From the NCBI RefSeq assembly GCF_000337495.1, contig NZ_AOIS01000016.1, positions 1,418 to 36,705 on the forward strand: 35,288 nucleotides of DNA, in the 5' to 3' direction. Shown one piece after another: positions 1 to 35,288 of the stretch. Positions within the stretch are counted from its first letter, which is position 1. Every line of letters starts with the position of its first letter. This stretch comes from Haloterrigena salina JCM 13891 (GTDB taxonomy: Archaea > Halobacteriota > Halobacteria > Halobacteriales > Natrialbaceae). Made by a program: the position numbers and the translations under genes. The notes beneath the pieces are model-generated. The model was not told where the DNA came from, did not search any database, and worked only from the letters and a program-made list of their open reading frames with translations.

Positions 1-74
1 GCAACGAGTCCGCGAACGGCAACGAGTCCGCGAACGGAAACGAATCCGAGAGCGGTAACGAGTCCGAAGAGTAA
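1..74 (+). CDS. C-terminal tail of an acidic repeat protein (partial)
   Basis: The frame starting at base 3 reads N-E-S-A-N-G repeats and stops at TAA 72-74. An 18-base unit (aacgagtccgcgaacggc) occurs about three and a half times with drift. Only about 23 residues are inside the window, so the protein is not recognisable. Low-complexity Asn/Glu/Ser/Gly tails like this are common at the ends of haloarchaeal surface or secreted proteins, which is an inference here. Confidence 0.6.
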   Translation, partial: NESANGNESANGNESESGNESEE

Positions 75-262
75 CGACGGACAGCGTTCGCCGTAGTTCG
101 ACGCTGAACGGAACGCGCTTTCTCCCGATTTGTCCGTCCCGATTTCCTCGTTTTGCGGTTTTTCGACGACGGGTGACTTCCGGTTCGATCGAAACGCGAG
201 CAGTGCGGCGACGCCGCACAGACGACCGGAGCGACGTACGCAACCTAATCGATAGGAAGAAT

Positions 263-269
263 TTTTTAT
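263..269 (+). promoter_or_regulatory. TATA-like box for the cupredoxin gene
   Basis: TTTTTAT lies about 24 nt before ATG 290. This is the spacing of a haloarchaeal leaderless promoter, and it supports ATG 290 over the upstream in-frame start at 173. Confidence 0.5.
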
Positions 270-289
270 CGCGTGACAGTAGTGGGAGT

Positions 290-1255
290 ATGTCCAATTC
301 CGACCGGCTGCCTCGCCGGACCGTGATTCGAGCCGCCGGGCTCGCGACGGCGACCGCCGCACTCGCCGGTTGTATCGACGAGAGCAGCGTCGACGGCCCG
401 GACGACGCTGCCGACGCCGACGCGGACTCCCAATCGTCCGACGAACAGGGCTCGGGGTCAGAGCCGGACGAAACCGACGACGAGAGCCAGGAGAACGGCG
501 ACGAAGCGACCGACGACGCGGAAGCAGCGCCATTCGATATCGAACTCCGCGGCGAACACGACGGGTGGCGGGTCCTCGAGCCGAGCGGAATCGAGGACGA
601 CGTGAACCCGACCCTCCCGCTCGAGGCGGGACGGACGTACCGCCTCGGCTGGACCGAGGGCGACGGCCTCGGCCACAACATCGAAATTCGCGACGCCCAC
701 GGTGACGTCATCAACGGTCTCTCGACACCCGTGACCCAGGAGCCCGACGAGGACCAGTGGCTCGAGTTCGTGGCCACCGAGGAGATGGCTACCTACGTGT
801 GTGCGCCCCACGAGAGCACGATGCGCGGCGAGATCGCCGTCGAGACGCCCGTCGACCGCGGATCGGATTCGTCCGACGACGAGGAGTCGGCGGAGGGACA
901 GGAGGTTCGGATCGACCCGGGGACGCGAATCGACTTCAGCGCGCAAACCATCGAGTGGAAAGGAATTGCCCCGGCATCCATCGAGGACCTGTCGAATCCG
1001 ACGCTCGTCCTCGAGGCCGGTGAAACGTACGAACTCGGCTGGACCGAGGGCGACGGAACCGTGCACAACATCGAGATTCGAAACGCCGACGACGAGGTCG
1101 TCGACGACCTCTCGACGGAGTTGACTAGCGAAGAGCAGCCCGCCGATCAGTTCCTCGCGTTCGAGGCCAGCGATGAGATGGCAGCTTACGCCTGCGAGCC
1201 CCATCGCAACACGATGCACGGCGAGATTCGGATCGAGGGGTCGACGTCGGAGTAG
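290..1255 (+). CDS. Lipoprotein with two tandem halocyanin-like cupredoxin domains
   Basis: A 321-residue exported blue-copper protein, probably an electron carrier on the outer face of the membrane. The N-terminus has a twin arginine (R9-R10), a short hydrophobic stretch and a lipobox A-L-A-G-C with Cys28 as the lipid anchor, followed by a long Asp/Glu/Ser linker. Two homologous cupredoxin domains follow at about residues 79-190 and 205-321. Each keeps a full type-1 copper ligand set: His129, Cys171, His174, Met178 in the first and His259, Cys302, His305, Met309 in the second (C-x2-H-x3-M). The phrase G-W-T-E-G-D-G recurs in both, so the domains arose by internal duplication. The start was chosen because of the TATA-like box 24 nt upstream and the Tat motif at the new N-terminus. 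The electron-transfer partner is unknown. Confidence 0.85.
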   Translation: MSNSDRLPRRTVIRAAGLATATAALAGCIDESSVDGPDDAADADADSQSSDEQGSGSEPDETDDESQENGDEATDDAEAAPFDIELRGEHDGWRVLEPSGIEDDVNPTLPLEAGRTYRLGWTEGDGLGHNIEIRDAHGDVINGLSTPVTQEPDEDQWLEFVATEEMATYVCAPHESTMRGEIAVETPVDRGSDSSDDEESAEGQEVRIDPGTRIDFSAQTIEWKGIAPASIEDLSNPTLVLEAGETYELGWTEGDGTVHNIEIRNADDEVVDDLSTELTSEEQPADQFLAFEASDEMAAYACEPHRNTMHGEIRIEGSTSE

Positions 1256-1454
1256 CGCTCTGCGGATCCGTCGCCCTCGAGACCGGACACCGAGCCCGTT
1301 TCCGATCGGCGTCGTCCCGATCGCCGAGCGATCGGACGCCGCAGTTCGGGGCGGACCGTCCCGCGGACAGCCGTCGATCGGCCGCCCTGGTTCCGGTAGG
1401 CATCAAAAGTACCATACCACCCCACGACGCAGTAGACCGTATCAGGTGACTTCC

Positions 1455-2567
1455 GTGACCGAGAAACGCGAATACAAGGACGACTACCCCGACAAGACGC
1501 TGTACATCCCGGGTCCGACCGAGGTACGCGAAGACGTCATCGAGGAGATGAGCCAGCCGATGTTCGGCCACCGGATGGACCGGATGACCGACCTCTACAC
1601 GACCATCGTCGAGGACACGAAGGAGTTCCTCGGCACCGACAACGAGGTCATCATCCTCACCGGCTCGGGGACCGAGTTCATGGAGAGTTCGATTCTGAAC
1701 CTCGTCGACGAGAACGTCCTCGTCACGACCTGCGGCAGCTTCAGCGAACGCCAGGCCAACGTCGCCGAACGCCTCGGCAAAACCGTCGACACCCTCGAGT
1801 ACGAGTGGGGACAGGCGGTCAAACCCGAGGACGTTCGCGAGCGCCTCGAGGAGAGCGACACCGAGTACGACGTCGTCACCTGCGTGATGAACGAGTCCTC
1901 GACCGGTGTCCGCAACCCCATCGAGGAGATCGGCGACGTCGTCGCCGAGTTCGAGGACACCTACTTCGTCGTCGACGCCGTCTCCGCGCTGGGCGGTGAC
2001 CTCGTCGAGATCGACGACCACAACATCGACGTCATCTTCACGTCGGTCCAGAAGGCCTTCGCGATGCCCCCCGGCTTAGCGGTCTGCGTCGTCAGCGACG
2101 ACGCCTACGAGCGCGAACTCGAGAGCGACTCCGCGTCGTGGTACGGCGGTTTCCAGCGCTCGCTGGACTACTACGACCGGAAGGGCCAGACCCACTCGAC
2201 GCCCGCCATCCCGGTCATGCTCGCCTACCGCAAGCAGATGAAGCACATGCTCGAGGAGGGCCACGAGGCCCGGGACGAGCGCCACCGCGAGATGGCCGAG
2301 TACACCCGCGAGTGGGCCCGCGAGCACTTCGATATGTTCCCCGAGGAGGGCTACGAGTCCCAAACGGTGAGTTGCATCGAGAACACCCAGGACATCGACG
2401 TCGCCGCGACCATCGACGCCGTCTCGGAGGAGTACGACTTCGTCTTCTCGAACGGCTACGGTTCGGCGCTCGGCGAGCAGACGTTCCGCATCGGTCACAT
2501 GGGCGAACACGACCTCGAGTCGATCAAGGAACTGACCGACGCTATCGAAGACGTCGCGGACCTCTGA
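1455..2567 (+). CDS. Class V PLP-dependent aminotransferase (alanine-glyoxylate/serine-pyruvate type)
   Basis: About 370 residues, the usual length for fold-type I class V aminotransferases. It opens with the family hallmark Y-I-P-G-P-T-E-V, has the Gly-Ser-Gly-Thr phosphate-binding turn near residue 72, an Asp in F-V-V-D-A-V-S that would contact the pyridine nitrogen, and the Schiff-base lysine K200 in S-V-Q-K-A-F. The family transfers amino groups between alanine or serine and glyoxylate or pyruvate; the exact substrate cannot be told from sequence. It is cytosolic, with no signal peptide. The start is GTG 1455 (V-T-E-K-R-E-Y); GTG 1446 in the same frame is an equal alternative. It appears to be monocistronic. 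Confidence 0.85.
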   Translation: MTEKREYKDDYPDKTLYIPGPTEVREDVIEEMSQPMFGHRMDRMTDLYTTIVEDTKEFLGTDNEVIILTGSGTEFMESSILNLVDENVLVTTCGSFSERQANVAERLGKTVDTLEYEWGQAVKPEDVRERLEESDTEYDVVTCVMNESSTGVRNPIEEIGDVVAEFEDTYFVVDAVSALGGDLVEIDDHNIDVIFTSVQKAFAMPPGLAVCVVSDDAYERELESDSASWYGGFQRSLDYYDRKGQTHSTPAIPVMLAYRKQMKHMLEEGHEARDERHREMAEYTREWAREHFDMFPEEGYESQTVSCIENTQDIDVAATIDAVSEEYDFVFSNGYGSALGEQTFRIGHMGEHDLESIKELTDAIEDVADL

Positions 2568-2681
2568 GCTGACGCTCGAGTCGGTGATCATCCTCGTCAA
2601 AACAGGTAGGTTGAGGTAAGTATCATATAATAGTGATTGTTTTTTATTCTTAGAGTTATTGTAGAGTAATAGTCATCGTAA

Positions 2682-3140
2682 ATGGACCCGCAACGCCTGC
2701 AGGCGATCGCTCTCGTTGCCCTCCTCAGCGTCACGCTTCCGCTCAGCGGTTGTCTCGGGAGCAGCGCCGAGTATACTACGTCTACCGAAGAACCTGCAAC
2801 TGGTGAAGTCTTTGGGGAAGTCACCGAAATCGAGATTACCAAGGACTGGTCGCACACTATGACAGTCGAAGTGACGTACTCGGTCAACGAGACGTGGATC
2901 GATTCCGACGGGAACGTGACAGGCCCACACGGGAACTGGTCGAAACCACCCACGATAACGCAAGTAAAGTTCAACGACGGAACGGCCGATATCCTCGAGC
3001 AGAGACGGCTGTCCGCCGACGATAGGCGTTGGGAGGATCCCGTTGTCCTTTCAGAAGCTGCGAACCAAAAGTTGCAATTCAAGGCAACAGTTGACGGCGA
3101 AACACTCGATAGTGTGAATGTGACCGTACAACGAAAATAG
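2682..3140 (+). CDS. Small Sec-type lipoprotein, function unknown
   Basis: 152 residues. A hydrophobic signal ends in the lipobox L-S-G-C with Cys24, so the mature protein of about 129 residues should be anchored outside the membrane. The mature part is rich in Thr, Glu and beta-strand-like segments and contains several Asn-X-Ser/Thr sequons. It ends in a strand-like D-S-V-N-V-T-V, which may indicate a small beta-sandwich. I do not recognise the family. The 110 bases upstream are unusually A/T-rich and hold several TATA-like stretches (2640-2649, 2655-2661), so it has its own promoter. Confidence 0.65.
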   Translation: MDPQRLQAIALVALLSVTLPLSGCLGSSAEYTTSTEEPATGEVFGEVTEIEITKDWSHTMTVEVTYSVNETWIDSDGNVTGPHGNWSKPPTITQVKFNDGTADILEQRRLSADDRRWEDPVVLSEAANQKLQFKATVDGETLDSVNVTVQRK

Positions 3141-3248
3141 TCCGGAATAGTCTGATAGCGGTTCCTTGAACCTCACAGTTCGGTCGTCGAACCGAGGCCA
3201 TAGAGTCTGAGTACGCGACCGGAATACACAATAAATACGACAGAAACT

Positions 3249-3734
3249 ATGCATGGTATATCCGCGCGGTACGAGGTCGGAAGGGATCGATTGCTCGAGG
3301 GGGTCAGTAGCGCTCTCTTCGTCACCGGTCTCGTCTTGCTCGCAGTGAACGGACCGTTGTCCCAAGTCCGGAGCCTCCTGATCGTGGACTTCGTCCTGAA
3401 CGTCCTTCCGATCGCCGTTGCGGCCATCCTCTATGTTCGTGTCGCATCGGAGACTTCCGTGGTTGAAATCGCGGTGCTGGTGCTGTGGGCTTACTTCGCC
3501 CTTTCAGTTTCCGGAGTCATTGGATTCTTCGCGTTCGGGGGCCAATCTACGTCGTATCCCGGAGAGCTAGCGGAACTAACGAATCACGTTCTCCTGTTCA
3601 TCGGAACGATTGCCGTCCTCGGCGGACTCTACATGGCCGCTGCCACGCAAGACAAGCGACCACTGCTGAAGTGGGGGCTCGTCGCCGTCGTTCCGCTCGG
3701 ACAACTGGTCGTATACGCTGTTTCCGCCGTCTAA
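3249..3734 (+). CDS. Small integral membrane protein with about five helices, function unknown
   Basis: 161 residues. Hydrophobic segments are visible at about residues 19-35, 43-64, 72-95, 108-130 and 142-159, with short loops and a basic N-terminal stretch. There are no conserved catalytic motifs. An A/T-rich box lies at 3221-3237, just before ATG 3249. It follows the lipoprotein gene by 108 bases on the same strand, but nothing ties them functionally. I do not recognise the family. Confidence 0.65.
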   Translation: MHGISARYEVGRDRLLEGVSSALFVTGLVLLAVNGPLSQVRSLLIVDFVLNVLPIAVAAILYVRVASETSVVEIAVLVLWAYFALSVSGVIGFFAFGGQSTSYPGELAELTNHVLLFIGTIAVLGGLYMAAATQDKRPLLKWGLVAVVPLGQLVVYAVSAV

Positions 3735-3963
3735 CGGGTCGATCGCTCGTCTCGAGTCCGAGAGTGTTCCGGTGGCTTCCTCGCGGAGCGGGTCAGCTTC
3801 GCTCTTCTCGTAGCCTAGGTAATACCGGTCCTCTCGTCCGCATTCTCACGATTCGACGAAACGATATTCACCCCGGCTATCCGGAGGGGTTTCCGACCAC
3901 CGGCGCCGCCGTCGTTTATGGCCAACAGTTCACCGCTTTTGTCCCATCCGTACTCGTCGGTAG

Positions 3964-5304
3964 CTAGCGGAACAGCCCCAAGAGCCACTCGAAGAAGCCG
4001 ACGATCAGATCGACGACCCGCTCGAGGAGCGACCGGAGGCCGCCGACGGGACCGCTGCTCCAGTCCGACCCCTCGGTCGCGCGCTCGTCGCCGAGCGCCG
4101 CCGGGGCGTTCACGAGTCCGTCGCCCTCCGCGCAGGTTCCGAGCACCGTCTCCGCCGTCTCGCCGAGGATCTTCCGGACCGGCTCGCCCGGGCCCGGGCC
4201 GTCCTCCTCGCGGGTCTCCCAGACGAGCGCCGCGACGCCGGTGACGAACGGAGTGGCGACGCTCGTGCCGCTGGCCTCGGCGTACCCGTTGTCGACGGTG
4301 CTCGAGGTGACGTTCGTCCCCGGTGCCAGCAGATCGACGGTCGAGCCGACGCTGCTGTAGGACGCCAGCGTATCGTCCTCGTTCATCGCGGTGACCGCGA
4401 CGACGTCCTCGTGGGTCGCCGGGTAGGTCATCGTCTCCACGGCACACGAGTCGCTCCCGTCGTTGCCTTCGTTCCCGGCCGCACAGAGCAGGAGGTGGCC
4501 GTTCGAGTGTGCTTCTTCGATCGCCCTGGCGAGCGTGGAACTCTCGGCGTCGCCGCCGAGGCTCATCGAGATGATCTCCACGTCGTTGGACATGCACCAG
4601 TCGATCCCGGCGATCAGTTCGCTGTACCGGCCGGAGCCGTCGTCGCCGAGCACCTTCACCGCGTACAGATTCGCGCCGGGGGCGACGCCGCGGTCGTTGT
4701 CGAGCGCGCCGGCGACCCCGGCGACGTGGGTCCCGTGGCCGTGGCGGTCCTCGTAGTCCCCAGCCGTCCCGTCAGCGGTGAAATTCCGCCCGCCGGCGAC
4801 CTCGAGGCTGCAGTGATCCGACTGGATCCCCGTGTCGAGAATCCCCACGTCGACGCCCGATCCGTCCGGTTCGACGGCGTCGGCACCGATCCGTTCGACG
4901 CCCCACGACGGCCGTTGGTCGGGATGGGTCGAACAGTCCGAGCCGCCGGGAGAACCGAAGATGTCCGACAGGGACGGCGACCAGTCCGAGGGAATTCCTG
5001 TCTCGTCGTCCTCTTCGACGGTCGCCACGCGACGATCCTGGCGCAGTTGGTCCAATCCGGTCGACGGTACCTCCGCGACCACGAAGTCGAAGTTATCGAA
5101 CTCGAGGACCGTCGTGCCGCCGACGGCCTCGACCACGTCGAGGAGTTCGCCGAGTTCGTCGAGCACGCTCGTCTGCGGGTGCACGAACACCCGCTCGGTG
5201 TCGGTACCGATGCTGGATTCCGCCGCCGACGCCGGCACTCCGAGCAGCCCGGCCGCGGCGCCGGCCCCGATACCGCCGAGTACCCGCCGCCGACTGAGTT
5301 TCAT
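3964..5304 (-). CDS. Tat-exported subtilisin-like serine protease (S8, halolysin-like)
   Basis: 446 residues. The start at 5304 gives M-K-L-S-R-R-R-V-L-G-G, a classical Tat signal; ATG 5322 is in frame but would put six residues before it. An I9-type propeptide of about 75 residues follows and would be removed on maturation. The S8 catalytic domain carries Asp157 (I-L-D-T-G), His190 (H-G-H-G-T-H), oxyanion Asn278 (A-A-G-N) and Ser348 (S-G-T-S-V-A-T-P), so it should be active. Halolysins often have a C-terminal polycystic-kidney or similar domain. This protein instead ends in an amphipathic, tryptophan-containing helix of about 25 residues (L-L-E-R-V-V-D-L-I-V-G-F-F...), which could hold it at the membrane. 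It is convergent with the upstream membrane-protein gene. Confidence 0.9.
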   Translation of the reverse strand: MKLSRRRVLGGIGAGAAAGLLGVPASAAESSIGTDTERVFVHPQTSVLDELGELLDVVEAVGGTTVLEFDNFDFVVAEVPSTGLDQLRQDRRVATVEEDDETGIPSDWSPSLSDIFGSPGGSDCSTHPDQRPSWGVERIGADAVEPDGSGVDVGILDTGIQSDHCSLEVAGGRNFTADGTAGDYEDRHGHGTHVAGVAGALDNDRGVAPGANLYAVKVLGDDGSGRYSELIAGIDWCMSNDVEIISMSLGGDAESSTLARAIEEAHSNGHLLLCAAGNEGNDGSDSCAVETMTYPATHEDVVAVTAMNEDDTLASYSSVGSTVDLLAPGTNVTSSTVDNGYAEASGTSVATPFVTGVAALVWETREEDGPGPGEPVRKILGETAETVLGTCAEGDGLVNAPAALGDERATEGSDWSSGPVGGLRSLLERVVDLIVGFFEWLLGLFR

Positions 5305-5471
5305 GCGCAGGTGGATGCACAAGGACGAAATAAGTCTTCTGTGTCGACTGACAGTCAGTCGAAGTGATTGGTCGTGCCTCGAACTGCTTGACCGGAACCC
5401 TCGAAATCTGCGGGTGAACCTAGCTCACGCGTACCGTCGGCGAGCGAGCGGTTTGAAAAACCCGAGTGACG

Positions 5472-5538
5472 CCGTTCACCGCGAGCGCCGTCGGCGCTCG
5501 CGGGCCGACGACTGATTCGGAGTGAACGCAGTGAACGG
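5472..5538. repeat. Nested inverted repeats between the protease and aIF1A genes
   Basis: An outer 8-base pair CCGTTCAC (5472-5479) / GTGAACGG (5531-5538) encloses an 11-bp perfect hairpin at 5479-5503 (CCGCGAGCGCC, loop GTC). A short direct repeat agtgaacg occurs at 5521 and 5530. The 311 bases between the protease start (5304) and the aIF1A stop (5616) hold these repeats, the 3' element described next, and no gene. Confidence 0.6.
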
Positions 5539-5554
5539 AGAGGAAGGAGGAGTG

Positions 5555-5617
5555 TTTTTCATCGAAGTTTTCCCGAGGGTGCGCCTTCGGCGCACCCGCA
5601 GAGGAAAAGTTCGTTTT
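5555..5617 (-). terminator. Structured 3' element after aIF1A (copy A)
   Basis: Read on the minus strand, the sequence right after the aIF1A stop is ACGAACTTTT, then a perfect 9-bp hairpin GGGTGCGCC-GAA-GGCGCACCC (5577-5597), then AAAACTTCGATGAAAAA (5555-5571). The two flanks are themselves inverted repeats with one mismatch (CGAACTTTT and AAAACTTCG). A second copy with the same flanks but a different hairpin follows the gene ending at 17904. A transcription terminator or 3' UTR stability element is the simplest reading. Confidence 0.6.
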
Positions 5618-5906
5618 ATTGAATATGGCCTTCGTCGCGCAACTGATCCGCTTCGCTCTTCTCGTAGCGCCAGGTGATGTCGGCCTTCTCGTCCTGCCAG
5701 TCCCACGGCTCGACGAGGACGACGTCGTCCTCGCGGATCCAGATACGCTTTTGCATCTTGCCGGGAATGCGCGCGGTGCGCTCCTGACCGTCGGCACAGC
5801 GTACTTGCACCCGATTCGCCCCGAGCATGTCCGTGACGGTCGCGAAGACCTCGTCGTCTTCGGGCATCCGGAGGTTCTTCCGACCGCCGTCACCGTCGTC
5901 GCTCAT
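5616..5906 (-). CDS. eif1A: Translation initiation factor aIF1A
   Basis: 96 residues, the normal length for archaeal aIF1A. It binds the 30S A-site region during initiation and promotes initiator tRNA and mRNA placement. The S1/OB-fold core is visible: [15 protein letters not shown], then V-R-C-A-D-G, then the basic [12 protein letters not shown] segment, then [10 protein letters not shown]. An acidic C-terminal tail follows. The start at 5906 lies 27 nt after a TATA-like box on the same strand. The stop codon abuts the structured 3' element. Confidence 0.95.
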
Positions 5907-5928
5907 AGGCCAGCGTTCGGAGCCTAGC

Positions 5929-5937
5929 GGTTTAACC
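5929..5937 (-). promoter_or_regulatory. TATA-like box for aIF1A
   Basis: GGTTAAACC on the minus strand, centred about 27 nt before the ATG at 5906, fits a leaderless start. A second A/T-rich stretch (TTTATAGAAAG on the plus strand, about 5939-5949) lies further upstream. Confidence 0.45.
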
Positions 5938-6118
5938 GTTTATAGAAAGTACGAAGCGAAAACCCGCGACGGTCGGAGAAGACGACGTCGACCGGCGTCG
6001 GGGTCGCACTCGAGTCGATCGGAACGATCGCTGTCGGCGTTCGAGTCGCCGAGGCCGTGGGAGGGCGGTCGGGAATTGTACCGACAGGAGCGCCAGTCGA
6101 AACCGGAAAACCACGCCG

Positions 6119-6125
6119 TTTATTT
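6119..6125 (+). promoter_or_regulatory. TATA-like box for the small membrane protein gene
   Basis: TTTATTT about 27 nt before ATG 6149. It supports that ATG over the in-frame GTG at 6140. Confidence 0.5.
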
Positions 6126-6148
6126 CTCTCGGCTGGGCAGTGCTGAGT

Positions 6149-6328
6149 ATGCTGAAGAATCTCGACGCGCTCGGAATCGTCGGTCTCCTGATCTTGCTCG
6201 GCGGGATCGGTCTCATCGCGTACGCGAACTGGATCGTCGCCGTCGGTATCGCCCTCGTCGTCGCCGGACTCGGACTGGTCGTCAAGTCCCTGATCTCGGG
6301 GATGCTCCAGAACTTTGGAATGTTCTAG
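6149..6328 (+). CDS. Small two-helix membrane protein (haloarchaeal DUF7470-like)
   Basis: 59 residues, M-L-K-N-L-D-A-L-G-I-V-G followed by two glycine-rich hydrophobic helices (about residues 9-26 and 29-47) and a short tail G-M-L-Q-N-F-G-M-F. The pattern matches, from memory, a family of about 58-residue haloarchaeal membrane proteins of unknown function (DUF7470). Its own TATA-like box is 27 nt upstream. The family number should be treated as unverified. Confidence 0.65.
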   Translation: MLKNLDALGIVGLLILLGGIGLIAYANWIVAVGIALVVAGLGLVVKSLISGMLQNFGMF

Positions 6329-6395
6329 GATCCGTCGTACCGACGCTGCGACTGCGCTCCGAACCGTTTTGTCGATTCGTCGGCACGACTCGAGC

Positions 6396-6650
6396 ATGGG
6401 GTACTCGCTGCACTACTACGACCTCGTATTGGTCTGTATCGCCGCGAGCCTCGGCCTCGGCGCCGGCATCGGGTACGCGACGGCGATCGCGATCGAGACC
6501 TCTATCGCTGTTCTCGGGCTCGTCGCGATCGCCTTTATCGTGCACGCGCTGTTCGTCAACGGTCCGGTCGACCAGCCCGAGGAGTTGACCGACGAGGTCG
6601 ACCTCGAGGAGGTGCCGCAGGTGCTGTCGCCGGTGGAATCGGCGGACTAA
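6396..6650 (+). CDS. Small membrane protein with acidic tail, function unknown
   Basis: 84 residues from ATG 6396 (M-G-Y-S-L-H-Y-Y-D-L). Two hydrophobic helices at about residues 9-31 and 34-52 are followed by an acidic cytosolic or external tail (E-E-L-T-D-E-V-D-L-E-E). An earlier in-frame start at 6315 would add 27 basic, non-membrane residues and is unlikely. A T-rich box (about 6365-6370) is near the expected distance. It lies 67 bases after the previous small membrane gene on the same strand. I do not recognise the family with certainty. Confidence 0.6.
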   Translation: MGYSLHYYDLVLVCIAASLGLGAGIGYATAIAIETSIAVLGLVAIAFIVHALFVNGPVDQPEELTDEVDLEEVPQVLSPVESAD

Positions 6651-6662
6651 CGAGCTTCAGAC

Positions 6663-8639
6663 TCAGACCTCGTTGTCGCCGGCGCGGTGTTCGCTGATGA
6701 GTTGGTCGACCATCGACGCCTTTCGATCGCGCCGGCGCTCCTCGGCGCGGTCGTGCCAGTCGTCGATGACGGCCTCGACGTCGTCCTCGCGGGCGACGGC
6801 GAGTTCGTCGACCTCCTGCATGGCGACGTCGTCGGCGGGACCGACCGGAATCTCCTCGTCGAAGAGGATCTCGTCGGCGACCTCCGAGAGCCCGCCGTCT
6901 TTCAGTATTACCCGCGGTTCGAATCCCGCGAGCAGTTCGGCCGTCGAGCGGCCGGCGCCGCTGGCGTCCCGCAGGTAGACGACGTCGTCGGAGGCGAGCC
7001 CGTACTGCTCGTCGGCCTCGCGGATCGCGCCCTTGGTGAACTTCTCGACGACCTTGACCGGGACGAGCCCCTCCTTCTTCGCCGAGACGTCGCTGAAGTT
7101 CGAGTGGTCGAGCTTCCAGAGGGCCTTCATCCGCTCGACTTTCGACTCGAGTTCGTCGACCTCCTCGCGGGCCTCGTCGCGCTCCCGTTCTAAGCGGTTG
7201 GCCTTGCGCTCCAGACGGCTCACCTCGCGGTCCTTGCGGACCTGCGTGCGCTCCTCGCGGCGCTTGAGGGTGAGCTCGGACTCGAGTTCCTCGATGCGCT
7301 CGTCGCGCTCCTCGACGCGGCCCTCGAGTCGCTCGACGTGCGATTGGAGGCGCTCGACCTGCCGCTCCAAGGACTTGATCCGCTTTTCCTCCTCGGTGAG
7401 CTCTCGGGGTTCGTGGGTCGTAGAGTCCTCTTCCTCGCCGGACTCGTCGTCGGTCAGGTCCCGCAGGACGGCCTCGACGCTCTCCTCGCCGGCGACGACG
7501 CGGGCGGTGACCTCGCCGCGGTCGAGCCCCGGCGGGAGTTTGCCGGCGATGCGGTCGAACTGGTCCTCGTGGGCGTCGACGGCGTACAGCGCGGCGGCCA
7601 TCGCGTCGCGCTGGTGGTCGTTATCGTACGGTTCCTCGCGCGTGCGGTGTTGTTTCTCGTCGACCGGCAGGTCGCTGTCGGGGGCCCACCCCGCGGCGTC
7701 GAAGCTCCGGCGGAACTTCTCGACCGTTTCGGGCATCGGCGTCACGTCCGCGGCGACGATGATCGGTCGGCCGCGTTCGACGATCCACTCGATCACGTCG
7801 GCGGTGTCGCTGGTGCGTGAACTCCAGACGTCGAGTACGTCGCCCTCGAGCGAGACGATGGCGACCGCGGTCGTCGTCCCGGGATCGATGCCGACGATGA
7901 CGTGGTCACGCCGCTTGGCGAGGGGCTCGAACTCGATGCCGTCGCGGCGCTCGCGCTCGATCTCGACGCGGACGTCGCCCGACCGATTTCGGGAGACGGG
8001 GATGTCCTGCGGCCGGGCCTGGACGGTGAAAACCGCGTTCGCGAACCCGCCGTAGGCCTCCCGGACGTCCCGCTCGTACTCGAGGTTGGCTTCCTCGAGT
8101 TCGGACTCGACCTCGCGGGCCCGTTTTCTGACCGAGCCGTGGATGCGACGGGTGTAGCGGTCCTCGCTCCAGCCGCCGCTGCCGGTCGATCGCCCTCTCG
8201 AGACCTTGACCTCGGTCGTGTCGGTGAAGGCCGAGACTTCGTGGCCGACGTTGTGAGCGGCCAGCCGCGCCGCGGCCTCGGCCTCCTGCATCGGATCCTT
8301 GCCGTAGGGGATGCCGTGGCGTTTCGCGACCCGGGAGAGCGGTTCGGGCTGTTCGGCGCCGGTCACCTGGACGAGCTTCGTCCCGGCGGGCAGCGCGCCC
8401 AGAACGTGGATGAGCTGGTCCTTGTCCGCGGCCAGCTCGTACATGTTGTCCGTTGCGACGATCGCCGGCTCCTCGTCGTCGATCAGTCGCCGGAGCTTGC
8501 GGTGGGTGACGACGTCTCGAGTGACGTCCTCGCCGTCGTAGACCGCCAGCGCGTACGACGGGGCGTCCCCGCGCACGTCGCCGCTCTGGATGTCGACCCC
8601 GAAGACGACCGCATCGAGCGCACTCGTTCGCGTACTCAC
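6663..8639 (-). CDS. DUF460 (COG2433) protein, predicted RuvC/YqgF-like RNase H fold with coiled coil
   Basis: 658 residues from GTG 8639 (V-S-T-R-T-S-A-L-D-A). The N-terminal third is the archaeal DUF460 region. An RNase H-like core follows with V-I-V-G-I-D-P-G-T-T, Asp252 being the first putative catalytic acid as in RuvC/YqgF nucleases. A long charged coiled coil spans about residues 413-505, and a C-terminal domain follows. The family is conserved across archaea and predicted to be a nuclease, but I know of no established function. GTG was chosen because a TATA-like box (8664-8670) is 28 nt upstream; the upstream ATG at 8649 is in a different frame. It lies 13 nt from the convergent small-membrane-protein gene. 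Confidence 0.85.
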   Translation of the reverse strand: MSTRTSALDAVVFGVDIQSGDVRGDAPSYALAVYDGEDVTRDVVTHRKLRRLIDDEEPAIVATDNMYELAADKDQLIHVLGALPAGTKLVQVTGAEQPEPLSRVAKRHGIPYGKDPMQEAEAAARLAAHNVGHEVSAFTDTTEVKVSRGRSTGSGGWSEDRYTRRIHGSVRKRAREVESELEEANLEYERDVREAYGGFANAVFTVQARPQDIPVSRNRSGDVRVEIERERRDGIEFEPLAKRRDHVIVGIDPGTTTAVAIVSLEGDVLDVWSSRTSDTADVIEWIVERGRPIIVAADVTPMPETVEKFRRSFDAAGWAPDSDLPVDEKQHRTREEPYDNDHQRDAMAAALYAVDAHEDQFDRIAGKLPPGLDRGEVTARVVAGEESVEAVLRDLTDDESGEEEDSTTHEPRELTEEEKRIKSLERQVERLQSHVERLEGRVEERDERIEELESELTLKRREERTQVRKDREVSRLERKANRLERERDEAREEVDELESKVERMKALWKLDHSNFSDVSAKKEGLVPVKVVEKFTKGAIREADEQYGLASDDVVYLRDASGAGRSTAELLAGFEPRVILKDGGLSEVADEILFDEEIPVGPADDVAMQEVDELAVAREDDVEAVIDDWHDRAEERRRDRKASMVDQLISEHRAGDNEV

Positions 8640-9046
8640 GGACGGGCATAGGGGCGAGTCGGCTATAAATCCGGCGCGGGTTCGCACGATGTCGACGAGG
8701 TGGGTTCGACCTCGCGCGCTAGCGGTTTCCGAGCAGCGTCCTCGAGAAGGATCGGGAAAGGATCGGGACGGGAACGAGCGTCCTGCTATCGTGGCGACGA
8801 GGAATTGCCGCGCCCTCCCCAGCCGATTCGCTCGCTTACGAGGGACTCTCTCCGTTCGTCCCTCGCACCGCTCGCTCATCCCTCGCACGTAATCGTCGGC
8901 ACGCCTTCGGAACGCTCAGGCGTGCCGCCAGCGCGCGCCACCGTAGGTCGGTTGCAGAATCACGAGCAGACGCGTGTTACAGTATCGATCGAACGCCAAA
9001 CAGTCGAATCAGCTGCTCGGAAACAAGGGCCGCGATTCGAGCCGAC
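8640..9046. other. Gene-free interval with one hairpin
   Basis: About 400 bases between two minus-strand genes. I see no credible coding frame or RNA gene. It holds the DUF460 promoter, a tandem direct repeat tccctcgcac (8859 and 8879), and a perfect 9-bp inverted repeat CGGCACGCC (8897-8905) / GGCGTGCCG (8919-8927) with a 13-base loop, which could end the RNase Z transcript that stops at 9047. Confidence 0.5.
8664..8670 (-). promoter_or_regulatory. TATA box for the DUF460 gene
   Basis: ATTTATA on the minus strand, 25-31 nt before the GTG start at 8639. It decides the start in favour of a leaderless GTG. Confidence 0.55.
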
Positions 9047-9991
9047 CTATTCCGCTTCGCCGTCGGGATACGGAATATCGAGCGCCTGCCCGTCGTCGGG
9101 AACGAACGCGTCCGTCTCGTCGCCCGCGAAGACCTCGCGGGCCTGCTCGAGGTGGGCGTCTGTCTGTCCGGCGTACCGCGAGGAGAGGTGCATCAGCGCG
9201 AGTCGGTCCGCCCCCGCCCGGTTCGCGATCTCGGCGGCCTGTCGGGCCGTCGAGTGGGCCGTCTCGGCGGCGCGGTCGGCCCGGTCGTCGGCGAACGTGG
9301 CGTCGTGGATCAACAGGTCGGGCTCCTCGGCGGCCTCGACCGTCGCCGCTGCGGGCCGGGTGTCCCCGGTGTACACGATCACGCGGCCGGGACGGGGATC
9401 GCCCACCACTTGGTCGGGATCGACGACGGTGCCGTCCTCGAGTTCGACGGGCTCGCCCTCGTGGAGTTTCGAGAACTTCGGTCCCACGGGAACCCCCAGC
9501 TCTTCGGCGCGTTCGCGATCGAACCGACCCTTGCGGTCGTCCTCGACGAGCGCGTAGCCGACCGAGCGGGCGTCGTGGTCGGTCGCGAACGCGCGGACCT
9601 CGTACTCGTCGGCGCGGTAGGCCACGTCGCCGTCGCCGACCTCGTTGATCCGGACGGGAAACGAGGGGCGGTTGCCGAGGGCGTTGACCAGCCCCTTCAG
9701 CTCGCGGCGCGTCCCGGCGGGCGTGTGGATCGCCAGCGGCTCTTCGCGGTCGTTGAAGTCCATCGTCTGGAGCAGCCCGGGAATCCCGAGCACGTGATCG
9801 CCGTGGAGGTGCGTGACGAACAGGTGCGAGACGGAAAACCCCGTACCGAAGCGCATCATCTGTCGCTGGGTTCCCTCGCCGGCGTCGAACAGCAACTTCT
9901 CGCCCTCTCGAGCGACGAAGATCGCGCTCGGATTCCGCTCGGTCGTCGGGATCGCACCGGCCGTCCCCAGAAACGTCACGCGCAGTGGCAT
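9047..9991 (-). CDS. rnz: Ribonuclease Z (tRNA 3' endonuclease)
   Basis: 314 residues, full length for the short RNase Z family. It cleaves the 3' trailer of tRNA precursors at the discriminator base. It is a metallo-beta-lactamase fold enzyme, and all zinc ligands can be read: H61, H63, D65, H66 (the H-L-H-G-D-H motif), H139, D210 and H268. The spacing matches the ligands known for bacterial RNase Z. The exosite arm corresponds to the segment after K-F-S-K-L. The start at 9991 is supported by the conserved first strand M-P-L-R-V-T-F-L-G-T and a box 26 nt upstream. Confidence 0.95.
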   Translation of the reverse strand: MPLRVTFLGTAGAIPTTERNPSAIFVAREGEKLLFDAGEGTQRQMMRFGTGFSVSHLFVTHLHGDHVLGIPGLLQTMDFNDREEPLAIHTPAGTRRELKGLVNALGNRPSFPVRINEVGDGDVAYRADEYEVRAFATDHDARSVGYALVEDDRKGRFDRERAEELGVPVGPKFSKLHEGEPVELEDGTVVDPDQVVGDPRPGRVIVYTGDTRPAAATVEAAEEPDLLIHDATFADDRADRAAETAHSTARQAAEIANRAGADRLALMHLSSRYAGQTDAHLEQAREVFAGDETDAFVPDDGQALDIPYPDGEAE

Positions 9992-10013
9992 CAGTGGCTC
10001 TTCCGGTTGCCGG

Positions 10014-10020
10014 CACTAAA
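10014..10020 (-). promoter_or_regulatory. TATA-like box for rnz
   Basis: TTTAGTG on the minus strand, 23-29 nt before ATG 9991. It is part of the divergent promoter interval 9992-10207. Confidence 0.45.
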
Positions 10021-10176
10021 CCCCCTTCGGATGGCCCGTCTCGACCCACGGAAGCCGGCAGGGCGTCCGTTCAGGGGTGACCAATCACAGGCCCGTCCCG
10101 CGGCGTAAACGGTTCAGAACGATTCCGCCTCACACAAAGCCGGCAAAATCGCTCCACGCCGTGCAAACGGACTCGG

Positions 10177-10183
10177 TATTTTA
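10177..10183 (+). promoter_or_regulatory. TATA-like box for the exported DUF7282/CARDB-like protein
   Basis: TATTTTA, 25-31 nt before ATG 10208. The spacing favours ATG 10208 over the in-frame ATG 10223. Confidence 0.5.
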
Positions 10184-10207
10184 CGTCCGTCGAGCCCCTA
10201 CGCACGG

Positions 10208-11347
10208 ATGATACCACCCCCAATGAGTTCAGGACTGACGTTCGGTACGATCAAGCGGGTCGGCGCGATCCTGCTCGCGATCGCGATCGTACTCGCGGCG
10301 GGGATCGTCATCTTCCAGGCCCCCGCGATATTCGGCGTCGAGGAGGACCCCCAGGCGTCGATCACGTTCGAGGACCAGCAAGGCGACGGCGAATCGGTCA
10401 CCGTCGACGAGGTCAGCCTCTCGGAAGGCGGCTTCGTCGTCGTGACCGGCAGCGACGGCGAGACGCTCGCCGTCTCCGACTACCTCGAGGCGGGGTCCCA
10501 CGAGAACGTGACCGTCGAGCGCAACGAGGACGCCCAGGCCGAACTCGTCGGCCAGCTCACGGCGACGGTCCACCGCGACACCAACGACGACGAGAACTTC
10601 GGGTACGCCGACAGCGACGGCGAGGAGGATCAGCCGTACCTCGAGGACGGCTACCCGGTCTCGGACATGGCGACGGTGACAGGCGATACCAGCGACGCAC
10701 TCGACGACTCCTTTACGGTCGAGTCGCTCAGCGCGCCGGGGTCGGCGACGACCAACGAGACGATCGAGATCACCGCCGAGATCGCCAATCCGACCGATCT
10801 CGGGAGCCAGCAGAGCGTCGAACTGCGACTCAACGGAGACGTCCTCAAGCAACAGACGCTGGAACTGGGGGCCGGCGAGACCGGCGAGGTCTCCTTCGAG
10901 ATCGAGACCGCCGGCCTCGCACCGGGCAACCGAACCATCGGCGTCTACACCGACGGCCACGGGGCGCTCGACGAGATCGAACTCACGTTCCACACGACGC
11001 CGGAGATCGAAATCGTCAACGGGAGCGACGACTCGGTCACGGCCGCGGTCGCGACCCCCGAAGAGGGCTTCGTCGCCGTCCAGGATGCGAACGACACCGT
11101 CATCGGGACCAGCGAAATGCTTAGCCCCGGCGAACACGACAACGCCACCGTCGAATTCGACGAGAACGCGACCGTCGAGGACGACGAGGAACTGACCGCG
11201 TTCGTCGCGACGGGCGACCCGAGCGAACCCGAGAACGCGACGCCGGTCGAGTACGAGGGTGAGCGCATCGAGACGACGTTCACGCTCGCCGACGTCCCGG
11301 ACGGAAGCGACGGCGGGAACGAAAGTGACGCTGACGGCGGCGAGTAG
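10208..11347 (+). CDS. Membrane-anchored exported protein with DUF7282-like and CARDB-like domains
   Basis: 379 residues. One N-terminal hydrophobic helix (about residues 20-42) anchors or exports the protein, and the rest is very acidic and probably outside the cell. Two related segments, S-L-S-E-G-G-F-V-V-V and T-P-E-E-G-F-V-A-V, each followed by a L-(E/S)-(A/P)-G-(S/E)-H-(E/D)-N motif, look like two DUF7282 domains. Between them is an immunoglobulin-like segment (S-A-P-G-S-A-T-T-N-E-T ... A-E-I-A-N-P) typical of CARDB adhesion-type domains. Several Asn-X-Ser/Thr sequons suggest glycosylation. The molecular role is unknown. Confidence 0.75.
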   Translation: MIPPPMSSGLTFGTIKRVGAILLAIAIVLAAGIVIFQAPAIFGVEEDPQASITFEDQQGDGESVTVDEVSLSEGGFVVVTGSDGETLAVSDYLEAGSHENVTVERNEDAQAELVGQLTATVHRDTNDDENFGYADSDGEEDQPYLEDGYPVSDMATVTGDTSDALDDSFTVESLSAPGSATTNETIEITAEIANPTDLGSQQSVELRLNGDVLKQQTLELGAGETGEVSFEIETAGLAPGNRTIGVYTDGHGALDEIELTFHTTPEIEIVNGSDDSVTAAVATPEEGFVAVQDANDTVIGTSEMLSPGEHDNATVEFDENATVEDDEELTAFVATGDPSEPENATPVEYEGERIETTFTLADVPDGSDGGNESDADGGE

Positions 11348-11401
11348 CGGGGCGACGACGGACCGACCGATTCTTACCCCGGCCGGCCCTACGGACGGGC
11401 G

Positions 11402-12406
11402 ATGGACGCGCCGCTGTGGACCGACACCCACGCGCCCGAGCTGGCCGAGTTGCCCCAGGACGACGCCCGCGAGTACCTCCAGCGGGCCGTCGACGAGCCG
11501 ATCAACCTCCTCCTGCAGGGCCCGCCCGGCAGCGGGAAGACGGCGGCGGCACGCGCGCTCGCTCGAGACGCACACGCGGATCCGGACAACGACCTGATCG
11601 AGATCAACGTCGCCGACTTCTTCGGACGAACGAAGACCGAGATCAAGAACGATCCCCGGTTCGCCCAGTTCCTCGTCGGTCGCTCCTCGATGTCCAAACG
11701 GGACATGATCAACCACGTCCTAAAGGAGTCGGCGAGCTACGCCTCGGTCTCCGGCGACTACAAGACGGTCCTGCTGGACAACGCCGAGGACGTCCGCGAG
11801 GACTTCCAGCAGGCGCTGCGCCGGATCATGGAGCAACACCACCGGACGACGCAGTTTATCATCGCCACCCGCCAGCCCACGAAGCTCATCCCGCCGATCC
11901 GCTCGCGGTGTTTCCCCGTTCCCGTCCGCGCGCCGACGAGCGAGGAGACCGTCGCCGTCTTAGAGCGGATCGTCGAGGCGGAGGGCGTCGCGTACGACGC
12001 GGACGGCCTCGAGTTCGTCGCCGGCTACGCGAACGGCAACCTCCGACAGGCGATCCTGGCGGCCCAGACGACCGTCGAGGACGAGGGCGAACTGACGATG
12101 CAGGCGGCCTACGAGACCATCGGCGAGGTCGGCCTCGAGGACGAGATCGAGGAGATGTTAGATGCTGCCGAGGCAGGTGACTTCACGTCGGCCCGCAAGA
12201 CATTAGACGACCTGCTGGTCGACGAGGGGTTAGACGGCGACGAGGTCCTCGATTCGGTTCTCGGCGTCGCGCGCAAGCGCTACCAGGGCGAGCGGCTGGC
12301 CCGCATCCACCAGTTGGCCGCCGACATCGAGTTCGAGATGCAGGAGGGTTCGAGCGACCGCATTCACGTCTCGCACCTGCTCGCCGAACTCGGCCGGGAC
12401 GCATAG
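11402..12406 (+). CDS. Replication factor C small-subunit paralogue (AAA+ clamp loader)
   Basis: 334 residues. AAA+ clamp-loader subunits load the PCNA ring onto primed DNA. Seen here are Walker A G-P-P-G-S-G-K-T (residues 40-47), the RFC box region A-D-F-F-G-R-T, Walker B reading L-L-D-N-A-E-D (D126 followed by N-A-E instead of the usual D-E-A-D), and the R-S-R-C arginine-finger motif (167-170). Sensor 1 reads I-A-T-R-Q rather than the common C-N-Y. The C-terminal collar domain is present. Haloarchaea carry two different RFC small subunits, and this one resembles the more divergent (often called RfcC). The start is supported by an A/T-rich box at 11370-11377. Confidence 0.85.
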   Translation: MDAPLWTDTHAPELAELPQDDAREYLQRAVDEPINLLLQGPPGSGKTAAARALARDAHADPDNDLIEINVADFFGRTKTEIKNDPRFAQFLVGRSSMSKRDMINHVLKESASYASVSGDYKTVLLDNAEDVREDFQQALRRIMEQHHRTTQFIIATRQPTKLIPPIRSRCFPVPVRAPTSEETVAVLERIVEAEGVAYDADGLEFVAGYANGNLRQAILAAQTTVEDEGELTMQAAYETIGEVGLEDEIEEMLDAAEAGDFTSARKTLDDLLVDEGLDGDEVLDSVLGVARKRYQGERLARIHQLAADIEFEMQEGSSDRIHVSHLLAELGRDA

Positions 12407-12453
12407 TTGCCCGTTTCTGCAACCTTTTTCGGGTCCCCCTCTGGAGTACCGCT

Positions 12454-12909
12454 ATGCCCACCGTACTCGATACGTACATCAAGAACCGCTACCGAGTGCA
12501 GCCGAACCACGCGAACAACAACGAGACGCTCCACGGCGGCAACCTCATGAAGTGGCTCGACGAGATCGGCGCGATGTCGGCGATGCGATTCGCCGGCGAG
12601 ACCTGCGTCACCGCCCGGGTGAACGAACTCGACTTCGAGCGTCCGATCGGGATCGGCGACACCGCGATGGTCGAGGCCTTCGTCTACGACGCGGGCCGTC
12701 GGAGCGTCCACGTCGGCCTGCGCGCCTGGCGCGAGGAACCCAGAACCGGCGAAACCGAGCGGACGACCGAGTCCTCGTTTACTTTCGTTGCGATCGACGA
12801 GAACGGGTCGCCGGTTCCGGTACCGGAGCTAACGGTCGATTCCGAACGCGGTCGAGAACTCCGGGATCGAATGCTCGAGGCCGGCGAGGCTGCCGGCGGC
12901 GACAACTAA
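12454..12909 (+). CDS. Hot-dog fold acyl-CoA thioesterase
   Basis: 151 residues, a single hot-dog domain of the YciA/acyl-CoA hydrolase type. The signature N-E-T-L-H-G-G-N-L-M-K-W-L-D-E-I is at about residues 23-38; N23 and D36 are the expected catalytic-site residues, with L-H-G-G forming the substrate turn. It would hydrolyse acyl-CoA to free acid and CoA in the cytosol; chain length is not predictable. A T-rich box lies about 25 nt upstream (ctttttcg). It ends 7 bases from the convergent CBS-protein gene. Confidence 0.88.
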   Translation: MPTVLDTYIKNRYRVQPNHANNNETLHGGNLMKWLDEIGAMSAMRFAGETCVTARVNELDFERPIGIGDTAMVEAFVYDAGRRSVHVGLRAWREEPRTGETERTTESSFTFVAIDENGSPVPVPELTVDSERGRELRDRMLEAGEAAGGDN

Positions 12910-12916
12910 CTACGGA

Positions 12917-14317
12917 CTACTCCGAGGGGACCGACTCCTCGTCGGACGTCTCTTCCTCCGGAACGTCCTCGAGGGGTTCGGGTTGCTGCTCGAGTTTCCG
13001 CAGTCTGGCCTTCAGGATGCGGGTGTTCTCGACGGTCTCGACGGTGATTCGGACGCCGTCGTAGGTGATCTCCTCGCCCTCCTCGACGAGTCGGCCCGCG
13101 CGGTTGAAGATGAAGCCGGCGATGGTCTCGAACTCCTCGCCCTCGGGGAGGTCGATCTCTAAGGCCTCGTTGACGTCCTCGATGTTGACCTCGCCGCGGA
13201 CGATGACGGTGCGATCGTCGAGCTGTTCGATCGGTTCGTCCTCGCCGGATTTCAAGATCTCGCCGACGATCTCCTCGATCATGTCCTCGACGGTGACCAG
13301 CCCCTCGGTGGTGCCGAACTCGTCGATGACGATCGCCATGTGCATCCGGTTTTCCCGCATCTCGGTCAGCAGTTCGTCGACGTTCTTCGACTCGGGAACG
13401 TGCAGCGTCGGCTGGATGAGATCCTCGAGTTCGAGGTCGTCGGCCTCGGTCTCGCCGTAGTTGAGATCGCGGACGAGGTCGCGAATGTGGACGACGCCGA
13501 GGACGTTGTCGAGGCTGCCCTCGTAGACCGGCACGCGGGCGTGGCCGCTCTGGATACAGGTCTCGATGGCCTCGTCGATGTCGGCGTCCTTGGGGACCGC
13601 GGTCATGTCGAGGCGGGGGGTCATGACCTCCTTGACGATGGTGTTGTTGAAGCGGAAGATCCGCTGGAGCATCTCGTGTTCTTCCTCCTCTAAGACGCCC
13701 TCCCGCTCGCCGGACTCGATCATCTCCTGAATCTCGTCGCGGGTGACGTAGGGCGACTCGATCGCTCCGGTCGAGCCGATGAGCCTGTTGACCTGTCGAG
13801 TGAGATAGTCGAAGAGGATGATCAGGGGAAAGAGCAGATACTCCGTGGCCTTCAGCGGCCGCGAGATGCGGATCGACCACGTGTCGGCGTTCTCGACGGC
13901 GTAGGACTTGGGGACGCTCTCGCCGAACAGGAGGACGAGGGCGGTGATCCCGAACGTCGCCAGCAGGACGCCGACCAGACCGCCGAAGTGCAGCGACAGG
14001 ATCGCGGTCGCGATCGAGGACATCGCGATGTTGACGATGTTGTTGCCGACGAGGATCGTCACGAGGAGCCGGTGCGGGTCGTCCTTGAGGGACTTGACCA
14101 GTTTGGCGCCCGGGACGTCGTCCTCGACCATCCCTTCGAGCCGGTGTTTCGGCAGGTTGAACATTGCGATCTCCGAGGAGGAGAAGAACGCAGAGAGCGC
14201 GATAAGCAAGAGCACAGCGACGCTGCCGAGAATCGTTACCATCGACTCGTCGAGTTCGAGACCCACGACTGGCACCTCGTAGGCGGCGGCGACCGCGGAC
14301 AGCAGAGACAACGCCAT
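12917..14317 (-). CDS. CNNM/CorC-type membrane protein with DUF21, CBS pair and CorC_HlyC domains
   Basis: 466 residues. Order: N-terminal DUF21 membrane domain with three to four helices (about residues 20-170, including F-F-S-S-S-E-I-A and L-V-G-N-N-I-V-N), then a CBS pair starting at V-M-T-P-R-L-D-M and including H-A-R-V-P-V-Y-E and V-I-D-E-F-G-T-T-E-G-L-V-T, then the C-terminal CorC_HlyC transporter-associated domain, then an acidic tail. Homologues (CNNM, CorC, often labelled hemolysin) are linked to magnesium or cobalt export, so a divalent-cation role is inferred. The start at 14317 gives the normal length. Confidence 0.9.
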   Translation of the reverse strand: MALSLLSAVAAAYEVPVVGLELDESMVTILGSVAVLLLIALSAFFSSSEIAMFNLPKHRLEGMVEDDVPGAKLVKSLKDDPHRLLVTILVGNNIVNIAMSSIATAILSLHFGGLVGVLLATFGITALVLLFGESVPKSYAVENADTWSIRISRPLKATEYLLFPLIILFDYLTRQVNRLIGSTGAIESPYVTRDEIQEMIESGEREGVLEEEEHEMLQRIFRFNNTIVKEVMTPRLDMTAVPKDADIDEAIETCIQSGHARVPVYEGSLDNVLGVVHIRDLVRDLNYGETEADDLELEDLIQPTLHVPESKNVDELLTEMRENRMHMAIVIDEFGTTEGLVTVEDMIEEIVGEILKSGEDEPIEQLDDRTVIVRGEVNIEDVNEALEIDLPEGEEFETIAGFIFNRAGRLVEEGEEITYDGVRITVETVENTRILKARLRKLEQQPEPLEDVPEEETSDEESVPSE

Positions 14318-14422
14318 TGATGTGGAGGGTTGTAGCCGGATCGGTTAACCGTTTACCATCTCGGAAGGTAGCGGGTCCATCTCGCCGCCGACGACACGTT
14401 TACCCGCTCGTTTCCCCAACGA

Positions 14423-14725
14423 ATGGGTATGGAAGCGTCCGCCACCGCAGCGAGCGACGCGCCGATCACGTTCTACCGGCTACAGGCGTGTCCGTACTGC
14501 GAACGCGTCGCTCGGCTGCTCAACGAGTACGACCTGGAGTACCGGTCGCGGTTCGTCGAACCGATGCACTCGCGGCGCGACGTCGTCAAACGGGTCGCCG
14601 GCGTTCGCACCGTCCCCGTCGTCGTCGACGAGAACACCGGCGTCACGATGGCCGAGAGCGCCAACATCGTCGACTACCTCGAGTCGACCTACGGCGAGGG
14701 GCAGACGGCAGGGGGTGACGACTGA
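14423..14725 (+). CDS. Glutaredoxin-like protein with CPYC active site
   Basis: 100 residues. A thioredoxin fold of the glutaredoxin/GST N-terminal type with the dithiol motif C23-P-Y-C26 after the first strand, the cis-proline region R-T-V-P-V-V-V, and the G-V-T-M-A-E-S-x-x-I substrate-binding segment. It would reduce disulfides or mixed disulfides in the cytosol, probably with a non-glutathione thiol since haloarchaea use gamma-glutamylcysteine (family knowledge). ATG 14429 is an alternative start. Its TGA overlaps by one base the ATG of the redoxin gene (TGATG), so the two are translationally coupled. Confidence 0.85.
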   Translation: MGMEASATAASDAPITFYRLQACPYCERVARLLNEYDLEYRSRFVEPMHSRRDVVKRVAGVRTVPVVVDENTGVTMAESANIVDYLESTYGEGQTAGGDD

Positions 14726-15237
14726 TGCCGGACTTCGAGGTCACCGACCTCGGCCCCGCCGACCACCTCGAGGCGGGCGAAGAGGTCCCCGACGTCACGC
14801 GGCCGCTGGTCACCGACGAGTTCTGGGAGAACCGCAGCCTCTCCGACGTCGTCGCCGACGAGGGCCGCACGATCCTCGTCTGCACGCCGATGATCGGCTC
14901 CTTCGCCGCGAAGTACATCTACGACGAACTCGACGAGCGAGGCTGGTTCGACCGCGCCGACCGAATCGTCGGCCTCACGGCGGCGACGCCGTACGCGGTC
15001 TCCTCGTTCCTCGACGACGACGAGTTGCCGTTCGCGATTTTCGCCGACCCGGCCAACGACGTCGCCGAGTCGCTGGGTATCGCCAACGATCTCGACGGGA
15101 TGGCAGGGATCAGCGAACCGCGGGTCGCCGTCTTCGGGCTCGAGTCGGACCTGACGATCGACAGCGCCTGGGTGTCGACCGAGTGGCCCGAGTTCCCGCC
15201 GTACGACGAGCTCGAGTCCGAACTGGGCCTCGAGTAG
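14725..15237 (+). CDS. Redoxin (peroxiredoxin-like) protein without the usual peroxidatic cysteine
   Basis: 170 residues with an AhpC/TSA-like thioredoxin fold: an S-L-S-D-V-V strand-turn, T-I-L-V-C-T-P-M-I-G-S-F, and a later F-A-I-F-A-D-P segment with N-D-V-A-E-S-L-G-I. In peroxiredoxins P-x3-T-x2-C carries the peroxide-attacking cysteine. Here that stretch reads P55-M-I-G-S59-F-A-A62, so the cysteine position is alanine. The only cysteine in the protein is C53, two residues before that proline. It is coupled to the glutaredoxin gene by a one-base overlap, so a shared redox task is likely, but peroxidase activity by the normal mechanism is not. Confidence 0.75.
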   Translation: MPDFEVTDLGPADHLEAGEEVPDVTRPLVTDEFWENRSLSDVVADEGRTILVCTPMIGSFAAKYIYDELDERGWFDRADRIVGLTAATPYAVSSFLDDDELPFAIFADPANDVAESLGIANDLDGMAGISEPRVAVFGLESDLTIDSAWVSTEWPEFPPYDELESELGLE

Positions 15238-15330
15238 CGCGGCTCGCGGACCGAGACACCGTTTCCGCTCTGCGGGTCGAGCGAGCAGCGTGACGCTACG
15301 TTTTTGTCGCTGACGCGGCGAGAGACGGGT

Positions 15331-15939
15331 ATGAACGACGACGCCCTCAAGCGCGCCGCGCGGGCGATCCGCGCGGGCGAACTGGTGGTGTACCCGACCG
15401 AGACGGTCTACGGGCTCGGCGCCGACGGACTCGACGCCGACGCCGTCGAACGCGTCTTCGAGGCCAAGGGACGGGATCGGTCGAAACCGGTCTCCGTCGC
15501 CGTCCCGACGTTCGAGACGGCCCTCGAGGAGGACTACGTCCGCGCGAGCGACCGCGAGCGCGCGTTCGCCGACGAGTTCCTCCCGGGTCCCGTGACGCTG
15601 CTCTGTGAGCGCACCGAGGCCCTCTCGGACGTCCTCACGGCCGGTCGCGAACGAGTCGGTATTCGGGTCCCCGACTGCGAACCGGCGCTCGCGTTCCTCG
15701 AACGCGCCGAGCGGCCGGTCACCGCCACGAGCGCCAACGTCAGCGGGGAGCCGAGCGCCCGGCGAGTCGAGGATATCGGCCAGCAGGTGCTCGACGAGGC
15801 GGTGGTCCTCGAGACCGACGACCTGTACGAATCGATCGACGAGACGGTCCCGAGCACCGTCGTCGACCTCGAGGCGGGGACGATCCATCGCCGCGGGGCG
15901 TTGGCCGACGAGATCGAGGCGTGGCTCGAGGCGAACTGA
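15331..15939 (+). CDS. L-threonylcarbamoyladenylate synthase (YrdC/Sua5 family)
   Basis: 202 residues, YrdC domain only, lacking the extra C-terminal Sua5 domain. It makes threonylcarbamoyl-AMP from threonine, bicarbonate and ATP, the first step of tRNA t6A37 synthesis. Motifs seen: V-V-Y-P-T-E-T-V-Y-G-L-G (nucleotide pocket), K-G-R-D-R-S-K-P (catalytic K-x-R...K-P), F-L-P-G-P-V-T, and T-A-T-S-A-N-V-S-G. The start is ATG 15331, with a T-rich box at 15301-15307. The earlier in-frame start at 15304 lies inside that box and is rejected. Confidence 0.92.
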   Translation: MNDDALKRAARAIRAGELVVYPTETVYGLGADGLDADAVERVFEAKGRDRSKPVSVAVPTFETALEEDYVRASDRERAFADEFLPGPVTLLCERTEALSDVLTAGRERVGIRVPDCEPALAFLERAERPVTATSANVSGEPSARRVEDIGQQVLDEAVVLETDDLYESIDETVPSTVVDLEAGTIHRRGALADEIEAWLEAN

Positions 15940-16067
15940 CGGGCGACTCGAGTCCGGCGATCGGCCGTCCGATACAGCCGCGCTGAGCGCCACGGACCTA
16001 TCTCTCTCGAGTTCGTCGGGAGAAATTATATGTGCGCCGGGGTATGATGTGGGTGACACGTGGTAGT

Positions 16068-16277
16068 ATGAACAGCCGTGCGAGATCCGGCGACTCGCTG
16101 TTCCGAACGCGGCCGGCGCTGTGGTTCCTTCTCGCCGTGACCGTCCCCGCACTCGGTTACGTCGCGAGTCGACTCCTGATCAGCGGCGAATCGCTCGCGA
16201 GCGCGGCACCCCTCGGCGTCGTCTTCGGCGTCGTCTTCGCCGCCGTGGCCGCGCTCGCGAAGCACGTTCTGGAGTGA
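16068..16277 (+). CDS. Small two-helix membrane protein, function unknown
   Basis: 69 residues from ATG 16068 with a short basic N-terminus and hydrophobic segments at about residues 18-34 and 43-63. In-frame ATGs at 16044 and 16047 would lengthen it by seven or eight residues. The A/T-rich box AAATTATATG (about 16023-16032) lies too close to those for a leaderless start, so 16068 with a short leader is preferred. The end is followed by about 190 bases without a gene before the convergent minus-strand gene. Confidence 0.55.
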   Translation: MNSRARSGDSLFRTRPALWFLLAVTVPALGYVASRLLISGESLASAAPLGVVFGVVFAAVAALAKHVLE

Positions 16278-16470
16278 GGACGGGCCGACCACCTCGTCCG
16301 ACGACCTTTCGTGGCGCTTCGACGTCGCGACGACGCGACGGGACTGCGACTGCCGTTCCGGGGACGCTCCGGACGACACCGTCAGACACCGGTCGAGACC
16401 GAAGCGTCGCTCGAGGGTTACCGGCGGTATCGGATTCGAAGCGAATCGGAGAAACGGGAGCCCGCGAAAT

Positions 16471-16833
16471 TCAGTCGGCCGCTTGCTCGGCCTCGGTCGT
16501 CGCGGACGGGCCGGAACCGAGTACGTCGGCGACGGATTCTCGGGCGCGGCCGGGTAGCGACGCGACGAACCGAGCGATCGTTTGCGGTCCGCTCACGGGC
16601 CCGGGAGAGCGATAGCAGGCGATGAGCGACCACATCGTCGCGACGCCGAGCGCACCGGCCGCCGAGAAGGTCATCCCCATCGTCGCGTAGGTGAACGAGT
16701 AGACGGCCCCGACCGTCATCGAGGGGACGCTCGAGCCGAGCGGGACCTGGGCGGTCGGATCCCGCACCGTCGGCGCGAGGAAGGTGATCGAAAGGACGCT
16801 GCCGGCGAGGAAGACGAAATCTTGCCACATCAT
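16471..16833 (-). CDS. Haloarchaeal membrane protein with two to three helices, function unknown
   Basis: 120 residues starting M-M-W-Q-D-F-V-F-L-A-G-S. Hydrophobic segments lie at about residues 5-21, 37-55 and 56-73, and a Ser/Ala-rich cytosolic tail follows. The opening W-Q-D-x-V-F-x-x-G and the later L-x-P-x-x-x-D-P-x-A-x-V-P segment recur in haloarchaeal membrane proteins of unknown function, to my recollection. A TATA-like ACTTTTACTC (16857-16867, minus strand) is 28 nt upstream. Confidence 0.65.
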   Translation of the reverse strand: MMWQDFVFLAGSVLSITFLAPTVRDPTAQVPLGSSVPSMTVGAVYSFTYATMGMTFSAAGALGVATMWSLIACYRSPGPVSGPQTIARFVASLPGRARESVADVLGSGPSATTEAEQAAD

Positions 16834-16948
16834 CGTACAATCAACTACTCGGTTACGAGTAAAAGTCTCTCGGTATCACTCCCGCCGGATCGCTTATACG
16901 TCCGATTTCGTGACTTACAAGCCGTGATGGTCGATATCTGTATTTCCC

Positions 16949-17644
16949 TTATTCCGAACCGAATCCGGGTAACAGCGAGCGCAGGGTTCGGGTCCGGACG
17001 CCACACTGGGCGGCGAACTCGCAGGACTCGCACTTCGATCGGTTCGTCGTGCGGGCCGGCGGGCCGTCGAGGTCCCACACCGTCCGGAGCGCGCGTCGAT
17101 AGCGGGCCTTGCGCCGCGTCGTCAACTCGAGGGAGCGAACGACGCCGTAAGCGGGGTACTCGACCCACGCACGATCGATTTTTTGTTCGTGTTCCCAGGC
17201 CAGCGCCTTCGCGGCCGCGACGGCGTGGACCGACTGGGGCTCCCAGACGCCTCGTTCGGGCGGCTTCCCGGCCGAAATCAGGACCGGCTCGAGCGGCGCA
17301 TCGAGCACCTTGTGGACGACGCCGTGACAGTCCTTCCCGGCGGCGTAGACGTTCCGTTCGCTCGGGTCGCGCAACCGATCCCAGTGGCCGGCCGCGGCGA
17401 GACGGTCGCGAGTCGCACCGAGGCGCTCGCGGTACTGCACGGGTTCGACGGCGATCGGTTCAGCTTCGAGTGCACCCGCTGGCGCCTCGAGCAGGGCCTC
17501 GTATCGCCGCTCGAGGTCCCGAATTCGCTCGACCGACGGCGGCGGCTCGCGATCGGCGTCGTCGCCGGTCCGCTGATAGTAGCACTTCCGGGCGCAGTAC
17601 GCGGCCGTTCGAAGATCGCTGAAGGGGACGAGGGCTCGAGACAC
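16949..17644 (-). CDS. Stand-alone Cas4-like Fe-S protein (PD-(D/E)xK family), active site apparently lost
   Basis: 231 residues. N-terminal F-S-D-L-R-T-A-A-Y-C-A-R-K-C-Y-Y is the Cas4 opening, with C17 (and C21). The C-terminal C205-x2-C208-x5-C214 completes a Cas4-type 4Fe-4S ligand set. Cas4 nucleases have Asp, Glu and Lys in G-x-x-D and E-Y-K motifs; the corresponding places here appear to read G-V-V-H111 and V-L122-I-S124 just before A-G-K-P, so none of the three is recognisable. Q137, which fits motif IV, remains. No cas genes or CRISPR repeats are in the window. The start is GTG 17644, with a box (17668-17675) 27 nt upstream. Confidence 0.75.
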   Translation of the reverse strand: MSRALVPFSDLRTAAYCARKCYYQRTGDDADREPPPSVERIRDLERRYEALLEAPAGALEAEPIAVEPVQYRERLGATRDRLAAAGHWDRLRDPSERNVYAAGKDCHGVVHKVLDAPLEPVLISAGKPPERGVWEPQSVHAVAAAKALAWEHEQKIDRAWVEYPAYGVVRSLELTTRRKARYRRALRTVWDLDGPPARTTNRSKCESCEFAAQCGVRTRTLRSLLPGFGSE

Positions 17645-17667
17645 GGGCCGTCTGGCCGCCCGTTCTC

Positions 17668-17675
17668 GGATAAAG
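17668..17675 (-). promoter_or_regulatory. TATA-like box for the Cas4-like gene
   Basis: CTTTATCC on the minus strand, about 27 nt before the GTG at 17644. It supports a leaderless GTG start. Confidence 0.45.
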
Positions 17676-17793
17676 TCTCGGACGGCGATGGAGCTGTCTC
17701 GAGTCGGAATATGGATGATCGCCTCGAGTGGAAGTAGCGGCGTCTCTCGAAGAGGACTACAGCGATCGCTGTGCGGGAGGAAAAGCGGTTGTA

Positions 17794-17820
17794 CCGAGCG
17801 CGAGCGGAGCGAGCGCTCGG
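17794..17820. repeat. GC-rich inverted repeat next to structured element B
   Basis: CCGAGCGC (17794-17801) pairs with GCGCTCGG (17813-17820) around an 11-base loop. It sits beyond the 3' element of the minus-strand two-HTH gene, in the same relative position as the inverted repeats beyond copy A. Confidence 0.5.
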
Positions 17821-17822
17821 CA

Positions 17823-17903
17823 TTTTTTCATCGAAGTTTTTTGGTGGGGGTTGAGGCTGGCGTCTGCGACGCCAGCCGATGCCCCCGCGAAAAAAGTTCG
17901 TCT
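17823..17903 (-). terminator. Structured 3' element after the two-HTH gene (copy B)
   Basis: On the minus strand, right after the stop: ACGAACTTTTTT, then GGGGG/CCCCC arms enclosing a perfect 10-bp hairpin GGCTGGCGTC-GCA-GACGCCAGCC (17855-17877), then AAAAAACTTCGATGAAAAAA. The flanks match those of copy A (5555-5617) almost base for base, while the hairpins are unrelated in sequence. Confidence 0.6.
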
Positions 17904-18494
17904 TTAGAACTCCACGTCCGTCTCCATCCCTTCGGTGGCGTCCTCGAGGCCGTCCTCGCGGACGTCGGTGGTCATACGTTCCGAGAGTTCGGCGTCGGCG
18001 AGGATGCTGTCGAACTCGTCGCGGTAGCGGTCGTTGGCGGCACGGGACTCGTCCTCGGCGGCGGCGACGCGGCGGTAGCGACGGATCTGGGGCTCGCTGA
18101 CGTCGTACTCGTCGGCGAGCGTGGCGTCGTCTTCCTCCCGGTCGCGGATCGCCGCGAGGTCGACCTCGTCAGCGTCGTCCTCGCCCACGAGGTGCAGCGA
18201 CATGCGGGCCTCGAAGACCGTCTCCTCGTCGACATCGAGGTCGGCGGCGATGTCGGCGTCGTCCTCGCCGTCGTAGAAGCCCCGCGCGACCGCGATGAGT
18301 TCGTCGTCCGTTAGTGGCGTCTCGAACGCGTAGCGCTCGCGCATCTGCTGGACGACGCTCTCGAGGCGCTCCTCGTCCGATCGATCGTCGCGCTCGAGCG
18401 AGCCACGAGAGTTCTCCTGGGATTCGGTGACGGTTTCCTCGCCGTCGGTGACGTCGGTGAAGATCTCGCGGAGTTCCTCGGTTTTGTCGTTCAT
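17904..18494 (-). CDS. Acidic protein with two helix-turn-helix-like segments (resembles conditioned medium-induced protein 4)
   Basis: 196 residues, strongly acidic. It opens M-N-D-K-T-E-E-L-R-E-I-F with a V-T-E-S-Q-E segment, and from memory this matches haloarchaeal proteins annotated as conditioned medium-induced protein 4; that name is unverified. Two helix-turn-helix-like stretches are visible: D-I-A-A-D-L-D-V-D-E-E-T-V-F-E-A-R and T-L-A-D-E-Y-D-V-S-E-P-Q-I-R-R-Y. DNA binding is therefore plausible but unproven. It has its own TATA-like box and ends against structured element B. It is divergent from the HdrD-like gene. Confidence 0.7.
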   Translation of the reverse strand: MNDKTEELREIFTDVTDGEETVTESQENSRGSLERDDRSDEERLESVVQQMRERYAFETPLTDDELIAVARGFYDGEDDADIAADLDVDEETVFEARMSLHLVGEDDADEVDLAAIRDREEDDATLADEYDVSEPQIRRYRRVAAAEDESRAANDRYRDEFDSILADAELSERMTTDVREDGLEDATEGMETDVEF

Positions 18495-18518
18495 GGGTGG
18501 ACACTCCCGACGGGCGGC

Positions 18519-18525
18519 TATTTAA
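18519..18525 (-). promoter_or_regulatory. TATA box for the two-HTH gene
   Basis: TTAAATA on the minus strand, about 28 nt before ATG 18494. It is part of the divergent promoter interval 18495-18672, which is A/T-rich. Confidence 0.55.
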
Positions 18526-18641
18526 GCCTGTTGCCAGATAGCGTTGGGCCGATATTAGCCATCGTAAACGATTATAAACTGGCAATAAGAGGAAAATTTC
18601 CGCAAGACGGCACCGGGGTGGTGTTTGCAAGGGGTAACAAG

Positions 18642-18648
18642 AATTAAG
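18642..18648 (+). promoter_or_regulatory. TATA-like box for the HdrD-like oxidoreductase
   Basis: AATTAAG, 25-31 nt before ATG 18673. It supports that ATG over the in-frame start at 18625, which lies upstream of the box. Confidence 0.5.
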
Positions 18649-18672
18649 TCACAGCCTCCCACGTCATTGTAC

Positions 18673-20889
18673 ATGAACACCATAGCACAGTCGGAGGTGA
18701 GCAGGGAGACCTACCTGGGGCTCGGCGGCGTGGAATACGTGCTGTTCTATTTCCTGGTCGCGGTGACCCTCGCCGTCTTCGCCTACGGCGTCTACCGGCG
18801 GTTCAGTCGGTACACCGAGGGCGACGACGATCCGTTCGCTCGGATCGACGAACTGCCGGATCGAATCGTCAGCGCGGCAAAGATCGTCGTCACGAACGAG
18901 AAACAGTTCAACAGGGATCTCTACGGCGGGCTGATGCACTCGTTTATCCTCTGGGGGTTCCTGACGCTGTTCATCGCGACGTCGATCATCGCCGCCGAAC
19001 AGTACGGAACCGAATTGCTCCTCGGGTTGACGTTCTGGGAGGGGGACTTCTATCTCACCTACCAGTTCATCGTCGACGCGATGGGCCTGCTGTTCGTCGT
19101 CGGGATCGGAATGGCCCTCTACCGACGCTACTGGGTCCAGAATCACCGCCTCTGGGGCCGTCATACCTCCAACGAGGACGACGTCTTCATCTGGACGCTG
19201 TTCGGCCTCGGCGTCGGCGGCTTCCTGCTCGAGGGCTTTCGCATCTACATCAGCGGGATGCCGAGCCACGAGGTCGTCAGCTTCGTCGGCTACGGGCTGG
19301 CGATGGCCTTCGACACGATCGGCCTGCCGACGACCGGAGCGGTCCTGGAGAGCGGCGCGCTCAATCCCGACTACGCCGCGGTCGAGCAACTCGGCTTCAA
19401 CGCCGAGACGCTCCACTGGCTGACGTGGTGGTCCCACTCGCTGCTGGCGCTCTTCTTCATCGCGTGGATCCCCCACGCCGGGAAGCCGTTCCACATGCTC
19501 TCGTCGTTCGCGAACGTCGTCACGCGCGACGAGAAGGCTGGTCGACGCCTCCCCAACGTCCCGTCGGATCTGGACGCGACGAACGCCGAGTCCATCGACG
19601 ACTTCACCTGGAAGGAAATCCTCGATCAGGACGCCTGTACTAAGTGTGGGCGCTGTTCGTCGGTCTGTCCTGCGAAGGCCTCCAACCGTCCGCTCGACCC
19701 GCGAGACGTCATCCTCGACCTCCGCAAGTATCGCGAGGAACTGGACGCCGGCGGCGAGGAGAAACCGATCATCGCCGACGGAGGGACGAGCGTGATCAAC
19801 ACGGAGACGATGGAGTCCTGCATGGCCTGTATGGCCTGCATGGACGCCTGTCCCGTCGAGATCGAGCACCTGCAGTCCTTCACCAGACTCCAGCGACAGA
19901 TGACCGATCAGGGCGACGTCTCACCCAGCATGCAGGACGTCTTCCAGAACGTCATGCAGAACGGCAACACCTTCGGCGACTCGCCACGCAATCGCGGCGA
20001 CTGGAGCGACGACCTCGAGTTCGACGTGCCGGACGCTCGCGAGGAGGAGGTCGACTACCTCTGGTACGTCGGGGACTTCCCGAGCTATGACGAGCGCAAC
20101 AAGCAGGTCGCCCGCTCGCTGGCGACCATCCTGAAGGAAGCCGACGTCAGCTTCGGGATCCTCTTCGACGACGAGAAGTACGACGGCAACGACATCCGCC
20201 GCGTCGGCGAGGAACTGCTCTACGTGGAACTGGCCGGCCACCACGTCGAAACGTGGGAGGACTGCGAGTTCGACACCATCGTCTGTACGGACCCCCACTC
20301 CTACAACACGTTCAAGAACGAGTATCCAGAGGTCAACTTCGACGAGTTCTCGGACGACCCGATGATGCCCTTCGAGTACGACGAGCAGTGGAACGAAGAC
20401 GGCGAAATCGAGGTCTACCACTGGACCCAGGCCGTCGAAGAACTGGTCAACGAGGGCAAGCTCGACCTCAATGGCACCGAACTCGACTACACGGTCACCT
20501 ACCACGATCCGTGCCACCTCGGCCGGTACAACGACGAGTACGAGGCCCCGCGCGAACTCATCAAGGCGACAGGCTGCGAACTCGACGAAATGCCCCGCAA
20601 CCGCGACAACTCCTTCTGTTGTGGCGGCGGCGGTGGCGGCCTCTGGATGGACTTCGAGGAAGAGCCCAAACCCAGCGAAGAACGCATCCGCGAAGCCCTC
20701 GAGGATACGGACGCCGGACGCGGGGTCGAGAAGTTCGTCGTCGCCTGTCCGATGTGCATGACGATGTACGAGGACGGTCGCAAGACCGGCGGCTACGAGG
20801 ACGAAATCGAGATCGTCGACGTCGCCGAACTCATCGTCGAGGCTATCGGCGCCGAAGAGGAAGCGGACCTCGAGATCGCGGCGGACTGA
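18673..20889 (+). CDS. Membrane-bound HdrD-family Fe-S oxidoreductase, candidate ETF:menaquinone oxidoreductase
   Basis: 738 residues. An N-terminal NarI-like cytochrome b domain has five helices (about 20-42, 87-108, 127-150, 171-193, 248-267) with histidines H89, H248, H255 and H268 as possible heme ligands. Two 4Fe-4S motifs follow: C322-x2-C325-x2-C328-x3-C332 and C383-x2-C386-x2-C389-x3-C393. Two CCG-type domains come next. The second is complete (C614, C649-C650, C692-x2-C695); the first has lost its cysteines. This architecture is that of EtfD/EMO proteins that pass electrons from electron-transferring flavoprotein in beta-oxidation to menaquinone, so that role is inferred. No etf genes are in the window. 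It has its own promoter and appears monocistronic. Confidence 0.85.
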   Translation: MNTIAQSEVSRETYLGLGGVEYVLFYFLVAVTLAVFAYGVYRRFSRYTEGDDDPFARIDELPDRIVSAAKIVVTNEKQFNRDLYGGLMHSFILWGFLTLFIATSIIAAEQYGTELLLGLTFWEGDFYLTYQFIVDAMGLLFVVGIGMALYRRYWVQNHRLWGRHTSNEDDVFIWTLFGLGVGGFLLEGFRIYISGMPSHEVVSFVGYGLAMAFDTIGLPTTGAVLESGALNPDYAAVEQLGFNAETLHWLTWWSHSLLALFFIAWIPHAGKPFHMLSSFANVVTRDEKAGRRLPNVPSDLDATNAESIDDFTWKEILDQDACTKCGRCSSVCPAKASNRPLDPRDVILDLRKYREELDAGGEEKPIIADGGTSVINTETMESCMACMACMDACPVEIEHLQSFTRLQRQMTDQGDVSPSMQDVFQNVMQNGNTFGDSPRNRGDWSDDLEFDVPDAREEEVDYLWYVGDFPSYDERNKQVARSLATILKEADVSFGILFDDEKYDGNDIRRVGEELLYVELAGHHVETWEDCEFDTIVCTDPHSYNTFKNEYPEVNFDEFSDDPMMPFEYDEQWNEDGEIEVYHWTQAVEELVNEGKLDLNGTELDYTVTYHDPCHLGRYNDEYEAPRELIKATGCELDEMPRNRDNSFCCGGGGGGLWMDFEEEPKPSEERIREALEDTDAGRGVEKFVVACPMCMTMYEDGRKTGGYEDEIEIVDVAELIVEAIGAEEEADLEIAAD

Positions 20890-21074
20890 TCGAGCGCCCG
20901 CCGATTCCGATTCGATACTCCGCCAGTCGTAATCGCGTCCGACCGCTGTTTTCCCGCCGCTCGAGCGTCAATTCGATAGCGGTTCGAAGCGCATACGCGC
21001 CGCTCAGCGTCACGCTTTCGGGGAGGTAGTCGAAAACGCTGCGTCCGTCCGAACCGATCCGTCGAAACGAGCGC

Positions 21075-21815
21075 TCAGTCGGAGCGACCGACCGTCGCCG
21101 TCGCGTCCTCGCACTCGGCTGCAACGGCGACGTTCTCGGTTCGCACCTCGCGGACGAACTCGAGGAAGTTGTCGAACACTAACTTGGCCTCGCAGGCTTT
21201 CTGATAGTTCTCCTCAGTGATCTCCTCGAGGACCGACTGCCGGCGGTCGTCGGAGAGGTCCTTGCGGTGGACGAGTTCGCGGGCGGTCTTGGCGTCGTAC
21301 TCGGGGTGGAACTGGACGCCGAAGACCCGGTCCTTGCGGAAGCCGTGGTTGGAGTAGTGATTCTCGGCGAGGGGGTCTGCGCCGGGCGGCAGTTCCGAGA
21401 CCGCGTCGGAGTGGCTAGTGAAGGCGGTAAACTCCACGTCGATGTCGTCGAAGAGCCGCGAGTTCCCGTAGTGCTCGATCTCGCTGTAGCCGACCTCGTA
21501 GGCGCCCATATCCTCGACGGTGCCGCCGAGGACGTCCGCCAACAGCTGGTGGCCCCAACAGACGCCGAGGAACGGCATCCCGCGGTCGATCGCGTCGCCG
21601 ACCCACTCCTTGATCGGCTGCATCCACTCGTCGTCCCAGTACACCGACGATCGCGAGCCCGTGACGACAGCGCCGTCGTAGTCGAACCCGTCCGGAACCT
21701 CGCCCTCGGTGGCGTCGAACTCCGCGAGCGATGCGTCGAGTTCGCGCCGGAAGTTCCGCGTCGTGTTCTCGTCCCGGTGAGCCGCGTTCAGGACGGCAAT
21801 ACGAAGCTGATCCAT
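21075..21815 (-). CDS. Class I glutamine amidotransferase domain protein (GMP synthase subunit-like)
   Basis: 246 residues from ATG 21815 (M-D-Q-L-R-I-A-V-L-N). The catalytic triad of class I amidotransferases is complete: Cys86 in G-V-C-W-G-H-Q, His170 and Glu172 in F-H-P-E-Y. It is a stand-alone glutaminase domain and not attached to a synthetase. Proteins of this type are often annotated as GMP synthase, but the true guanylate synthase subunit is shorter, so the acceptor is unknown; hydrolysis of a gamma-glutamyl compound is also possible. An in-frame start at 21875 would add 20 residues without family similarity. Confidence 0.85.
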   Translation of the reverse strand: MDQLRIAVLNAAHRDENTTRNFRRELDASLAEFDATEGEVPDGFDYDGAVVTGSRSSVYWDDEWMQPIKEWVGDAIDRGMPFLGVCWGHQLLADVLGGTVEDMGAYEVGYSEIEHYGNSRLFDDIDVEFTAFTSHSDAVSELPPGADPLAENHYSNHGFRKDRVFGVQFHPEYDAKTARELVHRKDLSDDRRQSVLEEITEENYQKACEAKLVFDNFLEFVREVRTENVAVAAECEDATATVGRSD

Positions 21816-21923
21816 CGTCCCGTATTGGCGACTCAGGGAAGATATGCCTTCTGTCCCAGACCGGGGTTGCCGCAACCGCGGACGGCTAGCGATCCGGTTA
21901 CGAACGACAAGAAGAACTCGAGG

Positions 21924-23204
21924 TCACTGCGGCCGATAGATGCCGTCCTCGTCGCGGCGGTACCGATCGTCCGTCTCGAACCAGCCGTCGGCGAACCGGC
22001 CGCGGTCGCCGGACTCGTCGTAGTCGTCGCGTTGCTCCTCGACCGGGGCGTACCAGTTCTCGTCGTTGGTTCCGGCAGCGCGTACGTAGCCGTCGGCCAC
22101 GACCGGTCCCGATAGCTCGAGTCGGCCCTCGGCCGTCCCTTCGAGGACGGTTCCCGACTCGTCGACCAGTCGCGCGCGACAGTCGGGTACGGGCGTGCCG
22201 ACGCCGTCCGAAACGGTCGAGATGTCGCCGGGATCGTCGGCTGCGGCGCCAGCGAACGACTGGGAGAACGCCGTCGGGCACTCGAGACGGCCCGCCGCGC
22301 GCGCAATCGGGATCTCCTGCTCGCGGTAGGCCTCGAGCGTGTCGTTCTCCACTGCTCCCTCGACGATCACGCGCTCGAGCGAGTCGACCGCGTCGTCGAA
22401 CCCCGATTCGGCGGCGAGGTCTCGAATCGCCGTCTCGCGACCCGCGAGAAACGTCGCCTTCTCCTCGGCGATCGCGGTCAGGGTGTCGCCGGGATCGAAC
22501 GCTCGGTCGAGCAGCAGGGTGCCGCCGACGTACAGCGTCGACAGCGCGACGCGGACGAGCCCGTCGGGACTCGAGAGTGGCGGCGTCAGCGGAACGACGT
22601 CGGCGCTCGAGAGCCCCCACGCGACGAGCGCCGAGATGCAGTTCCACTCGAGCGCGGACGCCGAGTAGCCGGCGATCGGTCGCCCGTCGCCGCCGTGGAG
22701 GAGCACAAGCGGGGCGTCAGTCTCGGGCTCGAGGTTGCGCTCGTCCGAATCGGACACTGCCTCCCGGTCGGCCTCGGCGAGTTCCTCGAGGGTCACCGAC
22801 CGATCGAACGGGATCGAGCGAACGAGGTCGCGCTGGGCCGCCTCGGAGACGACCAGGTCAGGTTCGATGAGGTCGAACGGTTGCTCGACGGACGCGGGCG
22901 TCAGCCAGTGAGAGACCGGGAAGAAGGTGGCGCCGAGTCGCCGACAGGCGAACAGGACGGCGAGCGACGCGACGCGGTTGCGCGTGAGGAGACAGACGAC
23001 GTCGCCGGCGTCGATCCCCAGCGCGGCGAGGTGTTCGGCCGTCCGCGTCGTCATCGCCGAGAGTTCGCCGTAGGAGACGCGGTTCTCGTGGATCGTCTCC
23101 GCGGGGGCGTACAGCCGCTCCTCGGAGATGTCGACGACCGCCGTCCGTTCCGGAAACCGTTCGGCCCGCCGTGCCAGCGAGAGCGTCACGAACGGGACTG
23201 CCAC
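21924..23204 (-). CDS. AMP-binding acyl-CoA synthetase homologue, shortened and with degenerate motifs
   Basis: 426 residues from GTG 23204. The N-terminal fold is clear (S-L-A-R-R-A-E-R-F-P-E-R-T-A-V-V, V-S-Y-G-E-L, G-D-V-V-C-L-L-T-R-N). The ATP-loop that should read S-G-T-T-G-x-P-K-G is L-L-H-G-G-D-G-R-P-I-A-G (about 168-179). The Y-G-x-T-E motif is not found, and the protein ends soon after G-W-F-E-T-D-D (407-413), so the C-terminal domain of about 100 residues with the catalytic lysine is absent. Adenylation activity is doubtful. A GGAGG sequence five bases before GTG 23204 decides the start; GTG 23243 is a longer alternative. Confidence 0.7.
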   Translation of the reverse strand: MAVPFVTLSLARRAERFPERTAVVDISEERLYAPAETIHENRVSYGELSAMTTRTAEHLAALGIDAGDVVCLLTRNRVASLAVLFACRRLGATFFPVSHWLTPASVEQPFDLIEPDLVVSEAAQRDLVRSIPFDRSVTLEELAEADREAVSDSDERNLEPETDAPLVLLHGGDGRPIAGYSASALEWNCISALVAWGLSSADVVPLTPPLSSPDGLVRVALSTLYVGGTLLLDRAFDPGDTLTAIAEEKATFLAGRETAIRDLAAESGFDDAVDSLERVIVEGAVENDTLEAYREQEIPIARAAGRLECPTAFSQSFAGAAADDPGDISTVSDGVGTPVPDCRARLVDESGTVLEGTAEGRLELSGPVVADGYVRAAGTNDENWYAPVEEQRDDYDESGDRGRFADGWFETDDRYRRDEDGIYRPQ

Positions 23205-23209
23205 CCCGG

Positions 23210-23214
23210 CCTCC
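23210..23214 (-). promoter_or_regulatory. Shine-Dalgarno site for the acyl-CoA synthetase homologue
   Basis: GGAGG on the minus strand with a five-base spacer (CCGGG) to GTG 23204. It is one of the few clear Shine-Dalgarno sites in a window where most starts look leaderless. Confidence 0.5.
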
Positions 23215-23356
23215 GTAGTAGCTGGGGGGTCAATCGCAAGCACGGGACGCGTTCATCGAGCGTGTCCGCATACGGCGATCTGGCTCGATGCGCAACTGAA
23301 CCGATGTGAGTTCACGGCGATAGTGGCGGACCCCGAAAATAGCAGCCATTCAATTA

Positions 23357-23368
23357 TTATTAAATTAT
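23357..23368 (+). promoter_or_regulatory. TATA-rich promoter for the Tat-exported protein
   Basis: ATTAAATTATAA just before 23371. The box is too close to the ATG at 23371 but about 32 nt before ATG 23398, so it favours the downstream start. Confidence 0.45.
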
Positions 23369-23397
23369 AAATGACGGCTCGATATAGAGAATATTAT

Positions 23398-24111
23398 ATG
23401 CCGTTAGAAAACGGCGAACGCAACACCAGTCGCCGGCGTCTCCTCGAGACGTCCGGTCGGGTTCTCGCGGGGGGATTCCTCCTCGGCGCCGTTCCATCGA
23501 GTACGAGCGCCGATTCGGACGCCGATCTAGCGTTAGAATCGGATTTCGAGGAACTGGCTCACTACATGGGGAGTACCACCGAAACCAAGCGCGTGAGCTA
23601 TGACGTATCCGTATACAGACCGAAGCGGGATACCGAACTCGGGCGCAGCGGTACTCGAGTCGTAACGGTCGAAATAGCGATCGGCCCCGACGGGCCACCG
23701 CTTCGCGACGCCAGAATCGAAATCAACGGTATGAACGGAGCGTTTTTCGAAACGACGTGGCCGGGAAACCGACTTTCGGTCGGGACGCCGTCCGGAACCG
23801 TCGACATCGACAGAGGAACTGGCTCGACTACGCTATCGTTTTCGTTGAATACTAGTTTGACGAAGAACGTGTCCGTGGACGATAAAAGCGAACGCGGTAG
23901 CGATACCTATCGTCAACAGTACAGCTTCGACTCAGTATCGGAGCATAGGCCTGTCGCTATCAGTGGGTTGACTGCTTTCGATACGTACGGAGTCGAAGAC
24001 GGCGAGCAGTTACTCGACGGAGAGTGGGAAGTAGTCGTCGGAAACAGTATCAGCCGTACCGGCATCTCAGGCGAGTTCTCCCGGATATACTATTCGGGAA
24101 ATTTGGAGTGA
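23398..24111 (+). CDS. Tat-signal secreted protein, function unknown
   Basis: 237 residues from ATG 23398. The N-terminus has the Tat motif S-R-R-R-L-L-E, a glycine-rich hydrophobic segment and a small-residue cleavage region (S-T-S-A). The mature part is rich in beta-strand-like and Thr/Ser/Arg segments, with no recognised domain and no catalytic motif. The start at 23371 (nine residues longer) falls directly on the TATA-like stretch and is less likely. Codon use is less GC-biased than in the core genes around it, which may mean recent acquisition. Confidence 0.65.
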   Translation: MPLENGERNTSRRRLLETSGRVLAGGFLLGAVPSSTSADSDADLALESDFEELAHYMGSTTETKRVSYDVSVYRPKRDTELGRSGTRVVTVEIAIGPDGPPLRDARIEINGMNGAFFETTWPGNRLSVGTPSGTVDIDRGTGSTTLSFSLNTSLTKNVSVDDKSERGSDTYRQQYSFDSVSEHRPVAISGLTAFDTYGVEDGEQLLDGEWEVVVGNSISRTGISGEFSRIYYSGNLE

Positions 24112-24195
24112 TACCCCGGCCTCGATTTGCAGTCAGTCGCCCGCTCGAGAACGATCGATAATTGCCGGCGACCGTCCCATCCCGAATCGGGCGTC

Positions 24196-24981
24196 CTACT
24201 CGTCGTCGGTGTGGGCCTCGAGGAATCCGAGCATCCGATCGTTAACCGTCCGCGAGCGCTCGATAAACGCCAGGTGGCCGGCGCCCTCGAGCGTCTCGAA
24301 CGCACCGCGGGGCAATCCGTCCGCCAGCGACCGGCCGGCCGACGGCGATACCAGTTCGTCCGCGCCGCCGTGGATCACCTGCGTCGGCTGGATCACCTCG
24401 ACGAGCCACTCGGTCGCGTCGAACCCCTCGAGGGCCGCGACCTGGGCCTCCCAGCCCGCTCGGTCGGCGTCGCCGTCGGCCCGCCAGTCGACGATCCCCT
24501 CGCGCACGTCGGCGGGCTGGCTCTCGAGGAACTCGGCGGAGAGCCCAGCCTCGAGCGAGTCGGCCAGCGCCTCGCGGTCGTCCGGCGGCGCGAACAGCGG
24601 CTCGAGGTCGAACTGCTCCCCCCTCGGTGCGGTACCGAAGAGCGTCAGCGTCGCGACCCGACTCGAGGTCCGGGCGGCCTCGAGGGCGACGGCGCCGCCG
24701 AGTCCGCAGCCGACGAGGTGGGCGTTGGGAATCTCGCAGGACGAGAGGACGGCCTCGAGGTCGGCGGCGAGCGTCTCGAGGGCGTAGGGGCCGTCGGGTG
24801 CGTCCGAGCGGCCGGTGCCCCGGAGGTCCCAGACGACGGCCTCGTACGGGCCGGCGACGGCGGCGTGTTGCCAGCCCCAGAGCCAGCCGCCGAGGCCGGC
24901 TTCGGGGACGAAGACCACTGGGTCGCCCTCGCCGGCGCGGTCGTAGTACAGCGAGACGCCATCGTTCGATACGGTCGGCAT
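24196..24981 (-). CDS. Alpha/beta-hydrolase family protein lacking the nucleophile serine
   Basis: 261 residues from ATG 24981 (M-P-T-V-S-N-D-G-V-S-L-Y-Y). The fold is clear: V-V-F-V-P-E-A-G-L-G-G-W, the D-L-R-G-T-G-R-S-D turn, and the late acid and base Asp208 (H-G-G-A-D-E-L) and His236 (G-A-G-H-L). The nucleophile elbow, normally G-x-S-x-G, reads G91-C-G93-L-G95: the serine position is glycine, with a cysteine just before it. It may be a non-hydrolytic member, or it may use C92. An in-frame start at 25200 would add 73 low-complexity residues and is rejected. Confidence 0.8.
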   Translation of the reverse strand: MPTVSNDGVSLYYDRAGEGDPVVFVPEAGLGGWLWGWQHAAVAGPYEAVVWDLRGTGRSDAPDGPYALETLAADLEAVLSSCEIPNAHLVGCGLGGAVALEAARTSSRVATLTLFGTAPRGEQFDLEPLFAPPDDREALADSLEAGLSAEFLESQPADVREGIVDWRADGDADRAGWEAQVAALEGFDATEWLVEVIQPTQVIHGGADELVSPSAGRSLADGLPRGAFETLEGAGHLAFIERSRTVNDRMLGFLEAHTDDE

Positions 24982-25216
24982 ACGAGCACTGATCCGCCGG
25001 AGGAAGGCGACAGTTTCGGTTCCCCGCGAACGACGCGTGAGTGCTCCCGTACTGTGGCTGCCGTTCGAGGAGCCACTCGACGAAACCGTCGATAGACTCG
25101 AGTTTGGTAATGCGGAAGCCGGCCGCAAAAATTCCTCCCGAAATTCCGAACCGACGACGGTTCTACCGTGATATTTCACTCGGCTTCCGTGTTTTTCCAC
25201 GCCCCAAACAAATCAA

Positions 25217-25233
25217 TAAGATATAAAATATAT
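25217..25233 (+). promoter_or_regulatory. Strong TATA-rich promoter of the toxin locus
   Basis: AAGATATAAAATATATC, centred about 27 nt before ATG 25252. It is among the most A/T-rich promoters in the window and gives a leaderless transcript that should also cover the overlapping immunity gene. Confidence 0.6.
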
Positions 25234-25251
25234 CGTTAATGTATTGCTCTC

Positions 25252-28200
25252 ATGGGTTTCAGCAAGAAGAGACTGGTTGCAGTATTCTTCGCTGTGATGA
25301 TGGCGACCTCACTGATCGCCACGCCCGCACTTGCGAGTGGACCGAGTGCGACCACAGCGACCGAACGATCCGGTGCGGTCGAGGCTCACACCGGGAACAC
25401 ACTCGGTCCGAACGGCGGGCCACCCGGACGAAACGGCGGCGGTCCGCCGGGCCACGATCGCGGTGACGCAAACGTCACAGTACCGACCCTCGAGGAGAAT
25501 ACGAGCGTCGACGCGATCCTGAACGCGACCTACCGCCTCGAGGAACTCGAGATCGAGAACGAGACGGCAGCCGCGGTAGCGGTGAACGATACCGTCGACG
25601 CGGTCAACACGCTGGTCGGAGAGTACCGACGGGTTCGGTACGCCGACTCGCGTGCAGCGTTCGACCGTCTGGCCGATGCCCAACGGTCGCTTGCAGTGCT
25701 AAAAGACGAGGTCGACGACGACGACGAAGCGATCGTCGACGCGATCAGCGCGGAGCTGTACGCGGCGGGCAACGCGAGCGCTCGTCTCGCTGTCTCCGAC
25801 GCGAACGCTGTCGTCGCCGCGAACGAGGGCGAGTTCCGCAACCCCGGCCAGCGACAGAAGGCCGAGAGCGCGCTCAGAAACGCCGCCGACGGGCTCGAAC
25901 GGGCAGATAGAGCAGTCTCGGACGGGGCATCCGGAAACGGAAAGGGCAAGTCCAAAGCCAAGAAATCCGATCGGCCGGTCGGACCGACTGACCGCGCGAA
26001 AGCGCTGACTCACCTCGAAAACGCGTGGAAACACGCGGAACGAGCGCTCGATACGGTCGAAGCCAACACCGAACCGTCGCTGTCGCTGTCACAGGGACGG
26101 CCCTTCGAGCGGAACGGGACCGTCCGGGTGTCGATCCGAGCAGTCCTCTCCGACGTTCGTCCGTACGCGTACGATAACGCGACGGTGACCGTCGACGGTG
26201 ATGCCGACGCCGACGCTGTCTCGTTTGCCGCGGACGAAGCGGCCGGAACAGACGCCATCGGATCGACGCTCGTCGATCTCGGAGCCGATCCCGAAAATGT
26301 GACTGTCACAGTGACGGCGACGGCCGCACACGACGCCGATCGAACGGTCGAAGCGACTCACGACATTCGCATCGCGGAAGAGGACGTCGTCCGGGAACGA
26401 CCCGATCCGGACGAGTACCGGACCGTCGAGGTCGGAAACGAATCGTCGGGCGTTTCGGTCGCCGTCGGCGGTGACGGCCTGACTGACGCCGACGTTTCGA
26501 TCACCGACGAGACGCCGGCGACCGACGACCCCTACCGCGCCGGTCCGATGGTTCGCATCGAGAACGAGAGGCCGATCGACGACGCGACGGTCGAGATTCC
26601 GGTCGACGAGAACGCGCTCGACGACGGTAGCAACCTCTCGATCGTCACGTGGGATCCGACCAGCGACGAACCGTGGACACCGGTCGAGACCGAGATCGAT
26701 CGCGACGCCGGCGTCGCAACTGCCGAGGTCGATCACTTCTCGTTCTTCTCGGTGTTCCGGATCGAGGAGTGGGAAGACGAGACCAGCGACACGATCACGC
26801 TCGACGGGAACGAGACCGACGGTGAGATCGATAACGGAAGCGGGATCGAAACGGCGGACTTCGTCTTCGTGAACGACGAGAGCGGCAGTATGAGCGGCTC
26901 TCCGACCCACTACGCCGAACTCGCCGGTAAGCGCTTCGTCGGCGCACTCACCGATTCCGAACGGGCGGGGCGGGTCGGTTACGCCTCCGGTGCGACCCTC
27001 GACCAGCCGCTGACGACCGACCACGACGCGGTTAACAGCAGTCTCGAGCGATTGTCTGCGAGCGGCGGTACCAACACGAGAGCCGGACTCCGAGTCGGCC
27101 TCAACCACCTCGAGGAGGAAGGGTGGGAAAACCGATCCGCGGTGATGATCCTGCTGTCCGACGGCAAAAGCGGGACCGATCCGTTGCCCGTCGCCGAGGA
27201 CGCCGCCGACGCGGGCGTCGAGATCAGCACGGTGGGTCTCGGAAACAACGTTAACGAGAACGAACTCCGCGAGATCGCGGCCATCACCGGCGGCGACTTC
27301 TATCACGTCGAACGGGAAGAAGACCTTCCCGACACGTTCGAACGCGTCGCGGAGAACCAGACCGGTCCCGACCTGCAAGACACCAACGGCGACGGCATTC
27401 CCGACCTCGTCGCCGAAATGGACCTCTCGATGCCGACCGGCGGACCGGGCGTCGTCGGCGAACCGCTGAATCTCGATCCGACCGCGCTCGATACCAGCGG
27501 TGACGGGATTCTCGACAACGAAACGGTCGACATCGAGTACCGCGTGTTCCAGGAGGACAACGAAACGAAACTCCACGCCTCCGTTACGTACGCCGAACAC
27601 CACCCGGCACGAATCGACACGACTGGTGACGGCCTGACCGACGCCGAACAGCTCTCGGATCGGACGATCACTTATACGGACTCACGGTCCGATTCGCTCG
27701 AGTTCCTCTCGGAACTCGAGGACGCCGACGATATCGACGACCTGGACGGGCTCGAGGGCGACGTGTTGGCGACCGATACCGTTCACTCCGATCCGCTCGT
27801 CGACGACAGCGACGGCGACGGTGTGACCGACGCCGAGGAGGTGCGTCTCGGGACCGACCCCGAGTCGCGCGACACCACGGGAGACGGAATCTCCGACTTC
27901 GAGGGCCTGAACGGCGACTACGATCCGACCCTCTTCGACATCGAGTCGCCGGAGATTACGGTCACGTACGCGACGTTCAACGATCCGGACGCGGACGTCG
28001 AACTGAAAGATCCCGTCGACGTCGACTGGTCGAACGGAAATATCAACTTCAACGATCCGGTCGACGCCTCGGTACGGGTTTCCGGAAGCTACGAGGTCGA
28101 GTTCACTGTCACCGACTCGGCGGGCCTCGACGAGGCGCGGGTTGTTCGTGACGGCGACGTCGAAGAGACGGTATCGCTGTCCGGGATACACGACGACGGT

Positions 28201-29655
28201 GACGTCAAGTTCGACGTCGGAACCGTCGATACGTTCACCGACGCGTTCGCGGGTTCGAAAGTCACGGTGCAGGCCGACGACCGTCACGAGACCGTCGAGG
28301 GAGTCGGTACGACCGAAGCCGCCGCCGTCGAAGTTGGTGGCGTCTGGTCCGCGGCGTCGGATGAGCTTCGCGCGCAAGGAGTCTCCGATCCGCGACTCGA
28401 GCGGGATCTCGGAACCCTGCAGGGGATGACGACGGGTGCTGGCGAGTCGATCGATTCGCTGCGAGCGCTGTACAACGAACCGATCGAGACCATCGCCGCG
28501 GTGCGGGAGATCCCCGGTGCCATCGCGAACTTCGACGAGATCATCGCGGCGATGCCCGATGCGATCGAGTCTCAACAGCGCAGTAACAACCCGCACGATC
28601 CCGACACCGATCCGCGGCTGTACGAGTCCTACCGCCAGGGCTGGTACGAGGGCTACATTGCGTGGTTCGTCGTCGAGAGTGTAGTTCCGGCTGGTGAAGC
28701 CGGAAAGGCCCTCAAGAGTTCCAAGCGCGTCCAGAAGACCGTCGACAAACTCGATACGTCACGGGTCCAACGTGCGGCCCAGTTGGCTGGTCGAGCGAGT
28801 CACACTGCAAAAGCGCCAGTTCGATACGGGAAACTGCAGTTCTCGCGTGGACTTTCAGCTGGTACTGGCCTGATTCGCGATGCCGGGCAGCAAGCGTTAA
28901 GCCGGGTTCAGTCGACCGGTCAGCAGTATCGGGTAGCAAAACTGCTCAATCGAAATGATATCGATGCAAGCGAGATCAATTCGCGTTCAGTCGACGAGCA
29001 ACGCCAGCATGGTGACTTTATCTCGAGACACGGTGAAGACGGAGTTAGGGTCGCTGCTGATGGCGGCGAAGAGCTCAGAGAGATCGTCGTCACGGGTAAA
29101 CTAGATGCGGCAACGACGGACCGATTGAGTCGAGCGTATGAACGGGAACTGATCGATGAGGCGGACTTACAACGGATCGGTCGTGGACTCGATGAAGGAG
29201 TCATCGACCAACAAGCCGTCGAAACGGCGCTCGGTCGTATCAGCAATATTGATGCGGACGGGAACTCAGTTGATCGCGTAAGGACGGCTAACGAAATAAA
29301 TAGCGAGTATGGTCCGGACTACCAAGATCCGTACGCCCCGGGGACCCTTGCGGTGGAATATACTACCGAGTCACAGAAACAATTCGTGAGAGTCCATGGT
29401 TCCGATAATCAGGCACGAGCGTGGATGATGCGGGAACATGAGATCGAGGGGTTAACTGCTGATGAGATCAAAACGAAATTCTCACTACCAGAAGAACCGG
29501 TCTACGTCTCTGACGTCGATGTCCCGAAGGGCACATCTGTACGAACGGGAACTGTCGCGGAGAACTTCGGTGGTAAAAGAGGGGCAACCCAATTCGAACT
29601 TCAAGATCGAATCGACTCTGAGAACTTCCATAACCGGCGCGAACTACCACAATGA
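25252..29655 (+). CDS. Secreted VWA/TSP3 protein with C-terminal toxin-like module (candidate archaeal polymorphic toxin)
   Basis: 1467 residues. A Sec signal peptide ends near A-L-A-S. Then come a Gly/Pro-rich linker, a helical region (about 80-275), beta-rich repeats, and a VWA domain (about 537-700) with an intact MIDAS D542-x-S544-x-S546. Five calcium-loop TSP3-like repeats follow (first at D710, last at D874; D-x-x-G-D-G-x-x-D). An Ig-like region, a hydrophobic Y-R-Q-G-W-Y-E-G-Y pre-toxin segment (from about 1124), a helical linker and a compact tip (about 1361-1467) complete it. The tip contains F-V-R-V-H-G, V-P-K-G-T-S-V and Q-F-E-L, resembling C-terminal tips of bacterial polymorphic toxins, from memory. 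The stop overlaps the next gene by 4 nt. A toxin role is inferred from this layout. Confidence 0.75.
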   Translation: MGFSKKRLVAVFFAVMMATSLIATPALASGPSATTATERSGAVEAHTGNTLGPNGGPPGRNGGGPPGHDRGDANVTVPTLEENTSVDAILNATYRLEELEIENETAAAVAVNDTVDAVNTLVGEYRRVRYADSRAAFDRLADAQRSLAVLKDEVDDDDEAIVDAISAELYAAGNASARLAVSDANAVVAANEGEFRNPGQRQKAESALRNAADGLERADRAVSDGASGNGKGKSKAKKSDRPVGPTDRAKALTHLENAWKHAERALDTVEANTEPSLSLSQGRPFERNGTVRVSIRAVLSDVRPYAYDNATVTVDGDADADAVSFAADEAAGTDAIGSTLVDLGADPENVTVTVTATAAHDADRTVEATHDIRIAEEDVVRERPDPDEYRTVEVGNESSGVSVAVGGDGLTDADVSITDETPATDDPYRAGPMVRIENERPIDDATVEIPVDENALDDGSNLSIVTWDPTSDEPWTPVETEIDRDAGVATAEVDHFSFFSVFRIEEWEDETSDTITLDGNETDGEIDNGSGIETADFVFVNDESGSMSGSPTHYAELAGKRFVGALTDSERAGRVGYASGATLDQPLTTDHDAVNSSLERLSASGGTNTRAGLRVGLNHLEEEGWENRSAVMILLSDGKSGTDPLPVAEDAADAGVEISTVGLGNNVNENELREIAAITGGDFYHVEREEDLPDTFERVAENQTGPDLQDTNGDGIPDLVAEMDLSMPTGGPGVVGEPLNLDPTALDTSGDGILDNETVDIEYRVFQEDNETKLHASVTYAEHHPARIDTTGDGLTDAEQLSDRTITYTDSRSDSLEFLSELEDADDIDDLDGLEGDVLATDTVHSDPLVDDSDGDGVTDAEEVRLGTDPESRDTTGDGISDFEGLNGDYDPTLFDIESPEITVTYATFNDPDADVELKDPVDVDWSNGNINFNDPVDASVRVSGSYEVEFTVTDSAGLDEARVVRDGDVEETVSLSGIHDDGDVKFDVGTVDTFTDAFAGSKVTVQADDRHETVEGVGTTEAAAVEVGGVWSAASDELRAQGVSDPRLERDLGTLQGMTTGAGESIDSLRALYNEPIETIAAVREIPGAIANFDEIIAAMPDAIESQQRSNNPHDPDTDPRLYESYRQGWYEGYIAWFVVESVVPAGEAGKALKSSKRVQKTVDKLDTSRVQRAAQLAGRASHTAKAPVRYGKLQFSRGLSAGTGLIRDAGQQALSRVQSTGQQYRVAKLLNRNDIDASEINSRSVDEQRQHGDFISRHGEDGVRVAADGGEELREIVVTGKLDAATTDRLSRAYERELIDEADLQRIGRGLDEGVIDQQAVETALGRISNIDADGNSVDRVRTANEINSEYGPDYQDPYAPGTLAVEYTTESQKQFVRVHGSDNQARAWMMREHEIEGLTADEIKTKFSLPEEPVYVSDVDVPKGTSVRTGTVAENFGGKRGATQFELQDRIDSENFHNRRELPQ
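28621..28980 (+). repeat. Pre-toxin segment duplicated downstream
   Basis: This part of the large gene (residues about 1124-1243) recurs at 30708-31070. By eye the first 187 bases differ at about 20 positions; similarity then fades and ends after N-D-I-D. It marks where a new C-terminal tip could be swapped in by homologous recombination. Confidence 0.75.
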
Positions 29656-29990
29656 CTGAGGTAAAAAAAGACGGCTATGAACTCGTCATCGATGGGAAAC
29701 GGATTTCCCTTCCAGCAGCGATCGAGTCGATAGTACAAACACAAAACACCGTCGTCGTACTGCTAGATTCCGAAGGTGAAGTGGAATCGGATCGAAATAT
29801 TTGGGGGTTTACTAATAGAGGCAGCTTCCTGTGGGAAGCGGAAAAAGTACAAGCCCCATCGAATGACGCCAATTGCTATGTGAGAATATGGGAAGAAGAA
29901 GGAAATGTCTGGGCGTCTGACTGGAAAGGGTTAGATTATCGGATCGATATCGAAACTGGAGAGCAGCTAGATAAGAAGTTCAGGAAATAA
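29652..29990 (+). CDS. Probable immunity protein for the adjacent toxin tip
   Basis: 112 residues, cytosolic, no signal. Its ATG overlaps the toxin gene's stop (ATGA), so the two are translationally coupled. The sequence has V-V-V-L-L-D-S-E-G-E, R-N-I-W-G-F, G-S-F-L-W-E-A, Y-V-R-I-W-E-E-E-G-N-V-W-A-S-D-W and I-D-I-E-T-G, a pattern I recall from small proteins encoded next to bacterial polymorphic toxins. Base composition is clearly lower in G+C than the neighbouring core genes (two 60-base lines counted by hand: 31 and 26 G+C). It would neutralise the tip encoded just upstream. Function is inferred from position, overlap and resemblance. Confidence 0.65.
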   Translation: MTEVKKDGYELVIDGKRISLPAAIESIVQTQNTVVVLLDSEGEVESDRNIWGFTNRGSFLWEAEKVQAPSNDANCYVRIWEEEGNVWASDWKGLDYRIDIETGEQLDKKFRK

Positions 29991-30078
29991 CGACACTGGT
30001 CTGATCTCGCGGAATCGTCGTTTATAACTGTCTATTTGTTTTGTACTCTTCGCTGACACGCGGCCACTCGATTGATCG

Positions 30079-30621
30079 ATGTATAGTGATATTTCGAGGG
30101 ATCTCGTTCTCGATCGGAGGCCGACCGAGGAGGCCATCGACGAACTCGCAACGCAAAAACGCGGATCGATACCGATCTTCGGGTCCGATTCCGATTTCGT
30201 TCTCAATGTCGCACCGTCGTGGGAACGGTACGGACTCCCCGAACGCGGCGGCGTGTCCCCGATCTGGGAGCGAGTTCGTTTCCGCGAGAACGTGGCGGAG
30301 ACGACGCAGGAAGCGTTCGATGTCGGCGCGCTCGACGAACTCGCACCGCCGTTCGCGTTCTCCTCTCTCCCGTATCGGGTCGAACGCGAAACGACCGTCA
30401 CCCGATCGGACCTCGAGGACGGTCGGCTTCCAGACGTATTCTGGATACTGTTCCTCTCCGAACCCGTTTGCGAACGATTCGGACGAGACCGATTACAGAC
30501 GTCGCCTGTCTGGAAAACTGAATCCCTTCCCGACGGTGGAATCGGAATCGTGGTTACGGCAGACCCGTATCAGTACTCCGAGGAGGAGAAAAACCACTTC
30601 AAAGATCACCTCGGTATCTGA
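30079..30621 (+). CDS. Putative orphan immunity protein, paralogue 1
   Basis: 180 residues, cytosolic. Its C-terminal third (F-L-S-E-P-V-C-E-R-F-G-R-D-R-L ... S-P-V-W-K-T-E-S-L-P-D-G-G-I-G-I-V-V ... H-L-G-I) aligns with the C-termini encoded at 31581-32288 and 32581-33315. The three form one family of shared pattern G-R-x-R, P-x-W, G-G, H-L-G. A TTTATAA box lies at 30021-30027, so it may have its own promoter. It sits between the intact toxin-immunity pair and the broken toxin cassette. The immunity role is inferred from context only. Confidence 0.6.
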   Translation: MYSDISRDLVLDRRPTEEAIDELATQKRGSIPIFGSDSDFVLNVAPSWERYGLPERGGVSPIWERVRFRENVAETTQEAFDVGALDELAPPFAFSSLPYRVERETTVTRSDLEDGRLPDVFWILFLSEPVCERFGRDRLQTSPVWKTESLPDGGIGIVVTADPYQYSEEEKNHFKDHLGI

Positions 30622-30680
30622 GTCCGAATCCCGACATACTCGAGATCGATTCGGCTGCATACTGTTGCCGTACTAGCCTT

Positions 30681-31563
30681 CACAATTCCGACGACGATCT
30701 CCGTTTCTACGAGTCCTACCGTCAGGGCTGGTACGAGGGCTACATTGCGTGGTTCGTCGTCAGAAGTACAAGTCCTGCTGGTGAAGCCGGAAAGATCCTC
30801 AGGGGTTCCAAGCGCGTCCAGAAGACTGTCGACACGCTCAGCACGTCACGGGTCCAACGTGCGGCCCAGCTGGCTGGTCGAGCGAGTCACACTGTAAATG
30901 CGTCAGTCAGATACAGTCAACTTCAGCTCTCTCGTGGGCTTGCAGCCGACATCGGAACCACACAAGAAGTCGGTCAGCGTCTCCTGAGTGGTGTTTCTTT
31001 GAGTGGCCAGCAGCTCGCGGTAGCGAAAACACTCAAGCGGAACGATATCGACGGAACCGTATTTACTCGACTCGACAGCGATGAAGCGCAAGCTGCCGGA
31101 CGTTTGACGGCCGTCACGGCGATAGCGGTGTAAGACTGCTCAGAGGCGAGATCTATAACAGCCCCTGCAAGGGTACCTTCGAATCGGTCAACGAGTACAG
31201 GGGAGACGGGTTGAGTAACACCCAGACCAAACAGCTACTCCGGGCGTACACCAAGGCCGACGACGTCGAGGTCGGTCCCGGAAGCGGACAGAACGGTGCC
31301 AGTAGCGTCCAATCGAAGATCGATGACCTCGACGATGCCAACAACGTTCAGGGTGTTCGGCGCTTGATGAGTAGCGCTTCCGATAACGTGAGCTCTTACA
31401 AGGGCATCGCTCAGAGATCCACGCCAATCAAGTGAATAATGTTGCGGATATTCAGGAGATTATCACTCACTGGAGGATGACAGTGAAAAACAGCGATGAA
31501 TGGGAGAATGCTAATGTCGACATCAAGGTAATAGATGATACCGGAACCGTAGTAGTGGGCTAA
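30681..31563 (+). pseudogene. Orphan toxin-tip cassette: frameshifted copy of the pre-toxin segment with a different C-terminus
   Basis: The frame from 30681 (H-N-S-D-D-D-L-R-F-Y-E-S-Y) copies residues about 1119-1243 of the large protein and stops at TAA 31131. Similarity to the parent (R-H-G-x-x-G-V-R) continues in another frame, showing a single-base indel near 31101-31106. That frame runs to TGA 31433, where a second one-base loss near 31411 is implied: the third frame continues S-E-I-H-A-N-Q and ends V-V-V-G at TAA 31561. No start codon opens the first frame. The non-homologous end resembles a nuclease tip (D-I-K-V-I-D-D) cut just before an expected E-x-K. It is a silent or decayed cassette. 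Confidence 0.7.
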
Positions 31564-31580
31564 TTAAATATACCAGTAGT

Positions 31581-32288
31581 ATGTCCCCTTCCAATCTCAT
31601 ACAGATTGTTTACGTCTACGAGGACGAGATCGATTCAACGGTCACCGACGATGTGCTCGCGTCGCTCGGGCGATAAGGCGGTCGCAGAACGTTCGACAGC
31701 GACTACCACATCGGATACTGGGACGAGAATGGCGATCTGTCCGGTCAGACCGGCGACCGTGATCGAATCGCCGAACTGATGTCGTCCTCTCCGACGTGTA
31801 CAGTGTCCGTAGCGTTCGAGGAGTTCGTACTGTCAGTAGGTCGCGATGCAGGCCGATCCAACCATCTGGAACAGTCACACCTCCTGTTTGACGTCGCGGC
31901 CAGTTCGTTTCGACCAACCGAATCGGTTCCGGACGGAGAGCTCGAAAATCGGAGGCAGACATTCATCGCTATCCTCACAGCCATCGCAGAAACGACGAGT
32001 CCACTCGCCGGATTCGGGCGGGTCGGTGGACCGTGCTTCGATAACTTACCGTCAGCTGCAACGATTCGAAAGGGATCGATCGATTTCCTCTTCGAGTACA
32101 ACGTCTTTAGCGAATCCACAGTTGATCGACTCGGTCGCGAATCAGTACTCGAGACGCCCGCCTGGCACGTCAAAGCACTTTCTACCGGTGGAGCTATGCT
32201 AATCGTTCCGGAGATTCCACGATCGTGCGAGGACGATACACTGCGTTGCGATGGTGTTTCCGAGCACCTCGGACTGCCGATAATCTGA
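31581..32288 (+). pseudogene. Putative immunity paralogue 2, interrupted by an in-frame stop
   Basis: ATG 31581 opens M-S-P-S-N-L-I-Q-I-V-Y-V-Y, which aligns with D-W-I-Q-I-A-F-L-F at the start of the intact paralogue at 32581. TAA at 31674-31676 stops it after 31 codons. The same frame then continues without further stops to 32288, ending E-Y-N-V-F-S-E-S-T-V-D-R-L-G-R ... P-A-W ... G-G-A-M-L ... H-L-G-L. ATG 31779 could still give a 169-residue shortened protein. The stop could be a real nonsense mutation or a base-calling error. Confidence 0.65.
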
Positions 32289-32347
32289 TTGTATCGATGG
32301 CAATACACTGGTCACGGGCCTCCGGAGAGACATGCGGACGAAGTTAG

Positions 32348-32548
32348 ATGTTGACCCCGGCTACCAACGTATCATCAAGAGCGACATCATCGATATCAGG
32401 AGTGCGAAATCGTATTCAACGAGAGACCGTTCTCACGGTATGGATAGGTGTAAATACAACGTCGGGATGTATTCAGGACACCATCACACCTGAACCCGCC
32501 GGCTCAGACGACGCGCTCGAGACGGCTCGAGAACATCTGACGCAGTAA
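32348..32548 (+). other. Doubtful short frame in a remnant-like interval (32289-32580)
   Basis: A 66-residue frame with no recognisable domain, no clear promoter or ribosome site, and codon use unlike the core genes. The 292 bases between the two immunity-like genes show no other candidate. Given the decayed cassettes on both sides, this is more likely debris of a toxin tip or an immunity gene than a working gene. Confidence 0.3.
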
Positions 32549-32580
32549 CATACTAACGAAACCGCCATCCGAAAGAGATC

Positions 32581-33315
32581 ATGGAAGATTACGACTGGAT
32601 ACAGATTGCCTTCCTATTCGATCGGGAACTGTCCCACGAGACCTACGAGTCGCTCTTCGACCTGTTTCTCGAGTACTCGGAAACCGACGACAACCGGGAC
32701 GAACTCGACGACAGGTACGGAGACGAAACGAACGGGAGTCAACGAGTACGTGCCGATGCATCCGAAATCGCTCGTACCGTTCGATCGGTCAGCAGCGTAA
32801 AAGTATCCGTCCCGGTTGGCTGGGACGACATCTCCATCGGATTCAGCCGAAACGGCAGCGGGTTCCCGACCTATGGGTCGACACCGTACTTGACGTTCAC
32901 CACTTGGATCTACGCGCTGAAGGATTCGGACCGAGAACCGCTCGAGCGAGTGAAACGCCGTCGCCGGGAGTTCGTGGAGATCCTCGCTCGAGCTGCAAAC
33001 GTTCTCGAACCCAGGTGGGGCTTCGGCAGACGTGGCGGGCTCGCGATCGGCGAGGACGACACCATCGACGACCTCGCCGCGAGGCTGGCCCCGCCGCTGT
33101 ACGAGTACAACGTCTTCCGGCCCGAGACGGTCGAGACGCTCGGCCGTGAGCGGGTACGCTCGGCACCTGCCTGGTTCGTCGAGGAACTCGACAGCGGCGG
33201 CGCGTTCCTCGCCGTTCGCGAGCCGCCCCGTCAGTGCAGCCCCGCCGCGGAGCCCTGTCTCGAGGTCGCCGATCACCTCGGGATCTCAGTAGGGAAGACA
33301 GATCGGTACCACTGA
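32581..33315 (+). CDS. Putative immunity protein, paralogue 3 (intact, longest)
   Basis: 244 residues, cytosolic, acidic. It shares with paralogues 1 and 2 the C-terminal pattern Y-E-Y-N-V-F-R-P-E-T-V-E-T-L-G-R-E-R, A-P-A-W-F-V, G-G-A-F-L and D-H-L-G-I, plus two cysteines near the end (R-Q-C and P-C-L) also seen in paralogue 2. Its second half has the high G+C typical of core haloarchaeal genes, while the first half is more A/T-rich. A weak box (acatacta, 32548-32555) is about 28 nt before the ATG. I do not know the family; an immunity role is inferred from its place at the end of the toxin locus. Confidence 0.6.
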   Translation: MEDYDWIQIAFLFDRELSHETYESLFDLFLEYSETDDNRDELDDRYGDETNGSQRVRADASEIARTVRSVSSVKVSVPVGWDDISIGFSRNGSGFPTYGSTPYLTFTTWIYALKDSDREPLERVKRRRREFVEILARAANVLEPRWGFGRRGGLAIGEDDTIDDLAARLAPPLYEYNVFRPETVETLGRERVRSAPAWFVEELDSGGAFLAVREPPRQCSPAAEPCLEVADHLGISVGKTDRYH

Positions 33316-33530
33316 CTCACCTTTCGGTTTCGATAGAGATGAGGCCACGGATCAGAATTCACTAACGGTTGCGCGCTAAATCCCTCTCTTTGGGTCCACG
33401 ACGATCAAGGGAGCGTCCGAACTCGAGGGAGAACCTGTTCGGACGCTTCCAGGATACGACCGGGAGACCGAGACGGAGTAAGTCGAAGCGGTGACGGAAA
33501 ACCCGAATCCGGCGACGCGATCAGCGCTCG

Positions 33531-35253
33531 TTACGCGTCTTGAATCTGCCGTAACACGTCGGGGGCGTCCTCGAGCGCCGCGTCTAAGTCCTCGACGTTG
33601 GGGCCGCCGCCCTGCGCGAAGTCCGGCGGGCCGCCACCGCCGCCACCGACGCGGCCGGCGAGTTCGCCGACGACCTCGCCGGCGTTGACGTCCGAGTCGT
33701 CGGGCACCGCGACGACGAACTGGGCGCCGCTCTGGCCGCTGCCGAGGACGGCGATCTTCCCCTCCTCGACGAGGGCGTTCGCGGTCGCGCGGAGTTCGTC
33801 CATGTCGGCGTCGATGCGGTCGACGACCGCGGTCCGGTCGCCGACGTCGACCTCCTCGCCGCCGCCACCGCCGCCGGCGCGGGCCGCGGCGAGCTGTTCG
33901 GTCAGGTCTTCGATCTCCTTGCCTCGCGCCTTCCACTCCTCGAAGAAGCGTTCGGCGGTCTCGGGGACGTCCTCGGGCGAGACGTCGAGGACGTCGGCGG
34001 CCTCGTAGAGGGCGTCCTCTTTTTCCTGCGTCGACTCGATCGCGGCCTCGCCGGCCGCGAACGTGATGCGCTCGACGCCGTCCTGGACGCGCTCCGTGTT
34101 CAGGATCTTGATCGAGCCGATGTCGCCGGTGCGGGCGACGTGCGTGCCGCCACAGGCCTGGATATCGTCGGCGACCTGGATCAGCCGGATCTGCTCGCCC
34201 GGCGGGATCCCGCCCTGGTAGAGGTCGAAGCCGTGTTCGGCCTCCGCGTCGTGGCGGTCGGGCCAGTCCTGGGCGACCTGGGTGTTGTCCATCACGAGCT
34301 CGTTGGCCAGCGACTCGATCTCCTTGACGTCCGCGCGGGAGATGCGGTCGTAGTGGCGGACGTCGATCCGCGAGGAGTCGACACCCTTCTGGGCGCCGGC
34401 CTGGCGGATGTGCTCGCCCAGCACCTGTCGGGCCGCGTGGATGACAATGTGGGTCGCCGTGTGGTGGCGCATCAGCTGCCGGCGGCGGCCGCCGTCGATC
34501 TGGCCGTTGACGAACTCGCCCTTGCCGGGGTTCTCGTCGGCCCGGTGGAGGATGACGCCGTCCTCGATCTGGACGTCCGTGACCTCGGCGGTCGTGTCAT
34601 CGGTCGAGAGTGTTCCGGTGTCGGCGGGTTGGCCACCACCCTCGGGGTAGAACATCGTCTGATCGAGGACGACGTCGTACCCCTCCTCGCGCTCGAAGAC
34701 GTCGAGCACGACGGCCTCGAACTGGGTGCGCTGCTGGTCGTCGTAGTAGAGCTTCTCGGTCTCCGGGAGATCCTCGAAGCGGTCCTCCTCGTCCTCGTCG
34801 GCCGCCTCGACGGCTTCGGGGGTGTCGTGGCGCTGGGCGACGAGGCTGTAGAAGTCGTCCGGCACGTCGATCTCGGCGCCCGCTTCTTCGGCGATCTCCT
34901 CGACCATGTCCGGCTGGATGCCGTGAGAGTCGTAGAGCTCGATCAGCTCCTCGATCGGGATCGGCTCGCCCTTCTTCGCGTACTCCTCGGCGAGCGTCTC
35001 GACGCGGCGGCCGCCCCGCTCGAGCGTCTCGCGGTACTTCTCGACCTCGGTGCGGACGATGTCGCGGATCGTGTCGCGGTTCTCGTACTCGAGGCGCTCG
35101 GCCTGCATGTCGACGAGTTCGTCAAGCGGCGCGTCGACGCCGGCGTTGTCACAGAGGCGCTTCGTGCGGCGCAGGACCATCCGCGCGAGGTAGCCCGTCC
35201 CGACGTTCGAGGGGACGATACCGTCCCCGAGCATGTAGGCCAGCGTGCGGCAG
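33531..35253 (-). CDS. alaS: Alanine-tRNA ligase, C-terminal part (5' end cut by contig edge)
   Basis: About 574 residues of the archaeal-type enzyme, which attaches alanine to tRNA-Ala and edits mischarged tRNA. The N-terminal catalytic core is missing. The visible part begins [11 protein letters not shown], followed by the tRNA-recognition region. The editing domain has H-H-T-A-T-H-I-V and the zinc-binding C-G-G-T-H. A C-terminal DHHA1 oligomerisation domain follows, with two glycine runs (G-G-G-G-G-G), ending D-V-L-R-Q-I-Q-D-A. The genuine sequence stops at 35253; codons beyond that are adapter. The stop TAA is at 33531-33533. Confidence 0.93.
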
Positions 35254-35288
35254 CTGTCTCTTATACACATCTCTGATGGCGCGAGGGA
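35254..35288. other. Nextera transposon end plus adapter (sequencing artefact)
   Basis: Bases 35254-35272 are CTGTCTCTTATACACATCT, the 19-base Tn5/Nextera mosaic end, and the remaining 16 bases match the older Nextera adapter as I recall it. The sequence is not part of the genome. Translation across it gives the tell-tale M-C-I-R-D-S at the start of the alaS frame and V-S-Y-T-H-L on the other strand. Confidence 0.97.

What the first reader, a model, noticed from the sequence alone, without database searches (positions are those of the whole stretch)
35254..35288. Contig ends in Nextera adapter; the last 35 bases and coding frames through them are artefacts
The 19-base mosaic end is exact. Translating through it creates M-C-I-R-D-S on one strand and V-S-Y-T-H-L on the other, sequences that contaminate protein databases. 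The alaS gene appears to have a start codon here only because of the adapter.
Basis: partly seen in the sequence, partly recalled or inferred. Interest (0 to 1): 0.55.

Follow-up and report, generated by a model that had tools for sequence, protein, structure and literature searches.

The report
Leftover sequencing adapter at contig end
The last 35 bases of this contig are library-preparation adapter left in a draft archaeal genome, so the apparent start of the alanyl-tRNA synthetase gene there is an artefact and not biology.

Summary
Window 35254-35288 is the 19-base Tn5 mosaic end plus 16 bases of Adaptor 1 of the original Epicentre Nextera kit for Illumina, whose sequence is printed in PMC3699833. 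The window's last base is the last base of contig C16. The assembly holds 36 exact mosaic ends: 16 abut a contig end, 20 an N gap, all pointing outward. Four more, truncated by one base at the contig end or gap, are also all at edges. Relatives carry intact 925-residue AlaRS without this sequence. In this genome the true 5' part of alaS (residues 1-283) lies at the start of contig C17, about 205 bases being missing between. Among named genomes the same adapter marks at least 24 haloarchaeal drafts and a Streptomyces/Actinoplanes batch. The paper on the haloarchaeal set reports Epicentre Nextera libraries. Deposited proteins do carry the peptides. I add the kit version, the genome-wide pattern, the missing half of the gene, and false duplications at four gaps. 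Ordinary artefact; low interest.

The parts
35254..35272 (-). 19-base Tn5 mosaic end (library adapter, not genome)
   Evidence: exact match, 0 expected by chance; 36 exact copies in the assembly, all at contig ends or N gaps
35273..35288 (-). 3' 16 bases of Epicentre Nextera Adaptor 1 (GCCTCCCTCGCGCCATCAG), cut by the contig end
   Evidence: sequence identity to Adaptor 1 printed in PMC3699833 (passages); the 16-mer occurs 3 times in the genome, each time next to a mosaic end
33531..35253 (-). genuine 3' part of alaS (from the last base of His352 to the stop), archaeal-type alanine--tRNA ligase, truncated by the contig end
   Evidence: TIGR03683 positions 331-900 of 902, E 6.9e-210; 91-99% identical to intact AlaRS of 5 of 5 congeners; 5' part lies at C17:1-850
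35265..35270 (-). spurious ATG and TGT codons (MC of MCIRDS) supplied by the adapter; false start of the 579-residue ORF
   Evidence: ORF 33531-35270 starts at this ATG; relatives have ...[14 protein letters not shown]... here

Best explanation
The 35 bases are residual adapter from a Tn5-transposase (tagmentation) library made with the original Epicentre Nextera chemistry. Tn5 cut the haloarchaeal DNA inside alaS and joined the mosaic end to the cut. A fragment shorter than the read was read through into the opposite adapter (mosaic end, then reverse complement of Adaptor 1). Shown here: identity of the sequence, exact boundary, position at the very contig end, the same pattern at every other copy, absence from relatives, and the rest of the gene on another contig. 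Inferred: the read-through step and incomplete cleaning.
For: Exact 35-base identity to mosaic end plus Adaptor 1. Contig end. 36 of 36 exact copies sit at a contig end (16) or N gap (20), and in 35 of 36 every base between mosaic end and edge is adaptor 1 or 2; the 36th is adaptor 2 with one mismatch. Both adaptors occur. Relatives: 0 copies in 5 of 5 congeners; 17 of 125 family genomes (this one included) carry any. Named carriers form production batches. The haloarchaeal batch paper (PMC4230888, passages) states Epicentre Nextera and the a5 pipeline; the A5 paper (PMC3441570, passages) says TagDust screens for Epicentre Nextera adapters, a whole-read filter by my recollection, which would leave partly adapter-bearing reads. 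Missing 5' half of alaS at C17.
Against: None found. Not shown: reads across the junction.
Confidence: 0.99

Rival explanations
1. A real transposon: a natural Tn5/IS50 or an engineered mini-Tn5 (mosaic-end) insertion in alaS of the strain.
For: Mosaic ends can be real in engineered strains; the five E. coli genomes with 20-base matches have at least two places each, as paired transposon ends would (inference, not opened).
Against: 36 exact copies, every one ending in a contig end or N run after at most 17 adapter bases, none flanking a transposon body. The sequences beyond the mosaic ends are sequencing-kit sequences. No 9-base target duplication at either of the two face-to-face pairs. alaS is an essential gene (established knowledge) whose other half exists at C17.
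Confidence: 0.002
2. Later Illumina Nextera/Nextera XT adapter rather than the Epicentre one.
For: Same 19-base mosaic end.
Against: The bases beyond the mosaic end are those of Epicentre Adaptor 1 and Adaptor 2, not the later Illumina extensions (letters of the later kit recalled). Sibling records also show the flow-cell extensions TCTACAC and CGGTCT in front of the two cores, as in the printed Epicentre oligos.
Confidence: 0.005
3. A 454 library (the cores GCCTCCCTCGCGCCATCAG and GCCTTGCCAGCCCGCTCAG are also 454 primers A and B, recalled) tagged with Nextera.
For: Core sequences are shared with 454 primers (recalled).
Against: Sibling records show the Illumina flow-cell extensions beside the cores, and the batch paper names the a5 pipeline, which is for Illumina reads. 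Not tested on this genome directly: no copy here extends beyond the core.
Confidence: 0.02

Closest known systems
Epicentre Nextera (Illumina-compatible, v1) Adaptor 1 / Adaptor 2 with Tn5 mosaic end
   Same: 35 of 35 bases identical to the 3' part of Adaptor 1 core plus mosaic end
   Different: truncated: the first 3 bases of the 19-base core are beyond the contig end
Archaeal-type alanyl-tRNA synthetase (TIGR03683)
   Same: residues 353-925 present, 91-99% identical to congeners
   Different: N-terminal 352 residues absent from this contig; 1-283 are on C17

Membership tests
Epicentre Nextera library adapter | exact 19-base mosaic end | tested here: met
Epicentre Nextera library adapter | Adaptor 1 core directly outside the mosaic end | tested here: met
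   16 of the 19 core bases visible, all identical
Epicentre Nextera library adapter | second adaptor present in the same assembly | tested here: met
   C51:2-17 by exact 16-mer; of 36 sites 11 typed as adaptor 2, 11 as adaptor 1 and 14 too short or too mismatched to type
Epicentre Nextera library adapter | found only at contig ends or gaps, pointing outward | tested here: met
   36 of 36; 4 further truncated copies likewise
Epicentre Nextera library adapter | kit recorded for the library of this strain | not testable with these tools
   genome unnamed; the batch paper names the kit for its 59 genomes as one of several library types
Natural or engineered Tn5 insertion | transposon body between two inverted ends | tested here: not met
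   no copy is followed by more than 17 bases before a contig end or N
Natural or engineered Tn5 insertion | 9-base target duplication | tested here: inconclusive
   only one side exists in the window; none at the two face-to-face pairs
Archaeal AlaRS (TIGR03683) | full-length match above the curated cut-off | tested here: not met
   699.6 bits against a cut-off of 744.7 because positions 1-330 are missing from the fragment
Archaeal AlaRS (TIGR03683) | the rest of the gene exists in the genome | tested here: met
   C17:2-850, residues 1-283, E 9.9e-202

The most novel reading that the evidence does not exclude
The adapters are not only cosmetic: because they kept overlapping contig ends from being merged, they created false gaps and false short duplications inside genes across a whole batch of published haloarchaeal draft genomes, so that some reported gene absences and truncations in these drafts are library artefacts.
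Probability: 0.6. Interest if true: 0.25.

Novelty: not a real feature. Interest (0 to 1): 0.1.

Why it matters
It matters only for data hygiene. The alaS entry from this contig should be treated as a 3' fragment with no known start, the two halves of alaS are on C17 and C16, and any gene call touching the 40 adapter places of this assembly is suspect. The same adapter marks many draft genomes from the same production batches and has reached deposited protein records.

Tried and rejected
Literature on the peptides: a search for VSYTHL, MCIRDS, DVYKRQ, CLLYTS gave 3 papers (listing, none opened); none holds MCIRDS or VSYTHL, one holds DVYKRQ (an insertion mutagenesis method) and two hold CLLYTS. 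So I found no paper in this library that names MCIRDS or VSYTHL as a contaminant. Two broader searches on adapter contamination gave listings with nothing specific to this batch; none of those papers was opened. A search for the Doro1 Streptomyces batch method (listing) gave nothing that I opened.

Is the gap in alaS a composition effect? The missing 205 bases in the relative have 66% G+C against 68% for the whole gene: no sign of it.

Do gap-side overlaps reflect real tandem repeats? For C22:58394 the two copies of 75 bases map to overlapping places in relatives (G025 C1:1738350-1738596 and 1738194-1738426; G024 and G027 alike), so one copy is false. For C27:10804 (112 bases) the relatives' matches covered only one side, so this remained undecided. 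The other two were not compared with relatives.

Naming the organism: not done.

Full report
What is there. The minus strand at the right end of the window reads TCCCTCGCGCCATCAG-AGATGTGTATAAGAGACAG-CTGCCGCACG. The second block is the 19-base hyperactive Tn5 mosaic end, exact and the only match in the window with up to 3 mismatches; none of 100 shuffles had one. The first block is the last 16 bases of GCCTCCCTCGCGCCATCAG. The eLife paper on Botryllus (PMC3699833, passages read) prints this as the 3' part of Adaptor 1 of the Epicentre Nextera kit, and GCCTTGCCAGCCCGCTCAG as the 3' part of Adaptor 2. Another paper (PMC3416851, passages) notes that Illumina changed the Nextera adapters after buying Epicentre and discontinued the original kits. 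So the adapter is the early version.

Where it sits. The window is bases 1418-36705 of contig C16 of a 4,840,538-base, 71-contig assembly; C16 is 36705 bases long. The adapter is thus the contig's last 35 bases. The whole assembly has 36 exact mosaic ends, and none of the pattern read backwards. All 36 point outward: 16 reach a contig end and 20 an N run, after 0 to 17 bases. In 35 of 36 every base between mosaic end and edge is adaptor 1 or 2; the exception, at the other end of C16, is adaptor 2 with one mismatch. A looser search (17-base core, one mismatch) adds four copies, truncated by one base or more at the edge: two at contig starts and two beside an N. So 40 of 40 are at edges. Of the 36 first genomic bases after the mosaic end 25 are G, 8 C, 3 A and none T (counted by eye; agrees with 28 MCIRDR and 8 MCIRDS), in line with the known Tn5 preference for G at the start of its target (recalled).

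What it does to alaS. The open frame 33531-35288 (minus) matches archaeal AlaRS (TIGR03683) from position 331 to 900 of 902. All five congeners have an intact 925-residue AlaRS. At the junction they read [14 protein letters not shown] where the window reads [17 protein letters not shown]. The genomic sequence ends with the third base of the His352 codon at 35253; in the outermost 36 bases (that base included) 7 or 8 agree with relatives, against 181-197 of the 200 next bases on the genomic side. The start of the gene is in the same genome on contig C17: residues 1-283 at C17:2-850, minus strand, running off the contig's first base. The relative has 205 bases between the two contig ends. alaS is thus one ordinary gene broken by an assembly gap, and the ATG at 35270 is supplied by the adapter. 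The pairwise alignment of the whole frame with a congener scattered a few adapter residues over the N-terminal part; these are chance placements.

Where else it occurs. In the family, 17 of 125 genomes (this one included) have exact mosaic ends, 10 to 51 each; none of the 5 congeners does, and the reversed control pattern gave none. Of these 80, 33 belong to 24 haloarchaeal assemblies with AO-- accessions, 40 to Streptomyces or Actinoplanes records labelled Doro1, 5 to Streptomyces sp. rh34 and 2 to metagenome bins (counted by eye). In the 120 stretches I examined 137 copies: 117 are pure adaptor up to an edge of the held stretch or an N; of the other 20 most carry further adaptor letters (for example TCTACAC or CGGTCT before the core, the Illumina flow-cell parts of the printed oligos) or small errors, two look like a later adaptor type (L085, L095), and two lie about 90 bases inside (L089, L133).

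How it got there. The PLoS Genetics paper on 59 haloarchaeal drafts (PMC4230888; [quoted passage not shown] coli BL21/pWH1891 origin; its main text does not contain the words adapter or adaptor. The A5 paper (PMC3441570, passages) says that TagDust screens reads for TruSeq and Epicentre Nextera adapters. My inference is that this filter discards reads that are mostly adapter but leaves reads that end in a short adapter tail, and that such reads survive where coverage runs out. That the present genome belongs to that batch is likely but not shown.

Damage beyond the peptides. At 4 of the 20 N-gap sites the sequence after the gap starts with an exact copy of the sequence before the adapter (75, 41, 112 and 24 bases; L022, L024, L025, L028). 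The two contig ends overlap, but the adapter hid it, leaving a false gap and a false duplication. In the relatives G025, G024 and G027 the two sides of the 75-base case map to overlapping places. The same signature shows in deposited proteins: AHK35418.1 of Rhodococcus opacus PD630 and AYJ73801.1 of Pseudomonas phage SaPL each contain MCIRDR between two copies of one segment. VUF54222.1 starts VSYTHL and VUD37918.1 starts VYKRQ. These four were all the annotated proteins that I opened; the other hits were not checked.

Verdict. The finding is a correctly recognised artefact. It is ordinary, with some value for curation.

Noticed in passing
window 1 to about 74; G000:C16:1393-1417 (L009): The window's left edge is bounded by the same artefact: a mosaic end plus a 4-base N gap lies just before window base 1, inside a cupredoxin-like lipoprotein gene. 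The frame reads VEYVCQP-LSLIHIS-gap, where a congener reads TEYVCKPHSSNMVGELQVEG, so the residues that look like copper ligands (His, Met) are lost from the assembled gene (the family and the ligand role are recalled).
   Followed up: partly
G000:C22:58394, C25:22301, C27:10804, C34:26794 (L022, L024, L025, L028): Exact overlaps of 75, 41, 112 and 24 bases across single-N gaps next to an adapter: false gaps with false duplications.
   Followed up: partly
L183 (CP003950.1), L186 (MH973725.1): A plasmid and a phage recorded as complete contain adapter-translated peptides inside annotated proteins, flanked by duplicated segments.
   Followed up: partly
window 31779-32288 and 32581-33315, plus strand: Two neighbouring open frames just before alaS look alike (both contain YNVF, LGRE and PAW in the same order and a DHLG/EHLG-like end), suggesting paralogues; seen in the ORF list only.
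   Followed up: no
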